Positions 1 to 64,000 of a stretch of 64,000 nt of DNA are shown here, one piece after another. How positions within the stretch are numbered: the first letter of the stretch is position 1; each line of letters opens with the position of its first letter. The notes below the pieces were generated by a model. That model did not search any database and had not been told where the DNA came from. It worked only from the letters and a program-made list of their open reading frames with translations. A program made the translations under genes and the position numbers. The stretch covers positions 310,001 to 374,000 of the forward strand of contig JODX01000002.1 in assembly GCA_000719105.1 (NCBI GenBank). The letters run 5' to 3'. Origin of the DNA: Streptomyces sclerotialus (GTDB lineage Bacteria; Actinomycetota; Actinomycetes; Streptomycetales; Streptomycetaceae).

Positions 1-1
1 C

Positions 2-373
2 GAGAAGTTCAAGGAGACCCGGATGAACGGCGCGACGGTCGGCTTCACGGACGACGACGGCGAGGGCGAGTACGACATCAAGGACGTACCGCACGCCATG
101 CGTCTGTCTACCTCCGGCACTTTCATCCACGGCAACTACTGGGGCGCCAAGTCGATCTTCGGCAGTGTGAACACGAGCCACGGCTGCGTCGGCCTGTCGG
201 ACACCAAGGGCGCGAACGACCCGAACACCGCGGGCGCCTGGTTCTACAACAACTCGATGATCGGTGACGTCGTGGTCGTGGAGAACACGGGCGACGAGAC
301 CATCAAGCCCGACAACGGCCTCAACGGCTGGAACATGGACTGGGCCCAGTGGAAGGCGGGCTCCGAGGCCTGA
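2..373 (+). CDS. L,D-transpeptidase (YkuD fold), C-terminal part
   Basis: This is the C-terminal end of a gene that starts before the window; the frame is open from base 2. The visible part holds the L,D-transpeptidase active-site region: HGNYW followed by SHGCVGL, whose cysteine is the catalytic nucleophile and whose histidines complete the site. Enzymes of this family make 3-3 cross-links in peptidoglycan outside the membrane. The tail after the motif (VVVENTGDETIKPDNGLNGW) is typical of actinobacterial members with N-terminal Ig-like domains, which would lie outside the window. A GC-rich hairpin-like stretch follows the stop. The family call is secure; the substrate and the N-terminal domains cannot be seen. 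Confidence 0.9.
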   Translation, partial: EKFKETRMNGATVGFTDDDGEGEYDIKDVPHAMRLSTSGTFIHGNYWGAKSIFGSVNTSHGCVGLSDTKGANDPNTAGAWFYNNSMIGDVVVVENTGDETIKPDNGLNGWNMDWAQWKAGSEA

Positions 374-544
374 TCCGCCTCCCGCCACCTCCTTCCCGTA
401 CAGCGGCGCCGCCCCTCGTGGGCGGCGCCGCTGCCGTCTGCGGAGGGTGGGCCGCTGTACGCCACCGAGCCGGGCCACAGGCTTCTCATGGTCCTCTTAT
501 CCCGGGCTTATGCCTTCATCACGGTGCGTCCCTACCTTGCGGCC

Positions 545-2065
545 ATGTTCTTCACCTACCTGAGGCGCGAACTGCGCCGCCGCAGGAAGGCGGCGCTCGT
601 CGTCGCCTCCGGGCTCGCTCTGGGCATCGCCCTCGTCATCGTGGTCAGTTCCGTGTCCTCGGGCATGGAGAAGGCCCAGGGCAAGGTCCTCGAATCGCTG
701 TACGGACTCGGCACCGACATGACCGTCACCAAGGCGGCCGAGGCCCCGTCCGGCTCCGGCTCCGGTGAGGACGGCGCCCAGCGGCCCCGGTTCCAGTTCG
801 ACGCCCAGGACGGCGACTCCGACGAGGAGCAGAGCAGCGACCGGGTGATGGTGCAGGGCTTCCAGACCCTGTCCACCGACACGGTGACGAAGGTCGGCAA
901 GCAGCAGGGCGTCGCCGACGCGGTCGGCGGGCTCAGCCTCCAGGTCATCAAGGTGAGCGGCGAGTTCACGCCGGGCCAGTTCCAGCAGGACCAGCAGAGC
1001 GGCGAGGGCGGCGGGCAGGGCATGCCCGGCGGCACCGAGTCCGGCGGCAGCGGCCAGCCCCAGGGCCGGGTCCAGGGCGGCGGCGCCGACTTCGAGGTCA
1101 ACAACTACTCGGTCTACGGCACCGACGTCACCGAGGCCGACCTCGGCCCGCTGACCTCCTCGAAGATCACCAGCGGCCGTACCTTCAAGTCCTCCGAGAC
1201 GAACGCGAAGGTCGTCGTCGCCGACAAGTCCTACGCCAAGGAGAAGGAGCTCTCCGTCGGCGACAAGGTCACCGTCAAGGGCACCAAGTTCGAGGTCATC
1301 GGCATCGCGACGCCGGACAGCGGGGACGCGGCGGCCAACCTCTACATCCCGCTGAAGCAGGCGCAGACCCTGAGCGACTCCAAGAACAAGGTCACGACGA
1401 TCTACGTCAAGGCCTCGGACTCGCAGCAGATCGACACGGTCAAGTCGGCCATCCAGAAGAACATCTCGGGGACCACGGTCACCACCTCCGCCGACCTCGC
1501 CGACACCGTCTCCGGCTCCCTGTCCACCGCCTCCGGCCTCGCCTCCAACGTGGGCAAGTGGCTCTCGATCGCCGTGCTGGTGGCCGCCTTCCTGGTGGCG
1601 GGCCTGCTCACCTCCTCGGCCGTCTCCCGCCGCGTACGGGAGTTCGGCACCCTGAAGGCGCTGGGCTGGAAGTCCGGCCGGGTGACCCGGCAGGTCGTCG
1701 GCGAGGCCGTCGTCAACGGCCTGGTCGGCGGCGCCCTCGGTATCGCGCTCGGCCTCGTCGGCGCGTACGCCGTCACCGCGATCAGCCCCACCCTGGAGGC
1801 GTCGCTGGGCGCCTCCGGCGGCGGTGCGGCGGGCGCCGGCGGTCCGGGCGGCAACGGCGGCGGTCCCGGCGGCGGCATGGGCGGCGGTATGCGGCAGCAG
1901 GCGGCCGCGGAGACCCTCAAGGTCGCGCTCACCGCGCCGGTCAGCCTCTCCACCATCGCCCTCGCGGTCGGCCTCGCCGTCGCCGGCGGCCTCGTCGCGG
2001 GCGCCTTCGGCGGCTGGCGCGCCACCCGGCTGCGCCCCGCCGACGCCCTGCGCCGCGTCGAGTAG
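545..2065 (+). CDS. ABC transporter permease, FtsX/MacB type
   Basis: A 506-residue membrane protein that forms the permease of a MacB-like ABC exporter with the ATPase downstream. After a basic start (YLRRELRRRRK) comes the first membrane helix, then a large extracytoplasmic domain rich in Ser, Gly and Gln to about residue 330. Three C-terminal helices follow, with the FtsX signature REFGTLKALGWK. A Gly-rich loop (GGPGGNGGGPGGGMGGG) lies between the last helices. The frame is open further upstream, but ATG 545 gives the expected N-terminus. It sits 6 nt after TACCTT, which fits a leaderless transcript; no good ribosome site is visible. Such exporters move lipoproteins, peptides or antibiotics; the substrate is unknown. 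Confidence 0.88.
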   Translation: MFFTYLRRELRRRRKAALVVASGLALGIALVIVVSSVSSGMEKAQGKVLESLYGLGTDMTVTKAAEAPSGSGSGEDGAQRPRFQFDAQDGDSDEEQSSDRVMVQGFQTLSTDTVTKVGKQQGVADAVGGLSLQVIKVSGEFTPGQFQQDQQSGEGGGQGMPGGTESGGSGQPQGRVQGGGADFEVNNYSVYGTDVTEADLGPLTSSKITSGRTFKSSETNAKVVVADKSYAKEKELSVGDKVTVKGTKFEVIGIATPDSGDAAANLYIPLKQAQTLSDSKNKVTTIYVKASDSQQIDTVKSAIQKNISGTTVTTSADLADTVSGSLSTASGLASNVGKWLSIAVLVAAFLVAGLLTSSAVSRRVREFGTLKALGWKSGRVTRQVVGEAVVNGLVGGALGIALGLVGAYAVTAISPTLEASLGASGGGAAGAGGPGGNGGGPGGGMGGGMRQQAAAETLKVALTAPVSLSTIALAVGLAVAGGLVAGAFGGWRATRLRPADALRRVE

Positions 2066-2152
2066 CCGGCGCCCGTACGGGGCCGTGCGACGCGTACGGC
2101 CCCGTACGGACCCGAGCGGCCAACACCCTCACCGCATCCCAGGAGTTGCACT

Positions 2153-2836
2153 ATGTACGTACTCAGCGGCGTCACCAAGCGCTACACACGGGGCAAGGAG
2201 ACCGTCCACGCGCTCGACGGCGTCGACCTCACCATCGCCCACGGGGACCGCGTCGTCATCCAGGGCCCGACCGGCGGCGGCAAGTCCACCCTGCTGCAGA
2301 TGCTCGGCGGGCTCGACCGGCCCACGCAGGGCAGCGTCGAGCTCGACGGCACGGACCTCGCGAAGCTCTCCGAGGCGAAGCTCACCCAGGTGCGCAGCGA
2401 GAAGATCGGCTTCGTCTTCCAGAGCTTCAACCTCATCCCGACGCTCACCGCCCAGGAGAACGTCGAGACCGCCCTCGTACCGCTCGGCGTGAAGACCGCC
2501 GAGCGGCGCGAACGGGCCGCCGAGGCACTGAGGTCGGTCGGTCTCGGCGAGCGGCTGGGCCACCTGCCGTCGGAGATGTCCGGCGGCCAGCAGCAGCGCG
2601 TCGCGATCGCCCGCGCCCTGGTCAAGCAGCCGAAGGTGCTGCTCGCCGACGAACCCACCGGCAACCTCGACGAATCCACGCGTGACGAGATCATGGAGGT
2701 GCTGGAGGGTTTGTGGAAGGAGCACGGGCTGACCTTCGTCATGGTCACCCATGACTCGTCGTTGGCCAGAAAGGCTCCGCGCCTCGTGACCATCCGCAAG
2801 GGGAAGATCACGGTGAAGGAGAACGCGGGGGCGTGA
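2153..2836 (+). CDS. ABC transporter ATP-binding protein, MacB/LolD type
   Basis: A 227-residue ATPase with Walker A GPTGGGKST, the Q-loop in VFQSFNLIPTLTAQENV, signature MSGGQQQR, Walker B VLLADEPTGNLD and the switch histidine in MVTHD. The NL(I)PTLTAQENV stretch and the length are typical of ATPases that pair with FtsX/MacB permeases. AGGAG at 2141-2145 lies 7 nt before the ATG. It starts 87 nt after the permease stop on the same strand, so the two very likely form one operon and one transporter. A small hairpin follows. Confidence 0.93.
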   Translation: MYVLSGVTKRYTRGKETVHALDGVDLTIAHGDRVVIQGPTGGGKSTLLQMLGGLDRPTQGSVELDGTDLAKLSEAKLTQVRSEKIGFVFQSFNLIPTLTAQENVETALVPLGVKTAERRERAAEALRSVGLGERLGHLPSEMSGGQQQRVAIARALVKQPKVLLADEPTGNLDESTRDEIMEVLEGLWKEHGLTFVMVTHDSSLARKAPRLVTIRKGKITVKENAGA

Positions 2837-2846
2837 GGCGCCCGGA

Positions 2847-2867
2847 GTGAGGTGGTCAGCACCTCAC
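2847..2867 (+). terminator. short hairpin after the ABC operon
   Basis: Perfect 8-bp inverted repeat GTGAGGTG / CACCTCAC with a 5-nt loop, 11 nt after the ATPase stop. There is no T-run, as is usual in Streptomyces. Weak compared with other hairpins in this window. Confidence 0.45.
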
Positions 2868-2929
2868 GATTCGGTAATTTCCGATCGGTTGCGTAGCTAA
2901 TCCGTCAACTCTTCACACACGCCCCACTA

Positions 2930-2958
2930 TTGAGCAGGCGATCACCCCCCGGCATACT
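2930..2958 (+). promoter_or_regulatory. candidate housekeeping promoter for the subtilase gene
   Basis: TTGAGC (2930-2935), a 17-nt spacer and CATACT (2953-2958) match the vegetative sigma-factor pattern. This would give a leader of roughly 85 nt before the TTG start at 3052. Seen by eye only. Confidence 0.4.
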
Positions 2959-3051
2959 GCCTGTACCGGGGGGTGCGCGCAGAGGCGTGCGGGGATTCCC
3001 CCGGCCGGACGAACGGTCATGTCCGTCCGGACTTCAGCTCCAGGGGGAGAT

Positions 3052-6000
3052 TTGCGCAGACAAGTGAAGAGAGCTTGCGCGGCCTCGATAGCCACCGCGG
3101 CCGCGGTGGCGCTGACGGCGGGTCTGACCAGCCCGGCGTCGGCCGAGGCCCAGCTCGCGAGCGGCGCCGGTGCGACCGGGGCCGCTGCCAAGAACCGCAT
3201 CACCCTGATCACGGGTGACCGCGTCGTCGTCGACGGAAAAGGCCGCCCTGTAGGCGTGGAGCGGGCGAAGGGCCGGGAGGGCATACCCTTCCAGATACGC
3301 AAGGCCGACGGCCACACCCTCGTGATACCCGCCGACGCGGCCCGCCTGATCGCCACAGGCAAGCTCGACCAGCGGCTGTTCGACATCACGGTGCTCAACA
3401 AGTCCGTGACCCGTAAGGCCCAGAACAAGGGCCTGAAGGTGATCGTCGGCTACAAGGGGGCCGCCACCGGGGCCCGTGAGGATGTTCGAGACGCGGGTGG
3501 CACCCAGGTCCGCCGCACCCTCAAGGCCCTGAACGCGGACGCGGTCCAGACCCCGAAGGACGACGCGCGCGAGCTGTGGAACGCGGTGACCGACACCGAC
3601 GGCACCACCGCCTCCGGCATCGCGGGCATCTGGCTCGACGGCGTCCGCAAGGTGAGCCTGGACAAGTCCGTGCCGCAGATCGGCGCGCCCACGGCGTGGC
3701 AGGCCGGTTACGACGGCAAGGGCATCAAGATCGCCGTCCTGGACACCGGTATCGACGCGACCCACGCCGACCTCAAGGACCAGGTCGTCGCGGCCAAGAA
3801 CTTCACCACGGCCGTCGGCACGAACGACGCCTACGGTCACGGCACGCACGTCGCCTCCATCGCGGCGGGCACCGGCGCGATATCGAACGGCAAGTACAAG
3901 GGCGTCGCCCCGGGTGCCAAGTTGCTCAACGGCAAGGTCCTCGACGACTCCGGTTACGGAGAGGACTCCGGCATCCTCGCGGGCATGGAGTGGGCCGTCG
4001 CGCAGGGCGCCGATGTGGTCAACCTCAGCCTGGGCGGCCTCGACACGCCCGAGATCGACCCGCTGGAAGCCCAGATCAACAAGCTCTCCGCCGAGACGGG
4101 CGTGCTCTTCGCGGTCGCCGCCGGCAACGAGGGCGAGTTCGGTGAGCAGACCGTCGGCTCCCCGGGCAGCGCGGCCGCCGCGCTCACGGTCGGCGCCGTC
4201 GACGACAAGGACAAGCTGGCGGACTTCTCCAGCCGCGGTCCCGGCGCCGACGGCCAGATCAAGCCCGACGTGACCGCGCCCGGCGTGGCCATCACCGCGG
4301 CCTCCGCCAAGGGCAGCGTCATCGCGCAGGAGGTCGGCGAGAGTCCGGCCGGCTACGTGACCATCGATGGCACTTCGATGGCGACTCCGCACGTCGCGGG
4401 CGCGGCGGCGATCCTCAAGCAGCAGCACCCGGACTGGACGTACGCCGAGCTCAAGGGCGCCCTCACGGCGTCTGCCAAGGGCGGCAAGTACACCCCGTTC
4501 CAGCAGGGCTCCGGGCGCGTCCAGGTGGACAAGGCGCTCACGCAGACGGTGATCGCCGACCCGGTGTCGGTGAGCTTCGGCACCCAGCAGTGGCCGCACA
4601 CCGACGACACCCCGGTGACCAAGGCGGTGACGTACAAAAACCTCGGCACGGAGGACGTCACCCTCACGCTGTCGGTCGAGGGAACCAATCCCAAGGGCCA
4701 GGCAGCCCCGGCGGGGTTCTTCACGCTCGGCGCGAGCACGGTGACGGTTCCGGCGGGTGGCACCGCCTCCGTCGACCTGACCGCGAACACCAAGCTGGGC
4801 GGCACCGTCGACGGCGCGTACTCCGCGTATGTGACCGCCACCGGCGGCGGCCAGACCGTGCGCACCGCGGCCGGTGTGCAGCGTGAGGTGGAGTCGTACG
4901 ACGTCACCTTCAAGCACATCGGCAGGGACGGCAAGCCGACGGACGTCCACAACACCACGCTGGACGGTTACTCGGGTCTCGGCGCGAACCGCGGCTACAG
5001 CGTCCCGACCACCGGCTCCGGTACGGCGACCCTGCGGGTACCCAAGGGCACGTACCTGCTGGACGCGTGGATCGCCAAGGACTTGGAGACGTTCAAGGGG
5101 GGCGTCGACTGGCTGGTCCAGCCGAAGCTGAGCGTCACCAAGGACATGTCCGTGACGCTCGACGCCCGTAAGACGAAGGCAGCCGACATCACGGTGCCGG
5201 ACAAGAAGGCCAAGCAGCTGTCCGCGTCGATCGACTACTCCTACGAAGCCGCGGGCCTCGGTATCGCAGTCAGCCTCGACACCTTCGCCAACGTGCGGAT
5301 GGCTCACCTCGGTCCGGAGGCGAGTGGCCTCCAGCAGACGTGGAGCGGCCAGTGGACGAAGGGCGGCTCCGCCGAGTACGACGTGGTCACCACCGCCAAG
5401 GTCAAGAAGATCCAAGCGAACAAGGCCCGCCACTTCAAGGCGAGCGAGCTCGCCACAGTGCGCAACGACCTCGCGTCCGGGGCGTCGGGTAAGACCGGCG
5501 GACTTGACGTCATCGGCGTCCTCCCCGAGAACGTCGTTTTCGGCTCCGCCGTGGAGCAGAAGCTGCGAAGCTCGCGCACGCTGTACCTCTCGACGTCCGA
5601 CAAGGTCCAGTGGACGTTCGACTTCATGCAGTACTCGGGCAAGAAGGACGACCTGGGATACCCGATCCCCGAGGCGTACTACTCGCTCGGTGTCCCGCAG
5701 ACCTTCAAGGCGGGCAAGCAGTACACGAAGACCTTCAACAAGGCGGTTTTCGGCCCGCACCTGAACTCGGACTACGGTCTCTTCCGTGAGGGCAACTCCC
5801 TCTACGGTTCGCTGCCGCTGTTCGCCGACGGCAGCAAGCACGCGGGCTCGTCCGACTTCACGTCGGTCAGCACGTCCCTCTACCGCAACGGCGAGAAGGT
5901 CGGCACCAACCAGGACCCGCTGTTCGGGGAGGAGTTCCCGGTCCCGGCCGGGGACGCCGAGTACAAGCTGACCACGTCGGTCAAGCGCAGCTCCAAGATC

Positions 6001-6375
6001 GCCGAGGCCTCCACCCGCGTCGACGCGAGCTGGACGTTCCGCTCCAAGAAGAGCAGCGCCGACATCGTGAAACTGCCGGCCTCCGTGGCCCGCTTCAGCC
6101 CGTCGGTCGACAACACCAACCGCGCGACGGCCAAGAAGAAGGTCACCGTCCCGGTCACCGTGCAGGGCGCGGCCGCGGGCAAGAACCTGAAGTCGCTGCA
6201 CGTGTACGTGTCGTACGACTACGGGCAGAAGTGGACCAAGCTCACCGTCAAGAACGGCAAGGTCACCTACAACAACCCGGCCAAGGGCAAGGCGGTCTCG
6301 TTCCACGCGAAGATCACCGACAAGAAGGGCAACAAGTCCACGGTCTCGATCTACAACGCGTACTACGGGAAGTGA
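3052..6375 (+). CDS. secreted S8 family serine protease (subtilase)
   Basis: A 1107-residue secreted subtilisin-like protease. A Sec signal peptide (RRQVKRACAAS, then a hydrophobic Ala/Val run ending near SPASA) is followed by a propeptide of about 170 residues. The catalytic domain has Asp231 in AVLDTGID, His266 in GHGTHVAS and Ser442 in GTSMATPHV. The oxyanion Asn is in AAGNEGE. About 560 residues of beta-rich C-terminal domains follow. An in-frame ATG lies upstream at 3019, but TTG 3052 is preferred because GGGGGAG lies just before it and the signal peptide then begins normally; GTG 3064 is the alternative. It lies alone between a hairpin and a strong terminator. Its substrate is unknown; the family is extracellular and degradative. 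Confidence 0.93.
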   Translation: MRRQVKRACAASIATAAAVALTAGLTSPASAEAQLASGAGATGAAAKNRITLITGDRVVVDGKGRPVGVERAKGREGIPFQIRKADGHTLVIPADAARLIATGKLDQRLFDITVLNKSVTRKAQNKGLKVIVGYKGAATGAREDVRDAGGTQVRRTLKALNADAVQTPKDDARELWNAVTDTDGTTASGIAGIWLDGVRKVSLDKSVPQIGAPTAWQAGYDGKGIKIAVLDTGIDATHADLKDQVVAAKNFTTAVGTNDAYGHGTHVASIAAGTGAISNGKYKGVAPGAKLLNGKVLDDSGYGEDSGILAGMEWAVAQGADVVNLSLGGLDTPEIDPLEAQINKLSAETGVLFAVAAGNEGEFGEQTVGSPGSAAAALTVGAVDDKDKLADFSSRGPGADGQIKPDVTAPGVAITAASAKGSVIAQEVGESPAGYVTIDGTSMATPHVAGAAAILKQQHPDWTYAELKGALTASAKGGKYTPFQQGSGRVQVDKALTQTVIADPVSVSFGTQQWPHTDDTPVTKAVTYKNLGTEDVTLTLSVEGTNPKGQAAPAGFFTLGASTVTVPAGGTASVDLTANTKLGGTVDGAYSAYVTATGGGQTVRTAAGVQREVESYDVTFKHIGRDGKPTDVHNTTLDGYSGLGANRGYSVPTTGSGTATLRVPKGTYLLDAWIAKDLETFKGGVDWLVQPKLSVTKDMSVTLDARKTKAADITVPDKKAKQLSASIDYSYEAAGLGIAVSLDTFANVRMAHLGPEASGLQQTWSGQWTKGGSAEYDVVTTAKVKKIQANKARHFKASELATVRNDLASGASGKTGGLDVIGVLPENVVFGSAVEQKLRSSRTLYLSTSDKVQWTFDFMQYSGKKDDLGYPIPEAYYSLGVPQTFKAGKQYTKTFNKAVFGPHLNSDYGLFREGNSLYGSLPLFADGSKHAGSSDFTSVSTSLYRNGEKVGTNQDPLFGEEFPVPAGDAEYKLTTSVKRSSKIAEASTRVDASWTFRSKKSSADIVKLPASVARFSPSVDNTNRATAKKKVTVPVTVQGAAAGKNLKSLHVYVSYDYGQKWTKLTVKNGKVTYNNPAKGKAVSFHAKITDKKGNKSTVSIYNAYYGK

Positions 6376-6428
6376 GCCCTCGGCAGCCCTTGGCTCGCTG
6401 ATCCGGTTCGCTGAACGCTGACACGCGG

Positions 6429-6465
6429 GGCGGCCCGCCGGAGGATCTTTCTCCGGCGGGCCGCC
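6429..6465 (+). terminator. strong hairpin terminator after the subtilase
   Basis: Perfect 15-bp stem (6429-6443 with 6451-6465) and a 7-nt loop, ending 18 nt before the next start codon. A very stable GC-rich hairpin of the usual Streptomyces type. Confidence 0.8.
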
Positions 6466-6483
6466 TTGTGTTCGTATGGGCGT

Positions 6484-6831
6484 ATGACCGTGCGAACCGT
6501 GGAGTACATCCGTTACCGGATCCCCGAGGAGCAGTCGGCCGAGTTCCTGGCCGCCTACACCAAGGCCGCGGCCCAGCTCGCGGCGGCACCGCAGTGCGTC
6601 GACTACGAGCTGGCCCGTTGCGAGGAGGACTTCGAGCACTTCGTCCTGCGCATCACCTGGACGTCGACCGAGGACCACCTGGAGGGGTTCCGGGGGTCGG
6701 AACTGTTCGAGGACTTCCTGGCGGTGGTGCAGCCGTACGCGGGGAACATCCAGGAGATGCGGCACTACAAGCCGACGGTGGTGCGGGGAGTGGGGGCGGG
6801 GGGAGCGCGGCCCCTCCCGGAGCAGTTCTAG
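6484..6831 (+). CDS. antibiotic biosynthesis monooxygenase (ABM) domain protein
   Basis: A 115-residue single-domain protein of the dimeric alpha/beta ABM fold: TVEYIRYRIPEEQ opens the first strand, followed by the helix with FLAAYTKAA, CVDYELAR, and the central FVLRITWTSTEDHLEGFR. Family members include quinone-forming and haem-degrading oxygenases and many of unknown role. ATG 6484 is chosen over an ATG at 6466, because the latter directly abuts the terminator stem. Its stop codon shares bases with the stop of the convergent XRE gene. No operon partner is evident. Confidence 0.75.
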   Translation: MTVRTVEYIRYRIPEEQSAEFLAAYTKAAAQLAAAPQCVDYELARCEEDFEHFVLRITWTSTEDHLEGFRGSELFEDFLAVVQPYAGNIQEMRHYKPTVVRGVGAGGARPLPEQF

Positions 6832-7760
6832 AGCTCTCCCGCCTCCTGCCGGAGGCGGTGCGCGTCCGTGCCCCAGCTCGCCAGCAGCCGCAGTGCCTGG
6901 GCCGACGGGGAGCCCGGCTCCGCGTGGTACGTGATCAGTGACTGCTCGGCGTCGTCCGGGAGCCGGAACGTCTCGAAGGAGAGCGTCAGCTCGCCGACCA
7001 GCGGGTGGTGCAGCCGCTTCACCCCGTGGCTCTTCTCCTTGACGTCATGGGTGGCCCACAGCCGGCGGAACTCCTCGCTCTTCACCGACAGCTCGCCGAC
7101 CAGCGCGGACAGCCGCGGGTCGTTGGGGTGGCAGCCCGCCTCCATGCGCAGGAAGGCCACGATGTCGGACGCCTTGGCGTCCCACTCCACGAACAGGTCG
7201 CGGTACTCGGGCAGCAGGAACACCATCCGCGCCCAGTTCCGCTCCTGCGGCGGCAGCTCGGCCCAGTCGCCGAAGAGGGCCGCCGCCATCCGGTTCCACG
7301 CGAGGACGTCCGAGCGCCGTCCCACGACGTACGCGGGGATCCCGTCCATGCCGTCCAGAAGCTGCCGCAGCGCGCCGCGCACCTGCTGCGTGCGGGCGGA
7401 CGGCTTCTTCCTGTGCGCCTTCGGCTTCGCCAGATGGACGAGGTGGGCGTGCTCCGCGTCGGTCAGCCGCAGGGCGCGCGCGATGGCGTCGAGCACCTCC
7501 GCGGACACATTGCGCCCGTTGCCCTGCTCCAGCCGTGTGTAGTACGCCACCGAGACGCCCGCGAGCTGTGCCAGCTCCTCACGGCGCAGTCCGGGCACCC
7601 GGCGGTGCCGCCCGTAGTCCGGCAGCCCGACGTCCTCCGGCTTCAGCCGGGCCCGCCGGGTGCGCAGGAACTCGCTGAGCTCGGCCCGGCGGTCGAGGGC
7701 CCCTCCGGCGCCTCCTTCGGCCGTCCCGGTGCCCTGTACGGATTCGGGCAGTCTGTCCAT
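6828..7760 (-). CDS. XRE-family regulator with MmyB-like ligand-binding domain
   Basis: A 310-residue DNA-binding regulator. The helix-turn-helix is in residues about 35-95 (GLRREELAQLAGVSVAYYTR). The C-terminal part, with GMDGIPAYVVGRRSDVLAWN and a stretch rich in FVEWDAKASDIVAF, is the MmyB-like domain thought to bind a small ligand. The start is the ATG at 7760, because the upstream in-frame stretch is intergenic DNA. It is divergent from an alcohol dehydrogenase, with a 25-bp imperfect palindrome between them. By analogy with similar regulator/oxidoreductase pairs it probably controls that dehydrogenase and itself. It converges on the ABM gene with overlapping stop codons. Confidence 0.88.
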   Translation of the reverse strand: MDRLPESVQGTGTAEGGAGGALDRRAELSEFLRTRRARLKPEDVGLPDYGRHRRVPGLRREELAQLAGVSVAYYTRLEQGNGRNVSAEVLDAIARALRLTDAEHAHLVHLAKPKAHRKKPSARTQQVRGALRQLLDGMDGIPAYVVGRRSDVLAWNRMAAALFGDWAELPPQERNWARMVFLLPEYRDLFVEWDAKASDIVAFLRMEAGCHPNDPRLSALVGELSVKSEEFRRLWATHDVKEKSHGVKRLHHPLVGELTLSFETFRLPDDAEQSLITYHAEPGSPSAQALRLLASWGTDAHRLRQEAGEL

Positions 7761-7793
7761 GTGTCCAGTATCCCTGGTCGTACGCAGGGGAGC

Positions 7794-7818
7794 CTGACCC
7801 TGCCAGTGGTAGGACCAG
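7794..7818. promoter_or_regulatory. candidate operator between XRE regulator and alcohol dehydrogenase
   Basis: A 25-bp imperfect palindrome centred on 7806, with core CCTGCCA-G-TGGTAGG (one mismatched pair) and outer arms CTG/CAG. Only 3 of 12 base pairs fail. It lies in the divergent intergenic region, 34 nt upstream of the regulator's start, and is the best candidate for its binding site. This is inference from symmetry and position. Confidence 0.45.
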
Positions 7819-7932
7819 CAGACGTACGCAAAGCCGTGACCTGGGTGTATGCCGCGCGGATGAGGCAGGCTGGAGGCCGTGCCCGGCCGGAAGGCAGGCC
7901 GGGCGCAGGACGACTCCCAGGAGAACCCCAGG

Positions 7933-8976
7933 ATGAGCACCACTGTCGCTGCCTACGCGGCCCCCGCCGCGAAGGCTCCCCTCGAGCGCACCACCATCGA
8001 GCGCCGCGAGGTCGGGGAGAACGACGTTCTGATCGAGATCAAGTTCGCCGGCATCTGCCACTCGGACATCCACATGGCCACCGGGGGCTGGGGCGAGAAG
8101 ATCTTCCCGATGGTCCCGGGGCACGAGATCGCCGGTGTCGTCACCGAGGTCGGCTCCGCCGTCACCAAGTTCAAGGCCGGCGACCACGCGGGCGTCGGCT
8201 GCATGGTCGACTCCTGCCGTGAGTGCGAGTACTGCAAGGCCGGAGAGGAGCAGTACTGCGTCAAGGGCAACATCGGCACGTACGGCGCCGTCGGCCACGA
8301 CGGTGAGATCACCTACGGCGGCTACTCCACGCACATCGTCGTCGACCAGGACTTCGTCGTCCGCATCCCGGACGGGCTGTCCCTCGACGTCGCCGCGCCG
8401 CTGCTGTGTGCCGGCATCACCACGTACTCCCCGCTGAAGCACTGGAACGCCGGCCCCGGCAAGAAGGTCGCCGTCCTCGGCATGGGCGGCCTCGGCCACA
8501 TGGGCGTCAAGCTCGCCCACGCGCTCGGCGCCGAGGTGACCGTGCTGTCGCAGTCGCTGCGCAAGAAGGACGACGGCCTGAAGCTGGGCGCCGACCACTA
8601 CTACGCCACCAGCGACCCGGAGACCTTCGAGAAGCTGCGCGGCTCCTTCGACCTCATCCTGTCGACGGTGTCGGCCCCGCTGGACTTCGCGGCCTACCTG
8701 TCCCTGCTGAAGACGGACGGCGCGCTGGTCAACGTCGGCGCCCCCGAGGAGCCCGTCTCGCTCAACCTCTTCGCGCTGCTCGGCGGCCGCAAGACCCTCG
8801 CCGGGTCCATGATCGGCGGCATCCGGGAGACCCAGGAGATGCTGGACTTCTGCGCGGAGCACGGCATCGGTGCCGAGATCGAGCTGATCGCCGCCTCCGA
8901 GATCAACGAGGCGTACGAGCGGGTGCTGAAGAGCGACGTGCGGTACCGGTTCGTGATCGACACGGCGACGATCTGA
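7933..8976 (+). CDS. zinc-dependent NAD(P) alcohol dehydrogenase, cinnamyl-alcohol-dehydrogenase type
   Basis: A 347-residue medium-chain dehydrogenase that interconverts aldehydes and alcohols. Catalytic zinc ligands are the Cys in GICHSD and the His of GHEIAG. The structural zinc cysteines are in [16 protein letters not shown]. The nucleotide-binding loop is [11 protein letters not shown]. The motifs fit the YahK/cinnamyl-alcohol-dehydrogenase subfamily, usually NADPH-linked. ATG 7933 has AGGAG 10 nt upstream, whereas the longer reading from 7879 does not look like protein. It is divergent from an XRE regulator that probably controls it, and is followed by a strong hairpin, so it is likely transcribed alone. 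Confidence 0.92.
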
Positions 8977-9010
8977 GGCCGTCGGCCGATCGGGCGGCGT
9001 GAGCCCAGGA

Positions 9011-9048
9011 GCACGGGCCGGGACCGGCGGTACGGTCCCGGCCCGTGC
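9011..9048 (+). terminator. hairpin terminator after the alcohol dehydrogenase
   Basis: Perfect 16-bp stem, 9011-9026 with 9033-9048, and a 6-nt loop, 35 nt after the stop codon. Confidence 0.75.
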
Positions 9049-9107
9049 CGTACCGGCCTTCGCCCCGTACCCGGTCCTGGTCCCGAGGGCGGAGGCCGTG
9101 AGACGGA

Positions 9108-9149
9108 GGAGGGGCGGCCGAAGGGCCGAGGGAGGGGCGGCCGAAGGGC
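9108..9149. repeat. two direct copies of a 19-nt sequence
   Basis: GGAGGGGCGGCCGAAGGGC occurs at 9108-9126 and 9131-9149, a 23-nt period. It lies in the 291-base stretch between the alcohol dehydrogenase and the VOC gene, which otherwise holds only the terminator and presumably the VOC promoter. No ORF with coding character is visible there. Confidence 0.6.
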
Positions 9150-9267
9150 TGATGGTGCGACCGGGGGAAGCTGCCTAGCGTGGGTCTTGTACGCGGTGCC
9201 GTACAGGGGTTGGCACCGGGACCGTGTGCTAGATCGTGCACAGCATCGTGCGAAGAGAGGCCTCGAC

Positions 9268-9657
9268 ATGACCATCGAGCTGAACCACACGATCGTTTCC
9301 GCCCACGACAAGAAGGCGTCCGCCCAGTTCCTGGCCGACATCCTGGGGCTGGAGGTGAGCCCGGAATTCGGTCCGTTCATCCCGGTCCAGATCCCCAACG
9401 GGGTGACGCTGGACTACGCGGACGCGGGAACGTCGGGCCCCATCACCTCCCAGCACTACGCCTTCCTGGTGTCCGAGGAGGAGTTCGACGAGATCTTCGG
9501 CCGCATCGAGGCGGCGGGGCTGACGTACTGGGCCGACCCGTTCCACCGCAGGGCCATGGAGATCAACACCAACGACGGCGGCCGGGGCGCCTACTTCGAG
9601 GACCCGAACGGCCACAACCTGGAGATCCTGACCAGGCCGTACGGCAGCGGTTCCTGA
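9268..9657 (+). CDS. VOC superfamily (glyoxalase/dioxygenase-like) protein
   Basis: A 129-residue protein of the vicinal-oxygen-chelate fold, with two beta-alpha-beta-beta-beta modules. The first begins LNHTIVSAHDKKASAQFLADILGL; the second ends in AYFEDPNGHNLEILT, the usual signature with a metal-binding Glu. The fold covers glyoxalases, dioxygenases and antibiotic-binding proteins, so the reaction cannot be assigned. ATG 9268 follows AGAGG with suitable spacing; the longer frame from 9187 reads through promoter DNA. It is on the same strand as msrA, which starts 115 nt later, but shared transcription is not clear. Confidence 0.82.
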   Translation: MTIELNHTIVSAHDKKASAQFLADILGLEVSPEFGPFIPVQIPNGVTLDYADAGTSGPITSQHYAFLVSEEEFDEIFGRIEAAGLTYWADPFHRRAMEINTNDGGRGAYFEDPNGHNLEILTRPYGSGS

Positions 9658-9772
9658 CACGGTCGCGGAATCGTCCGCACCCCTCGCGTGTTGAGGGAAG
9701 CGGGCGCGGTTGCCGGTGATGTGCGAGCCGAGTAGCCCGAGTGACCGAGGTGACAGATGTTGGAGGGCCGCA

Positions 9773-10285
9773 ATGGCTGAGCAGACGCAGAGGGCCGTGC
9801 TCGCAGGGGGATGCTTCTGGGGGATGGAGGAGCTGATCCGCCGGCTCCCGGGCGTGACGGCGACCCGGGTCGGATACACCGGGGGAGACGTGCCGAACGC
9901 GACTTATCGCAACCACGGCACGCACGCGGAGGCCATCGAGATCCTCTTCGACCCCGAGAAGACCGACTACCGCACGATCCTGGAGTTCTTCTTCCAGATC
10001 CACGACCCGAGCACCAAGAACCGCCAGGGCAACGACATCGGGCTCAGCTACCGCTCGGCGATCTACTACGTGGATGACGAGCAGAAGCGGATCGCCGAGA
10101 ACACGATCGCGGATGTGGACGCCTCCGGACTGTGGCCGGGCAAGGTCGTCACCGAGGTGGAGCCGGTCGGCCCCTTCTGGGAGGCCGAGCCCGAACATCA
10201 GGATTACCTGCAGCGTTACCCGGACGGCTACACCTGCCACTTCCCGCGCCCGGGATGGCGGCTGCCCGCCCGCGCCGAGGACTGA
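9773..10285 (+). CDS. msrA: peptide methionine-S-sulfoxide reductase MsrA
   Basis: A 170-residue cytoplasmic repair enzyme that reduces methionine-S-sulfoxide in proteins. The catalytic motif GCFWGMEE is near the N-terminus, followed by [12 protein letters not shown], the family's conserved block, and [13 protein letters not shown]. Length is normal for the family. ATG 9773 has TGGAGG 6 nt upstream. The last residues contain no obvious CxxxC pair, so recycling probably uses a shortened set of resolving cysteines (a Cys is present in GYTCHFPRP). A hairpin lies downstream before the convergent gene. Confidence 0.93.
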
Positions 10286-10300
10286 CCACGAGGCGGCCCG

Positions 10301-10333
10301 GCGAGCGCGGGACGGTTCCCGGACCGCGCTCGT
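10301..10333. terminator. hairpin between convergent msrA and the membrane-anchored TPR-like gene
   Basis: CGAGCGCGG (10302-10310) pairs with CCGCGCTCG (10324-10332) around a 13-nt loop, with a G-T wobble at the base. It lies between convergent genes and could serve both. Confidence 0.5.
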
Positions 10334-10399
10334 CGGAAGCCGTCGCACACGGGACCGCGCGGCGGGCCGGCACCGGCCTGCGCGCTGCCCGGTGCGCGA

Positions 10400-11518
10400 T
10401 CAGCGCCGCAGCGTCGCCGGACTGCCGCCGTTCGCCTCGTACCCCGCCACCGCGAGCGCCCGGTATATCGCGTACTCCCCGGCCGGGTCGCGGCTGAGGG
10501 TCCACGGCAGGGCTCCCACATGGCCGTCGACGTTCACCAGCTGGCTCATGGCCTCGGCCCAGCGCTCGCCGCGGACCAGGAAGAACACCAGGAGATGGCG
10601 GACGTGGGCCAGCATCGGGTCGTCGGGGCGGGCGGCGTGCACCGCGAAGAGCGCACCGTGTATCGCCTTCGTCACGACCTCGCTCTGGTAGAAGCCCGAG
10701 ACCAGGTTGACCTCGGGGAGGTGCTCGAACACCGCGAAGAGGGGCATGGCCGCGAGGAGGGAGCCCTGCGGCGCGCGGGCGGCGGCCGCCTCCGCGAACG
10801 CGTACGCCGTCTCCCGCGAGCCGTGCCACTTCTCGCACCAGTAGTGCAGCGCGGCCAGGTGCGCGCCCATGTGCGCGGGAGCGCGGTCCAGGATCTTCAG
10901 CCAGAGCCCCTCGAACTCCTGCTGGGAGTAGCCGAGTCCGCGCGCCACCGACAGCTCGACGATGTACGGGATCGGGTCCCCCGGCGCCAGCAGCGCGGCA
11001 TCGCCGCACGCCGCCTTCGCCTCCTCCATGATGATCCGGAACTCGTCCGTGCCGGGCGTGGCCGTCCGCCACGCCTGCTGCACCAGGAACTCCGCGTGCA
11101 CCGCCGCACCGCCCGGGTCCTTGGGCGCCTCGGCCCGCCACACCCGCAGCCACTGCCCGCCCGGGGTGTCGCTCACCCCGCCGGGGCGCTGCTGGAGCTC
11201 CAGCGACGCGGCGCCGGCGAAGGCCTGCACCCGCTGCCAGCGCAGCTCGCCCGTGGTTCCGGTGCCCTGGAGGAGCTGCGCCGCGGCGCGGTGGTCCTGC
11301 GTGCGCTGCACCAGGTCCAGGACGTCGATGAGGTCCTGGTCGGGGCCGGGCATGCGGACGTCCAGCTGCTCCTGGCGCACGAAGCCGTAGTCCGCCGGGT
11401 CCGCGGCGTCCGGGTGCCCCGGCGTCACCTGCTGGATTCCGGCACGCCTGCGCGACACGATCAGATTGACCGCGTAGCCGATCATCAGCGCGGCGATCAG
11501 GACCCAGAGAATCTCCAT
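10400..11518 (-). CDS. membrane-anchored helical-repeat protein of unknown function
   Basis: A 372-residue protein whose first 20 residues (MEILWVLIAALMIGYAVNLI) form one membrane anchor, followed by a basic SRRR stop. The remainder is Ala- and Leu-rich, predicted alpha-helical, with spacing that suggests tetratricopeptide-like repeats: GLGYSQQEFEGLWLKIL, AHMGAHLAALHYWCEKW, ASLEL. No catalytic motif is visible. ATG 11518 gives the anchor directly; the frame continues upstream into the divergent promoter region. It is divergent from cystathionine gamma-synthase (180 nt apart). I recall it only as a conserved Streptomyces hypothetical next to msrA and metB; function unknown. Confidence 0.7.
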   Translation of the reverse strand: MEILWVLIAALMIGYAVNLIVSRRRAGIQQVTPGHPDAADPADYGFVRQEQLDVRMPGPDQDLIDVLDLVQRTQDHRAAAQLLQGTGTTGELRWQRVQAFAGAASLELQQRPGGVSDTPGGQWLRVWRAEAPKDPGGAAVHAEFLVQQAWRTATPGTDEFRIIMEEAKAACGDAALLAPGDPIPYIVELSVARGLGYSQQEFEGLWLKILDRAPAHMGAHLAALHYWCEKWHGSRETAYAFAEAAAARAPQGSLLAAMPLFAVFEHLPEVNLVSGFYQSEVVTKAIHGALFAVHAARPDDPMLAHVRHLLVFFLVRGERWAEAMSQLVNVDGHVGALPWTLSRDPAGEYAIYRALAVAGYEANGGSPATLRR

Positions 11519-11698
11519 ACGCCAAGCGAACCAGAAGGGTCCGACAATTGGCCAACCCGGTCGGGTCACGGCTCGATGTGCCCGCACCGGCAGGCGCCCC
11601 GGCCACCCCGCGGCACCCGTCCCTCCCGATCCGTTTCCGGTCGCTCCCGCCGTTCCCGTCCACCCGGCGGCCCGCCCGGCGCACTACGCTCGGTGCCC

Positions 11699-12856
11699 AT
11701 GAGCGACAGGCACATCAGTCAGCATTTCGAGACCCTCGCGATCCACGCGGGCAACACCGCGGATCCCCTCACCGGCGCGGTCGTCCCGCCGATCTACCAG
11801 GTCTCGACCTACAAGCAGGACGGCGTCGGCGGCCTGCGCGGCGGCTACGAGTACAGCCGCAGCGCCAACCCGACCAGGACGGCCCTGGAGGAGAACCTCG
11901 CAGCCCTGGAGGGCGGCCGCCGCGGTCTCGCGTTCGCGTCCGGACTGGCCGCCGAGGACTGCCTGTTGCGTACGCTGCTCGCCCCCGGCGACCACGTGGT
12001 CATCCCCAACGACGCGTACGGCGGTACGTTCCGCCTCTTCGCGAAGGTCGTCTCGCGGTGGGGGGTGGAGTGGTCGGTCGCCGACTCGAGCGATCCGGCG
12101 GCCGTACGAGCCGCCCTCACCCCGAAGACCAAGGTCATCTGGGTGGAGACCCCCTCCAACCCGCTCCTCGGCATCACCGACATCGCCGCCGTCGCCCAGG
12201 TCGCGCGCGAGGCCGGCGCGAAGCTGGTCGTCGACAACACCTTCGCCACGCCTTACCTCCAGCAGCCCCTCGCGCTCGGCGCGGACGTCGTCGTGCACTC
12301 GCTGACCAAGTACATGGGCGGCCACTCGGACGTCGTCGGCGGCGCGCTCGTCGTGGGCGACGAGGAACTGGGCGAGGAGCTCGCGTACCACCAGAACGCG
12401 ATGGGCGCGGTCGCCGGGCCCTTCGACTCCTGGCTGGTTCTGCGCGGCACCAAGACCCTCGCCGTACGGATGGACCGGCACAGCGAGAACGCCACGAAGG
12501 TCGCCGACATGCTCACCCGGCACCCGTGCGTGACGAGCGTCCTCCACCCGGGCCTCCCGGAGCACCCGGGGCACGAGGTCGCGGCCAAGCAGATGAGGGC
12601 GTTCGGCGGCATGGTCTCCTTCCGGGTCGAGGGCGGCGAGGAGGCGGCCGTCGAGGTCTGCAACCGCGCGAAGGTGTTCACCCTCGGTGAGTCCCTGGGC
12701 GGTGTCGAGTCCCTCATCGAGCACCCCGGCCGGATGACGCACGCGTCCGCGGCCGGCTCGGCGCTCGAGGTGCCCGCCGACCTGGTCCGTCTCTCGGTGG
12801 GCATCGAGAACGTCGACGATCTCCTCGAGGACCTCCAGCAGGCCCTCGGCCGGTGA
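11699..12856 (+). CDS. metB: cystathionine gamma-synthase/lyase family PLP enzyme
   Basis: A 385-residue Cys/Met-metabolism PLP enzyme, either making cystathionine from cysteine and an activated homoserine or cleaving it. The PLP lysine is in SLTKYMGGHSDV, preceded by VVDNTFATPYLQ; the substrate-binding arginine region VRLSVGIE is near the C-terminus. The N-terminal FETLAIHAGN is a family hallmark. The open frame extends far upstream into antisense sequence, but similarity begins at ATG 11699. It follows a divergent promoter region with no recognised riboswitch. The neighbouring msrA and threonine ammonia-lyase also touch sulfur and threonine metabolism, though they are separate units. Gamma-synthase versus lyase cannot be settled from sequence alone. 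Confidence 0.88.
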   Translation: MSDRHISQHFETLAIHAGNTADPLTGAVVPPIYQVSTYKQDGVGGLRGGYEYSRSANPTRTALEENLAALEGGRRGLAFASGLAAEDCLLRTLLAPGDHVVIPNDAYGGTFRLFAKVVSRWGVEWSVADSSDPAAVRAALTPKTKVIWVETPSNPLLGITDIAAVAQVAREAGAKLVVDNTFATPYLQQPLALGADVVVHSLTKYMGGHSDVVGGALVVGDEELGEELAYHQNAMGAVAGPFDSWLVLRGTKTLAVRMDRHSENATKVADMLTRHPCVTSVLHPGLPEHPGHEVAAKQMRAFGGMVSFRVEGGEEAAVEVCNRAKVFTLGESLGGVESLIEHPGRMTHASAAGSALEVPADLVRLSVGIENVDDLLEDLQQALGR

Positions 12857-12894
12857 CCTTCCGGCCGGTCACAGGTTGCGGCGTCCGCCGGTGA

Positions 12895-13143
12895 TCACCA
12901 GCCGGTCAGCGGCGGTGTGATGTCCGACGGCGGCTCCACCCAGGGGCGCGCCGTCGACGCCCACACGACGAACGCGACGGCCGCCGCCAGCAGCACCAGC
13001 CACAGCAGGCGGCGGGCCGCGGTCCGGCGGCGCAGCACGCGCCCCCCGTGCCGCACCGCGTCCCCGTACAGGCCGGGCGGCACCCGGGGCGGCGTCCGTT
13101 CCAGCATGCGCCGTACGGCGGCCTCCCGGTCGCGCATGCTCAT
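12895..13143 (-). CDS. small single-pass membrane protein coupled to a sigma-like gene
   Basis: An 82-residue protein. The first half is basic (MLERTPPRVPPGLYGDAVRHG, then RVLRRRTAARR). One membrane helix follows (LLWLVLLAAAVAFVVWA), then a short outer tail. Its ATG overlaps the stop of the sigma-like gene as ATGA (13140-13143), so translation is probably coupled. A small membrane protein after a sigma-like gene could be an anti-sigma or membrane-tethering factor, but no anti-sigma motif is visible. Confidence 0.7.
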   Translation of the reverse strand: MSMRDREAAVRRMLERTPPRVPPGLYGDAVRHGGRVLRRRTAARRLLWLVLLAAAVAFVVWASTARPWVEPPSDITPPLTGW

Positions 13144-13643
13144 GACGGTGCCGCCTTCGCCCGCACGGCCGCGGGAGCCCGGCCGGGCGGCGGCCTGAGC
13201 AGGGTCGTCACGGCACGCGCGCAGATCGTCCGTACGCGTTCGGCGGGCAGCCCCAGCAGCGCCGCCACCTGCTCCTCGGCGACGCCCTCGAACAGCCTGA
13301 GCACGACGATCAGCCGCTCCTGCGGAGGGAGCGGGGCGAGGGGGATCTCAGCGGAGGCCGGGGCCCGGAACCGGCCGCCGTACCGGTGCCATGCCCCGCG
13401 CGCGAAGCGGACGGCGAGCTGCCGGCGCGTCAGGTCGTACGGGTCCTCGCCGCGCAGCCGGTCCCAGGACGCGTACGTATGGGCGAAGGCCAGGGTCAGC
13501 AGGCGCCGCGCGCGCGGGTTGCCGTCCGGCGGTTCGGCGGTGAGCAGCGTGGCCGCATGGAGGAGCCGCCCGGCCGCGCCCGCGACGAACGCCTCGAACT
13601 CCCTGGCCCGGCGGGCACTCGAATACACCTGCTTCTCGCGCAC
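13140..13643 (-). CDS. sigma-70-like protein with region 4, region 2 degenerate
   Basis: A 167-residue protein. The C-terminal half looks like sigma region 4: LPPQERLIVVLRLFEGVAEEQVAALLGLPAERVRTICARA, a helix-turn-helix of the ECF kind. The N-terminal half (FEAFVAGAAGRLLHAATLLT, then ARRLLTLAFAHTYASWDRLR) keeps the outline of region 2.1-2.2 but lacks a clear -10-recognition motif. It may therefore be a divergent SigE-like factor. GTG 13643 is chosen because GGGAGG lies just upstream; GTG 13628 and an ATG at 13691 are alternatives. It overlaps the next gene by 4 nt. Confidence 0.62.
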   Translation of the reverse strand: MREKQVYSSARRAREFEAFVAGAAGRLLHAATLLTAEPPDGNPRARRLLTLAFAHTYASWDRLRGEDPYDLTRRQLAVRFARGAWHRYGGRFRAPASAEIPLAPLPPQERLIVVLRLFEGVAEEQVAALLGLPAERVRTICARAVTTLLRPPPGRAPAAVRAKAAPS

Positions 13644-13780
13644 GTGCCTCCCGTCCGGGGGCACCCGACGGCACCACGGGCCCCGTCCCATCTGAGGCCA
13701 GGAGCCGCCCCACGGTCAAGGGCCGCGCAGCACACACACGCGCGCGTGCAGCGCCCCGTGCCGTGGCGGGAACCGTTCGC

Positions 13781-14305
13781 TCAGGAGGCCGGCTCCGACT
13801 CCGCCACCGGAACCCCCGGGACGGCCATACGGGCGGACAGCGCGCTGTTGAAGCGCGTCAGGAGCGCGCAGAACGCCTCGCGCTCCTCCGGCTCCCACTC
13901 CTGGGTCAGCTCCTCCATCAGCCGGCGCCGCGAGAGCCGTACCTCGTCCAGGCGGGACAGCCCGCGGGGGGAGAGCTGGAGTACCACCGCGCGCCCGTCC
14001 TCCGGGTGGGAGGTGCGCTTGACGAGACCCGTGTCGACGAGCGGGGCGACCTGCCGGGTGACCGTGGACGAGTCGATGCCCATGCTGGCGGCGAGCGCCT
14101 TGACGCCCATCGGGCCCTCTTTGTCGAGGCGGTTGAGCAGCAGGTACGCGGCGCGGTCCATGGAGTTGCGCACCTGCCCCACGCCGCCGAGCCGGGTCTG
14201 TTCGGCACGGCGTGCGAACACCGCGACCTCGTGCTGCAGCGCGTCGAGAAGACCGGTGTCACCGACGGTCGTCATGTCCATCGACATGTCAGGTGGTGTG
14301 GGCAT
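13781..14305 (-). CDS. MarR-family transcriptional regulator
   Basis: A 174-residue winged-helix regulator. The helix-turn-helix lies in GVKALAASMGIDSSTVTRQVAPLV, followed by the wing RTSHPEDGRAVVLQLSPRG, an almost textbook MarR sequence. MarR proteins bind palindromes as dimers and release on binding phenolic or other small ligands. It is divergent from threonine ammonia-lyase with 144 nt between them, so the shared region could carry its operator, though no strong palindrome was seen there. Confidence 0.9.
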   Translation of the reverse strand: MPTPPDMSMDMTTVGDTGLLDALQHEVAVFARRAEQTRLGGVGQVRNSMDRAAYLLLNRLDKEGPMGVKALAASMGIDSSTVTRQVAPLVDTGLVKRTSHPEDGRAVVLQLSPRGLSRLDEVRLSRRRLMEELTQEWEPEEREAFCALLTRFNSALSARMAVPGVPVAESEPAS

Positions 14306-14449
14306 GGCCGGGGGCTCACTTCATGCGTGGGTGCTGGGTTGGGGGACAGAGTACGCGGCGGACAGCCGGGCCGTACCGACGCTGCGTAAACCGGTCCCGA
14401 CCCGTGGACGGCCCGCGGCGGAACCCTGTGAACTGCGAGACTGGTGGTC

Positions 14450-15679
14450 ATGAGCTACAGCACAGCTGACTCCTTGCACCGCGTGACGCTCGACGACGTC
14501 CGCGGCGCCCAGAAGATGCTCTCCGGCATCGCACGGGTCACCGCCATGGAGGGCAGCAGGCATCTGTCACAGCTGGTCGGCGCTCCCGTGCACCTCAAAT
14601 GCGAGAACCTCCAGCGGACCGGCTCCTTCAAACTCCGCGGCGCATATGTGCGCATCGCGGGCCTGCTGCCCGAGGAGCGCGCCGCCGGCGTGGTCGCCGC
14701 CAGCGCGGGCAACCACGCGCAGGGCGTCGCCCTCGCCTCCGCGCTGCTCGGCGTGCACGCCACCGTCTTCATGCCGAAGGGCGCCCCGCTGCCCAAGATC
14801 AGCGCCACCCGCGACTACGGCGCCGAGGTGCGGCTGCACGGCGTGGTCGTCGACGAGACGCTGGCCGCCGCCCAGGAGTACGCGGCCGAGACGGGCGCGG
14901 TGTTCATCCACCCCTTCGACCACCATGACGTCATCGCAGGCCAGGGCACGGTGGGCCTGGAGATCCTGGAGCAGTGCCCCGAGGTGCGCACCATCGTCGT
15001 GGGCATCGGCGGCGGCGGGCTCGCCGCCGGCGTCGCGGTCGCCGTGAAGACGCTCCGCCCGGACATACGCATCGTCGGGGTGCAGGCGGAGGGCGCGGCC
15101 GCGTACCCGCCGTCGCTGGCGGCCGGGCGACCGGTGTCGATCGGGCACGTGGCGACGATGGCGGACGGCATCAAGGTCGGACGGCCGGGCGACGTGCCCT
15201 TCGGAATCATCGGCGACCTGGTCGACGAGGTCCGCACGGTCTCGGAGGACGCGCTGTCCGCCGCGCTGCTCCTGTGCCTGGAGCGGGCCAAGCTGGTCGT
15301 CGAGCCGGCCGGGGCGAGCCCGGTCGCGGCCCTGCTCAGCGCGCCGGACGAGTTCGCGGGGCCGGTGGTCGCCGTGCTGTCCGGCGGCAACGTCGACCCG
15401 GTGCTGATGGAGCGCGTCCTCAGGCACGGCATGGCGGCGCAGGGCCGCTACCTGGCCGTCCGCCTGCGTCTGACGGACCGGCCGGGCGCCCTCGCCACGC
15501 TGCTCCAGGTGCTGTCGGCGACCGACGCCAACGTCCTCGACGTGAGCCACGTACGGACCGATCCCCGCCTCGGCCTCACGGAGGCCGAGGTCGAACTCCA
15601 CCTGGAGACGAAGGGCCCGGAGCACTGCGCCGAGGTCGGCCGCGCACTGCGCGAGGCGGGCTACACGGTCATGGACTGA
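14450..15679 (+). CDS. ilvA: threonine ammonia-lyase with one ACT domain
   Basis: A 409-residue PLP enzyme that deaminates L-threonine (and serine) to 2-oxobutanoate. The PLP lysine is in GSFKLRGAY, the phosphate loop in GIGGGGLAAG, and SAGNHAQG is the family's substrate loop. Residues about 330-409 (YLAVRLRLTDRPGALATLLQVL) form one ACT domain, giving the roughly 400-residue single-ACT form rather than the longer E. coli IlvA with two. ATG 14450 or GTG 14444, two codons earlier, are both possible and no clear ribosome site is present. It is divergent from a MarR gene and ends near a hairpin. Biosynthetic versus catabolic role is open. Confidence 0.88.
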   Translation: MSYSTADSLHRVTLDDVRGAQKMLSGIARVTAMEGSRHLSQLVGAPVHLKCENLQRTGSFKLRGAYVRIAGLLPEERAAGVVAASAGNHAQGVALASALLGVHATVFMPKGAPLPKISATRDYGAEVRLHGVVVDETLAAAQEYAAETGAVFIHPFDHHDVIAGQGTVGLEILEQCPEVRTIVVGIGGGGLAAGVAVAVKTLRPDIRIVGVQAEGAAAYPPSLAAGRPVSIGHVATMADGIKVGRPGDVPFGIIGDLVDEVRTVSEDALSAALLLCLERAKLVVEPAGASPVAALLSAPDEFAGPVVAVLSGGNVDPVLMERVLRHGMAAQGRYLAVRLRLTDRPGALATLLQVLSATDANVLDVSHVRTDPRLGLTEAEVELHLETKGPEHCAEVGRALREAGYTVMD

Positions 15680-15700
15680 CGGCCTCCGGCCGGACACGAC

Positions 15701-15736
15701 GATGCCCCCGGCGCCGGGGAGGCGTCCGGGGGCATC
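15701..15736. terminator. hairpin between convergent threonine ammonia-lyase and greA
   Basis: GATGCCCCCGG (15701-15711) pairs perfectly with CCGGGGGCATC (15726-15736). It sits between two convergent genes and could end both transcripts. Confidence 0.65.
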
Positions 15737-15803
15737 ACGGTCGGCACGGTCCGGGCGTGCGTGGCCGGCCGTGGCCGGCCGGGCGGTCGCCGCGGGACGC
15801 CGC

Positions 15804-16298
15804 TCAGGCCTGGTAGGGCTCCGCCTTGAGGACCTTCACGGAGGCGGTCTTGCCGTTGGGCAGCTCGTACCGGGCGTCCTCGCCGACCTTCTTGCCGATC
15901 ACGCCCTTGCCGAGCGGGGACTGCGGCGAGTAGGTCTCGACGTCGGAGCTCGCGTACTCACGGGAGGCCAGCAGGAAGGTCAGGGTGTCGTCCTCGTCAC
16001 CGTCGAAGGCGATGGTCACGACCATGCCGGGCGCGACGGCACCGGAAGCGGGAGCCTCGCCGACCTTCGCGGTCTCCAGCAGCTGGGTCAGCTGGCGGAC
16101 GCGGAGCTCCTGCTTGCCCTGCTCTTCCTTGGCCGCGTGGTACCCGCCGTTCTCGCGCAGGTCCCCCTCCTCGCGCGCGGCCGCGATCTTGGCGGCGATC
16201 TCCGTGCGCGCAGGACCAGTAAGGTACTCAAGCTCGTCCCTGAGCTTGTTGTACGCCTCCTGAGTCAGCCAGGTGACGTTCTCGCTGGTCTGGGTCAC
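15804..16298 (-). CDS. greA: transcription elongation factor GreA
   Basis: A 164-residue cleavage factor that rescues backtracked RNA polymerase. The N-terminal coiled coil (WLTQEAYNKLRDELEYL to ELRVRQLTQLLETA) carries the tip acidic motif in REEGDLRENGGYHAAKEEQ. The C-terminal FKBP-like domain follows and ends SPLGKGVIGKKVGEDARYELPNG. GTG 16298 is chosen: AGGAG lies 6-7 nt upstream and the length matches GreA. An in-frame ATG further upstream at 16328 has no such support. It is transcribed downstream of the DUF4307 gene with 188 nt between, so it probably has its own promoter. Confidence 0.95.
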   Translation of the reverse strand: MTQTSENVTWLTQEAYNKLRDELEYLTGPARTEIAAKIAAAREEGDLRENGGYHAAKEEQGKQELRVRQLTQLLETAKVGEAPASGAVAPGMVVTIAFDGDEDDTLTFLLASREYASSDVETYSPQSPLGKGVIGKKVGEDARYELPNGKTASVKVLKAEPYQA

Positions 16299-16486
16299 AG
16301 GTGCTCCTCGTAGGTACTTGGAATACAAAGCATCGCCCTACCCAGAAGAATGTTCCTTCACGAGTGGGCGAAACCACGAGCCTAACAATTCAGTGGCCGC
16401 AGGGGGAGGACATAAGCGACGAGCGTCACGTCGTTACAGGTCAGTGCGGAGAACCGGGGGATGCACGGCGCGTCGTACGCGCCGGA

Positions 16487-16885
16487 TCAGCCGGCGTGGC
16501 AGCCCAGCAGCTCGGCCGTGGTGCCGCGGGATGTCGTGTGGAGCGTGACGACCTCGTCGATGCGCGAGTCGTCCCCGTCGAAGCGGAAGTCGGCGCGGCC
16601 GACCTCCTTGCCCGTCGCGTCCTGCGAGCGCAGCGTGCAGTAGCCGCTCGTGCCCGCGTCCTTGTGGACCTCGAGGTGGGCCTTGACCGCGGTCTCCGAG
16701 AGCTCGAACTTGATCACCTCGGCGCTGATGTCGCTGCTGGTGACGTGGTGGACACCGAACCAGCCGACCAGGACCAGCAGACCGGCGCCCAGCACGGCGC
16801 CGGCGACCTTGAGCGTGCGGTCCTTCCGCTCGTCGGCGGAGCGGCCGTACCGCCCCTCGGGCAGCCGCGTGCTCGCCGTACTCAT
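16487..16885 (-). CDS. DUF4307 membrane protein
   Basis: A 132-residue protein with a short charged cytoplasmic start (RYGRSADERKDRTLK), one membrane helix (VAGAVLGAGLLVLVGWFGV) and a beta-rich extracytoplasmic domain ending in LLGCHAG. Length, topology and the FELSETAVKAHLEVHKD stretch match DUF4307, a small actinobacterial family of unknown function commonly found beside mca. ATG 16885 has GGGAGG upstream. It is divergent from mca, with a palindrome and candidate -10 elements between them. Confidence 0.85.
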   Translation of the reverse strand: MSTASTRLPEGRYGRSADERKDRTLKVAGAVLGAGLLVLVGWFGVHHVTSSDISAEVIKFELSETAVKAHLEVHKDAGTSGYCTLRSQDATGKEVGRADFRFDGDDSRIDEVVTLHTTSRGTTAELLGCHAG

Positions 16886-16930
16886 GATCGTCCTCCCGGA
16901 TGGGCTCGGGTGAATGTCCCGAAAGGGACC

Positions 16931-16948
16931 TCCGGGACCGGTCCCGGA
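16931..16948. promoter_or_regulatory. 18-bp perfect palindrome in the DUF4307/mca divergent region
   Basis: TCCGGGACCGGTCCCGGA reads identically on both strands. It lies about 46 nt upstream of the DUF4307 start, downstream of that gene's candidate -10 (16973-16978). It may act as an operator or a leader hairpin. No regulator is named. Confidence 0.4.
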
Positions 16949-16972
16949 AATTTTCCACCCGCCGATTCGGTC

Positions 16973-16980
16973 ACTATAGA
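16973..16980. promoter_or_regulatory. overlapping divergent -10 elements for DUF4307 gene and mca
   Basis: On the minus strand TATAGT (16978-16973) lies 18 nt after TGAACC. On the plus strand TATAGA (16975-16980) lies 18 nt after TTTTCC. The -35 matches are poor, but this is the only AT-rich core in a GC-rich intergenic region, so one or both genes probably start transcription here. Confidence 0.4.
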
Positions 16981-17059
16981 AGTCGCCCGACACCCCGGTT
17001 CACACCGGGCCAGAGTGACCGACTTCCGGCCGGGCGCCGACTTACCGAGGGATGGAGTC

Positions 17060-17941
17060 TTGACAGACCAGCTGCGACTGATGGCCGTGCACGCGCACCC
17101 CGACGACGAGTCGAGCAAGGGCGCGGCCACCATGGCGAAGTACGTGTCCGAGGGGGTGGACGTGCTGGTGGTGACCTGCACGGGCGGGGAACGCGGATCC
17201 ATCCTCAATCCGAAGCTGCAGGGTGACAAGTACATCGAGGAGCACATTCACGAAGTACGCAAGAAGGAGATGGACGAGGCCCGCGAGATCCTCGGCATCA
17301 AGCAGGAGTGGCTCGGCTTCGTCGACTCGGGCCTGCCCGAGGGCGACCCGCTGCCGCCGCTCCCCGAGGGCTGCTTCGCCCTGGAGGACGTCGACAAGGC
17401 GGCCGGGGAGCTGGTGAAGCAGATCCGCTCGTTCCGCCCGCAGGTGATCACCACCTACGACGAGAACGGCGGCTATCCGCACCCCGACCACATCATGACC
17501 CACAGAATCTCCATGGTGGCGTTCGAGGGCGCGGCGGACACCGAGAAGTACCCGGAGGCGGAGTACGGCCCGGCTCACCAGCCGCAGAAGCTGTACTACA
17601 ACCAGGGCTTCAACCGTCCGCGCACCGAGGCGCTGCACCAGGCGATGGTGGACCGCGGCCTGGAGTCGCCGTACGGGGAGTGGCTGAAGCGCTGGGACGA
17701 GTCCGGCCACAAGGACCGCACCCTGACCACGCACGTGCCCTGCGCGGACTTCTACGAGATCCGGGACAAGGCGCTGATCGCGCACGCCACGCAGATCGAC
17801 CCCGACGGCGGCTGGTTCCGGGTCCCGCTGGAGCTCCAGAAGGAGGTCTGGCCGACGGAGGAGTACGAACTGGCGAAGTCGCTCGTGGACACGTCCCTCC
17901 CCGAGGACGACCTCTTCGCGGGCATCCGCGACAATGTCTGA
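17060..17941 (+). CDS. mca: mycothiol S-conjugate amidase Mca
   Basis: A 293-residue zinc amidase of the PIG-L/LmbE fold. It cleaves mycothiol conjugates of electrophiles and antibiotics to a mercapturic acid for export, part of actinobacterial detoxification. The zinc motif HAHPDDESSKGA is at the N-terminus, with the second zinc histidine in GYPHPDHIMTH. TTG 17060 is chosen because the family sequence begins with LTDQLRLMAVHAHPDDE and GGATGGAG lies just upstream. The length equals the family norm. The open frame further upstream is an artefact of GC bias. It overlaps the following small membrane gene by 8 nt. Confidence 0.95.
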   Translation: MTDQLRLMAVHAHPDDESSKGAATMAKYVSEGVDVLVVTCTGGERGSILNPKLQGDKYIEEHIHEVRKKEMDEAREILGIKQEWLGFVDSGLPEGDPLPPLPEGCFALEDVDKAAGELVKQIRSFRPQVITTYDENGGYPHPDHIMTHRISMVAFEGAADTEKYPEAEYGPAHQPQKLYYNQGFNRPRTEALHQAMVDRGLESPYGEWLKRWDESGHKDRTLTTHVPCADFYEIRDKALIAHATQIDPDGGWFRVPLELQKEVWPTEEYELAKSLVDTSLPEDDLFAGIRDNV

Positions 17942-18188
17942 TATGAGCGCAAGCGCAAGCCTGGCAATGACGCACCTCGTCCCCCTCGCGGCGGAGGTGG
18001 ACGAGGACAAGGTGACCCCCGGCGTCCTCGGCTTCATCGTGTTCGCGGTGATGGCCCTGGCGGTGTGGGGACTGATGAAGTCCCTGAACAAGCACATGGC
18101 CAAGGTCGACTTCAAGGAGGCCGACGACGAGTCGTCCGCTTCCGCCTCCGGCGGGGCCGGCGGGAAGGCCTCACCCGCGAAGGGCTGA
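17934..18188 (+). CDS. small membrane protein downstream of mca
   Basis: An 84-residue protein with one membrane helix (GVLGFIVFAVMALAVWGLM) between an acidic N-terminal segment and a charged C-terminal tail ending in a Ser/Ala/Gly run. ATG 17934 overlaps the mca stop; ATG 17943 (third Met codon region) is an alternative. Overlap means likely co-translation with mca. The function is unknown; it might anchor or assist Mca, but nothing in the sequence proves this. Confidence 0.72.
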   Translation: MSDMSASASLAMTHLVPLAAEVDEDKVTPGVLGFIVFAVMALAVWGLMKSLNKHMAKVDFKEADDESSASASGGAGGKASPAKG

Positions 18189-18202
18189 GCGGACCGGCTG
18201 AC

Positions 18203-18244
18203 GGCTGATCCCCGCGGCGCCTCCGGGCGCCGCGGGGATCAGCC
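18203..18244. terminator. very strong hairpin after the mca operon
   Basis: A perfect 19-bp stem (18203-18221 with 18226-18244) and a TCCG tetraloop. It lies between the mca operon and the convergent STAND gene and could stop transcription from both sides. Confidence 0.85.
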
Positions 18245-18272
18245 GTGTCCGCCGTGTCCGCCGGGTTCGTCC

Positions 18273-21200
18273 TCAGGCCGCGCCCGCCACCGGTACCCCC
18301 ATCACCTCCCGCGCATGGCGGTCCGGGACCATGCCGAGGGACCAGGCGCGCCAGCCGGCCTCCAGGTCGACGCCCCGTTCCAGGAGGAGCTGGTACGCCT
18401 CCACGTACTCGTCCAGCTTCGTGTCGCGCAGCGGATGGGCGGCGCGGGAGAGCTGGGCCAGCTCCTCCTGGGCGACCGCCGTGCCGATCTCCACGCCGCC
18501 GGGCGCCGCGTACGGCAGCAGCGTGCAGCGCAGGAACCGCGCCCAGTCCTCGCCGCGGCGGTCCCCGTAGGACATGAAGAGGGTCACCGCCTCGTCGCAC
18601 AGGGCGAGGGCCTGCGCGGTGCGGGCGTTGCCCGCGTCCACCACCGCCAGTTCCAGGCAGCACCACGCCTCGCCGTGGGAGACGCCGATGCGGCGGAAGT
18701 CCGCGCGGGCGTCGGCGAGCAGCTGGCGGGCGAAACCGGAGTTGCGCAGGGAGCCCGTCTGGACCGCGCGCTGGTCGCGGGACATCCGGCCCGAGTGGTG
18801 CCGGGCACAGGCCAGCCCGTACGCGTCCCGCATCCGGGAGAACATCGTGCGGGAGCGCTCCAGCTCACGCACCGCCTGGTCCAGGTTGCCCGTCTCCTCC
18901 AGGGCCTGGCCCAGGTAGTACACCGACCAGGCCACCCCGCGGACGTCCTCGTTGTCCTGGTGGCGGGCGGCGGCCTGGCGCAGGGCGTCCACCGCGGCGG
19001 ACGCGTCACCGGCGACCAGCCGCGCCCGGGCGAGCTGCGTCATGGCCCAGGCCTCGCCGCGGCCGTCCCGGGTGCGGCCGTACAGGTCCAGGGCGGCGCG
19101 GAGATTCGTCTCCGCCTGCGGTACGTCGCCCATCCGCAGGCAGAGCTGGCCGAGCTGGTAGTGGGCCCAGGCCTCGCCGTGCACCGACTGGCCCTCGTGG
19201 TGCAGCACCAGGGAGCGGGTGAGCAGGTCGTACGCCTCCGAGAGGCGGGCCCGGTCGCGTTCCACCGCCGCCAGCGCGTGCATCGTCCAGGCGCGGTCCA
19301 CGGACAGTTCGGGCGCCTGCTGGAGGTCCAGGGACTCCCGCAGTCTGGCCGCCGCCTCGGTCAGGTTGCCCTGGTGGTGCAGGGTGATGCCCAGCGAGGT
19401 GAGGGCCCGGGCGGCGCCCGCGTCGTGGTGGGCCTCCATGTAGAGGTCGACGACGGAGGCCAGCGTCGTACGTGCCTTGTCGAGCTCGCCGAGCTGGCGG
19501 GCCGCGATGCCGGTGCGCCACTGGACGGAGCGGATCAGCAGGCCCTGGTCGACCGCGCGGGCCAGCTCGCTGATCTCACCGAGGCGGTAGAGGTCGCCGC
19601 GGAGCAGGCAGTAGTCGCACAGGGCGCCCAGCAGGTTGAGCACGGCCGCCTGGTTGACGCCCTCGGTGTGCCGCAGTGTGGACGTGATGAAGCTCGACTC
19701 GTCGTCCAGCCAGCGCAGCGCCTCGTCGAGCGAGGTGAAACCGTGCGGGCCGAACCGGTCCGAGCGCGTGGACATCTTGCCGTCCACCAGGCGCAGCACC
19801 GAGTCGGCGAGCTCCGCGTAGTTGACGATCAGGCGCTCCTGGGCCGCCGTGCGCTCGGCCGGTTCCTCCTCGTCCAGCAGCCGGGCCTGGGCGAAGACGC
19901 GGACGAGGTCGTGGAGCCGGTAGCGGTTGCCGCGGACGTGGTCGATCAGTCCGGCGCGGGCCAGCGCGGTGAGGTGGCGGCCCGCCTCCGGTTCGTCCGT
20001 GGCGAGCAGGGAGGCCGCGGCGGCGGCACCCAGCGACGCCCGGCCCGCGAGCGCCAGCCGCCGCAGCAGCCGCCGCGCGGGCTCGGACTGGTCGGTGTAG
20101 CGCAGCCACAGGGTGCGTTCGACGGGCTCCACCGGACCGTACGCGCCGAGATCCGCGGCGAGCTGCCGGGGAGTGCGCGGGCCCAGAGCGGAACCGGCGA
20201 CGCGCAGCGCGAGCGGCAGGCCGCCGCACAGCTCCCGCACGCGCTCGGCCGCCTGGGCGTCGTACGGGTCCGGCTTCTCCTGCGCGGCCGCGGCGAGGAG
20301 CTCCTCCGTGCCCGCCTCGTCCAGCGCCTCCACGGGGAGGTGATGCACCCAGGCGGAGAGGCCGGCGGGCAGAGGGAGGGGCCCGCGGGCGGTGACGAGG
20401 ACGAGGCTGTCGGACCGCTCGGGGACGAGGGTGCGGACCTGCTCGGGGTCCGAGGCGTCGTCCAGGACGATCGTCACCGGCACCCCGGTCAGATGCTGGT
20501 GGTACAGCTCCGCGAGCCGCCTGACCTGCTGCTCGGGGGAGGAGCGCTCACGGAACAGGAGCTGCTCACGGGGCGCGCCGAGCCGGTTCAGCAGATGCAG
20601 CAGGGCGTCCCGGGTGGACAGCGGCGGCTCCTCCGGGCTGTCCGCGCGCAGGTCCACCACGCACGCCGCGCGGAACTGGTCCTTCAGATCGTGGGCCGCG
20701 CGCACCGCCAGCGTCGTACGGCCGGAGCCGGACGCGCCGTGCAGCACGACGACGGTCGCACGGGTCTCGGTGCTGGCGCGGGCGGCGTGCACCCACTGCC
20801 GGATCCGGGCCAGCTCCGCCCGCCGACCGGCGAACGGGCCCTCCGCCTCGGGGAGCTGCTGGAAGGACTGCTCCAGCACACTGCGCCGGCGGGCCGCCGC
20901 GCTCTTGTCCGTGCCGCGCAGCCGGGGCGCCGTCTTCTTCGCGGCCGCGCCCGTGCTCGCGGTGAGCACCCGCTGCTGGTCCAGGAACGGGCGGATGCCG
21001 CGCACCTCCAGCGCGGTCAGCCACTGCAGCCGGAGCTGCTCGGGGCCGCCGGGCTGGCCCAGGGCGCCGGCGCGGTGGTGGGCGGCCGGGAGGTGGGCGG
21101 CGGTCACCTTCACGACGGTGGCCGCGGCGGCGACGACGCCCACGGTGGCCCCGGCGGCCAGCGCGGTGCCCGTGCCGGTGCCGAGGGCCAGGTCGGCCAC

Positions 21201-21479
21201 GGCCGCGGCGACGGCGGCGACGGCCGCCACCAGCAGGGGAGTTCCCGAGCCCTCCTTGGCGTAGCGCTGCGCGAAGGTGAGTCGGCCCTCCTCGGACTCG
21301 TCCAGCGCGCGCGTGTACACCTCGTATTCCTCGCCGGCCGCGCGGGCCATGGAGTCGAGACCGGCCCGGGCGCGCGCCAGCAGCACGGCGCCGTCGGTGC
21401 GCCCGCCCGTACGGCGGACCTCCTCCTCCACGGCTCTGGCCAACAGCCGCTCGGCCTCCGCCCGGTGGCTGTCCCGCAT
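18273..21479 (-). CDS. STAND (NB-ARC-like) NTPase with C-terminal TPR repeats
   Basis: A 1068-residue signalling protein. A charged helical N-terminus precedes two hydrophobic segments at about residues 80-127 (PLLVAAVAAVAAAVADLAL and ATVGVVAAAATVVKV). An NB-ARC-type NTPase follows. Its Walker A, residues 248-256, is GASGSGRTT with Arg where Lys is normal; the Walker B-like stretch is VTIVLDDASD; the winged-helix region contains LRYTDQSEPARRLLRRLAL. From about residue 640 to the end there are tetratricopeptide repeats (LGITLHHQGNLTEAAARLRESL, HYQLGQLCLRMGDVPQAETNL). ATG 21479 has GGAGGGGG upstream. A small membrane protein lies 98 nt upstream on the same strand. The architecture suggests a ligand-triggered, membrane-acting switch; its trigger and output are unknown. 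Confidence 0.85.
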   Translation of the reverse strand: MRDSHRAEAERLLARAVEEEVRRTGGRTDGAVLLARARAGLDSMARAAGEEYEVYTRALDESEEGRLTFAQRYAKEGSGTPLLVAAVAAVAAAVADLALGTGTGTALAAGATVGVVAAAATVVKVTAAHLPAAHHRAGALGQPGGPEQLRLQWLTALEVRGIRPFLDQQRVLTASTGAAAKKTAPRLRGTDKSAAARRRSVLEQSFQQLPEAEGPFAGRRAELARIRQWVHAARASTETRATVVVLHGASGSGRTTLAVRAAHDLKDQFRAACVVDLRADSPEEPPLSTRDALLHLLNRLGAPREQLLFRERSSPEQQVRRLAELYHQHLTGVPVTIVLDDASDPEQVRTLVPERSDSLVLVTARGPLPLPAGLSAWVHHLPVEALDEAGTEELLAAAAQEKPDPYDAQAAERVRELCGGLPLALRVAGSALGPRTPRQLAADLGAYGPVEPVERTLWLRYTDQSEPARRLLRRLALAGRASLGAAAAASLLATDEPEAGRHLTALARAGLIDHVRGNRYRLHDLVRVFAQARLLDEEEPAERTAAQERLIVNYAELADSVLRLVDGKMSTRSDRFGPHGFTSLDEALRWLDDESSFITSTLRHTEGVNQAAVLNLLGALCDYCLLRGDLYRLGEISELARAVDQGLLIRSVQWRTGIAARQLGELDKARTTLASVVDLYMEAHHDAGAARALTSLGITLHHQGNLTEAAARLRESLDLQQAPELSVDRAWTMHALAAVERDRARLSEAYDLLTRSLVLHHEGQSVHGEAWAHYQLGQLCLRMGDVPQAETNLRAALDLYGRTRDGRGEAWAMTQLARARLVAGDASAAVDALRQAAARHQDNEDVRGVAWSVYYLGQALEETGNLDQAVRELERSRTMFSRMRDAYGLACARHHSGRMSRDQRAVQTGSLRNSGFARQLLADARADFRRIGVSHGEAWCCLELAVVDAGNARTAQALALCDEAVTLFMSYGDRRGEDWARFLRCTLLPYAAPGGVEIGTAVAQEELAQLSRAAHPLRDTKLDEYVEAYQLLLERGVDLEAGWRAWSLGMVPDRHAREVMGVPVAGAA

Positions 21480-21577
21480 GTCATGTCCCCCTCCGACGAC
21501 AACGGCCTGCCCAGGTCCAGTGTGCTGCGGACGGGGCGCGAACGCGAGAGAGGTGTGCGCCCCCAAGTGTGTGGAGA

Positions 21578-22030
21578 TCAGGGGGAGTCGGGTGTCTCCG
21601 ACAGCCGCTTCAGGGGCGGCCACCAGTCGCCGTGGGCGGTCAGCCTTGCCTGCAGTACGGGACTGCGGTCCAGCATGTGCCGGGAGTACGCCTGCCACGC
21701 CGCGAGACTCTCGCTCTCCGGCATCCGCTCGTGGGCGTGAAGTCCCGAGCTCAGGAGGTCCGCGAAGGCGTCGGCCATGACGGTCACCTCACGGTGGCGC
21801 TCGTGCCCCGGCGGGCACTCGGCGCCGTCGTGGAAGAAGCCGAGCATCTGCCGGTCCATCAGCAGGACGTGCGTCTCGCGGAGGGCCGACAGGACGGAGT
21901 GGTTGGTGGCGATGGCGGCCTGCCGGTGGCTCACCTTCGTCTGTCTCGCCAGGTAGAGGAGGGCCACGGCCGCGAACACGGTACCGAAGCCGGTGAAGGC
22001 GGCCGAGGCTCCCTCGGCTGACATGTTCAT
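21578..22030 (-). CDS. small membrane-anchored protein of unknown function
   Basis: A 150-residue protein. One hydrophobic segment near the N-terminus ([17 protein letters not shown]) is followed by a helical soluble part with [27 protein letters not shown] and many acidic/His residues. No catalytic motif is visible. ATG 22030 is chosen (ATG 22024 is possible). It precedes the STAND NTPase by 98 nt in the same direction, so the pair may be co-transcribed; it is divergent from the DUF255 gene with only 70 nt between starts. Confidence 0.68.
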
Positions 22031-22100
22031 GCAAGCAGAGGTTACGCGCCGTCCACCGCGATGTCCTGCGGATTCCGGGTACTGCGGCAGGATGGACACC

Positions 22101-24131
22101 ATGCCGAACCGACTGGCCCATGAGACCTCGCCCTACCTCCTCCAGCACGCCGAGAACCCCGTGGACTGGTGGCCCTGGTCGCCGGAGGCCTTCGAGGAGG
22201 CGCGCAGGCGGGACGTGCCCGTGCTGCTCAGCGTCGGGTATTCGTCGTGCCATTGGTGCCATGTCATGGCGCACGAGTCCTTCGAGGACACGGAGACCGC
22301 CGACTACCTCAACGCGCACTTCGTGAGCGTGAAGGTCGACCGGGAGGAGCGGCCGGATGTCGACGCCGTGTACATGGAGGCCGTGCAGGCGGCCACCGGG
22401 CACGGCGGCTGGCCCATGACCGTGTTCCTCACCCCGGACGCCGAGCCCTTCTACTTCGGCACCTACTTCCCGCCCGCCCCCCGGCACGGCATGCCGTCCT
22501 TCCGGCAGGTCCTGGAGGGCGTACGGGCCGCGTGGACCGACCGGCGGGACGAGGTCGCCGAGGTCTCCGGGAAGATCGTGCGGGAGCTGGCCGGGCGGGA
22601 GCTGAAGTACGGGGGCGCGGACGTCCCCGGCGAACAGGATCTCGCCCAGGCCCTGCTCGGGCTCACCCGGGAGTACGACGCCGCGCACGGCGGGTTCGGC
22701 GGGGCGCCCAAGTTCCCGCCGTCCATGGTCGTCGAGTTCCTGCTGCGGCACCATGCGCGGACCGGCGCCGAGGGTGCCCTGCAGATGGCACAGGACACCT
22801 GTGAGCGCATGGCCCGGGGCGGCATCTACGACCAGCTCGGCGGCGGGTTCGCGCGGTACTCCGTGGACCGGGAGTGGGTGGTGCCGCACTTCGAGAAGAT
22901 GCTGTACGACAACGCGCTGCTCTGCCGTGTGTACGCCCACCTGTGGCGGTCCACCGGCTCCGCGCTCGCCCGCCGGGTCGCCCTGGAGACGGCCGACTTC
23001 ATGGTGCGCGAGCTGCGCACCGCGGAGGGCGGCTTCGCGTCCGCGCTGGACGCCGACAGCGACGACGGCAGCGGCAAGCACGTCGAGGGTGCCTATTACG
23101 TGTGGACGCCCGCGCAGCTCACCGAGGTGCTCGGGGAGGACGACGCCCGGCTGGCCGCCCAGTACTTCGGGGTGACCGAGGAGGGCACCTTCGAGCACGG
23201 GCAGTCGGTGCTCCAGCTCCCGCAGCAGGAGGGCGTGTTCGACGCCGGGCGGATCGAGCCGGTCCGGCGCCGGCTGCTGGACGCGCGCTCCCGGCGGCCC
23301 GCGCCCGGCCGGGACGACAAGGTGGTCGCCGCCTGGAACGGGCTCGCCGTCGCCGCCCTGGCCGAGACCGGCGCCTACTTCGACCGGCCCGACCTCGTCG
23401 ACGCCGCGCTCGCCGCCGCCGACCTCCTCGTCCGGCTGCACCTGGACGAGCACGGGCGGCTCACCCGCACCAGCAAGGACGGTCGCGCCGGTGCCAACGC
23501 CGGCGTGCTGGAGGACTACGCCGACGTCGCCGAGGGCTTCCTCGCCCTCGCTTCCGTCACCGGGGAGGGCGTGTGGCTCGACTTCGCCGGGCTGCTCCTC
23601 GACCAGGTGCTCGAACGGTTCACCGACCCGGAGTCGGGGTCCCTGTACGACACGGGCGCCGACGCCGAGCGGCTCATCCGGCGCCCCCAGGACCCGACCG
23701 ACAACGCCGCCCCCTCCGGGTGGACCGCCGCCGCGGGCGCCCTGCTCGGCTACGCCGCCCACACCGGCTCGGAGCGCCACCGCACCGCCGCCGAGCGGGC
23801 CCTCGGTGTCGTCAAGGCGCTCGGGCCGCGTGCGCCGCGCTTCGTCGGCTGGGGGCTCGCCACCGCCGAGGCGCTGCTGGACGGGCCGCGCGAGATCGCG
23901 GTCGTGGGCCCGGCCGGCCATCCCGGCACGCTGGCCCTGCACCGTACGGCGCTCCTGGGCACCGCGCCCGGCGCCGTGGTCGCCGTGGGTGCCCCGGACG
24001 GCGGCGAACTGCCGCTGCTCGCCGACCGCCCGCTCGTCGGCGGTGAGCCGGCCGCGTACGTCTGCCGCAACTTCACCTGTGACGCGCCCACGACCGACGC
24101 GGACCGTCTGAGGACCGCGCTGAACGGGTAG
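22101..24131 (+). CDS. DUF255 thioredoxin-fold protein (YyaL/SPATA20 family)
   Basis: A 676-residue protein. The N-terminal thioredoxin-like DUF255 domain opens with [21 protein letters not shown] and carries [14 protein letters not shown], an uncommon CxxC motif with His residues. The remainder is a six-hairpin/(alpha,alpha)-toroid domain resembling N-acylglucosamine epimerases ([24 protein letters not shown]). This two-domain layout and length are typical of YyaL and of vertebrate SPATA20. The biochemical role is unsettled. ATG 22101 has AGGATGG upstream; ATG 22092 is an alternative. It is divergent from the small membrane protein gene. Confidence 0.9.
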
Positions 24132-24167
24132 GGCGGAACGGGCAGACCGACCTTGCGTGGCCTCGGC

Positions 24168-24899
24168 TCAGCCGGCCCGGCCGCGCAGGCTCAGCGCCTC
24201 CTCGACGATCGCGTCGAGCTGCTCGCTGTGCGCGCCCCGCCAGTACGCGCGGCCGCAGTCACGGCACTGCGCGAACACGTCGTACGTCCGCTGCGTGCCG
24301 CCTTCGAGCCGGTCGGCGACCTCCTCCTTGGTGGCCTCGCGGAGCAGGCCGTTGCAGGCGGTGCAGCGGCTCCACGGCCGCAGCTCGGGGGCGAACCGGT
24401 CGAGGACGTCGCGGAGCTGCTCATCGGGCTTCGTGCTGTAGACGAACGCGCCCGCCCACAGTTCGCGGCGGTGCAGCAGGCCCCGGTCGCGGCTGAGCAG
24501 CACCCGCCGCTCGGCGGCCGAGCGGGCGGCGAGGGCGGGGTCGCCGATGTCGGTGGACTCGTAGGCGGTGTCGACCCCGAGCAGGCGCAGCCGGCGGGCG
24601 AGGGTGCCGAGGTGGACGTCGAGGAGGAAGCGGAGCGGGGCGCCGGGCACGTGCTGGGGGCGGGTCACCGGCCGCACCTCGACCCGCTCGCCCGCCGCGG
24701 GGACGTGGGACACCGGCACCTGGCGGCCGTCCACCAGCAGCGCGCCGACCTCCGTCAGCGGGACGCCCAGCGACTCGACGACATGGCCGAGCGTCGAGAC
24801 GCCGTCGGTGCCGACCGCGGTGGCGCCCGAACGCCGCCGCTGCGGGACGAACAGGCCCAGCTCGGGGGCGAACTGCACATGGATCTCCGGTCCGTTCAC
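24168..24899 (-). CDS. Mut7-C RNase-domain protein with ubiquitin-like N-terminus
   Basis: A 243-residue protein. The N-terminal 90 residues (MNGPEIHVQFAPELGLFV, GALLVDGRQVPVSHV) resemble the beta-grasp ubiquitin-like domain often fused to Mut7-C. From about residue 95 comes the PIN-like Mut7-C domain (FLLDVHLGTLARRLRLLGVD, then VLLSRDRGLLHRR). It ends in a zinc ribbon with CTACNGLL and CRDCGRAYW. Such proteins are predicted nucleases. The frame is open upstream, but homology begins at GTG 24899; CATCCT lies 6 nt before it, compatible with a leaderless transcript. The next gene on the strand, hemolysin III, ends upstream at 24941, so the two may share an mRNA. Confidence 0.85.
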   Translation of the reverse strand: MNGPEIHVQFAPELGLFVPQRRRSGATAVGTDGVSTLGHVVESLGVPLTEVGALLVDGRQVPVSHVPAAGERVEVRPVTRPQHVPGAPLRFLLDVHLGTLARRLRLLGVDTAYESTDIGDPALAARSAAERRVLLSRDRGLLHRRELWAGAFVYSTKPDEQLRDVLDRFAPELRPWSRCTACNGLLREATKEEVADRLEGGTQRTYDVFAQCRDCGRAYWRGAHSEQLDAIVEEALSLRGRAG

Positions 24900-24940
24900 C
24901 GGGCCAGGATGCCATGGGGCGGGTCGTGCCGTGCCGGGTG

Positions 24941-25654
24941 TCAGGCGTGCTGGTAGGCCACCAGGGAGATGCCGACGTAGTGCGCGACGAACGCGGCGAG
25001 GGTGAGGGAGTGGAAGACCTCGTGGAAGCCGAACCAGCGCGGTGACGGGTTGGGGCGCTTCATGCCGTAGATCACACCGCCCACGCTGTAGAGCACTCCG
25101 CCGACGATCACCAGGACGAGCACGGCGATGCCGCCCGCGCGCAGGAAGTCCGGCAGGAAGAAGACGGCGGCCCAGCCCATCGCGATGTAGCAGGGGGTGT
25201 AGAGCCAGCGCGGGGCGCCGATCCAGAACACGCGGAAGACGATGCCCGCCGCGGCGGCGCCCCAGATGCCCCACAGCAGCCACTGGCCCTTCGAGTCCGG
25301 CAGCAGCAGGAGCGTCAGCGGGGTGTAGGTGCCCGCGATGATCAGGAAGATGTTGGCGTGGTCGAGGCGGCGCAGCACGGCGTCCGCGCGGGGGCCCCAG
25401 TTGCCCCGGTGGTAGAGCGCGCTGATGCCGAACAGCAGGCAGGCCGTCAGGACGTAGATGCCGCACGCTATGCGCCCGCGCGTCGAGTTCGCGAGTGCGG
25501 TGAGCACGAGGCCCGCGACGACGACGGCGGGGAACATGCCGGCGTGCAGCCAGCCGCGGAGTTTGGGCTTGACCGGATGTGGCAGGGAGAGCGCCACAGG
25601 ACCGCGGCCGGCGGCCTGCTTGTCCGTGGGCGCGTCGGGGACGGACGCAGTCAT
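24941..25654 (-). CDS. hemolysin III / PAQR-family membrane protein
   Basis: A 237-residue integral membrane protein with about seven hydrophobic segments. Family markers are SALYHRGNWG, with the conserved His of the metal site, RRLDHANIFLIIAGTYTP, and the C-terminal FHEVFHSLTL with two His residues. Bacterial members are named for haemolysis, but the fold is that of PAQR receptors/hydrolases and the native role is usually unknown. ATG 25654 is preferred; ATG 25663 lies three codons upstream. A palindrome characteristic of TetR operators sits right upstream of the start, so repression there is likely. Confidence 0.88.
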   Translation of the reverse strand: MTASVPDAPTDKQAAGRGPVALSLPHPVKPKLRGWLHAGMFPAVVVAGLVLTALANSTRGRIACGIYVLTACLLFGISALYHRGNWGPRADAVLRRLDHANIFLIIAGTYTPLTLLLLPDSKGQWLLWGIWGAAAAGIVFRVFWIGAPRWLYTPCYIAMGWAAVFFLPDFLRAGGIAVLVLVIVGGVLYSVGGVIYGMKRPNPSPRWFGFHEVFHSLTLAAFVAHYVGISLVAYQHA

Positions 25655-25663
25655 GCCCGGCAT

Positions 25664-25986
25664 GGTACCTACGGAACCGTAAGTTACATATCAGCCCCGT
25701 GCCTTGAGTGGTCCAGGAGTGGCCATGATCTCACGGGCCGCGTCCGTCGCCTCCCCCTCTCTGGTTGGCGGTAGTGGCATATCGGAACCCGTGGAACGAA
25801 ACGCATCGAGTGGCATGGGTCACGTCCGCTCAAGTGTGAAGCCCTCTGGACATATGGGCGGAGGCGTCGGATGATCAAATGAGTGCGGTCGACACCGGAT
25901 GAGCGCCTGGAGAACCCCACGGTCCAGCATCCGGGTCGCAGCCCCCACGGGGCCTCCAACAAAAAATCCCTCATCTAGGAGCAATC
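25664..25986. other. 323-base intergenic region between hemolysin III and PEP carboxykinase
   Basis: A gene-free divergent region holding the operator above and, presumably, the pckA promoter. AT-richer patches occur around 25775-25805 (GTGGCATATCGG, GGAACGAAACGC) and 25849-25880 (GGACATATGGGC, TGATCAAATGAG). No -35/-10 pair convincing enough to report was found, and no ORF with coding character. Confidence 0.5.
25667..25684. promoter_or_regulatory. candidate TetR-type operator at the hemolysin III start
   Basis: ACCTACGG-AA-CCGTAAGT: an 18-bp inverted repeat with one mismatched arm pair and the perfect core TACGG-AA-CCGTA. Its edge is 4 nt from ATG 25663 and 13 nt from ATG 25654. A site this close would block the promoter or transcription start of a leaderless or nearly leaderless mRNA. 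The regulator is not in the window's immediate neighbourhood. Confidence 0.5.
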
Positions 25987-27819
25987 GTGGCGCGCGACAT
26001 CGCGGCTCCCCCCACCGTCCCCACCGATCACCAGGAACTGGTCTCGTGGGTGAACGAGATCGCCGAACTGACCCAGCCGGACAGCGTGGTCTGGTGCGAC
26101 GGATCCGAGGCCGAGTACGAGCGGCTCTGTGAGGAACTGGTCGAGAAGGGCACCTTCCGCACACTCGACCCGATCAAGCGCCCGAACTCCTACTACGCGG
26201 CGTCCGACCCGACCGATGTCGCCCGGGTCGAGGACCGCACCTTCATCTGCTCCGAGAAGGAGGAGGACGCCGGCCCGACCAACCACTGGAAGGCCCCCGC
26301 CGAGATGCGGGAGATCTTCCAGGGGCAGGGCGGCGAAGGAGGGATCTTCCGCGGCTCGATGCGCGGCCGCACGATGTACGTCGTCCCGTTCTGCATGGGC
26401 CCGCTCGGCTCGCCGCTGTCCGCGATCGGCGTCGAGATCACCGACTCGGCCTACGTCGCCGTGTCCATGCGCACCATGACCCGTATGGGTCAGCCGGTCC
26501 TGGACGAGCTCGGCTCCGAGGGCTTCTTCGTGAAGGCCGTGCACACCCTCGGCGCCCCGCTGGAGCCGGGCGAGAGGGACGTCCCCTGGCCCTGCAACAC
26601 CACCAAGTACATCTCGCACTTCCCCGAGTCCCGCGAGATCTGGTCGTTCGGCTCCGGGTACGGCGGCAACGCGCTGCTCGGCAAGAAGTGCTACGCCCTG
26701 CGCATCGCCTCCGTGATGGCGCGCGACGAGGGCTGGCTGGCCGAGCACATGCTCATCCTCAAGCTCACCCCGCCGCACGGGGAGTCCAAGTACGTCGCCG
26801 CCGCCTTCCCCTCCGCCTGCGGCAAGACCAACCTCGCCATGCTGGAGCCCACGATCTCCGGCTGGACGGTGGAGACGATCGGCGACGACATCGCCTGGAT
26901 GCGGTTCGGCGAGGACGGCCGGCTGTACGCGATCAACCCCGAGGCGGGCTTCTTCGGCGTGGCGCCCGGCACCGGTGAGCACACCAACGCCAACGCCATG
27001 AAGACCCTCTGGGGCAACTCGGTCTTCACCAACGTCGCCCTCACCGACGACGGCGACATCTGGTGGGAGGGCATGACGGAGGAGACCCCCGCCCACCTCA
27101 CCGACTGGAAGGGCAACGACTGGACGCCCGAGTCCGGCACCCCGGCCGCCCACCCGAACGCCCGCTTCACCGTCCCCGCCGCCCAGTGCCCGATCATCGC
27201 GCCCGAGTGGGAGGACCCCAAGGGCGTGCCGATCTCGGCGATCCTGTTCGGCGGCCGCCGCGCCAGTGCCGTACCCCTGGTGACGGAGTCCTTCGACTGG
27301 AACCACGGCGTCTTCCTCGGTGCGAACGTGGCCTCCGAGAAGACCGCCGCCGCCGAGGGCAAGGTCGGCGAGCTGCGCCGCGACCCGTTCGCGATGCTGC
27401 CGTTCTGCGGCTACAACATGGGCGACTACATGGGCCACTGGGTCGACGTCGCCAAGGGCAAGGACCAGTCCAAGCTGCCGAAGATCTACTACGTCAACTG
27501 GTTCCGCAAGGACGACGCGGGCCGGTTCGTCTGGCCGGGCTTCGGCGAGAACAGCCGCGTCCTGAAGTGGATCGTGGAGCGTCTGGACGGCAAGGCGGAG
27601 GGCGTCGAGACCCCGATCGGCGTGCTGCCGGCCAAGGGGGCCCTGGACACGAACGGCCTGGACCTGTCGGAAGCAGACCTGGAGTTCCTCCTCACCGTCG
27701 ACAAGGACGTGTGGCGCGAGGAGGCGGCCCTCGTCCCCGAGCACCTCGACACCTTCGGCGGCCACACGCCCGAGGAGCTGTGGGAGGAGTACCGCGCCCT
27801 GGTGCGGCGCCTGGGCTGA
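25987..27819 (+). CDS. pckA: phosphoenolpyruvate carboxykinase (GTP)
   Basis: A 610-residue gluconeogenic enzyme converting oxaloacetate and GTP to phosphoenolpyruvate, CO2 and GDP. The P-loop is in [13 protein letters not shown], and [10 protein letters not shown] supplies metal/GTP contacts. The active-site segments [18 protein letters not shown] and [14 protein letters not shown] are also typical of the GTP-type (not ATP-type) enzyme. GTG 25987 has AGGAG 6 nt upstream. It stands alone after a long intergenic region and is followed by a strong hairpin. It links TCA-cycle acids to sugar synthesis when the cell grows on amino or organic acids. Confidence 0.97.
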
Positions 27820-27921
27820 CACCGGCCCGAGAACAGTTGAAGACTCCGCGGCCGGTCTACCGACAGTGCCCTGACCAGCAATTTCGTCACGGCCGGCCGC
27901 GGTGCGAGCACCACCGTGAGA

Positions 27922-27959
27922 CGACGGGGTCCCGCACAAAGGTGTGCGGGACCCCGTCG
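27922..27959 (+). terminator. strong hairpin terminator after pckA
   Basis: Perfect 16-bp stem (27922-27937 with 27944-27959) and a 6-nt loop. Further on, a 14-bp palindrome CACTGG-TC-CCAGTG (28014-28027) lies before the next gene and might be an operator. The 239-base gap holds nothing else recognisable. Confidence 0.85.
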
Positions 27960-28058
27960 CGCCGCCTTGCCCACAGGATCTTCACGGCTGTTTCATGCTC
28001 CTTGCATGTGTCTCACTGGTCCCAGTGGGGCACTCAACTCAGCCTGTGGGGGGCACAG

Positions 28059-29798
28059 TTGAATACTGCACACCGTTCCAGACGTCTCGCGGCCACGCTG
28101 CTCACCGCGGTCCTCGCGGGAACCGGACTGACCGTCGCCGCCGCACCCGCGGCGCACGCGGCGACGGAGGCCGTGGCCAAGCTGCCGATCTCGTCGTACT
28201 CGGCGATGGCGGTCGACTCGGTGAACAAGCGCGTGTACGTCGCGGACAGCAACCTCAGCTACTACACCAACAAGGGACAGGTCGCCGTCTACGACTTCCA
28301 GGGCGTGCGGCTCACCACGATCATCACCACGGAGCACGTCTCCGGTATCGCGCTCAGCGCCGACGGCGGCACGCTCTACACGGGCGAGCGGCAGTACATC
28401 AGGCGGTACGACACCACCACGTACCAGCTCGTCGGCAGCACCGTCGCCTATCTCGACACCTGCGGCCGCAGCCTCGCCTTCGCCGGTGGAGCGCTCTACC
28501 ACACGACGCCGTACGCGAACTCGAACTCCAGCGCGAGCTGCGCCGAGGCCCAGACGAATCTGGACTCCGTCGACGCCGCCAACGTCCTGAGCCGCACCGG
28601 CTGGAACGACTACGGCAAGCTGCAGCTGGAGGCCGGGGCGGGCGACCGGCTCGTGATGGGGCAGCCGGCCAACGCCCAGGCCGCGAACCCCTTCCTCGCG
28701 GTGTTCGACGCGAGCGGCGACACCCTCGTGCGCACGGCCGGGCGGCGCTTCGCCGACGCCGACGGCAAGGGCGCCCTCAACCTCAGGGACATGGCGGTCT
28801 CCCCGGACGGCAAGAAGGTCGCCGTCGCCGACGCCTCCGCGGGCACCCGGCTGCTGAACTCCGACGATCTCTCGGACGCGGCGACCGGCTACCAGCCCCT
28901 CCCGTCCGGTGCGTCCGCCTCGGCGGTCGCCTTCAGCGGGGACGGGAAGTACGTGGCGCGCGGCGCGTCGGCCACCGGGGCCACCCCCGACCTGCTGCTC
29001 CAGCCCGCCGACCCGGACGACGCCACCGCGCCGCTGGAGTTCGCCTTCGAGGGCAGCCTCGACGGGGACCGGGTCGCCCCGCGCGGCCTGGAGTGGTCCG
29101 CCGACGGCTCCCGGCTGTTCGCCGTCACCACCAACACGGCCGGCAGCCAGTACTGGCTGCACATCATCCAGCCCCCGGCCGTCCAGTACGACGCCCGCTT
29201 CACCGGCGGTCTGACCCACAGCCCCGGTCAGGCCGTCGCGGGTGAGCCCCTCTCGGTGCGCGGCAAGCTGGAGTACGACGGTCCCGCTCCCGCCGAGCCG
29301 CTGAAGGTCGCGGCGACCCGTACGGACGCGGAGGGCACCCACGAGCTCGGCACCGTGACCGTCAAGAGCGACGGCACCTTCACCGTTCTCGACGAGCCCG
29401 GCCTGGTCGGTGACGCCACGTACACGGTGTCCTTCCTCGGCGACCTGACCCACCGTCCCGCGACGGACGTCACCCACACCGTGTCCGTCGGCAAGGCGCC
29501 CACGTCCATCGCGCTCACCGCTCCGGAGGAGGCGAGCATCTCCGCCGGCGGTGTCGAGATCACCGGCACGTTCACCGCGCAGGGCAAGGCGCTGCCGGAG
29601 CGGGCCGTGCTCAAGGTCGAGCGGAAGGACTGGCTCGGCAGCGGTGTGCTGTCGTCGGTGACGGTCGGCGCCGACGGCACGTTCACGATCAACGATGTGC
29701 CGCGCACCCGGTGGAACACGACCTACACGGTGAGCTGGCCGGGCGACGAGCTGCACGAGGCGTCGACGGCCGCGGCGACGGTGTACGTCAGGCGCTGA
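28059..29798 (+). CDS. secreted beta-propeller protein with C-terminal Ig-like repeats
   Basis: A 579-residue exported protein. TTG 28059 is chosen because a run of G residues lies upstream and the reading then starts with a signal peptide (RRLAATLLTAVLAGTG, cleaved near APAAHA). Residues about 40-380 contain propeller-type repeats (SYSAMAVDSVNKRVYVAD, GIALSADGGTLYTG, DMAVSPDGKKVAVAD, EWSADGSRLFAV). The end has two Ig-like repeats (GKLEYDGPAPAEPLKV and GTFTAQGKALPERAVLKV). No catalytic residues or sortase signal were seen, so it is probably a binding or scaffold protein outside the cell. The much longer frame upstream is antisense noise over pckA. Confidence 0.82.
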   Translation: MNTAHRSRRLAATLLTAVLAGTGLTVAAAPAAHAATEAVAKLPISSYSAMAVDSVNKRVYVADSNLSYYTNKGQVAVYDFQGVRLTTIITTEHVSGIALSADGGTLYTGERQYIRRYDTTTYQLVGSTVAYLDTCGRSLAFAGGALYHTTPYANSNSSASCAEAQTNLDSVDAANVLSRTGWNDYGKLQLEAGAGDRLVMGQPANAQAANPFLAVFDASGDTLVRTAGRRFADADGKGALNLRDMAVSPDGKKVAVADASAGTRLLNSDDLSDAATGYQPLPSGASASAVAFSGDGKYVARGASATGATPDLLLQPADPDDATAPLEFAFEGSLDGDRVAPRGLEWSADGSRLFAVTTNTAGSQYWLHIIQPPAVQYDARFTGGLTHSPGQAVAGEPLSVRGKLEYDGPAPAEPLKVAATRTDAEGTHELGTVTVKSDGTFTVLDEPGLVGDATYTVSFLGDLTHRPATDVTHTVSVGKAPTSIALTAPEEASISAGGVEITGTFTAQGKALPERAVLKVERKDWLGSGVLSSVTVGADGTFTINDVPRTRWNTTYTVSWPGDELHEASTAAATVYVRR

Positions 29799-29816
29799 CC
29801 GCTCATGTTGGTGGCA

Positions 29817-29854
29817 CCCGGTCCGCGCGACGCTGTCGGTGCACGCGGACCGGG
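29817..29854. terminator. hairpin between the propeller gene and a convergent gene
   Basis: CCCGGTCCGCG (29817-29827) pairs with CGCGGACCGGG (29844-29854) around a 16-nt loop. The genes on either side converge here. Confidence 0.6.
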
Positions 29855-29915
29855 GCCGATCGTGGAACCCCGGACGGGGCGGGGCGGGCCGGGCGGGACC
29901 CGGCGCCGGTGGCGG

Positions 29916-30344
29916 TCAGCCGGTGGTGCTCAGCTCGCGCTGCCCGGACTGGGCCGCCGCGTGCGCGTCCATGCGCTCGGCGGCGAGGATCGCGACCGCC
30001 GTGTCCGCGCGGGACGCGGCGACCACCAGGGCGCGCCCGGCGAGCGCGTGCGCCCGCTCGTGCAGTGCCACGAGGTGCGGCTCATGGATGGCGGCGGCCA
30101 CCGACGCCCGTACGGGCGGACGCCCTCCCCGCAGCCGGGTCACCTGCTCGGCGAGGAGCCCGGCGGCGTCGTCCAGGTCGGCGGAGGGGGCCAGCGCGCG
30201 GAGCTCGTCCGTCACGGCGAGCAGCGCCGCGAGATGGCTCGCGAGCTGGATGTCCAGCTCCTCCTCGCGTGAGCGGTGGGGGAAGTCGGGGGTCGTGGTG
30301 CCGGCCATCGTGTGGACCGACTTGGTGCGGATCGGTTCGTACAT
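29916..30344 (-). CDS. conserved helical protein of unknown function
   Basis: A 142-residue soluble protein, mostly predicted helix, rich in Ala, His, Arg and Glu: EEELDIQLASHLAALLAVTDE, VALHERAHALAGRALVV, ADTAVAILAAERMDAH. No domain is recognised. ATG 30344 has GGAGG 8 nt upstream, which settles the start; the longer reading has none. Its upstream region has a candidate -10 (TAGGAT, 30380-30375) next to a 28-bp dyad, so it may be under specific control. Confidence 0.65.
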   Translation of the reverse strand: MYEPIRTKSVHTMAGTTTPDFPHRSREEELDIQLASHLAALLAVTDELRALAPSADLDDAAGLLAEQVTRLRGGRPPVRASVAAAIHEPHLVALHERAHALAGRALVVAASRADTAVAILAAERMDAHAAAQSGQRELSTTG

Positions 30345-30384
30345 GGGATGGCCTCCAAGCCTCTGTTGCACCCCATCCTACCTT

Positions 30385-30412
30385 GGATTCCGTCTAAAGT
30401 TGAGTGGAGTCC
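30385..30412. promoter_or_regulatory. 28-bp dyad overlapping the promoter of the 142-residue protein gene
   Basis: The half-sites GGATTCC and GGAGTCC flank a spacer with a central AA-N2-TT, so the element matches its own reverse complement at 16 of 28 positions. It lies 5 nt upstream of the minus-strand TAGGAT (30380-30375), where a repressor would cover the -35. It is unusually AT-rich for its surroundings. Confidence 0.4.
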
Positions 30413-30480
30413 TAAACGTGTGATGCGGGGCTTGAGGGCTGCTTCGATACGTCCTGGGGGCAAAGGCGGGGCCAACGGCG

Positions 30481-30514
30481 GGGGCCGGGCCGCCCTCGTC
30501 GGCGGCCCGGCCCC
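30481..30514 (-). terminator. hairpin terminator of the aminotransferase gene
   Basis: Perfect 14-bp stem (30481-30494 with 30501-30514), 6-nt loop, 28 nt past the stop codon. Confidence 0.75.
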
Positions 30515-30542
30515 ACGTCCACGCGTCTCCGCTACCCGCGGG

Positions 30543-31754
30543 TCACGGCTGGCTGTACCCGTCCAGGAAGTGCCCGATCCGGGTGATCGCCGCGGTCAGG
30601 TCGCCCACCGTCGGCAGTGTCACCACCCGGAAGTGGTCGGGCTCGGTCCAGTTGAAGCCCGTGCCCTGCACGACCATGATCTTCTCGCGCCGCAGCAGGT
30701 CGAGCACCATCTGCCGGTCGTCCTTGATCTTGAACACCTTGGGGTCGAGGCGCGGGAAGAGGTACAGCGCACCCTTCGGCTTCACGCACGACACGCCCGG
30801 GATCTGCGTCAGCAGCTCGTACGCGACGTCCCGCTGCTCCTTCAGCCGCCCGCCCGGCAGCACCAGGTCGTTGATCGACTGCCGTCCGCTGAGCGCCGCG
30901 ACCACGCCGTGCTGCCCCGGCATGTTGGCGCACAGCCGCATGTTCGCCAGGATCGTCAGGCCCTCGATGTAGGAGTCGGCGTGCGCCCGCGGACCGGAGA
31001 TCGACATCCAGCCGACCCGGTAGCCGGCCACCCGGTAGGCCTTCGACATGCCGTTGAAGGTGAGGGTCAGCAGGTCGGGCGCGACCTTCGCGGTCGGCGT
31101 GTGCGTGGCACCGTCGTAGAGGATCTTGTCGTAGATCTCGTCCGAGCAGACGAGCAGGTTGTGCCGGCGGGCGATGTCCGTCAGCCCCTTGAGCAGGCTC
31201 TCGTCGTACACCGCGCCCGTCGGGTTGTTCGGGTTGATGATCACGATCGCCTTGGTGCGGTCGGTCACCTTCCGCTCGATGTCCGCGAGGTCCGGCATCC
31301 AGTCGGCCTGCTCGTCACAGACGTAGTGGACGGCCGTACCGCCGGCGAGGGAGACGGCGGCGGTCCACAGCGGGTAGTCCGGCGCCGGTACGAGCACCTC
31401 GTCGCCGTCGTCCAGCAGGCCCTGCATCGCCATGACGATCAGCTCGGAGACGCCGTTGCCGATGAAGACGTGCTCGACGTCCGTCTCTATGCCGAGGGTC
31501 TGGTTGTGCATGACGACGGCCCGGCGCGCGGCGAGCAGGCCCTTCGCGTCGCCGTACCCGTGGGCCGTCGACACGTTCCGGAGGATGTCCTCCAGGATCT
31601 CGGGCGGGCAGTCGAAGCCGAACGCGGCCGGGTTGCCGGTGTTCAGCTTGAGGATGCGGTGTCCGGCCGCTTCCAGCCGCATCGCCTCCTCGAGCACCGG
31701 GCCCCGGATCTCGTAACAGACGTTGGAGAGCTTCGTCGACTGGATGACCTGCAT
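30543..31754 (-). CDS. PLP-dependent aminotransferase, class I/II (AlaA-like)
   Basis: A 403-residue aminotransferase. The PLP lysine is in FNGMSKAYRVAGYRVGWM, the cofactor Asp/Tyr in VCSDEIYDKILYDG, NPNNPTGAVY contacts the phosphate, and the substrate-carboxylate Arg lies near HFRVVTLP. The N-terminal SNVCYEIRGPVLEEA and length match the alanine/glutamate-pyruvate aminotransferase AlaA group. ATG 31754 is chosen: TAAGCT lies 7 nt before it, suggesting a leaderless mRNA. It is divergent from the KAP gene. The exact amino donor is not proven. Confidence 0.9.
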   Translation of the reverse strand: MQVIQSTKLSNVCYEIRGPVLEEAMRLEAAGHRILKLNTGNPAAFGFDCPPEILEDILRNVSTAHGYGDAKGLLAARRAVVMHNQTLGIETDVEHVFIGNGVSELIVMAMQGLLDDGDEVLVPAPDYPLWTAAVSLAGGTAVHYVCDEQADWMPDLADIERKVTDRTKAIVIINPNNPTGAVYDESLLKGLTDIARRHNLLVCSDEIYDKILYDGATHTPTAKVAPDLLTLTFNGMSKAYRVAGYRVGWMSISGPRAHADSYIEGLTILANMRLCANMPGQHGVVAALSGRQSINDLVLPGGRLKEQRDVAYELLTQIPGVSCVKPKGALYLFPRLDPKVFKIKDDRQMVLDLLRREKIMVVQGTGFNWTEPDHFRVVTLPTVGDLTAAITRIGHFLDGYSQP

Positions 31755-31966
31755 GTCCGCGAGCTTACGGCGCGGTAACGGAAGTGGCTCCGTGTTTTCC
31801 GCCACGTGGGACGCGACGGGACGGCTGTTCGTATGCCGGCGGCCGGCCCCTCGGCCGCCCCCGCGCCCGGCGCTCGCGATGCGTCGCGAGCGCCGGACGG
31901 CACCCCAAGTCGCCGTCCCGGCGGATAAGTTGTCCCGGCCGACGGCTGACGGAGGGGACGGACCGC

Positions 31967-33742
31967 ATGGACTTCTCGCTGCTCAACGACGAACCGGTGG
32001 CGGCGTCCGAGGGTGATGTGCTCGGCAGCGGACGGGCCGCCCGGGAGATCGCCAAGCTGCTGCACGACTCCCGCACCGCCACGCCGTTCACGCTCGCCGT
32101 CGACGCCGGCTGGGGGATGGGCAAGAGCAGTCTCATGCGGCTGGTCGAGGCGGAGCTGGCGCGGCAGCGGGACGTCGAGGTGGTCTGGTACAACGCCTGG
32201 ACCTCCACCGGCGGCGACGCCCTGGAGGGGCTCATCAAGTCCGTGCTGATGAGCTTCGACCGGCGGGTCCTGCGCCGCGCGCTGCACCGGCTGTCCGAGC
32301 GGCGGACCTGGCTCACCGCGGTCGGCGCGACCCTGGGCGTGGTGCTCGCGCCGTTCGGGGTGGCCGGGCTGGTCGACCGCTTCTGGCAGTCCCTGTCCGT
32401 CGACGCGCGGTCCCGGAACGACATGCGGGACGCGCTGCGCGACCTCGCGACCGAGTGGGCCGAGTCGGCGCCGTACGAGCCCCGGCGGCTGCTCGTCGTG
32501 TTCATCGACGACCTCGACCGCTGCTCGGAGGAGACGGTGCTCGCGGTCTGCGAGGCGGTGAAGGTCTATCTGGACATCCCCGGCCTCGCCTTCGTCATCG
32601 GCTGCGACCGCTCGGCCCTCGGCCCGTCGGGGCTGCTGCGGGACCTCGGGCCGACCGGGTCGGCGTTCATGGAGAAGATCTTCCAGACCAGCTACCGGCT
32701 GCCGGTGCCCGGCGGGGACGAGGTCCAGGCGTACGTCAGGCACTGCGCGGAACGCTCCGGCCTGCGGGAACTGCTCGACGACGACCTGGTGAAGCTGATC
32801 GCCGACCGCTCGGCCCGCAACCCGCGCCGGATCAAACGGCTGATCAACGGCTTCGGGCTGGAGTGCTCGCTCAACCCGGTGTGGGCGAGATTCGAGCCGG
32901 AGGCGGTGATCAGAACGCTGCTGCTCCAGTATCTGTACGGCGAGTTCTACCGCATTCTCGTCTCCACCGAGAGCGCCGCCCACGCGAACGCGGCGCGGGA
33001 GTTCCTGGAGTACCGGACGGCCCGGCGGGTGCTGGGACTGGGCGGGCAGCCGCGGGCCGAGGAGTGGCGGACAACGGTGGCCTGTGTCACGGGCCACGGA
33101 CTGGCCGAGCCGGGCACGGCGGATCCAGAGAGCTGGACGACCGTCCTCGCCCGGCTGGAGGAAGAGCTGCCCACCGCCTATCCGGCGCTCGTCCGCGACC
33201 AGAACTTCGTCCATCTCGTCGAGGAGTGGCTGCGGCTGCCGCAGGCGGACGAGCTGGTGCAGCGGCTGCGGGAGGGCGGAGTGACTCCGGTCGTGGAGCT
33301 GCGGACGGACGAGGGGACGCCGCGCGGGAGCAGTGGCGTGCCCGCACGGCAGCGGGAGACGTACACCGGCCTCCAGGTCCTGTGGGTCGATGACAGGCCG
33401 GAGGGCAACCAGAGCCTCGTCTCCTATCTGGAGGGCAGGGGGGCCGAGGTTCTGCTGGCCGAGGACGGGTGGTCCGCCGAGCGCGTCCTGCGCAGCCATC
33501 CCGTCGACCTGCTGCTGTCCGACATCGCGCGCGGAGCGGACCGGGACGCCGGGCTCACCGATCTCGCGCGCTGGCGTGAGCAGGAACGGTTCACCGGACC
33601 GGCCGTCTTCTTCGCCGGACGGGTCACCCCCGCCCGGGAACGGCAGAGCCGGGAGGTGGGCGCCCGGATCACGGCCAACGGCGGGGAACTCCTTCAGTAC
33701 ATCGACGAAGCGTGGGAGGAGATCCGCCGGAGCCGGCCCTGA
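31967..33742 (+). CDS. KAP-family P-loop NTPase fused to a receiver-like domain
   Basis: A 591-residue protein. Residues 48-55 (GWGMGKSS) form Walker A and 175-184 (LLVVFIDDLDR) Walker B of a KAP NTPase, with the KAP sensor region NPRRIKRLINGF. A hydrophobic segment at about 115-136 lies between Walker A and B, where KAP proteins typically carry membrane insertions. From residue 469, LQVLWVDDRPEGNQ opens a response-regulator receiver-like domain: acidic pair Asp475-Asp476, candidate phospho-acceptor Asp519 in LLLSDIAR. The usual Lys near the end is not evident, so it may be a pseudo-receiver. GGAGGGG precedes ATG 31967. KAP NTPases include phage-exclusion proteins; this gene stands alone, and its role is unknown. 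Confidence 0.85.
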   Translation: MDFSLLNDEPVAASEGDVLGSGRAAREIAKLLHDSRTATPFTLAVDAGWGMGKSSLMRLVEAELARQRDVEVVWYNAWTSTGGDALEGLIKSVLMSFDRRVLRRALHRLSERRTWLTAVGATLGVVLAPFGVAGLVDRFWQSLSVDARSRNDMRDALRDLATEWAESAPYEPRRLLVVFIDDLDRCSEETVLAVCEAVKVYLDIPGLAFVIGCDRSALGPSGLLRDLGPTGSAFMEKIFQTSYRLPVPGGDEVQAYVRHCAERSGLRELLDDDLVKLIADRSARNPRRIKRLINGFGLECSLNPVWARFEPEAVIRTLLLQYLYGEFYRILVSTESAAHANAAREFLEYRTARRVLGLGGQPRAEEWRTTVACVTGHGLAEPGTADPESWTTVLARLEEELPTAYPALVRDQNFVHLVEEWLRLPQADELVQRLREGGVTPVVELRTDEGTPRGSSGVPARQRETYTGLQVLWVDDRPEGNQSLVSYLEGRGAEVLLAEDGWSAERVLRSHPVDLLLSDIARGADRDAGLTDLARWREQERFTGPAVFFAGRVTPARERQSREVGARITANGGELLQYIDEAWEEIRRSRP

Positions 33743-33758
33743 AACGGCCCTGCGGCCG

Positions 33759-33804
33759 CGTCCTGCCCGAGCCACGGCCCGGGCGGGACGAGCCGGGCAG
33801 GACG
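33759..33804. terminator. hairpin between convergent KAP and D-aminoacylase genes
   Basis: CGTCCTGCCCG (33759-33769) pairs with CGGGCAGGACG (33794-33804) around a 24-nt loop. Located 16 nt after the KAP stop and just before the convergent stop. Confidence 0.5.
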
Positions 33805-33811
33805 GGCCCGT

Positions 33812-35443
33812 TCATCGGGGCCCGGGAGCCCGCCGCACCGCCCGCCCCGCCAGTACGTCCGTCCGGCGCCCGTCCTCGATGACGAACCGGCCGTCGACGA
33901 GGACGTACGGGATGCCCGTCGGCAGCGTGCGCGGCTCGGCGAAGGTGGAGCCCGCCGTGACCGTCGCCGGGTCGAACAGCACCAGGTCGGCCCGGTACCC
34001 CTCCCGCACCAGCCCCCGGTCGGGCAGCCGCAGCCGGGCCGCCGGGCGCCCGGTGAGATGGGCGACGCACTCCTCCAGCGACAGCACGCCCAGCTCGCGT
34101 ACGTACGTCCCGAGATAGCGCGGGAACGTGCCGTACGCGCGCGGGTGCGGCTTGGCGCCCTGGAGGATGCCGTCGGAGCCGCCCGTGTGGACGCGGTGGC
34201 GCATGATCGCGCGCACGTTCTCCTCGTGGCCGACGTGCTGGAGGATCGTCGGACCGAGCCGGTCGGTGAGGAGCAGGCGGCGGGCCACGGCCCACGGGGT
34301 CTCGCCGCGCAGCTCCGCCGATTCCCGGACCGTGCGGCCCACGTACTCCGCCAGCGACGCATCGGTCACGCCGGAGATCTCGATGGTCTCCCACTCGACG
34401 GGCACGCCGTGGCAGCCGTCCGAGCCGAGGGCCTCCAGGTGGTGGCGGATCCGCTCGGCGGTCTCCTCGTCTGCCAGCCGCCGCAGGGTCTCCTCGGGGC
34501 CGCCCTCACTCGCCCAGCTGGGCAGCAGCGCGACGAGGGTCGTGCAGCCGGGGGTGTACGGGTAGGTGTCGAGGGTGATGTCGGCGCCGGTGGCCAGCGC
34601 GTCGTCCAGCAGGGCCAGCAGCTCGGGCGCGCGCCCCTTGTTGGGGCCGAAGTTCATGGTGGCGTGGGCGAGGTGGAGGGGACAGCCGGCCTCCCGGGTC
34701 AGGGCGACCATCTCCTCGTACGCCTCCAGGGCGCCCGCGCCGTACGAGCGGTGGTGCGGGCAGTAGTAGCCGCCGTGCTCGCCGACCACCCGGCACAGCT
34801 CGGTGAGCTCCGCGTCCTTCGCGTACATGCCGGGGGTGTAGGTGAGCCCGGACGACATGCCGACGGCGCCCTGCTCCATCCCCTCGGCCACGAGCTGCCG
34901 CATCCGGTCCAGCTCGGCGGGCGTCGGCTCGCGGTCCTCCCAGCCCATCGCGAGCATGCGGACGGTGCCCTGCGGGATCAGGTAGGCGGCGTTGACCGCG
35001 ATGCCCTCGCCGCCGAAGCCGTGGTCGAGCCGGTCCAGGTACTCGCCGACCGTGCGCCAGGTGAAGTCGATGTCGTCCCCGTACCCGTTCCAGCCGGTGA
35101 TCGCCCGGCGGACCTCGGCGAGGGTGCGCTCGTCGACGGGCGCGTACGACAGCCCGTCCTGGCCGATCACCTCCAGGGTGACCCCCTGCGCGGCCTTCGC
35201 GCTGTGGTCCGGGTCGCGGAGCAGGGCGAGGTCGCTGTGGGCGTGCATGTCGATGAAGCCGGGGGAGAGCACGAGTCCCTCGGCGTCCAGCTCCCGCATC
35301 GCGTCCGGGCGCTGGCAGCCCGCGGCGGCGGCCTCCTTGACGATCGACACGATGCGGCCGTCGTCGACCACGACGTCGGCTCTGTACGAGTCGGCTCCTG
35401 AGCCGTCCACGACCTCCGCGTCCCGGATGACCAGGTCTTCCAC
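33812..35443 (-). CDS. N-acyl-D-amino-acid deacylase (D-aminoacylase)
   Basis: A 543-residue amidohydrolase that removes the acyl group from N-acyl-D-amino acids. The metal motif is HAHSDL in GFIDMHAHSD; others are the His-rich YYCPHHRSYG, LHLAHATMNFGP and GGSDGILQGAKPHPRAYGT near the end, which matches the D-aminoacylase family closely. GTG 35443 is chosen because AGGAGG lies 8 nt upstream. The stop of the PLP enzyme upstream (35476) is 32 nt away on the same strand, so the two are an operon. With that enzyme, the gene would feed N-acyl-D-amino acids into deamination. Confidence 0.92.
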   Translation of the reverse strand: MEDLVIRDAEVVDGSGADSYRADVVVDDGRIVSIVKEAAAAGCQRPDAMRELDAEGLVLSPGFIDMHAHSDLALLRDPDHSAKAAQGVTLEVIGQDGLSYAPVDERTLAEVRRAITGWNGYGDDIDFTWRTVGEYLDRLDHGFGGEGIAVNAAYLIPQGTVRMLAMGWEDREPTPAELDRMRQLVAEGMEQGAVGMSSGLTYTPGMYAKDAELTELCRVVGEHGGYYCPHHRSYGAGALEAYEEMVALTREAGCPLHLAHATMNFGPNKGRAPELLALLDDALATGADITLDTYPYTPGCTTLVALLPSWASEGGPEETLRRLADEETAERIRHHLEALGSDGCHGVPVEWETIEISGVTDASLAEYVGRTVRESAELRGETPWAVARRLLLTDRLGPTILQHVGHEENVRAIMRHRVHTGGSDGILQGAKPHPRAYGTFPRYLGTYVRELGVLSLEECVAHLTGRPAARLRLPDRGLVREGYRADLVLFDPATVTAGSTFAEPRTLPTGIPYVLVDGRFVIEDGRRTDVLAGRAVRRAPGPR

Positions 35444-35475
35444 GAACAACCTCCTGGTGAGTAGAGGGGAGAGGG

Positions 35476-36753
35476 TCAGAAGTACGTGCGGATGTAGTCG
35501 ACGACCGTGCCGTCCGCCCGGACGAGCGGGATCAGCGGCCACTTGTCGAAGGACGTGCACGGGTGGGACAGCCCGAGGCCCACCCAGTCGCCGGCCTCCA
35601 GGTCCGCGTCCGGTCCGGTGCGCAGCCAGGCGTGCTGGTCGGACAGGGCGGTCACCTCGATCCCGGTGGCCGGGCGCTCGGTGCCGTCGCGGCGGACCAC
35701 CTGGGCGAAGGGCAGGTGCAGGTCGTAGGCCGCGTCGCGCTTGCCCGCGTTGGCGAAGGCCTGCTCGGCGGAGGGCCGGGAGACGACCTGCGTCCACAGC
35801 CGGAACGCCGGCTCCAGGGCGCCCTCCTCGGGGACGCGGTTGAACGGGGTCAGCTCGCGGTAGTGGCCGTCGTCGTGCGAGACGTAGGCGCCCGAGCGCA
35901 GCAGCTTCAGGACGGGGACGGAGAGTTCGGGGATCCCGGCGAACACGTCGGCCACCGCGTCGAACCAGGCGCTGCCGCCCGCGCTCACGACGATCTCGTC
36001 CAGCCCCGCTCCCGCGAAGCGCCCCTCCTTGTCGAAGCCGGCGGCCAGGGCGACGAGCCGGCGCAGGTACGCGCGTACGCGCTCGGGGTCGGCGGCCGGG
36101 ACCTCGCCCTCGTAGCCCGCGACGCCGACGAGCCGCAGGGTCCGGGCCCCGGCCACCGCGTCGGCGACGGCCGTGCACTCGGCCTCCGTGCGCACCCCGG
36201 TCCGGGCGCCCTCACCGGCGGCGAGCTCGACCACGACGTCGAGCGGCCGGGACGCACCGGCACCGGTCAGCGCCGCGTCCATCAGCTCCACCCCGCGCAC
36301 GGAGTCGACGTAGCAGAGGAACCGGAAGTCCGGGTCGGCGTCGAGCTGCGCGGAGATCCAGCGCAGGGCGGCCGCGTCGACGAGTTCGTTGGCGAGGAAG
36401 ACCCGCCGGACGCCGAACGCCCGCGCCACCCGCACCTGGTGCGGCACCGCCAGCGTGATGCCCCAGGCGCCGTGCTCGATCTGACGGTGGAAGAGCTGCG
36501 GGGCCATGGAGGTCTTGCCGTGCGGCGCGAAGGCGAGTCCGTGCCGGGCGGCGTAGGTCTCCATCAGCTTCAGGTTGTGCTCCAGGCGCTCGGCGGAGAG
36601 GGCCAGGACGGGGGTGGTGAAGCCGTCGGTGAACAGGTTGCGGCGCTGGGCGGCCAGCTCGCCGACGGTCAGTCCGTCTGCGTCCGGCGGGAGGCCCTTG
36701 AAGCGGTGGTCGACGCGTTCCCCGGCCAGACCTGCGAGCGCTTCGGCGTCCAT
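35476..36753 (-). CDS. D-serine dehydratase-like / D-threonine-aldolase-fold PLP enzyme (amino acid deaminase)
   Basis: A 425-residue PLP enzyme of the alanine-racemase-like fold. The PLP lysine is in FAPHGKTSMAPQL. VVELAAGEGARTGVRT and SAGGSAWFDAV are phosphate/substrate loops. LRSGAYVSHDDGHY lies towards the end, and the C-terminus HPCTSFDKWPLIPLV contains the His/Cys pair that binds a metal in D-serine dehydratase/D-threonine aldolase relatives. It probably deaminates or cleaves a D-hydroxy amino acid. GGGAGG precedes ATG 36753. It heads a two-gene unit with the D-aminoacylase and is divergent from the kinase/IclR/RidA/GntP genes. Confidence 0.85.
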   Translation of the reverse strand: MDAEALAGLAGERVDHRFKGLPPDADGLTVGELAAQRRNLFTDGFTTPVLALSAERLEHNLKLMETYAARHGLAFAPHGKTSMAPQLFHRQIEHGAWGITLAVPHQVRVARAFGVRRVFLANELVDAAALRWISAQLDADPDFRFLCYVDSVRGVELMDAALTGAGASRPLDVVVELAAGEGARTGVRTEAECTAVADAVAGARTLRLVGVAGYEGEVPAADPERVRAYLRRLVALAAGFDKEGRFAGAGLDEIVVSAGGSAWFDAVADVFAGIPELSVPVLKLLRSGAYVSHDDGHYRELTPFNRVPEEGALEPAFRLWTQVVSRPSAEQAFANAGKRDAAYDLHLPFAQVVRRDGTERPATGIEVTALSDQHAWLRTGPDADLEAGDWVGLGLSHPCTSFDKWPLIPLVRADGTVVDYIRTYF

Positions 36754-36774
36754 GGAGCCTCCCTGATCAGTTGC

Positions 36775-36791
36775 GTTGCATGCTCTGCAAC
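36775..36791. promoter_or_regulatory. perfect dyad, likely IclR operator, in the divergent control region
   Basis: GTTGCA-N5-TGCAAC is a perfect 17-bp inverted repeat, 22 nt upstream of the deaminase start and just upstream of the -35 of the kinase promoter. A second, overlapping element GCAA-N6-TTGC (36788-36801) follows. Position and form suit a regulator encoded in the cluster, the IclR protein at 38013. Confidence 0.55.
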
Positions 36792-36796
36792 ACTCA

Positions 36797-36826
36797 TTGC
36801 GTATGTCGCTCACTGCTGTCTAACAT
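36797..36826 (+). promoter_or_regulatory. candidate promoter of the kinase-iclR genes
   Basis: TTGCGT (36797-36802), 18-nt spacer, TAACAT (36821-36826). It lies 65 nt upstream of the kinase GTG and abuts the dyad at 36775-36791. Confidence 0.5.
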
Positions 36827-36891
36827 CTCGGCCAACGCCGGTCAACGGAGCCGCCGAGGGCCGCGCGCGACACTGAGGAGCTACGACCACT

Positions 36892-38016
36892 GTGACCGCC
36901 GACGGACTTACCGGTGCCGCACCCGACGTGGTGGACGTCGTCACGCTGGGCGAGTCCATGGTCGCCTTCCTCCCCGCCCGCCCGGGCCGCCTCGCCGACG
37001 TCCCGTCCTTCGCACGCGGCATCGGGGGCGCCGAGTCCAACGTGGCGTGCGCCCTGGCCGGCCTCGGACACCGCGTGAAGTGGGTGAGCCGGGTCGGCGC
37101 GGACGGCTTCGGGGACCACCTGGTCGAGCGGATCGGGGCGTACGGCGTCGACGTGAGCGCGGTGCGGCGGGACCCGGAGCGGCCGACCGGGATCTACTTC
37201 CGCACGGCCGGGGACCGGGCGACCGACGCCCACGAGGTGGCGTACTACCGGGCCGGGTCGGCAGCCTCGGCGATGTCGGCCGACGGCGTGGACCTGGCGG
37301 CCGTCCGCGCCGGGCGCGTGCTGCACCTGACCGGGATCACCGCCGCGCTGTCCGCGGAGTGCCTCGACCTGCTGTGGGAGCTGACGGAGCCCGGCCGTCC
37401 GGGGTGTCCGCGTCCGCTCGTCTCCTTCGACGTCAACCACCGGCCCGGGCTGTGGCGCGACCCCGGCCACCCGGACGGGCCGCGGGTGCTCCTGGAGCTG
37501 GCGCGCCGGGCCGACATCGTGTTCGTCGGGGACGACGAGGCGCGGGAGGCCTGGGGACTGCACGGCGCGCGGGCGATCGGGGACGCCCTCCCCGAGCCGG
37601 GCATGCTCGTCATCAAGCAGGGCAAGGGCGGGGCGACGGTGTTCGACAGGAACACCGAGGACGCCGGGGGCACTGACGGCCTGTGCGAGGACGCCACGGG
37701 CGCCGCCGCCTTCGTCCCCGCCCTGAACGTCGACGTCGTCGCCGCCGTGGGCGCCGGTGACGCCTTCGCCGCCGGGTTCCTCTCCGCCACCCTGCGCGGG
37801 CTGCCCGTCCGGGACCGGCTCCGGCACGGCCACCTCATGGCCGCCGCCGCCCTCACCGTCCCCGGCGACCTCGGCACCCCTCCCGCCCGTGACCACGCCG
37901 ACCGGCTGGCCGCCCTCGACGACGCCGCGTGGGGGACACTTCGTCTCGGCCCCGGCTGGACGCAAGCCGTCGACGAAGCCGTCGCACGGGCCGAGGAGGA
38001 GGTACGCACCCCATGA
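36892..38016 (+). CDS. PfkB-family sugar kinase (2-keto-3-deoxygluconate kinase-like)
   Basis: A 374-residue carbohydrate kinase. It has the PfkB layout: GIGGAESNVACALAGLGHRV near the start, the substrate lid, and the nucleotide/anion-hole motif VGAGDAFAAGF, whose Asp is the catalytic base, towards the end. VVTLGESMVAFLP is a typical N-terminus for 2-keto-3-deoxygluconate kinases. GTG 36892 has GAGGAG 11 nt upstream. Its stop overlaps the IclR start as ATGA (38013-38016). Why a KDG-type kinase sits with D-amino-acid genes is unclear; it may act on a keto-acid or unrelated sugar. Confidence 0.87.
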   Translation: MTADGLTGAAPDVVDVVTLGESMVAFLPARPGRLADVPSFARGIGGAESNVACALAGLGHRVKWVSRVGADGFGDHLVERIGAYGVDVSAVRRDPERPTGIYFRTAGDRATDAHEVAYYRAGSAASAMSADGVDLAAVRAGRVLHLTGITAALSAECLDLLWELTEPGRPGCPRPLVSFDVNHRPGLWRDPGHPDGPRVLLELARRADIVFVGDDEAREAWGLHGARAIGDALPEPGMLVIKQGKGGATVFDRNTEDAGGTDGLCEDATGAAAFVPALNVDVVAAVGAGDAFAAGFLSATLRGLPVRDRLRHGHLMAAAALTVPGDLGTPPARDHADRLAALDDAAWGTLRLGPGWTQAVDEAVARAEEEVRTP

Positions 38017-38795
38017 GCCAGACCGTCGACCGCGCGCTGAGCATCCTGCCGCTGCTCGCCGAGGGCCCCGCCGACCTCGGCCAGGTCGCCGACCGGCTCG
38101 GCGTCCACAAGTCCACGGCCCTGCGGCTGCTGCGCACCCTGCACGAGCACGGCTTCGTCTACCGCCAGACCGACCAGCGCTACCGCCTCGGCGCCCGCCT
38201 CTTCGCCCTCGCCCAGGAGGCCGTGGAGAACCTGGACGTCCGCGAGATCGCCCACCCCCACCTCGTACGCCTCAACGAGGAGTGCGGGCACACCGTCCAC
38301 CTCGCCGTGTACGAGGAGAACGAGGTGCTCTACATCGACAAGGTGGAGAGCCGCTACCCGGTCCGCATGTACTCGCGCATCGGCAAGCCCGTCGCCATCA
38401 CGGTCGCCGCCGTGGCCAAGCTGCTGCTCGCCGATCTGCCCGAGGACGAGCGCCGCGCCGTCGCGGAGAAGCTCGACTACCCCACGTACACGTCCCGTTC
38501 GACCCCCAACGCCGCCGCCTTCCTCAAGGAGCTGGCGAAGGTGCGCGAACAGGGCTGGGCCACCGACCTCGGCGGCCACGAGGAGTCCATCAACTGCGTC
38601 GCCGCGCCCATCCGCGGCACCGACGGCCGGGTGGTCGCCGCGATGTCGGTCTCCGCCCCGAACGTCGTCGTCACCGCCGACGAACTCCTCACCCTCCTCC
38701 CGCTGGTGCGCCGCACCGCCGACGCCGTCAGCCGGGAGTACTCAGGCAGGACACCGGCGACACCGGAACAGGACACCGGCAGCACCGGAACATGA
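38013..38795 (+). CDS. IclR-family transcriptional regulator
   Basis: A 260-residue regulator. The N-terminal winged helix-turn-helix reads VDRALSILPLLAEG, then LGQVADRLGVHKSTALRLLRTL. The C-terminal effector domain includes VLYIDKVESRYPVRMYSRIGKPV and GHEESINCVAAPI, as in IclR proteins. ATG 38013 overlaps the kinase stop (ATGA), so translation is coupled. It probably controls the divergent locus through the dyad at 36775-36791. The tail contains a short Thr/Gly repeat (PATPEQDTGSTGT). Confidence 0.92.
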   Translation: MSQTVDRALSILPLLAEGPADLGQVADRLGVHKSTALRLLRTLHEHGFVYRQTDQRYRLGARLFALAQEAVENLDVREIAHPHLVRLNEECGHTVHLAVYEENEVLYIDKVESRYPVRMYSRIGKPVAITVAAVAKLLLADLPEDERRAVAEKLDYPTYTSRSTPNAAAFLKELAKVREQGWATDLGGHEESINCVAAPIRGTDGRVVAAMSVSAPNVVVTADELLTLLPLVRRTADAVSREYSGRTPATPEQDTGSTGT

Positions 38796-38818
38796 CCCCG
38801 CACGACCAAGGACACCGC

Positions 38819-39229
38819 ATGACCGACAAGACCGCCCTCACCCCGAAGACCCACACCACCCCGCCCGCGAAGTTCTCGCACGGCGTGAAGAAGGGCAACA
38901 TCCTCCAGGTCGCCGGACAGGTCGGCTTCGCACCGGCCGAGGAGGGCAAGCCCCCGACGCCCGTCGGCCCGACCCTGCGCGAGCAGACCCTCCAGACCCT
39001 CGCCAACGTCAAGGCCATCCTCGAAGAGGGCGGCGCGACCTGGGACGACGTGATGATGATCCGCGTCTACCTCACGGACGTGGACCACTTCGCCGAGATG
39101 AACTCGATCTACAACCAGTACTTCGAGGAGCAGCACCTCACCGCTCCGCCCGCCGCCCGCACGACCGTCTACGTGGGTCTGCCCGCGGGCCTGCTCATCG
39201 AGATCGACGCGCTGGCCGTCCTCGGCTGA
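38819..39229 (+). CDS. ridA: RidA/YjgF-family enamine/imine deaminase
   Basis: A 136-residue member of the RidA family, which hydrolyses reactive enamine/imine intermediates such as 2-aminoacrylate that PLP dehydratases release. The key arginine is in PAARTTVYVGLP; other markers are VAGQVGFAP and YLTDVDHFAEMNSIYNQYF. ATG 38819 has AAGGA upstream, 23 nt after the IclR stop. Placement beside a D-serine dehydratase-like enzyme fits a protective role. A hairpin follows before the permease. Confidence 0.9.
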   Translation: MTDKTALTPKTHTTPPAKFSHGVKKGNILQVAGQVGFAPAEEGKPPTPVGPTLREQTLQTLANVKAILEEGGATWDDVMMIRVYLTDVDHFAEMNSIYNQYFEEQHLTAPPAARTTVYVGLPAGLLIEIDALAVLG

Positions 39230-39278
39230 CCCGCTGACGATCCCTTCCCGGATCCCCGAACTCCCGCACGCAGTACAC

Positions 39279-39313
39279 GGCACGGCACCCCGCACCCCAC
39301 GGGGCGCCGTGCC
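39279..39313 (+). terminator. hairpin between ridA and the GntP permease gene
   Basis: GGCACGGC-A-CCCCG (39279-39292) pairs with CGGGG-C-GCCGTGCC (39300-39313), interrupted by one A-C mismatch. It may end or attenuate the transcript ahead of the permease, 51 nt before that start. Confidence 0.55.
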
Positions 39314-39363
39314 GCGCTCCTCCCTGCCCGAAAGCTGTATGTATCCCCGCAGAGGACCCCCGT

Positions 39364-40851
39364 ATGTCCCATCTGTCCTACCCGCTCGCCGCATCCGCGC
39401 CCGCCGAGGCCCCACCCCACACCGGCGGCCTGCTCACCCTCATCGACGGCACCGCGGGCCTGCTCACCGTCGCGGCGCTCGGCATCGTCCTGCTCCTCGT
39501 TCTGATCATCAAGGTCAGACTCCAGCCCTTCGTGGCCCTCCTCGCCGTCTCCATAGCCGTGGGCCTCGCGGCCGGCCTGTCCGTCACCGAACTCTTCGGC
39601 ACCGTCCAGCGCTCCGACGCCGTCTCCACCATCGAGTCCGGCATGGGCGGCATCCTCGGCCACGTCGCCATCATCATCGGCCTCGGCACGATGCTCGGCG
39701 CGATCCTCGAGGTCAGCGGCGGCGCCCAGGTACTGGCCTCCCGGCTCCTCGGCCTGTTCGGCGAGAAGCGGGCGCCCCTGGCCATGGGCCTGACCGGCCT
39801 CATCTTCGGCATCCCGGTCTTCTTCGACGTCGGCATCTTCGTCCTCGCGCCGATCGTCTACGCCGCCGCCAAGCGCTCCGGCAAGTCGATCCTCCTCTAC
39901 TGCATGCCGCTGCTCGCGGGCCTGTCCGTCACCCACGCCTTCCTGCCCCCGCACCCCGGCCCGGTCGCCGCTGCCGGACTCCTGCACGTGGACCTCGGCT
40001 GGGTCATCCTCATGGGCATCGTCTGCGGCGTCCCCGCGGTCGTGGCCGCCTGGGCGTACTCCGCGTGGATCGGCAAGCGGATCTTCGTCGCCGTACCGCA
40101 GGACATGGTGGAGGCGGCCGAGGAGGCCAAGCAGGCGGTCGTGGCGGAGCAGCGGGCGTCCGGCGTCGAGCCGCGGGAGGAGCCGGTGCCGCTCGGCACG
40201 GTCCTCGCCATCATCGGTACGCCGCTGGTGCTGATCCTCGCCGCGACGTTCTCCTCGATCGCGCTGGACCCGTCCACGGGCCGCTCGGTGATCGAGTTCT
40301 TCGGCAACCCCTTCGTCGCGCTGACGCTCGCCCTGTTCCTCGCGTACTACCTCCTGGGCATCCGCCGCGGCTGGTCCCGCAAGTCCCTGGAGACCGTGTC
40401 CACCTCGTCCCTCAAGCCGGTCGGCAACATCCTGCTCGTCGTCGGCGCGGGCGGTGTCTTCGGCGCGGTCCTCAAGGGCAGCGGCATCGCCCAGGCCCTC
40501 TCGGACACCTTCAACGACGTCGGCCTGCCGGTGATCGTCCTGGCGTACCTGATCTCGCTGGTCCTCCGGGTCGCCCAGGGCTCGGCGACGGTCGCCATCG
40601 TCACGACGGCCGGCATCGTGGCCCCGCTGCTCTCCGAGGGCGACCACTCGCAGGCCTTCACCGCCCTGGTCATCATGGCCATCTCGGCGGGCTCCATCTT
40701 CGCCTCGCACGTCAACGACGGCGGCTTCTGGATGGTGGCCAAGTACTTCGGCATCAGCGAGCGGGACACCCTGAAGTCCTGGACGGTGCTGGAGTCGGTG
40801 CTGTCGGTGGCGGGGTTCGTGGTGGCGGCGGTGCTGAGCCTGTTCGTCTAG
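39364..40851 (+). CDS. GntP-family permease (gluconate or D-serine type)
   Basis: A 495-residue membrane protein with about 12-14 hydrophobic segments. GntP markers include MLGAILEVSGGAQVLA, FGIPVFFDVGIFVLAPI, SVTHAFLPPHPGPVAA and ILLVVGAGGVFGAVLKGSG. The family includes gluconate symporters and the D-serine permease DsdX. The nearby D-aminoacylase, D-amino-acid deaminase and RidA favour uptake of a D-amino acid, though the KDG-type kinase would suit gluconate. ATG 39364 is the family start; the preceding CCCCCGT has no clear ribosome site. Confidence 0.88.
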   Translation: MSHLSYPLAASAPAEAPPHTGGLLTLIDGTAGLLTVAALGIVLLLVLIIKVRLQPFVALLAVSIAVGLAAGLSVTELFGTVQRSDAVSTIESGMGGILGHVAIIIGLGTMLGAILEVSGGAQVLASRLLGLFGEKRAPLAMGLTGLIFGIPVFFDVGIFVLAPIVYAAAKRSGKSILLYCMPLLAGLSVTHAFLPPHPGPVAAAGLLHVDLGWVILMGIVCGVPAVVAAWAYSAWIGKRIFVAVPQDMVEAAEEAKQAVVAEQRASGVEPREEPVPLGTVLAIIGTPLVLILAATFSSIALDPSTGRSVIEFFGNPFVALTLALFLAYYLLGIRRGWSRKSLETVSTSSLKPVGNILLVVGAGGVFGAVLKGSGIAQALSDTFNDVGLPVIVLAYLISLVLRVAQGSATVAIVTTAGIVAPLLSEGDHSQAFTALVIMAISAGSIFASHVNDGGFWMVAKYFGISERDTLKSWTVLESVLSVAGFVVAAVLSLFV

Positions 40852-40954
40852 GCCGGTGCCGGCCCCTGTCGGGGATGCGCCTTTGTCATGGCCCGATCGT
40901 GCGTGTCTCGGCCATACTGTGGGCGCCTCCCGACGACGGCAGCCGGGAGGCACC

Positions 40955-42190
40955 ATGGGGGAGGACGTCGTGACCGTCATGCCGCGGATCGGGCCGTACG
41001 CCGTCGAGCGCGAGCTCGGATCGGGCGGCATGGGCACCGTCTACCTGGCCCGGTCGCGGGCCGGCCGGCCGGTCGCCGTGAAGGTCGCCCGGCCCGAGCT
41101 CGCGGCCGACCCCGCCTTCCGTGCCCGTTTCCGCGCGGAGATAGAGGCGGCCCGCAGGGTGGGCGGCTTCCACACGGCTCCGGTCGTCGACGCCGACCCC
41201 GACGGCACGCCGCCCTGGCTGGCCACCGCGTACGTCCCCGGCCCCACCCTCGCCGCCCGGCTGGACGCGGACGGACCGATGGCGGAGGCGGAACTGCGGC
41301 AGCTCGGCGCGGCGCTCGCCGAAGCCCTGGAGGCCATCCACGCCTGCGGGCTGGTCCACCGCGATCTGAAGCCGGGCAACGTCATCATGGCCGCGGACGG
41401 CCCCCGCGTCCTCGACTTCGGCATCGCGCGGGCCGTGGAGAACACCCGGCTGACGGCCACCGGCCACGCCTTCGGCACGCCCGGGTTCCTCGCCCCCGAG
41501 CAGGCGGTCGGCGAGGACGTCACCGGCGCCGCCGACGTCTTCGCGCTCGGCGCGGTGCTCGTCGCGGCGGCGGGCGGGCGCCCGTTCGGGGAGGGCACCC
41601 CCATGGCGCTGATGTACCGGTCGGTGCACGAGGAGGCGGACGTCCGGGCCCTGCCCGCCGGGCTGCGGGAAGCGGTGGCGGCCTGCCTCGCCAAGGCGCC
41701 GGCGGACCGGCCGACGCCGGGGGAACTCCTGGACCTGCTGACGGGGTCCGCGCCAGTGGTTGGCCCAGTTGGCCCAGCTGGGCCAACTGGGCCGGTCGGG
41801 TACTCCCCGACGCTGCGGGTGCCGGAGGAGCCGGCCTCCGCGCCGGCGGCCCGGGCTCCCGCGCCGGCCGTCCGGGCCTTCGCGTCGGCGCGGCGCCGCA
41901 CCCACGCCGACACATCGGGCACCGTCACCCTGGGCGACGCGCGCAACGCCGTCGTCGTGGACGCGTACGGCGTCACACTCCGGACGGGCGAGACGGCGGC
42001 CCAGTTCTCCTGGGAGGAGATCGCCTTAGTGATCCCGTCCGTCAAGAGGCTCGGCCGGACCCTCCACGTGACCGTGCAGCTGTACGGCGAGGAGGAGTAC
42101 GCAGTACGCCTCCTCGCCCCCGACCGGCGCACCCGCGACGAGTGGCTCGCCCGGCTGTACCCGGTCCTCGACCTCTACCTCGACGAGTAG
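40955..42190 (+). CDS. Ser/Thr protein kinase with a C-terminal conserved (PH-like?) domain
   Basis: A 411-residue cytoplasmic kinase. Gly loop ELGSGGMGTVYLA, Lys in VAVKVARPEL, catalytic VHRDLKPGNV and DFGIARA, activation-segment PGFLAPEQA; the kinase domain ends near residue 270. A collagen-like linker (VGPVGPAGPTGPVG, encoded by a 32-bp palindrome) and a Pro/Ala stretch lead to a C-terminal domain of about 80 residues (VVVDAYGVTLR, FSWEEI, DEWLARLYPVLDLYL). Similar domains occur in the proteins at 44821 and 51878. A TTA codon (42026-42028) in that domain makes translation dependent on the rare leucyl-tRNA bldA. GGGAGG precedes ATG 40955. Substrate unknown. Confidence 0.88.
   Translation: MGEDVVTVMPRIGPYAVERELGSGGMGTVYLARSRAGRPVAVKVARPELAADPAFRARFRAEIEAARRVGGFHTAPVVDADPDGTPPWLATAYVPGPTLAARLDADGPMAEAELRQLGAALAEALEAIHACGLVHRDLKPGNVIMAADGPRVLDFGIARAVENTRLTATGHAFGTPGFLAPEQAVGEDVTGAADVFALGAVLVAAAGGRPFGEGTPMALMYRSVHEEADVRALPAGLREAVAACLAKAPADRPTPGELLDLLTGSAPVVGPVGPAGPTGPVGYSPTLRVPEEPASAPAARAPAPAVRAFASARRRTHADTSGTVTLGDARNAVVVDAYGVTLRTGETAAQFSWEEIALVIPSVKRLGRTLHVTVQLYGEEEYAVRLLAPDRRTRDEWLARLYPVLDLYLDE
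41762..41793. repeat. 32-bp perfect palindrome inside the kinase gene
   Basis: Bases 41762-41793 equal their own reverse complement. The unit GGCCCAGTT/GGCCCAG is read as Gly-Pro-X triplets of the linker. In RNA it would form a 16-bp hairpin without a loop in the middle of the coding region. I found no similar palindrome elsewhere in the window. Confidence 0.85.
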
Positions 42191-42221
42191 CCGTACGCGT
42201 GCTCCGTGCGGCGGGTCCGGC

Positions 42222-44128
42222 TCAGACGATGACCACGCACAAGTACGCGTCCCCGCCGTACACGGACCACGTGTAGTAGCGGGTGTCCGCCGAGCACCGG
42301 CCCTCCGGGCCCTTGTGGATGGCGGTGATCTGCATGACGTACTCGTGTCCGGCCGGCACCGTGTCCGCCCCGCAGTTCCACACCCGCAGCAGGCTGGCCC
42401 GGACGCCGTCGTTCGCCGCGTCCTCGGCGGGGAAGCACTGACCGACGCGGAACTGGCGTTCGAGGCACAGAACGGTGTCGTGACCGTACGCGGACCAGTA
42501 GCTGCGGCCCTCCGAGCTGGGACAGTCGGAACCGGTCTCCGCGGACGTGGACGTCACCCGGACGAACGCCTCCGCCGCGGAGCAGTCGACCCGCTCCGGC
42601 AGCTCGGTGCTCCACTGGCCCACGTATCCGGTGCCGTAGGCGTTGAGACAGTCCCCCGGGCGTACGGCGGCGAACGCCCGGGCGGTCACGTCGGGTGTGG
42701 GCGAGGGCACCGGATCGGGGGCGTACGCCATGGTGGGTGCGGTCGTGACCGACGGTGAGGAGCTGGAGCCGAACCACTCCGCGCGCTGCGGATCCAGTTG
42801 CCAGAAGAAGTAGAGGACCAGGGCCGCGAGAGGGAATGCGATCCAGTTGACGGTGGAGCGCTTCTTCTGCTTCGGGGGAGGCGGCGCGGCGAGGGACGGG
42901 GCGGGCCGGAGCGTGGCGGAGGGCGCGCGGACACCGGCCGGGCGGGAGCGCGCCTGTGCCCGGCTCCGGCCGCCCGCGTCCGCCGACGCGATGCCGGGGT
43001 CAGGGGACGCTGCGGGATGCGCCCGGGTGTACGGGCGGGTCGGTGCCGGCGCCGGAACGGGACGTGTCCGCAGGTCCTGGGTCGGGGTGCTGTTCGGACT
43101 CGCGCCGCTCTCCTGGGCCAGAGCGGCGCGCGGGTCCGGGACCGCCTGCGGCCGCGGTCGCGCCGACCGCGGCGAGTGCCCTTCCCACAGGGCGCGCCCC
43201 TCCGCCTCGTACCCCTCGATGAGCCGCAGCCACTCCGGTGGCAGCCGGCCGGCACCGCCGTCCCTGTCCCGCCGGGCGGAGACGGCGGGAGCCAGCTCGT
43301 CGAGCAGCGCACCGGGCTCGGGCCGCCGTGCCGGATCGTCCCGCAGGCACTCCGTGACCAGCGGTGACAGCGCGGGCGGCAGCCCGTCGAGGTCGAGGTC
43401 GCCGCGTGACACCTGGGCGAGCAGCCGCAGGGTGTCGCCGGTGTCCCGGTACGGGGGCCGTCCGGTGGCGAGGTGGAAGAGGGTGGCGCCCAGGGAGAAG
43501 ACGTCGGACGCGGCCGTCGACGCCTCGCCCCGGGCCTGCTCGGGCGAGGTGTAGGCGATCGTGCCCAGGGTGAGTGTGGTGCGGGTGATGTCGACGGCGT
43601 GCGAGATGCCGAAGTCGATCACGCGCGGGCCGTCCGGGGGCAGCAGGATGTTGCCCGGCTTGACGTCCCGGTGGACCACGCCCGCCTCGTGCAGGTGAGG
43701 AGCGCCTCCGCCGCCCCGGCGGCCACCCAGGGCACCGCGTCGGGCGGCAGCGGACCGCAGGCGCGCACCAGGTCGTCGAGGGAGGGCGCCGGAATGAACT
43801 CGGTGGCCAGCCACGGCCGTTCCGCGTCCGGGTCGGCGTCGACGACGTTCGCCGTGCAGATGCCGCCGACCCGCCGGGCGAGGCTCACCTCCCGCGCGAA
43901 GCGTCTGCGGTCCCCGTCGCTCACCGCTCCTTCGGCGAGCAGCGTCTTGACCGCGACGAGCCGCCCGCCGGGCGAGCGCGCGACATGGATCCGGCCCATA
44001 CCGCCGGAGCCGATCCGTCCGAGGACGCGGTACGGGCCGATGAACTCGGGGTCGTCCGCCCCGCGCGGCCGCACCCGCCCGCCCGGCGACCCGGCTCTCC
44101 CGTGGCCCGCGTCTCCGCCCCCGCTCAT
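42222..44128 (-). pseudogene. transmembrane Ser/Thr kinase broken by a one-base frameshift
   Basis: From ATG 44128 (preceded by GGGGGACAGG) the frame encodes an N-lobe: GPYRVLGRIGSGGMGRIHVA, VAVKTLLAEG, ending AAGAAEALL. At about 43697 the frame shifts; the rest continues as LHEAGVVHRDVKPGNILL, DFGISHA, SPEQARGEASTAASDVFSLG, to a TM helix (WIAFPLAALVLYFFWQL) and an outer, Cys-rich domain (8 Cys) ending CVVIV. Inserting one C after CTCCTC (plus strand G at about 43697) restores AEALLHLHEAG. The intact gene would be about 635 residues. This is either a true pseudogene or an assembly error. Confidence 0.82.
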
Positions 44129-44299
44129 GTCCTGTCCCCCTCGTCCACCCGGCCGGCCGGACCGTGACGTCCGCACCCGTGGCCTCACCGTGTCCACCGT
44201 GACGCACCCGAACGCCTGCACGGTTCCGGTTCTTCGGTCCCGTGCCGCCCCAACTCCCTCGGCGTGCACGCCAGTTCCCATTACATTGATTCCGCCTTT

Positions 44300-44719
44300 G
44301 TGCGACAACTGGACAACTGGACAACAGGGGGAGAAGCGCAGGAGCTGACGGCCGGCGACCCGCGGAGACTGGGCCCTTTCCGGCTGACCGCGAAACTCGG
44401 CGAGGGCGGGATGGGGCAGGTCTTCCTCGGCCTGTCGCCCGGCGGTCGGCGCGTCGCCGTCAAGGCCGTACGGGCCGACATCGCGGCCGAGCCGGGGTTC
44501 CGGGAGCGCTTCCGGCGGGAGGTGGAGGCCGCACGACGGGTCGGCGGCTTCTGGACGCCCCCGACCTGGCCCGGCTGATCGAGCGGGACGGCGCGCTGGC
44601 GGATCCCCGAGTCCGCGAACGCACGCCGTGAACTCGGCCGCCTGTATGCGGCGTTGCTCACCCATGGCGGCGGCGCTTACCGCCCCGACCCGCTCCTGCT
44701 GGCCGAGCTGCGCGGCTGA
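44300..44719 (+). pseudogene. Ser/Thr kinase remnant
   Basis: From GTG 44300 the frame reads a kinase N-lobe: GPFRLTAKLGEGGMGQVFLG, VAVKAVRAD, FRERFRREVEAARRVGGFW. It then jumps to WTPPTWPG and stops at 44576-44578, before any catalytic loop. Another frame briefly reads DLARLIERDGALADPR, and the first frame resumes to a stop at 44719 with LYAALLTHGGGAYRPDPLLL, like a kinase C-terminal tail. The middle, with HRDLKP and DFG, is missing. No sound start codon is obvious, although GGGGGAG lies at 44328. It is best read as a deleted kinase. Confidence 0.6.
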
Positions 44720-44820
44720 CGTCTCCGGGGCGCTCGGCACCGGTTCAGCACCCGTACCGTGCGGGTAACGTTTCGGGCCCGGCTGTCCCCGGCACAGGAT
44801 CGTCGACCATACTGCCCGCT

Positions 44821-45483
44821 GTGGAGCAGCGCATAGGTTCGAGCAGCCAGCCCCTGGACGCCGCCGCGGTCGACCCGGCGTACATCCCCGGGCTCACGTC
44901 GCCCGTGTCCGCCGAGCCCAAGAAGGACGCCGGGCCGGAGGAAGCCACGGACCCGGAGGACGCCGTCGAGTCCGAGCAGGGGACGGCGGGGGCCTCCAGA
45001 GGTACCGAGGACGCGAAGGAGCCGGACGGTCCAAAGGAGCCGGACGGTCCAAAGGAGCCGAAGGACTCGGAGGACTCGGAGGACTCGGAGGACTCGCCAT
45101 CGGAAGAGGGAACGGCCGAGGAGGAGCAGGCCGAGGCACCCGACGGCCCCGTCTTCGAGGCCGCCGACCGCCGGGCCCGGATCGTCGCGGATCACCAGGG
45201 CGTACGACTCCGCCTGGACGACCAGGAGTGCGAGTTCCGCTGGGACGAGATCGGCGCCCTGGAGACGGAGACCGGGCGCTTCGGGAAGCGGTTCACGGTG
45301 ACCGTGCACACGTCCGACCGCCGGTGGTACCCGATCGAGATCGAGGCGACGTCCCGGAGCCGCTTCAAGGAGTGGGAAGCGGAGCTGGACGAGGTCCTGG
45401 ACGCGTACTTCGGCGACGGCGACGGCGTCGAGGCCGACGCCGAGGCCGACGCCGAGGCCGACAAGGACCCGGCGGAGCGCTGA
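44821..45483 (+). CDS. acidic low-complexity protein with the kinase-associated C-terminal domain
   Basis: A 220-residue protein beginning at GTG 44821. Residues about 30-115 are a repetitive acidic tract (EPDGPK, then EDS repeats). Residues about 118-200 are the conserved domain: RIVADHQGVRLRLDDQ, EFRWDEI, GRFGKRFTVTVHTSDRRWYPIEI, KEWEAELDEVLDAYF. The tail again repeats Ala-Asp/Glu. The domain parallels that of the kinase at 40955 and the protein at 51878. No ribosome site stands out before the GTG. The function is unknown; it may be an adaptor or substrate in the kinase cluster. Confidence 0.68.
   Translation: MEQRIGSSSQPLDAAAVDPAYIPGLTSPVSAEPKKDAGPEEATDPEDAVESEQGTAGASRGTEDAKEPDGPKEPDGPKEPKDSEDSEDSEDSPSEEGTAEEEQAEAPDGPVFEAADRRARIVADHQGVRLRLDDQECEFRWDEIGALETETGRFGKRFTVTVHTSDRRWYPIEIEATSRSRFKEWEAELDEVLDAYFGDGDGVEADAEADAEADKDPAER
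45016..45096. repeat. tandem repeats inside the acidic protein gene
   Basis: An 18-nt unit (AAGGAGCCGGACGGTCCA) occurs at 45016-45033 and 45034-45051, with a half copy at 45052-45060. Four copies of a 9-nt unit follow (GAGGACTCG-type, 45061-45096). A 12-nt unit (GCCGAGGCCGAC type) is repeated near 45433-45465. All stay in frame. Confidence 0.85.
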
Positions 45484-45496
45484 ACGCGCAGTACCG

Positions 45497-45518
45497 CCGC
45501 GCCCCTTCCGGGGCGCGG
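45497..45518. repeat. hairpin within a putative widespread Streptomyces intergenic element
   Basis: CCGCGCCCC (45497-45505) pairs with GGGGCGCGG (45510-45518) around TTCC; GGAACCGCGCGACCAACC follows. From memory, hairpin-plus-GGAACTGCGCGACCAGCC sequences are very common between Streptomyces genes, so this is probably one copy of that family as well as a terminator between convergent genes. Confidence 0.55.
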
Positions 45519-45577
45519 GGAACCGCGCGACCAACCACAACGCACCCGCGGACGAGCACTGGCCCGCAAGCGGTGCG

Positions 45578-46936
45578 CTACCCGCAGTACTGCGCCTCCT
45601 TGCCGATCGACCGGTACATGCAGTCCGCGTTCTCCAGCAGCTGGAGCACGGCGTCCCGGTTCCGTGCGGTCTCCCGCTCGATGACCTCGTCGGGCGGGTA
45701 GAAGCCGCCGCCGGAGCTCGACGACGGGTACATCTCGAAGGTGTAGGCGAAGATCTTCTGGTTGCCCCACAGCCAGTCGTCGATGGTGCCGTCCGTGATG
45801 TAGAGGTCGCTGGACTGCTGGGGGGTGTAGCCGTTGCTGGCGGCCATCTTCTGCCCGACCGTGGCGAAGGCGTTGCGGTCGTCGGCCGTCATGCCGGTGG
45901 TGGTGTCGGAGTAGGTGTGGCCGAACGGCCAGAGCACCAGCTCACTGTAGGTGTGCCAGTCGATGCTCGCCCTGATCTGCTGCTTGCCGCCCACGATCCG
46001 GCTGCGCACGAAGTTCGCGACGACCTTGGTCTCGGGCGCGGACTCGGCCGACGCGCCGCGGTAGGTGTCCGAGGACGGTGACCCGGAGGACCCGCCGCAG
46101 CAGCCCCACTTGTAACCCCAGTTGCGGTTGAGGTCGGTGCCGACGTACGACGAACCGCTGTTGGGCTGGCGGTTCTTGCGCCAGGAGCGGTAGGAGCCGC
46201 TCGCGATGTCGTACTCGCCGCCGTCCGGATTGAGATCCGGGATGATCCATATCTCCCGGTTGTTCACCATGCCGGTGACACGGGAGTCGGACCCGTACCC
46301 CGCCCCCAGCTCGCGGATCAGATACAGCGCCATCTCCACGGTGAGGTGCTCGCGGGCGTGCTGGTGGTGGGTGAACATCACCTCGGGCTCGGTCTCGTCG
46401 GTCCCCACGTTGTCGCTGATCTTGATCGCGACGATGTCCCGGCCCTGGTACGACTTGCCGATCACGCGCTTGCTCATGATGTTCGGGTAGGCGGCGATGC
46501 GCTGGTCGATCTCCGCCGTCATCTCGGCGTAGTTGTGGTAGCGGGAGTCGGCGGAGGGGAAGTCGAAGGGCCGTATGTCGTCCTCGCCCGCGGACCGGTC
46601 GGGCGCCGCGCCCACCGGGCTGACCTCGTACCCCAGTCGCCGCAGCTGCTTGATCTGGTCGGCCCGCCCGGAGACGACGACGGTCTCCTCGTCGGCCTCG
46701 TCGACGGTGACCCCCGCCTGCTGGATCGCCGTGCGGGAGGCGGGGCTGGAATGCACATGGATCTCGTACTGGCGGACGTCGTCCGCCGAGGCCGCCGGGG
46801 CCTTCGCGCCGGTGGCGGTGGCGTCACCGGCCGTGGTGGCGGCCAGCGGGCCCGCGAGGGCGAGCGCCAGCAGGCCGGCGAGCACGGTGGTGCGGGTTCT
46901 GCCGCGAACGGTTGCGCCGCGAATGCGGAGTCGCAT
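45578..46936 (-). CDS. secreted M14-family zinc carboxypeptidase
   Basis: A 452-residue exported metallopeptidase. Signal peptide: [16 protein letters not shown], hydrophobic [15 protein letters not shown], cleaved near AAS. A propeptide of about 90 residues ([20 protein letters not shown]) precedes the enzyme. Zinc ligands: His and Glu in HHQHAREHL, third His in [14 protein letters not shown]. The substrate Arg/Asn region is [10 protein letters not shown] and the catalytic Glu lies in YTFEMYP. This is the carboxypeptidase T-like layout. ATG 46936 has AGGAG upstream. It is divergent from the Nramp-like gene and likely digests peptides outside the cell. Confidence 0.93.
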
Positions 46937-47220
46937 GAGATCTCCTAGGTTCTCCAGGATTCCGGGGTCTCCGGAAGGGGAGTGGAGTGCGATGGAACGG
47001 GGGGGTGGTTCCGTGCGACGTGCGCGGGTGCGTGGGTGCACGGAGCCACCGTCGGCCGTGGGGGTGACCGGCGGCGACTCCCGTGCGGGTGGCGCTCATC
47101 GTGCTGGTGTGCCATGTACAGGTCAAGAGGGTGAGTCGGCCATCGTGTCCGGTGTGCATCACACACCGATCGACGCACGCCCCCTTGTGCCCCCGCACGC
47201 TTTGCGCTTTCTTGATCGGC
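46937..47220. other. 284-base divergent region with a perfect dyad
   Basis: Between the carboxypeptidase and the Nramp-like gene. GGTGTG-N5-CACACC (47151-47167) is a perfect inverted repeat, 54 nt upstream of the transporter's ATG, and may be an operator. No convincing -35/-10 pair was found, and no ORF there reads as protein. Confidence 0.5.
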
Positions 47221-48567
47221 ATGGCGGAGACGACCGGAGAGCAAGCGGGCAACACGGGCGGGGCGAACGGCGCGAGAGCGGCGACCGGCGACGCGGGCTC
47301 CCGCCCCCGCAAGTCCAGTTGGAAGTACATCGGACCGGGCATCGTCGTGGCAGCCACGGGCGTCGGCGCCGGTGACCTCGTCGCGACCCTCATCGCGGGC
47401 AGCAACTTCGGCTACACGCTCCTGTGGGCCGCGATCATCGGCTGCCTCGTCAAGATCTCCCTCGCCGAGGCGGCCGGCCGCTGGCACCTGTCCACCGGCC
47501 GCACGCTCTTCGACGGCTGGGCGAGCCTGGGCCGCTGGACGACGTACTTCTTCGTCGTCTACGCCGTGATCTGGGGCTTCGTGTACGGCGCGGCGGCGAT
47601 GTCCTCCAGCGCGCTGCCGCTGCAGGCCCTCTTCCCGGACGTCATGGACCTGGAGTGGTGGGGCATCGCCTGCGGTCTGGTGGGCCTGGTCTTCGTCTGG
47701 TTCAACAAGTACGCGGTCTTCGAGAAGGTCATGACGGTCCTGGTGGGCGTCATGTTCGTCGTCACCGTCTACCTGGCGATCCGCGTCACCCCGAACCTCG
47801 CCGACGCCTTCGCGGGCCTGCTCCCCGTCCTCCCCGACGAGAAGGACTCGATCCTCAACACCCTCGGCCTGATCGGCGGCGTCGGCGGCACCATCACGCT
47901 CGCCGCGTACGGCTACTGGGTCAACGCCAAGGGCTGGACGAACACCGGCTGGATGAAGGTCATGCGGCTCGACAACCGCGTCGCCTACATCACGACCGGC
48001 ATCTTCGTGATCGCGATGCTGTTCGTCGGGGCGGAGCTCCTCCACTCCGCGAACGTCGCCATCGCGAGCGGTGACAAGGGCCTCGTCCAGCTCGGCGGCA
48101 TCCTGGAGGACGAGTACGGCACGGCGACGGCGAAGTTCTTCCTGATCGGCTTCTTCGCCACCTCCTTCACCTCCCTCATCGGCGTCTGGCACGGCGTGAG
48201 CCTGATGTGGGCGGACTTCGTGGCCCGCTACCGCAGCCGCACCCGGACCACGGGCGAGGAGGTCGCCTCGGGCGAGCGGGAACGGTCGTGGCCGTTCCGT
48301 GCGTACCTGCTGTGGCTGACCTTCCCGCCCATGGTCCTGCTCTTCCAGGACCAGCCCTTCCGTCTCGTCATCATCTACGGCGTCCTGGGCGCCGCCTTCA
48401 TGCCCTTCCTCGCCCTCACACTCATCTGGCTCCTCAACTCCTCCCGCACACCGCTGGAGTGGCGGAACGGCTGGCTCAGCAACGGGATGCTGGGAATCGC
48501 GGGCCTGCTGTTCCTGGTTCTGTGCGTGAAGCAGATCTGGGACCAGCCCTGGGCGGACTTCTTCTAG
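47221..48567 (+). CDS. Nramp-like transporter lacking the DPGN motif
   Basis: A 448-residue membrane protein with about 11 helices. TM1 (YIGPGIVVAATGVGAGDLVATLI) follows the Nramp pattern GPG...G, but reads GVGAGDL where metal transporters have DPGN. TM6 lacks the MPH motif and reads AAYGYWVNAKGW. It therefore belongs to a divergent Nramp-related branch; the substrate could be another cation, or something else. ATG 47221 is chosen, since upstream DNA holds the dyad; the nearest purine run is weak. The lipoprotein gene follows by 14 nt, so the two may be co-transcribed. Confidence 0.8.
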   Translation: MAETTGEQAGNTGGANGARAATGDAGSRPRKSSWKYIGPGIVVAATGVGAGDLVATLIAGSNFGYTLLWAAIIGCLVKISLAEAAGRWHLSTGRTLFDGWASLGRWTTYFFVVYAVIWGFVYGAAAMSSSALPLQALFPDVMDLEWWGIACGLVGLVFVWFNKYAVFEKVMTVLVGVMFVVTVYLAIRVTPNLADAFAGLLPVLPDEKDSILNTLGLIGGVGGTITLAAYGYWVNAKGWTNTGWMKVMRLDNRVAYITTGIFVIAMLFVGAELLHSANVAIASGDKGLVQLGGILEDEYGTATAKFFLIGFFATSFTSLIGVWHGVSLMWADFVARYRSRTRTTGEEVASGERERSWPFRAYLLWLTFPPMVLLFQDQPFRLVIIYGVLGAAFMPFLALTLIWLLNSSRTPLEWRNGWLSNGMLGIAGLLFLVLCVKQIWDQPWADFF

Positions 48568-48581
48568 CAGCGATTGGCACC

Positions 48582-49850
48582 ATGCACACACCAGTAAGAA
48601 TCGCGCACGGTCACGGTCACGGTCACGGTCACGTCCGGAGGGCGGCCGTCATCGCGCTGGCCGCCGCGCTCACGGCTGCCGGCTGCGGCACGAGCTCCGG
48701 GCCGGGCGACTCCCGCCCCACCGGCACCGGTTCCGCCGCCACCGATGGCAAGGGCTCCGCATCCAAGCCCTCCGCCCACGCCCTCACTTGGGAGTTCGCG
48801 CACATCGCAGATTTCAACGGAGAGCTCACCGACATCGGAGTCCTCGCCGAGGACGACATCTGGGCCGTGGGAATGGAGAACACCGGCACCCCCAACGCCC
48901 AGCTGCTGCACTACGACGGCACCACATGGACGCGGGAGCCCCTGCCCGAGGCCCTCGGCCCCACCGACTACCCGCCCGTGTTCGAGGAGGTCGGCGACGA
49001 GACCCTGTGGCTGCGGCCGCACAAATACCAGACAGGGGCCGCCCCGACCCGCTGGGCGCAATGGGACGGCACCCGCTGGTCCGCGGTGCCGAACCCCCCG
49101 CCCGACGGGTCCGGGGAGCTCGAGGCCACGGCCCCGGACGACATCTGGACCCTCTCCGGCGAGCAGACCGCCCAGCACTGGGACGGCACGCGGTGGACGG
49201 CGACGCGGCTGCCGTACGACCCGTCCGACCTCGCGGTGGCCGGACCGGACGACGTCTGGGCGGTCGGCGGCCGCTCGACCGGGCCCGGCACCGAGCTCGG
49301 CTACGGCGAGAGCTACAGCCAGCCCGCCTCGATGCACTGGGACGGCACGTCCTGGAAGGCGGTCGACACCCCGCAGGCCCGCTTCGAGGAGCCGATCCCG
49401 CCGGAGCCCAGCGCCGGCCTCACCCGCGTCTTCGTGCTGGACAGCGGTGAGGTCCGCGCGTACGGCCGCAACAGCTTCAACCACGGCGAGGTCGAACCCG
49501 AACCCGCCGACCAGGACATCCTCCTGCGCTGGGACGGCACGAAGTGGGTCGACCAGGAGCCCGCACCCGACCAGTGCGCCACGCGGCTCCCGGTGGCACA
49601 GGAGGCGGGAGGCCTGTTCCTGGACGGCAACTGGTACCTCACCGGCGACGACCGCTGCGTGAAGATCAAGCGCCACCGCCTGCCCCTGTCGACCGGCGCC
49701 CGCAAGGAGTCGAACCAGATGCTGTGGCTGAGGGAGATCCACCGGGTGCCCGGCACCGACGAGTGGTGGGGCGCCGGGCACGTCCAGGTCAACCAGAGCG
49801 GTGATCCCTTCAGCGCCCCCGTCGTCGTCCGCCTCGTGCGCGGCGGCTGA
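48582..49850 (+). CDS. propeller-like lipoprotein with a His-Gly leader
   Basis: A 422-residue exported protein. After the start it has AHGHGHGHGHVRR, then a hydrophobic segment and the lipobox LTAAGC with Cys35 as lipidation site. The mature part shows repeating units of W/DDIWAVG and DGTTWT type (DDIWTLSG, HWDGTRWTA, GPDDVWAVGG, MHWDGTSWKAVD), likely blades of a propeller. It starts 14 nt after the Nramp-like gene, hinting at a shared transcript and perhaps a binding role for its ligand, though that is not shown. Sequence 48608-48633 is a microsatellite. Confidence 0.78.
   Translation: MHTPVRIAHGHGHGHGHVRRAAVIALAAALTAAGCGTSSGPGDSRPTGTGSAATDGKGSASKPSAHALTWEFAHIADFNGELTDIGVLAEDDIWAVGMENTGTPNAQLLHYDGTTWTREPLPEALGPTDYPPVFEEVGDETLWLRPHKYQTGAAPTRWAQWDGTRWSAVPNPPPDGSGELEATAPDDIWTLSGEQTAQHWDGTRWTATRLPYDPSDLAVAGPDDVWAVGGRSTGPGTELGYGESYSQPASMHWDGTSWKAVDTPQARFEEPIPPEPSAGLTRVFVLDSGEVRAYGRNSFNHGEVEPEPADQDILLRWDGTKWVDQEPAPDQCATRLPVAQEAGGLFLDGNWYLTGDDRCVKIKRHRLPLSTGARKESNQMLWLREIHRVPGTDEWWGAGHVQVNQSGDPFSAPVVVRLVRGG
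48608..48633. repeat. 6-nt tandem repeat encoding His-Gly
   Basis: CGGTCA repeated four times within CACGGTCACGGTCACGG and onwards, in frame, encoding HGHGHGHGH at residues 9-17 of the lipoprotein. Slippage-prone and just before the signal's hydrophobic stretch. Confidence 0.7.
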
Positions 49851-49897
49851 CGACGGGGCGCCCGGCCCCCGGGGCGGCGGCAGCGGCAGCGGCAGCC

Positions 49898-51178
49898 CTA
49901 GAGAAGCTGCTCCCACTCCTCACTCGTGGCGATCTTCTTGAGCTGGGCCATGGTGAGGGCGGGGGTGTCGCGGGTCGGGGCGGTGGTCTGAGAAGCGGAG
50001 TTGAAGGCGCTGACCACGACCCGCATACCGTCCGTACGCATGGTGTCGACGGTCCACATGACCAGTCCCTGGCCCTTGTCGTCGCCGGATCCCTGCTGCG
50101 TGGTCATCATCGTGCCGTCGGGCAGGACCTCGGCGCCGGACCCGAAGAGCTCCTTGCTCGTGTCCAGCTTCGGGTCCGAGGACCTGATGTCGGGCTGCAC
50201 ATTGACCTGCACGAAGCTCTCGCCCTCGCCGTCGTCGACCACGACGTAGCCGTACTCGTACTCCTGGCCTCCGTCCGCCACCACCTTCACATCCCGGGGC
50301 ATCAGCTCGGCGAGAGTCTCGCGGACGCGCCGGCCGTCGGCGGCCGGCGGCGCCTCCGATCCGGCGTTCCCGGGGTCGGGGATGGTGTCCACGGCCGTAC
50401 GCCAGGCCGCGTCGGTGGCGATCCGCTTCAACTGGGACGGGGCGAGCGGAGGCTCGGGTCGCGTGACCGGGGCACCCTTCTCCGCCTCGGCGTTCCACTC
50501 GCTCACCGTGATGTGATGGCCCTCGCTGGTGACGAGATCGGCGGTCCACCGCTTGGTGTCCGCTCGCCGGTCCGGATACTCGTACCCCTGGAACAGCATC
50601 AACACTGAACCGTCGGACAAGCGGGTGGTGGTGCAGCTGTCGTGCAGGACGAGCCTTGCGTCCGGGCAACTGGTCACCTCACGGGCCGTTTCGCTGCCCG
50701 GCTCCACCCGGCGGAGCCCGACGGAGACCGCGCCCGCGCCCTTGCCGTCGTCGTACACGAGGTGCGCGTACGGATTGAGCTCCGAGCCGGTGCCCCGTGC
50801 TTCCTCGCCGCTGACCTTCCCCTCGGGCAGCAGCTTCTTCAGCGTACGGAGGAGTTCGTCACCGGACACGGGACCGGTTGCGGTCGCCGCGGGGGTGGGC
50901 GACGAGGCGGCCGACGACCCGGCGGCGATGGTGTCCCGGCCGCTCCCGCCGGTGCCTCCGTCACCCCAGGGCACGAGCAGGGCTCCCCCCACTCCGGCGA
51001 GCGCGACTCCGGCGACGCCGCCCGCGACGGCGGCTCGGCGGCGCAGCAGGGACCTGCGCCCCCGTACCGCGCCGCCGGCGGCCAGGGCGGTCCGGTCGGC
51101 CTCGAAGGTGCCGCCGGCCTGGCGCAGGGCGTCGCCGAGCCGGTCCTCGAAGGGGTCTTCGTGCTGTTCGACGGGCAT
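49898..51178 (-). CDS. membrane protein encoded with a SigE-family sigma factor
   Basis: A 426-residue protein. A cytoplasmic N-terminus of about 45 residues (EDRLGDALRQAGGTFEADRTAL, then GRRSLLRRRAAV) precedes one membrane helix (AGGVAGVALAGVGGALLVPW). A Ser/Thr/Pro linker and a long outer region follow, containing two similar parts ending SQLKRIATDAAWRTAV and AQLKKIATSEEWEQLL. This topology and position suggest an anti-sigma or sensor, but no anti-sigma zinc motif is present. It starts 62 nt after the sigma gene's stop in the same direction. Confidence 0.8.
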   Translation of the reverse strand: MPVEQHEDPFEDRLGDALRQAGGTFEADRTALAAGGAVRGRRSLLRRRAAVAGGVAGVALAGVGGALLVPWGDGGTGGSGRDTIAAGSSAASSPTPAATATGPVSGDELLRTLKKLLPEGKVSGEEARGTGSELNPYAHLVYDDGKGAGAVSVGLRRVEPGSETAREVTSCPDARLVLHDSCTTTRLSDGSVLMLFQGYEYPDRRADTKRWTADLVTSEGHHITVSEWNAEAEKGAPVTRPEPPLAPSQLKRIATDAAWRTAVDTIPDPGNAGSEAPPAADGRRVRETLAELMPRDVKVVADGGQEYEYGYVVVDDGEGESFVQVNVQPDIRSSDPKLDTSKELFGSGAEVLPDGTMMTTQQGSGDDKGQGLVMWTVDTMRTDGMRVVVSAFNSASQTTAPTRDTPALTMAQLKKIATSEEWEQLL

Positions 51179-51240
51179 GGCTAACCACCGTTTCTGGAAA
51201 GGGGTGGATCAGTGAGTGGCGGATCAGTGGGTCGAGCCGC

Positions 51241-51756
51241 TCAAGGGGTCGCGTACTCGCGCAGGTCCTCACCGAGTAGTTCCCGGAGCCGCGCGAGGGC
51301 GCGGACACACCGCGTCCGTACGGCGGCCGAGCTGACGTTCATCGCGTCGGCGGTCTCCTCGATGGAGCGGTCCTCCCAGTAGCGCAGCACGACCACGGCC
51401 CGGTCCTTCGCGGACAGCCGCCCCAACGCCTGGAGGAGCGTGAGCCGCAGGGATGCGTCGGCGTCGCCGCTGCGCGGATCGGGGCGGTCGGGGAACGTGT
51501 CGGTGGCCCGCTCGGAGCTGCTGCGCCGCCGCTGGTGGGCGAGGAAGATGCGCGTGAGGACGGTCTGCGCGTACGCGGCGGGGTTCCCCGCCCGCGACAC
51601 ACGCCTCCACTTGACGTACACGCGCCCGAGCGTCTCCTGCACGAGGTCCTCGGCGAGATGGGTGTCCCCGCCCGTGAGCAGGCAGGCGGACCGGTAGAGA
51701 TGCCCTGCGCGGGCCGCCGCGAATTCCTGGTAGCCGTCCGCGCGGACGTGTCTCAT
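51241..51756 (-). CDS. SigE-family ECF RNA polymerase sigma factor
   Basis: A 171-residue sigma factor. Region 2: FAAARAGHLYRSACLLTGGDTHLAEDLVQETLGRVYVKW, with the typical EDLVQET. Region 4: LSAKDRAVVVLRYWEDRSIEETADAMNVSSAAVRTRCVRALARLR. The SigE-family length and C-terminal LREYATP-type end fit actinobacterial SigE-family ECF factors. ATG 51756. It is followed by a membrane-protein gene that may hold it inactive. Confidence 0.93.
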   Translation of the reverse strand: MRHVRADGYQEFAAARAGHLYRSACLLTGGDTHLAEDLVQETLGRVYVKWRRVSRAGNPAAYAQTVLTRIFLAHQRRRSSSERATDTFPDRPDPRSGDADASLRLTLLQALGRLSAKDRAVVVLRYWEDRSIEETADAMNVSSAAVRTRCVRALARLRELLGEDLREYATP

Positions 51757-51877
51757 ACGTGCCCCCTGATCTTCGTACGTCGTCGTGGTGCCGGCGTACC
51801 GCGACGTGACTTCACTTGATTGATGCGGTGGGCCCCCCGGAATGTTTCATCAGGGAGAAGGGATACGGTGCGTCGTG

Positions 51878-52297
51878 ATGCACCAGCCCGAACACGGCGA
51901 CCAGCCCACGCCGCCCCCGCCCCAGCCCCCGTCCGCTCCGCCCGGGTTCGGCCCCCCGCCGCAGATGTACGGTCAGCCCGCCCAGCCGTACGCCCCGCCG
52001 CCCGCGCCCATGCCCGCGGGCCCGGAGTTCCTGGCCGTGGACCGCCACAACTCGATCGTGGTCGACGCGGCCGGTGTCGCCTTCGAGGACCACGGCCGGG
52101 GCATCGAGTTCCCGTGGCCCCAGGTGCGCAGCGTCCACTACCGCCCGAACAACGACGGCAAGGGCCTCGTCATGGGCGTCGTCCACGTCGACGGCCGCTT
52201 CTACGAGTGCGTGGTGGACGCCAAGGGCCGGGACCGCATGAACGAGTGGATCGCCCAGCTGCTCCCGGTGCTGCAGTACTACCGCCCGCTGGGCTGA
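51878..52297 (+). CDS. Pro-rich protein with the kinase-associated C-terminal domain
   Basis: A 139-residue protein. Residues 1-50 are Pro-rich (TPPPPQPPSAPPGFGPPPQ, QPYAPPPAPMPAGPE). The C-terminal 85 residues are the domain also found at 40955 and 44821: SIVVDAAGVAFEDHG, EFPWPQVRSV, GKGLVMGVVHVDGRFYECVV, MNEWIAQLLPVLQYY. A decayed copy of its coding sequence lies at 56173-56254. ATG 51878 is chosen, with GGGAGAAGG upstream; GTG 51875 is possible. Role unknown. Confidence 0.75.
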   Translation: MHQPEHGDQPTPPPPQPPSAPPGFGPPPQMYGQPAQPYAPPPAPMPAGPEFLAVDRHNSIVVDAAGVAFEDHGRGIEFPWPQVRSVHYRPNNDGKGLVMGVVHVDGRFYECVVDAKGRDRMNEWIAQLLPVLQYYRPLG

Positions 52298-52312
52298 CCC
52301 CCGGCCACCGGC

Positions 52313-52510
52313 TCAGAGCAGGTGATCGGCCTTGCCCGCCTTGATGTCGAGGATGAGGGTGCGGAGCGCTTCGCGGGTGTCGGTGAGGTAGGTGTCCTCG
52401 GCGCCGGCTATGGCGATGTAGGCGTTGCCGACGTCGTCCGTGCCGAGGCGGAAGCAACTGGCGCCTTCTCCGCAGAAGGGCTCTTCCCAGGTGATCGTGT
52501 TGACGTTCAT
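52313..52510 (-). CDS. DUF397 small protein
   Basis: A 65-residue protein: ITWEEPFCGEGASCFRLGTD, NAYIAIAG, then a helix (TREALRTLILDIKAGKADHL). The central WEEPFCG-EGASCF, with two Cys, resembles DUF397 proteins of Streptomyces, which accompany XRE/DUF5753 regulators and an ATPase. ATG 52510 is the family start, 11 nt after the XRE gene's stop, so the two are transcribed together. Often described as part of developmental or antibiotic-regulating triads. Confidence 0.82.
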   Translation of the reverse strand: MNVNTITWEEPFCGEGASCFRLGTDDVGNAYIAIAGAEDTYLTDTREALRTLILDIKAGKADHLL

Positions 52511-52521
52511 CGGCCGCTTCC

Positions 52522-53373
52522 TCACAGGTTGTCGGTGATCTCGCGGATGAAGTCGCGTGATGCCTCCGGCGACAGGGCGATGCGTTCCATCCAATCCAGG
52601 TGTGCGCGGTACTTGGCCAGTTGCGCCTCACTGCCCAGGAACTCCGGGCCGTGCGAGCTGTCAACCTGGGCCGTGTCCAACTGGGGGACGGGGCCTTCGA
52701 GGTAATTGACGATTTGCCCCGCGCCGGGGAATGTCCCTGCGGCGAAGGGGATGACCAGAAGGTGTACGGACGGCCGTTCGGACACAGTGAGCAGATGCTC
52801 CAGCTGGGCACGTGCCAGCTTGCGTCCGCCGAACTGCATGCGCAGCGCGGCCTCGTGCACGATGCCGACGTACTTGACCGGGTCGTCGCCGTCCAGCACC
52901 TGCTGCCTCTCCATGCGGAATGCCAGCCGCAGGGCGATCTCATGCTCGGGAAGGGGCGGCAGTACGGCTCTGAAGAGCTCGATCGCATGGTCGCTGGTCT
53001 GGAACAGGCCGGGGATGTGCGTTGTGTGCGCGGTCCGCATGCGCGACGCGTAAGTCTCCAGCTCGGCGATATCGAGGAGCCCAGCGGAGAGAGACCCTCG
53101 ATATCGCTCCCACCAGCCTCGCCCGGTGGGGCGAGCCATGCTCACCAGCGCGTTCACGTAAGCCTCGTCCGAACAGGCACAGTTACAGGCCAGGGTGCGC
53201 AGCCTCTCCGGGCTGATGGTTCGGATGCCCGTCTCGATATTGCTGATCTTCGCCCGATCCAGGCCAAGGAGCCCAGCGGCTTGGTCGGCTGACACCCCGG
53301 CGGCTGTCCGCATCTTGCGCAACTCGCTGCCCAGACGCTTTTGGCGCTCCGTGGGTGTCGTCCTCGGTGGCAT
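52522..53373 (-). CDS. XRE-family regulator with DUF5753 (WhiJ-like)
   Basis: A 283-residue regulator. The helix-turn-helix is at about residues 12-65 (LGSELRKMRTAAGVSADQAAGLLGLDRAKISNIETGIR). The DUF5753 effector domain follows (GLLDIAELETYASRMRTAH, HIPGLFQTSDHA, FRMERQQVL, LLVIPFAAGTFPG, FLGSEAQLAKYRAHLDWM). ATG 53373 has GGAAGGGA upstream; GTG 53397 is the only longer alternative. It precedes the DUF397 gene and is divergent from the ATPase, the layout of WhiJ/AbaA-like triads. Confidence 0.92.
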   Translation of the reverse strand: MPPRTTPTERQKRLGSELRKMRTAAGVSADQAAGLLGLDRAKISNIETGIRTISPERLRTLACNCACSDEAYVNALVSMARPTGRGWWERYRGSLSAGLLDIAELETYASRMRTAHTTHIPGLFQTSDHAIELFRAVLPPLPEHEIALRLAFRMERQQVLDGDDPVKYVGIVHEAALRMQFGGRKLARAQLEHLLTVSERPSVHLLVIPFAAGTFPGAGQIVNYLEGPVPQLDTAQVDSSHGPEFLGSEAQLAKYRAHLDWMERIALSPEASRDFIREITDNL

Positions 53374-53497
53374 GGCCGTCCCTTCCGCTGCGCTCACGTG
53401 GAGTCTCCCAATTCTGAACGGCAGCGGTTCACGAACGGGTCAATTTCACTGATCAGGTGGCAATGTAACCAACGGCCATCCTACATTCAGTAACGCA

Positions 53498-53518
53498 CCA
53501 ACTACACGTAGCAGTTGG
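53498..53518. promoter_or_regulatory. candidate operator in the XRE/ATPase divergent region
   Basis: CCAACT (53498-53503) mirrors AGTTGG (53513-53518) over 9 nt, with the inner palindrome CTAC-AC-GTAG (53502-53511). It lies in the 265-base region between the divergent genes, the place expected for the XRE site. Confidence 0.4.
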
Positions 53519-53638
53519 AAGTGCATCGCGCGAGCCTGCCCGCAGCCTCCTCCCCTGGGAGGGGCGGCCCGCGCCAGGGAGACAGGCCACCGACTGCCGC
53601 GCAGCACCCTCACTCAACCCGACGAACCGGAGAACGCC

Positions 53639-54049
53639 ATGTCCGAGCCCCCGACCTGGCAGTGCAACCTCCAGCTGACCAACGACCTACGCGCCCCCCA
53701 CATCGCCCGCCACACCATCCGCACCGCACTGCTCGGCCACGCAAGCCCGCCGGACCTCACCGACACGGCGGAGCTGCTGACCTCGGAGCTGGTCTCCAAC
53801 TCCGTCAAGCACTCCGACGGCCCGGTCACCGTCAGACTCCGCTGCCGCCCGGAGGGCATCCGTGTCGGAGTCCTGGACAACCACCCGGACCTCCCCGATC
53901 CCCTCCCTTGCACCACCGACCAGGCCTTCGGCCGCGGCCTGTACCTGGTGGAAACCTTGGCCGACGCGTGGGGCCGCTATCCGGTGAGCAGCCGCTTTCG
54001 GATGCCGGGATGGAAGGTGGTGTGGTTCGAACTGGCCGCGCGCGAGTAG
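53639..54049 (+). CDS. RsbW-like ATP-binding protein (HATPase_c)
   Basis: A 136-residue ATPase of the histidine-kinase-like fold used in anti-sigma factors. N box: ELLTSELVSNSVKHS. The G1 box VLDNHPDLP is altered from the DxGxG pattern, and the G2 region reads GRGLYLVETLADAWG. The sequence GHASPPDLTDTAELLTSE and length fit Streptomyces anti-sigma-like regulators. It is divergent from the XRE/DUF397 pair. Kinase activity and its partner are unknown. Confidence 0.88.
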   Translation: MSEPPTWQCNLQLTNDLRAPHIARHTIRTALLGHASPPDLTDTAELLTSELVSNSVKHSDGPVTVRLRCRPEGIRVGVLDNHPDLPDPLPCTTDQAFGRGLYLVETLADAWGRYPVSSRFRMPGWKVVWFELAARE

Positions 54050-54433
54050 CGCCCGCACCTCGGCGGGGAAGCAGCGGAGTCCGCCACGGACGCGTGGGTC
54101 CTTGACCGCGCCGGAGTGAACCTGGTTCGATCATGTACATGAAGCCCGGACGCCCGATCCTCACGCGACGACGTCACGTCGATCTCGCGCGGACGTCCGG
54201 TGCCCTCTGTCACCACGGGCGCTGACCCCGACGGCCTGCCGCTCTCCGGCGCGCCCGTCCCGCCCCCTGCTGCCCAGTCGCAGCCCGTTCCCGGTTCCCG
54301 GTGCTCGGACCCCGTTCCCGGCTGCCCAGTACCGCAGCCCTCCGCGCAGCCACCCCCCGTCACGTCAACCCGTACGGGAGCCCGCATGTGCTCACGTACG
54401 GGCTCCCCCGCACGGAAGGCCCCTGCCCGAACC
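54050..54433. other. 384-base region between the ATPase and a secreted protein gene
   Basis: Contains TTGACC-N18-TTCGAT (54102-54131), a possible promoter, and short near-repeats of CGTTCCCGG around 54287-54318. Near the gene is a hairpin, GGGAGCCCG (54376-54384) with CGGGCTCCC (54399-54407). It would lie in the leader and may act as an attenuator; it also covers an in-frame ATG at 54386, which argues for ATG 54434 as the start. No ORF with coding character was seen. Confidence 0.5.
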
Positions 54434-55915
54434 ATGTCCCGACCGCCCGCCCGCCGCCGCGGCACCGCGCGTAGACCGCTCGCCGCCGCCCTGCTCTCCG
54501 CCCTCGCCCTCGCGGCCGCCGCCGTACCCGCACACGCCGCACCCACCGGCGTCACCGCGTCCACCGCCTACACCCCGGTACCCCCGCACAACCCGTACGC
54601 CGGCCCCGACGGCACCGCCACCATGCACGGCGACGCCGGCTCCTCGGACACCACCCCGCTCGCCGGGCCCGGCGCCGGCGCGCTGTCGTCGGAGCGGCTG
54701 GCCCTCGCCTGCCCGACCGTGCTGGTGGGATCCGACGGCTACCCCGTCGTCCTGTGCACGCCGATCTTCGGGCAGGTGCCGACCGTGCACCTCCTCGACC
54801 CCGACGACGGCTCCTCGCTGGCCACCCTCAAACTGACCAAGGGCTTGCTGCTGGGCGGGGTCTACGCCTACATCGACAACAGGGACCGCCTGGTCGTCGC
54901 GGACGGCAGCCGCAGTCTGCTCCGCGTCGGTCATCACCAGGACGCCGACGATAACTGGAAGTTGGCGATCGACCAGAGCCTCTCCCTCGCATCCGTGATC
55001 CCCGAGGGTGACGCTGTGACCGGGCTGTCGCCCGACTGGCAGGGGCGGGTCTGGTTCGCCACCGGCAACGGCGTGGTCGGTACCGCCGACGACCGTACGG
55101 GTGCGGTCCGCGCCCTCACCCTGCCCGCCGGGGAACGCGTCGCCAACAGCATCTCCACCGCCCCGCAGGGCACCGCCGTCACCACCACCCACGCCACCTA
55201 CCTGCTCACCGCCGGCGCCGACGGCACGCCCAAGATCTCGTGGCGGCAGGCCTACGACCACGGTCAGGCCCGCAAGCCCGGCCTGCTGAGCTGGGGCAGC
55301 GGTTCGACCCCGACGTTCCTCGGCCCGACGGCGGGCACCGATTACGTCGCCATCGTCGACAACGCCGATACCACCGTCCGCCTCAAGGTCTACCGGACCT
55401 CCACCGGCGCCGAGGTCTGCTCCGTGCCCGTCCTGCGCGCCGCGGGCGGCCCCGGCAGCGAGAACTCGCCCGTCGGCGCCGGGAACAGCGTCTTCGTCGC
55501 CGGTACGTACGGCTATCCCTACCCGGCGGTCCCCGACGGGGCGGGCGACAGCGTCCCGGCCTCCGCCGACTTCGCCGGCGGTCTCACCCGTGTCGACGTA
55601 CGCGCCGACGGCACCGGCTGCACCGAGGTGTGGGACAACGCCCTGCGCTCGGCGGCCGTGCCCAAGCTGTCGACCGCCGGCGGCACCCTGCACACGGTGG
55701 TGCGGGACCCGCTGATCCAGGGCACGAAGGGCACCAGCATCCTGGACCCTTACTGGTACGTGCAGATCGACCCGGAGACCGGGACCGTCAAGCGCTCCAA
55801 GCAGGTCGGCATCGGCTCGCTGTACGACACCCTCCAGATGGCGGGCACCATCGCCCCGGACGGCACCTACCTCCAGGGCACCGTGACCGGGGTGCTGCGC
55901 ATCACCGCCGGATGA
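54434..55915 (+). CDS. secreted propeller-like protein of unknown function
   Basis: A 493-residue exported protein. The signal peptide (RPPARRRGTARRPLAAALLSALALAAAAV, cleaved near PAHA) precedes a beta-rich mature part with repeated strand motifs typical of propellers: ACPTVLVGSDGYPVVLCTPIFG, GLSPDWQGRVWFATGNGVVGT, HATYLLTAGADGTPKISW, YWYVQIDPETGTVKR. ATG 54434 is chosen; ATG 54386 is in frame but lies inside a hairpin. No catalytic motif or anchor was recognised. Cys residues could form disulfides outside the cell. Confidence 0.78.
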   Translation: MSRPPARRRGTARRPLAAALLSALALAAAAVPAHAAPTGVTASTAYTPVPPHNPYAGPDGTATMHGDAGSSDTTPLAGPGAGALSSERLALACPTVLVGSDGYPVVLCTPIFGQVPTVHLLDPDDGSSLATLKLTKGLLLGGVYAYIDNRDRLVVADGSRSLLRVGHHQDADDNWKLAIDQSLSLASVIPEGDAVTGLSPDWQGRVWFATGNGVVGTADDRTGAVRALTLPAGERVANSISTAPQGTAVTTTHATYLLTAGADGTPKISWRQAYDHGQARKPGLLSWGSGSTPTFLGPTAGTDYVAIVDNADTTVRLKVYRTSTGAEVCSVPVLRAAGGPGSENSPVGAGNSVFVAGTYGYPYPAVPDGAGDSVPASADFAGGLTRVDVRADGTGCTEVWDNALRSAAVPKLSTAGGTLHTVVRDPLIQGTKGTSILDPYWYVQIDPETGTVKRSKQVGIGSLYDTLQMAGTIAPDGTYLQGTVTGVLRITAG

Positions 55916-56633
55916 CGCCCCGCCGTCGGCGCCCGTGGTGAGGCAGGCGCGCTGCCCGTGGAGGTAGCGCGCCTGCAACACGATCACCGTGTGTGCCAGC
56001 GGCTGTCGGATACTCCGCGTGTCGTAAGTGGCCGCCGTCAGCTAGAACGAGCTGAGCAATCGCCGTGAGAACTGACCGGGGGTGGTGTCATGGCGTGATC
56101 CAGCGGTGTAGGCCGGGAGGCCGGGGCGCCGGTCGGCCCCTCCCTCAGGGTGCGTACCGGATCCCGGGGGAGCTTCGCGGACCACGCGGGGCATCGAGTT
56201 CATCTGGCTCGAGATTTGCCGCGCCCAGCGCCCAGTACCGCCCGAACAACGACGCAATGCAACGTTCCGCGATCCTGGAGATCGGTCCGTGGAGACCGTT
56301 CTGAGGTCGGCCATGCAGAATTTCGTCTTTTCTTTGTCGAAACGGGATGATCCGGAGATGAACGGTCTTCACGGACAATAGTGAACTCTTAGCTGCAGAC
56401 ACGTCCAGGAACGCCGCGCCAGGGCTATTCGTCGAGGTCAGGCGGAGGAATCAGTTCCGATTCCCTCTGTTCACAGGGACTTCACTGCATGTACTGTCCC
56501 GCATCACAGGTGTGCCCATTGACCTGCCCTTTTGTCGTGCTGGGGAGCACGGTGGAGGCACGTCGGGTGCGCCATTTCATTGTTGAGTTGCGGTCGGTGG
56601 CTCTCACCGACGGCATGGGGTGGGAGTCTTCGG
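55916..56633. other. 718-base gene-poor region before the RHS toxin
   Basis: No ORF here reads as a normal protein. It contains a decayed copy of the domain gene of 51878 (56173-56254) and a possible promoter, TTCACA-N16-TACTGT (56470-56497), about 140 nt before the RHS start. Base composition from about 56330 on is clearly less GC-rich than the neighbouring genes, matching the RHS gene's N-terminus. It looks like a junction of acquired and native DNA. Confidence 0.5.
56173..56254 (+). pseudogene. decayed fragment of the kinase-associated domain gene
   Basis: Aligns with 52081-52157 in the gene at 51878. Identical runs include GGGGCATCGAGTTC and the 19-nt TACCGCCCGAACAACGACG (52139-52157 here 56236-56254). 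Insertions and deletions in between break the frame. Only the middle third of the domain is left. Confidence 0.75.
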
Positions 56634-59600
56634 GTGTCTGCTCGTCGTGCGCGTTTTGCGTCGCTGGGGTTGGTCGGTGCGTTGCTGGCCGGTTTGCTGA
56701 CAGTGATGCCGGTGTCGCAGCAGGAGGCTGTGGCGGCGGATGATTCGACGCCCGTGGTGCCGTCACAATCGTTGGGAACGGCGCCTCCGCAGCAGACGGA
56801 GGAAGTCGGAAAGCCGCTCCCTGCTCCCGATTGGCCGAATGCCGCGGAGGCGGCTGTGGACCTTTCCGAGGTCGAGCCGGGCGAGCCTGGCACGGTTGAG
56901 CCGTCACCATCATCGGCGAGCTCGGATGAAGGTGCTACTCAGGTTGCTGAGGTGGTTGAGGTAACACCAGTGGCAGCCGATATGCAGGGGATCTCGCCGC
57001 ACTCGGCCTCGAGTCGACGAGTAGCGGAGGAAGGGACGCCCGCTCCCAGCCTGGGCAACTCGGCGAGCAGCGAGCCGAGTGGCAGTCCGTCGCCGCCTGC
57101 TTCCGAGTCGCCGAGCCTGTCGGACTTTGCTTCGCCGTCGCCTTCTGAGACGGCTCCGAAGAGTGTGTCTCCGGAGCAGGTGGAGGTGCGGGTTCTGGAC
57201 CGGCAGGAGGTGGAGCCGGCCGGTGGTGTGGGCCTTGGTCTGCAGGTGACCCGCGCGGACGGTGTGGATGAGCCGGGTCGGGTCCAGGTCGATGTCGACT
57301 ACTCGAGATTCAAGTACGCCTATGGCGGTGACTTCGCCGGGCGGCTGCGGCTGGTGAAGATGCCCGCGTGCGCGCTGGAGACGCCGCAGGCGGAGGGCTG
57401 CACCGAGCGCGAGTACGTGCCGGCCGACAACGACACCAAGACGGGAACGCTGACCGCCACGGTGATCGCCGAGCCCGATGCGGGCGAGGGGACCACCACG
57501 CAGCTGATCGCCACGGCGAGTGCGAGCGTGTATGCGCTGGCGACGGGTTCGTCGTCGGATCAGGGCGACTACAGGGCGTCCACTCTGTCGGCAACGGGGT
57601 CATGGGGGGTGTCCACTGGGTCGGGTGCGTTCACGTACGACTATCCGTTCCAGTTGCCTTCGCCGCCGATGGGTTCGGCGCCCTCGCTGGCGCTGACGTA
57701 CAACTCGCAGTCGGTTGACGGCCGTACCTCGGCAAGCAACAACCAGGCGTCCTGGGTCGGTATGGGCTGGGACCTGAGCGTCGGCTTCATCGAGCGTAAG
57801 TACCGCAACTGCACTGACGATGGCCTCAAGACGATCGGTGACCTGTGCTGGGATTCACCGAACTCGACCAAGGAACCCTCGGGCGCTGTCTATGTGATCA
57901 ACCTCAACGGTGTGACCTCGGAGTTGATCCAGGACAACAACGGCACCGGTGCCTACCACCTCAAGGACGACCCGGGCTGGCGGGTTCAGCGACTGTTCGG
58001 CGGGCACGGTGCCGGCCGGGACGGTGAGTACTGGGTGATCTCCACCCAGGACGGCAAGCGCTACTACTTCGGCTGGGGCCGCTCCGAGCGCACCACCACC
58101 GCCACGGCTTCCGTGTTCACCGCACCGGTCGTCGGCAACAACGCCGGTGAGCCCTGCCACGACCAGTTCCCCGAGCCGTGCACCCAGGCATGGCGATGGA
58201 ACCTGGATCGGGCGGTCGACGCCAACGAGGTCGAGACCATGTACTTCTACGACAAGGAGTACAACCACTACCGGTCGGTCGCGAACGCCGACAAGGCGCG
58301 CAGCTACGTCTCGGCGGGCTATGTGAAGGAGATCCAGTACGGCTGGGCCTCGCAGATCCCGGATGCCAAGGTGCCCGCGAAGGTCGAGCTGACACACGTC
58401 AACCGTTGCATCGAGCGGATGGCGGACAACGATCCGCTGCGCAGCGAGCCCAAGGCCTGCCCGACCTTCAAGGAGAAGCCGACCTCGTACCCGGACGTCC
58501 CCATCGACTTGATGTGTGACGGAACGGCCGGCGACTACGACTGCGCGGGCAAGACGTACTACCCCACGTTCTTCTCCACGGACATGCTCTGGGACATCAA
58601 GACCTACGTGTCGGACCAGTTCGGCAGCGGCTGGGACCTGGTGCAGCAGTACCAGACCAAGAAGGGTTTGCCCAACCCGGACGGCTCGGTGGGGAAGACG
58701 CTGTGGCTGGACTACATCCAGCGTAAGACCTACGGCAACGGCACCGACCTGGTGCTGCCGGTCACCAACTTCAACGGCACCGACCTGGACAACAAGGTCG
58801 GCTCGACCGAGCTGAACTTCCGGCGTGTCAACGAGATCCACAACGACCTCGGCGCCACCATCAAGGTCACATATGGGCTCGCCAACGCCTGCACCGCGGA
58901 CGACCTGCCGTCCCAGTCCTCGAACACGATGGACTGCTACTGGCAGAAGTGGACCCCGGAAGGGGCTACGGAGTCCAAGTCGGGCTGGTTCAAGAAATTC
59001 CTGGTGACCAAGGTGGAGGTCGACCCGACCGTCACCACCAACCAGGACGGTGCCCCGGTGATGACCACCTCGTACACCTACGAGGACGGGGCGGGTTGGC
59101 GCTTCACCAATGACCCTCTGACTCCGGACGAGGACGAGTCCTGGTCGGACTGGCGCGGATACCAGGAGGTGCAGGTCACCACCGGTTCCGGCACCACCAA
59201 GAAGACCACCAAGTACTGGCTCTATCGCGGCCTCTCCGGAGACAGGACCTCCAAGACCGACCCGTCGGCCACCAAGACCGTCACGGTCAATGACGGCGAC
59301 GGCAACAACTACACCGACCACGACTGGCTCACAGGCAAGCCGCTGTCCACGTCGTTGCGCGACGACCAGGATGTCTCGCAGGAGCGCACCTACCACACCT
59401 ACTGGGACCACAACACCGCCCAGTACGACGGCCTGCCTGATGCCCGTTTCGTACGGGAGAGCAAGACCGTCACCAACAGCAAGACCTCAGCGGGCTGGCG
59501 TGAGCACGTGGTCGAGAACGAGTACGACCCCGCTGAGGCTGCCTCGACCACGTTCGGCTTGCCGATGCGCATGGACGACTGGGGCGAAACCGGTGTCTCG

Positions 59601-62600
59601 GACAACCGCTGCACCACCTACGGGCGCGCCTACAACACCGACGACTACGACTCCACCGGCGCCCAGCGCTGGACCGTCCTGCAGGACCAGGTCAAGCACT
59701 ACTCGGTGGGCTGCACCAGCGCAGCAGACTCGAACCAGGACGCCTACGCCAGCACGCTGTATGACGGTGCGACCGCGGTCGCGGACAACAAGCCGGCCGA
59801 TGGCAACCCGACCGAGGTGCGCACCTACACCGGGGCTGGCACGTACCGGACGGTGAACACCGGTTACGACAAGGCCGGACGAATCATCTGGGCCGAGGAC
59901 GGTAAGCGCAACCGGACCACCACCACATACAGTCCGGCAAACACATGGCCGCTCGACGGCATCACCACGACGACACCGGATCCGGACGGAACGGCCTCCG
60001 CCCGGATGGGCCTCAGCACCACAAGCTGGCCCTCGCGTTTCTGGGGCGCGGCGTACCAGGTCAGGGACGCCAACGGGAACATCACGAAGACGACCCTGGA
60101 TGCCGCTGGGCGCCCGGTGGAGGTGTGGAAGCCGACCGAGACCGGCACCTCGCCGTCCATGAAGTTCAGCTACACCATCCCCACCTCCACCAACGGCTCA
60201 GGCGTCCCTGATGCAGTGGACGGCTACCCACATGTCACCAGCAGCGTCCTTCAGTCCGGCAGCACCTACGTCACTGCGCACAGCTATACGGACGCGGTGG
60301 GGCGCGCCCGCGAGACGCAGAATCCGCTGCCGGACGACGTCGACCCCGGGACCAAGTTGTCCGTTCCCTACCGCCAGGTGGCCGTCACCCGCTACGACTC
60401 GGCCGGCAACGTCGCCGGCGTCTCCGACGTGTTCCGTAACCAGGGCAAGGCAGGGACCGGCGGCCCGTCCAGCCCGAAGGTCGCCGATCTGCCTTCCTAC
60501 GCCGACGTGGTGGTGGACTGGGCAGGGCGCGCAACGCTCGCCCAGCTCCAGGCCAACGGCGTGACACAGCCCCACGGCAAGATCACCACCAGCTACTTCG
60601 GCGACTACACCAAGGTCACCCCGGCCGTCGGCGGCGCCACCGACACCTACACCGATGTGTACGGCCAGACCGGCAAGGTCGTCGAATACGACACCTCCAC
60701 GACCTACACCACCACCTACGGCTACACGGGCAAGGGCGAACTCGCAAGCATCACCGACACGCGAGGCAACGACACCCTTTACAGCTACAACTGGGCCGGC
60801 CAACGTACAGCGGTCGACGACCCCGACATGGGTAAGTCGTCCACGGTCTACGACGCCAACGGTCAGGTCGAGAGGGTCACCAGCAACGCTGGGAAGACCG
60901 TCCTCACCTATGGATACGACAACCTCGGCCGTGAGACGTCCATGTCCAGCGGCGCCGACCAGCTCGCCGCCTGGATATGGGACGAGCCCGGTGTCCCCGG
61001 CGGCAAGGGCCAGATCACGAGCACTGTCGGCCGGGACGCGGACGGCAACGCGTACACCACCAAGATTGCCGAGTTCGACAAGCGGGGACGACCCCTGAAG
61101 TCGACCACGACGATCCCGGCGAACGTGACCGGGCTGGCCGGCAGCTACACCACGACGTACGGCTACGACGCCGCCGACCACATCACCGCCATTGGTTACC
61201 CGGCTGCCGGCGGACTGGCAGCCGAGACGGTCACAGCGTCCTATGACGCGTACGGCTACCCCGAGCAGCTCAAGAGCAGTCTGGGCAACACGGTCTACAT
61301 CGACGACAACGCCTTCGACGCCTACGGCCGCCTGATCGGCCGCGACTACGGGCCGAAGACCGGTGGCACCGGCGCCCGCGCTTACCGCTCCTACGGCTAT
61401 GACGACACCGCCGGCACCCGCTGGCTGAGAAGCATCTCCACCACCAGCACCGTCAACGGCATCACCACCGAGTCCCAGAAGGACACCTACAGCTACGACC
61501 TCGCCGGAAAGATTATCGAGATCCGCGAGCAGGCCAACGGCCAGACCGCCCAGTCGCAATGCTTCAAGTACAACCCCCTGGGCAGCCTGACGAACGCCTA
61601 CACCCGCGCCGCGCAAGGCGACTGCGTCACCACGGCGTCGGACTTCAAGGGCCCATCGCCCTACCAGACGGCTTACACCTACGACCGACTCGGCAACCTG
61701 CAATCGGTCACCGACACCGACAGCGCCGGGAAGGCGACCAAGCGGGACTACCTCTACCCCGGCTATGACGACGCCGGAACCTGGACCACCCCCGACACCG
61801 ACCAGCCGCACGGCGTCCGCAAGATCAACCACATCGCAGACGGTGCCACCACCTCGTCCGATACGTTCACCTATGACGCCGACGGCCGCATGACCACGCG
61901 CGTCGAACCCGCGGCCGGCAAGAACACCGACTACACCTGGACCAAGCTCGGTCAACTCGCCACCGTCAAGACCACCAAGTCCACCGGCAGCGAATTGACC
62001 CGCTACACCTACGACGCGGACGGCAGCGTCCTCGTCCGCACCACACCCAGCGAAACCGTCGCCTACCTCGGCGCCACCGAACTGCGCACCACCGACGGCA
62101 AGGCCGTCACCGCCACCCGCTACTACACCAGCGCCGGCGCCACCGTGGCCATGCGCACCACCGGCCCGGACGGCGGCAGACTCACCTACCTGATGGCCGA
62201 CCCCCAGGCCTCCACCCAGCTCAACATCAACAGCCTCACGGGCGCGGCCGAACGCCGCCGCTACACCCCCTTCGGTGACGACCGCAGCGGCAGCCTTCCC
62301 GCCGGCACCGACCAAGGCTTCCTCGGCAAGCCCGAGGACACCTCAACAGGACTCTCGCTTCTCGGTGCCCGCGCGTATGACCCGAAACTCGGCCGCTTCC
62401 TGAGTGGCGACCCGCTCAACTTCCCCTATCGCCCGCAGAATCTGTCCGCTTACAGCTACAGCCACAACGACCCGATCAACTTCAGCGATCCCACGGGTCT
62501 GTGCGACGACCCGGTCGGCAACGGCCGCTGCATTCCGGGTAGGACCGGAATCGATGCCGTAGATCCTTCTGTACCTACCAACCTCACTCCGCCTGCGTCT

Positions 62601-63710
62601 ACCAACCACACTCCGGCAAACGACTGGCAAGCCGAGTCGAACAGCGCTCAGGATCTCGATGGCGATGGCCTGATCACCGTTTACCCCAGTGTTGAGGTCC
62701 CTGCAGACTGGGCAGGCGCGGATGACTTCATTGCCGCCTTCCGGAAGATCCAGGCTGACTGGGGGAATGGCTGGAACGGCATGATGCCGGGCGATCCGTA
62801 CTCGGAGATGTCCATTGCATCGGCAGCCCTGGAAGCTTGCATGGATTCCAAGTGCTCCGACACGCTGACAATACAGATGCACGCGGACGCGTTGATCGAG
62901 GCGATGGAATTCCAGGCCTCGATCGGAAAACGCTTCAAGGTTGGTGGCGGAGGTGACTCCGAATCATGTGACAGCTTCTTGTCGGAGGCCGAGGTCCTAC
63001 TGGCGGACGGTACCGTCAAGAAGCTCAAGGACATTGAGGTCGGAGACGAAGTCCTCGCGACAGATCCCGAGGAGTCTGAGACTGAGGGAAGAGCCGTCCT
63101 CGCCACCATCATCACCAGTATCGACAAAGAATTTGTCGAGCTGACGCTGGGATCTGGATCGGCTCCTCTCATCGCCACGACGCACCACCCGTTCTGGTCG
63201 CCCTCAGAGAAGGCATGGCTGGACGCCGAGCAGCTCAAGCAGGGCATGACGCTGCGTACCAGCTCCGGCACCGAGGCGACCATCGGTTCGGTCCGCATTT
63301 TCCGGAAACAGCAGGAGACGCGTAACCTCACCGTCGAGGGCTTGCATACGTACTATGTGCTGGCGGGGGCTACGCCGGTCCTGGTTCACAATTCGTCCTC
63401 CTGTGACGTACCTAGCGTGGAAGTCCTCGATGGGACGTGGAGGCGGATGGGCTTCACTTCCCGATCGGAATTCGGCGACGTGGCGTGGGGCGGGCGGAGT
63501 CTCGCAGATGCGAGCAAACTGAAGACCCCGGAACAGTTGGCGAGGATGAGGGAAATTGGCCTCACTCAGGAAGACGCCCAACATTGGCGCAACTTCTACA
63601 TGAATATCCACAACAAGTCGGCGGCGAAGTTCCCCAATAATCCGGAAAAGGTAAATCCGAGCGCCCGGTCGAGGGCGGACCTTTTTCAGTACTACATAGA
63701 CAACCTCTAA
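56634..63710 (+). CDS. RHS-repeat polymorphic toxin with Hint domain and C-terminal toxin tail
   Basis: A 2358-residue secreted toxin. Signal peptide (RRARFASLGLVGALLAGLLT, cleaved near AVAAD), Ser/Pro-rich linker, then YD/RHS repeats (YDANGQVERV, YGYDAADHIT, TYDADGRMT). The RHS core end is near residue 1950 (GDPLNFPYRPQNLSAYSYSHNDP, DPTGL). A linker follows, then a Hint self-cleaving domain at about 2112-2253: Cys2112 in ESCDSFLSEAEVLLADG, ATTHHPFW, and VLVHN with His2252-Asn2253. The 105-residue tail (VEVLDGTWRRMGFTSRSEFG to LFQYYIDNL) is the toxin. GTG 56634 has GGGAG upstream. A likely immunity gene follows directly. Confidence 0.92.
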   Translation: MSARRARFASLGLVGALLAGLLTVMPVSQQEAVAADDSTPVVPSQSLGTAPPQQTEEVGKPLPAPDWPNAAEAAVDLSEVEPGEPGTVEPSPSSASSDEGATQVAEVVEVTPVAADMQGISPHSASSRRVAEEGTPAPSLGNSASSEPSGSPSPPASESPSLSDFASPSPSETAPKSVSPEQVEVRVLDRQEVEPAGGVGLGLQVTRADGVDEPGRVQVDVDYSRFKYAYGGDFAGRLRLVKMPACALETPQAEGCTEREYVPADNDTKTGTLTATVIAEPDAGEGTTTQLIATASASVYALATGSSSDQGDYRASTLSATGSWGVSTGSGAFTYDYPFQLPSPPMGSAPSLALTYNSQSVDGRTSASNNQASWVGMGWDLSVGFIERKYRNCTDDGLKTIGDLCWDSPNSTKEPSGAVYVINLNGVTSELIQDNNGTGAYHLKDDPGWRVQRLFGGHGAGRDGEYWVISTQDGKRYYFGWGRSERTTTATASVFTAPVVGNNAGEPCHDQFPEPCTQAWRWNLDRAVDANEVETMYFYDKEYNHYRSVANADKARSYVSAGYVKEIQYGWASQIPDAKVPAKVELTHVNRCIERMADNDPLRSEPKACPTFKEKPTSYPDVPIDLMCDGTAGDYDCAGKTYYPTFFSTDMLWDIKTYVSDQFGSGWDLVQQYQTKKGLPNPDGSVGKTLWLDYIQRKTYGNGTDLVLPVTNFNGTDLDNKVGSTELNFRRVNEIHNDLGATIKVTYGLANACTADDLPSQSSNTMDCYWQKWTPEGATESKSGWFKKFLVTKVEVDPTVTTNQDGAPVMTTSYTYEDGAGWRFTNDPLTPDEDESWSDWRGYQEVQVTTGSGTTKKTTKYWLYRGLSGDRTSKTDPSATKTVTVNDGDGNNYTDHDWLTGKPLSTSLRDDQDVSQERTYHTYWDHNTAQYDGLPDARFVRESKTVTNSKTSAGWREHVVENEYDPAEAASTTFGLPMRMDDWGETGVSDNRCTTYGRAYNTDDYDSTGAQRWTVLQDQVKHYSVGCTSAADSNQDAYASTLYDGATAVADNKPADGNPTEVRTYTGAGTYRTVNTGYDKAGRIIWAEDGKRNRTTTTYSPANTWPLDGITTTTPDPDGTASARMGLSTTSWPSRFWGAAYQVRDANGNITKTTLDAAGRPVEVWKPTETGTSPSMKFSYTIPTSTNGSGVPDAVDGYPHVTSSVLQSGSTYVTAHSYTDAVGRARETQNPLPDDVDPGTKLSVPYRQVAVTRYDSAGNVAGVSDVFRNQGKAGTGGPSSPKVADLPSYADVVVDWAGRATLAQLQANGVTQPHGKITTSYFGDYTKVTPAVGGATDTYTDVYGQTGKVVEYDTSTTYTTTYGYTGKGELASITDTRGNDTLYSYNWAGQRTAVDDPDMGKSSTVYDANGQVERVTSNAGKTVLTYGYDNLGRETSMSSGADQLAAWIWDEPGVPGGKGQITSTVGRDADGNAYTTKIAEFDKRGRPLKSTTTIPANVTGLAGSYTTTYGYDAADHITAIGYPAAGGLAAETVTASYDAYGYPEQLKSSLGNTVYIDDNAFDAYGRLIGRDYGPKTGGTGARAYRSYGYDDTAGTRWLRSISTTSTVNGITTESQKDTYSYDLAGKIIEIREQANGQTAQSQCFKYNPLGSLTNAYTRAAQGDCVTTASDFKGPSPYQTAYTYDRLGNLQSVTDTDSAGKATKRDYLYPGYDDAGTWTTPDTDQPHGVRKINHIADGATTSSDTFTYDADGRMTTRVEPAAGKNTDYTWTKLGQLATVKTTKSTGSELTRYTYDADGSVLVRTTPSETVAYLGATELRTTDGKAVTATRYYTSAGATVAMRTTGPDGGRLTYLMADPQASTQLNINSLTGAAERRRYTPFGDDRSGSLPAGTDQGFLGKPEDTSTGLSLLGARAYDPKLGRFLSGDPLNFPYRPQNLSAYSYSHNDPINFSDPTGLCDDPVGNGRCIPGRTGIDAVDPSVPTNLTPPASTNHTPANDWQAESNSAQDLDGDGLITVYPSVEVPADWAGADDFIAAFRKIQADWGNGWNGMMPGDPYSEMSIASAALEACMDSKCSDTLTIQMHADALIEAMEFQASIGKRFKVGGGGDSESCDSFLSEAEVLLADGTVKKLKDIEVGDEVLATDPEESETEGRAVLATIITSIDKEFVELTLGSGSAPLIATTHHPFWSPSEKAWLDAEQLKQGMTLRTSSGTEATIGSVRIFRKQQETRNLTVEGLHTYYVLAGATPVLVHNSSSCDVPSVEVLDGTWRRMGFTSRSEFGDVAWGGRSLADASKLKTPEQLARMREIGLTQEDAQHWRNFYMNIHNKSAAKFPNNPEKVNPSARSRADLFQYYIDNL

Positions 63711-63718
63711 GGGTGAAC

Positions 63719-63964
63719 ATGCGTTTTGTGATCCGAGCGGACACGTCGGTAGTAGTGGCTTTCGAGCCGACTGCGGCCGAGTGCCTCCTGGAACCAGGAA
63801 AGACCATCGTTGTGGAATGGTTCGACGGGGGTGACGATGGCATGGTCTCCTTGGAGGCGGGGTGCTTCGTCGTTGCTGCCCCGAGTGGTGGATACACAAG
63901 GGCGTGGGACTCCGACGGCATGGAAATCTATGTAGGTCCCGAGTCCGGGCCAGAAGCGCGCTGA
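63719..63964 (+). CDS. candidate immunity protein for the RHS toxin
   Basis: An 81-residue small protein, not recognised: MRFVIRADTSVVVAFEPTA, then LEPGKTIVVEWFDGGDDG and YTRAWDSDGMEIYVGP. It is acidic with beta-strand character, like many immunity proteins. ATG 63719 (or GTG 63713) lies within 10 nt of the toxin's stop, with AAGG upstream, so it is transcribed and translated with the toxin. Position and size are the evidence; no family is claimed. Confidence 0.7.
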   Translation: MRFVIRADTSVVVAFEPTAAECLLEPGKTIVVEWFDGGDDGMVSLEAGCFVVAAPSGGYTRAWDSDGMEIYVGPESGPEAR

Positions 63965-63992
63965 CTCGAGAGGCGTGGTAAGGGGATCTTTG

Positions 63993-64000
63993 GTGAAATC
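63993..64000 (+). CDS. possible start of a further gene at the window's end
   Basis: AAGGGGAT (63980-63987) followed by GTG 63993 looks like a start site, giving only M-K before the sequence ends. It could be another member of the toxin/immunity region. Nothing about the product can be said. Confidence 0.25.

What the first reader, a model, noticed from the sequence alone, without database searches (positions are those of the whole stretch)
56634..63964. Complete secreted RHS-Hint polymorphic toxin with adjacent small immunity candidate
Sequence shows signal peptide, Ser/Pro linker, RHS repeats, RHS core, a Hint domain with its Cys and final HN, and a distinct C-terminal tail, directly followed by an 81-residue ORF. 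Known biology: RHS proteins carry a releasable toxin at the C-terminus, and the next gene neutralises it. In this protein the Hint domain could cut off the tail. It uses Sec export rather than a T6SS, which suits a Gram-positive contact-independent or wall-released toxin.
Basis: partly seen in the sequence, partly recalled or inferred. Interest (0 to 1): 0.72.

Follow-up and report, generated by a model that had tools for sequence, protein, structure and literature searches.

The report
Streptomyces RHS-Hint toxin with immunity gene
A soil bacterium carries a giant secreted protein with a swappable end piece that looks like a weapon against rival bacteria, next to a small gene that travels with that end piece and probably protects the owner; the overall design is known, but this particular weapon-and-shield pair carries no such label in the databases searched.

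Summary
One 2358-aa ORF (56634-63710) has a signal-like N-terminus, RHS repeats and core, a PT-HINT domain (about 2112-2253) and a 105-aa tail (2254-2358). An 81-aa gene (63719-63964) starts 8 nt after its stop codon, and a strong hairpin follows.

It behaves as a polymorphic toxin locus. The closest shell relative found has an unrelated tail and next gene. The same tail sits on other RHS chassis. All 10 tail loci read as DNA carry the small gene directly downstream; 0 of 15 RHS loci with other tails do. The two families co-diverge overall. The ~13.4-kb segment is missing at this site in three relatives, and a fourth holds a different RHS there.

Toxicity, protection, cleavage and delivery remain untested.

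The parts
56634..63710 (+). RHS-Hint polymorphic toxin gene, 2358 aa, GTG start, TAA stop
56634..56735 (+). Probable Sec-type signal peptide (residues 1-34, ...AVA/AD), read by eye; N-terminus conserved in the closest relative
   Evidence: L065 aligns from residue 1
62262..62501 (+). RHS-associated core (residues 1877-1956), ending in DPTGL at 1952-1956, a motif recalled as a cleavage site in other RHS proteins
62967..63392 (+). PT-HINT domain (about residues 2112-2253): block A Ser2114, TTHH at 2182-2185, terminal H2252-N2253
63393..63707 (+). C-terminal toxin candidate (residues 2254-2358), DUF4951-like all-helical domain; Ser at position +1 after HN
63709..63713 (+). Shine-Dalgarno-like AAGGG overlapping the toxin stop codon (by eye)
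63719..63964 (+). Immunity candidate, 81 aa, acidic (pI 4.05), predicted all-beta, no signal peptide by eye; a 17-bp hairpin follows just outside the window (window-extended 64035-64073)
52311..64000 (.). Left part of a segment of about 13.4 kb (right end at window-extended 65687) absent at this site in three relatives and replaced by a different RHS segment in a fourth

Best explanation
This is a probably Sec-exported RHS polymorphic toxin with its immunity gene, in a swappable chromosomal cassette. Shown by sequence: the RHS shell, the Hint, a modular tail carried on several chassis, a small gene that follows the tail family at every locus read and co-diverges with it, and tail replacement on a related shell. 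Inferred: the RHS shell encloses the tail; the Hint cuts after Asn2253 by Asn cyclisation and frees the 105-aa tail; the tail enters a neighbouring cell and acts in the cytosol. The 81-aa acidic beta protein binds and blocks the tail in the producer's cytosol. The tail is a DUF4951-like helical domain. With no conserved His, and with invariant Tyr, Asn and Arg and a near-invariant Trp, I favour interference with nucleic acid or translation over membrane attack, but only weakly (about 60:40).
For: Domain hits over cut-off. Tail swap on the closest shell found: L065 shares 63.6% identity over residues 1-1969 and 57.6% over the Hint (2113-2259), then carries an unrelated tail and an unrelated 168-aa next gene. 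Same tail (61-79% identity) on six other full-length RHS proteins, three with a precomputed PT-HINT hit (P0044, P0045, P0047) and three without (P0046, P0048, P0049); P0047 is a different chassis. Small gene directly downstream in 10 of 10 tail loci read as DNA (21 to 155 bits; at L082 the adjacent copy has 33), nine of which were found by searching for the tail; 0 of 15 RHS loci with other tails (best 4.9 bits). Co-divergence: rho 0.78 over 14 pairs (0 of 5000 permutations as high), 0.69 over the 10 pairs read from DNA (3 of 5000). Coupled genes: 8-nt gap and a hairpin after both (-40.6 kcal/mol, z -6.1). Insertion at a variable site.
Against: No toxicity or protection data. Within the eight closest pairs the co-divergence is not significant (rho 0.33, 652 of 5000 permutations as high). 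Eight stretches carry small-gene relatives without a tail match, three of them beside the same NUDIX-like gene in related genomes, so the small gene may have another role, though orphan immunity genes are common (recalled). For P0045 no small-gene relative could be matched by contig, and its DNA was not seen; nor was that of the short tail-only entries P0038-P0041. The Acinetobacter DUF4951 relative is a stand-alone protein with a signal-like N-terminus and no small-gene match in the 10 kb around it (best 1.9 bits), so the fold is not always a toxin of this kind. Three of the six other full-length carriers lack a PT-HINT hit, so Hint release is not essential to the tail.
Confidence: 0.85

Rival explanations
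1. The tail is toxic, but the small gene is not its immunity protein; it is a chaperone, export partner or regulator that shares the operon.
For: Small-gene relatives occur without a tail match at 8 stretches, three beside the same NUDIX-like gene.
Against: Its subtypes match tail subtypes over large divergence; it is absent from 15 of 15 RHS loci with other tails, so it belongs to the tail, not to the RHS shell or to export; one locus has two tandem copies of different subtypes (L082), as immunity arrays do (recalled).
Confidence: 0.1
2. The tail is not a toxin; the RHS protein is a surface or adhesion protein and the DUF4951-like domain is a structural end cap.
For: DUF4951 has no described function in the libraries searched, and a stand-alone relative exists in Acinetobacter. 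No catalytic motif could be named.
Against: Tail replacement right after the Hint, a linked partner gene and the same site holding another RHS whose tail looks by eye like an LHH/HNH nuclease are the signature of toxin cassettes.
Confidence: 0.05
3. The Hint splices instead of only cleaving: it removes itself and joins the RHS part to the tail.
For: Ser or Cys at block A position 1 in 36 of 38 and Ser/Thr/Cys at +1 in 33 of 38 Hints read, against 5 to 12 of 38 at positions +2 to +7. A published passage says bacterial intein-like domains lack the +1 nucleophile and therefore mostly cleave (PMC7664689); another says a BIL domain spliced once Tyr+1 was changed to Cys (PMC4031507).
Against: HINT domains of polymorphic toxins are described as autopeptidases (passages of PMC3482391), and type A BIL domains, which end in His-Asn, are said to give mostly cleavage products (PMC4031507). 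The Hints read are related and were the best-scoring loci, so 33 of 38 are not independent events. Window block A has Ala where most have Thr. A spliced product would leave the toxin attached to the shell.
Confidence: 0.1

Closest known systems
WapA/WapI of Bacillus subtilis (RHS-type toxin with immunity gene; passages of PMC5566331)
   Same: Gram-positive RHS-type protein (RHS kinship recalled) with a toxin and a protective partner gene
   Different: WapA is described as acting on tRNA; the tail here is a DUF4951-like helical domain and a Hint precedes it. WapA is reported as contact-dependent; delivery here is unknown.
RHS polymorphic toxins with HINT (Zhang et al. 2012, PMC3482391; listing and passages)
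   Same: RHS repeats, HINT autopeptidase just before a variable C-terminal toxin, listed immunity families
   Different: In the passages read, no toxin class was recognised as this tail; the paper was not read whole and a different name there is possible
DUF4951 (PF16309; PDB 2MMB, Acinetobacter baumannii)
   Different: The tail is below the Pfam cut-off (24.5 vs 27.3 bits). The Acinetobacter protein is stand-alone, 125 aa, with a signal-like N-terminus
Bacterial teneurin-like proteins (PMC13018210, abstract and two Results sections)
   Same: RHS/YD shell with a variable C-terminal toxin and an immunity gene directly downstream
   Different: No test was made here for the teneurin-specific domains
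Type A bacterial intein-like (BIL) domains (passages of PMC4031507 and PMC7664689)
   Same: Hint fold ending in His-Asn
   Different: BIL domains are said to lack a +1 nucleophile; 33 of 38 Hints read here have Ser/Thr/Cys there

Membership tests
RHS polymorphic toxin | RHS repeats and RHS-associated core | tested here: met
   RHS_repeat 34.6 bits (cut-off 22), Rhs_assc_core 64.2 bits (cut-off 32.5)
RHS polymorphic toxin | N-terminal export signal | tested here: inconclusive
   Hydrophobic signal-like N-terminus read by eye, conserved in L065; no predictor available
RHS polymorphic toxin | C-terminal domain exchanged between related shells | tested here: met
   Different tail on a shell of 64% identity; same tail on other chassis
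RHS polymorphic toxin | Cognate downstream immunity gene | tested here: met
   10 of 10 tail loci read as DNA, 0 of 15 control loci; co-divergence. Genetic linkage only; protection not tested
RHS polymorphic toxin | Tail is toxic to cells lacking the immunity protein | not testable with these tools
   needs expression
PT-HINT | Pfam profile over cut-off | tested here: met
   61.5 bits against 27.7
PT-HINT | Active-site residues: block A nucleophile, block B TxxH, terminal HN | tested here: met
   Ser2114 (aligned position 1), T2182 and H2185, H2252-N2253; what the blocks are is recalled
PT-HINT | Autocleavage | not testable with these tools
   needs protein chemistry
DUF4951 (PF16309) | Score over the curated cut-off | tested here: not met
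   Window tail alone 24.5 bits against 27.3; 7 of 10 tails match at E <= 0.05, best 1.5e-7, the bits of the others not shown
DUF4951 (PF16309) | Fold of the solved member 2MMB | tested here: met
WapA/WapI | tRNase C-terminal domain and wall-binding repeats (recalled) | not tested
   WapA not aligned; no claim of membership

The most novel reading that the evidence does not exclude
The Hint domains of actinobacterial RHS toxins keep the complete active-site set of a splicing intein (Ser/Cys at position 1, TxxH, His-Asn and Ser/Thr/Cys at +1) and may splice or form a branched ester intermediate, so that release or attachment of the toxin is a controlled choice rather than simple cleavage.
Probability: 0.12. 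Interest if true: 0.75.

Novelty: new member of a known kind. Interest (0 to 1): 0.45.

Why it matters
It would give a functional role, as an antibacterial effector domain, to the DUF4951 fold, which has a solved structure but no described function in the libraries searched, and would name its partner, an unannotated acidic beta protein. It also shows a chromosomal site in Streptomyces that is empty in some relatives and holds different RHS segments in others. The conserved +1 nucleophile makes the chemistry of toxin-associated Hint domains directly testable.

Tried and rejected

Empty-site test: 40 relatives were searched with each flank, the match lists were capped, and only four genomes (G009, G297, G307, G303) showed both flanks next to the same site in the rows I saw; the others are unresolved. 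In G307 the left homology ends at 51849, not at 52311.

Count of Hint +1 residues: one search listed over 100 PT-HINT matches, and I read the 30 loci it gave plus 10 loci and 3 proteins already held. A first pattern (41 rows, 31 with Ser/Thr/Cys at +1) caught an internal HN in six loci and was replaced. The second gave 40 rows; I dropped one false internal row of P0045 and one row (L068) that duplicates L128, leaving 38. L119, L120, L127 and P0047 gave no row. For 2 of 38 the block A position was not read by the pattern.

Full report
What is there. The window carries one long ORF, 56634-63710, of 2358 aa. Pfam and NCBIfam place RHS repeats, an RHS-associated core (1877-1956) and a PT-HINT domain (2124-2254) in it, all over the curated cut-offs. 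By eye it begins with a signal peptide and a Ser/Pro-rich stretch; the closest relative's protein aligns from residue 1, so the long form is conserved there, although one database entry for this contig is 2174 aa. The Hint ends H2252-N2253 and the tail is 2254-2358. The stop codon is followed after 8 nt by an 81-aa gene (63719-63964) with a Shine-Dalgarno-like AAGGG overlapping the stop. A 17-bp hairpin begins 70 nt after that gene (window-extended 64035-64073; fold of 66 nt -40.6 kcal/mol, shuffles -22.1 with sd 3.0, z -6.1). Toxin and small gene thus look like one transcription unit.

Tail exchange. A shell fragment (residues 331-830) is found in 40 of 61 genomes (the window's own and 60 relatives). 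I read 11 of the matched loci. The closest, L065, is 63.6% identical over residues 1-1969 and 57.6% over the Hint (2113-2259); right after the Hint it carries an unrelated tail and a different 168-aa next gene. None of the 11 carries the window's tail (tail profile at most 6.0 bits). Conversely the window's tail is found, at 61-79% identity, on six other full-length RHS proteins from Saccharothrix, Kitasatospora, Streptomyces (two), Nonomuraea and one unnamed source; three have a PT-HINT hit and three do not, and the Nonomuraea chassis is of another type. The tail is therefore a mobile module. Three other RHS loci in the same genome, found by the RHS core, have different tails.

Partner gene. 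The tail is rare: 3 of 297 family genomes by single sequence, 7 of 392 genus genomes by profile, and only the window itself in class (1 of 394) and phylum (1 of 396) samples. In all nine genomes found by the tail, and in a tenth (G032) found first through the small gene, a small-gene relative lies directly downstream. Its profile was built from close relatives only, so the matches at the six distant loci (21 to 84 bits) are out of sample. Fifteen RHS loci with other tails gave at best 4.9 bits. Subtypes match: L078 and L081 have, by eye, closely similar chassis ends but tails of two subtypes, each with a small gene of its own subtype, and L082 has both small-gene subtypes in tandem. Distances of the two families correlate (rho 0.78 over 14 pairs, 0 of 5000 permutations as high; 0.69 over the 10 read from DNA, 3 of 5000), but not significantly within the eight closest pairs (0.33, 652 of 5000). 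Small-gene relatives also occur, in the 14 to 19 kb read around each, without a tail at eight places, most simply as orphan immunity genes.

Site. The flanks of the locus (an ECF sigma factor side, window about 49.9-52.3 kb, and a GH18-family gene, from window-extended 65687) lie 57, 60 and 296 bp apart in three relatives (G307, G297, G009). In G303 the same site holds about 14.9 kb with another RHS protein (ORF of 2249 aa) whose tail looks, by eye, like an LHH/HNH nuclease. About 13.4 kb was thus gained here or lost in the others, and the site takes different RHS segments. The other relatives searched were not resolved at this site.

Hint chemistry. In 38 Hint ends read (the window's included), block A position 1 is Ser in 28, Cys in 8 and unread in 2. 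The residue after His-Asn is Ser, Thr or Cys in 33 of 38, against 5 to 12 of 38 at the next six positions. The window has Ser2114 and Ser2254. In passages of two papers, BIL domains are said to lack this +1 nucleophile and mostly cleave, type A BIL domains to be able to splice with cleavage dominating, and one BIL domain to splice once Tyr+1 was changed to Cys. The sample is of related, best-scoring proteins, so this is a lead, not proof, but it makes splicing by toxin Hint domains testable.

Known or new. RHS-HINT polymorphic toxins are well known (passages of PMC3482391), and Gram-positive contact toxins of this kind have the precedent of WapA (passages of PMC5566331). New, as far as the searches here reach, is this tail-immunity pair, its tie to DUF4951, the insertion site and the +1 observation. 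No toxicity, protection, cleavage or delivery has been shown.

Noticed in passing
L002 9022-9542 (- strand; window-extended 65022-65542): A YoeB-YefM toxin-antitoxin pair (YoeB E 5.8e-40, Phd/YefM E 4.5e-16) lies inside the inserted segment.
   Followed up: partly
window 55946-55988 and window-extended 65013-65055: A 43-bp stretch at 86% identity repeats the 3' end of the yoeB gene on the other side of the RHS locus, perhaps a remnant of duplication or insertion.
   Followed up: partly
L082 1671-2356: Two tandem small-gene relatives of different subtypes behind one distant tail, like an immunity array.
   Followed up: partly
L021, L022, L023: Tail-less small-gene relatives sit directly behind the same NUDIX-like gene (named by eye) in three related genomes, a conserved orphan position.
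   Followed up: partly
L026 10977-11327: Beside a tail-less small-gene relative there is a fragment with a Hint-like end (TYVLAGATSLLVHNC), apparently a decayed toxin cassette.
   Followed up: no
L069 7251-7547: An RHS protein with another tail is followed by a 98-aa protein that looks by eye like an S1 RNA-binding domain, an unusual immunity candidate; L068 8075-8335 may be similar (both in the orientation).
   Followed up: no
L099 (G303): At the same chromosomal site a different segment of about 14.9 kb carries another RHS protein with a tail that looks by eye like an LHH/HNH nuclease.
   Followed up: partly
window 52317-53400 against relatives G298, G302, G305, G312, G315: The stretch with the DUF5753 regulator at the left end of the inserted segment matches places about 10 to 20 kb beyond the right flank, on the same contig, in five relatives, so the segment may be composite or this is a paralogous family.
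   Followed up: no
window-extended 68800-71175: Tad/Flp pilus genes (RcpC/CpaB; a ParA/MinD-type ATPase with a TadE hit in the same frame) lie downstream of the insertion site.
   Followed up: no
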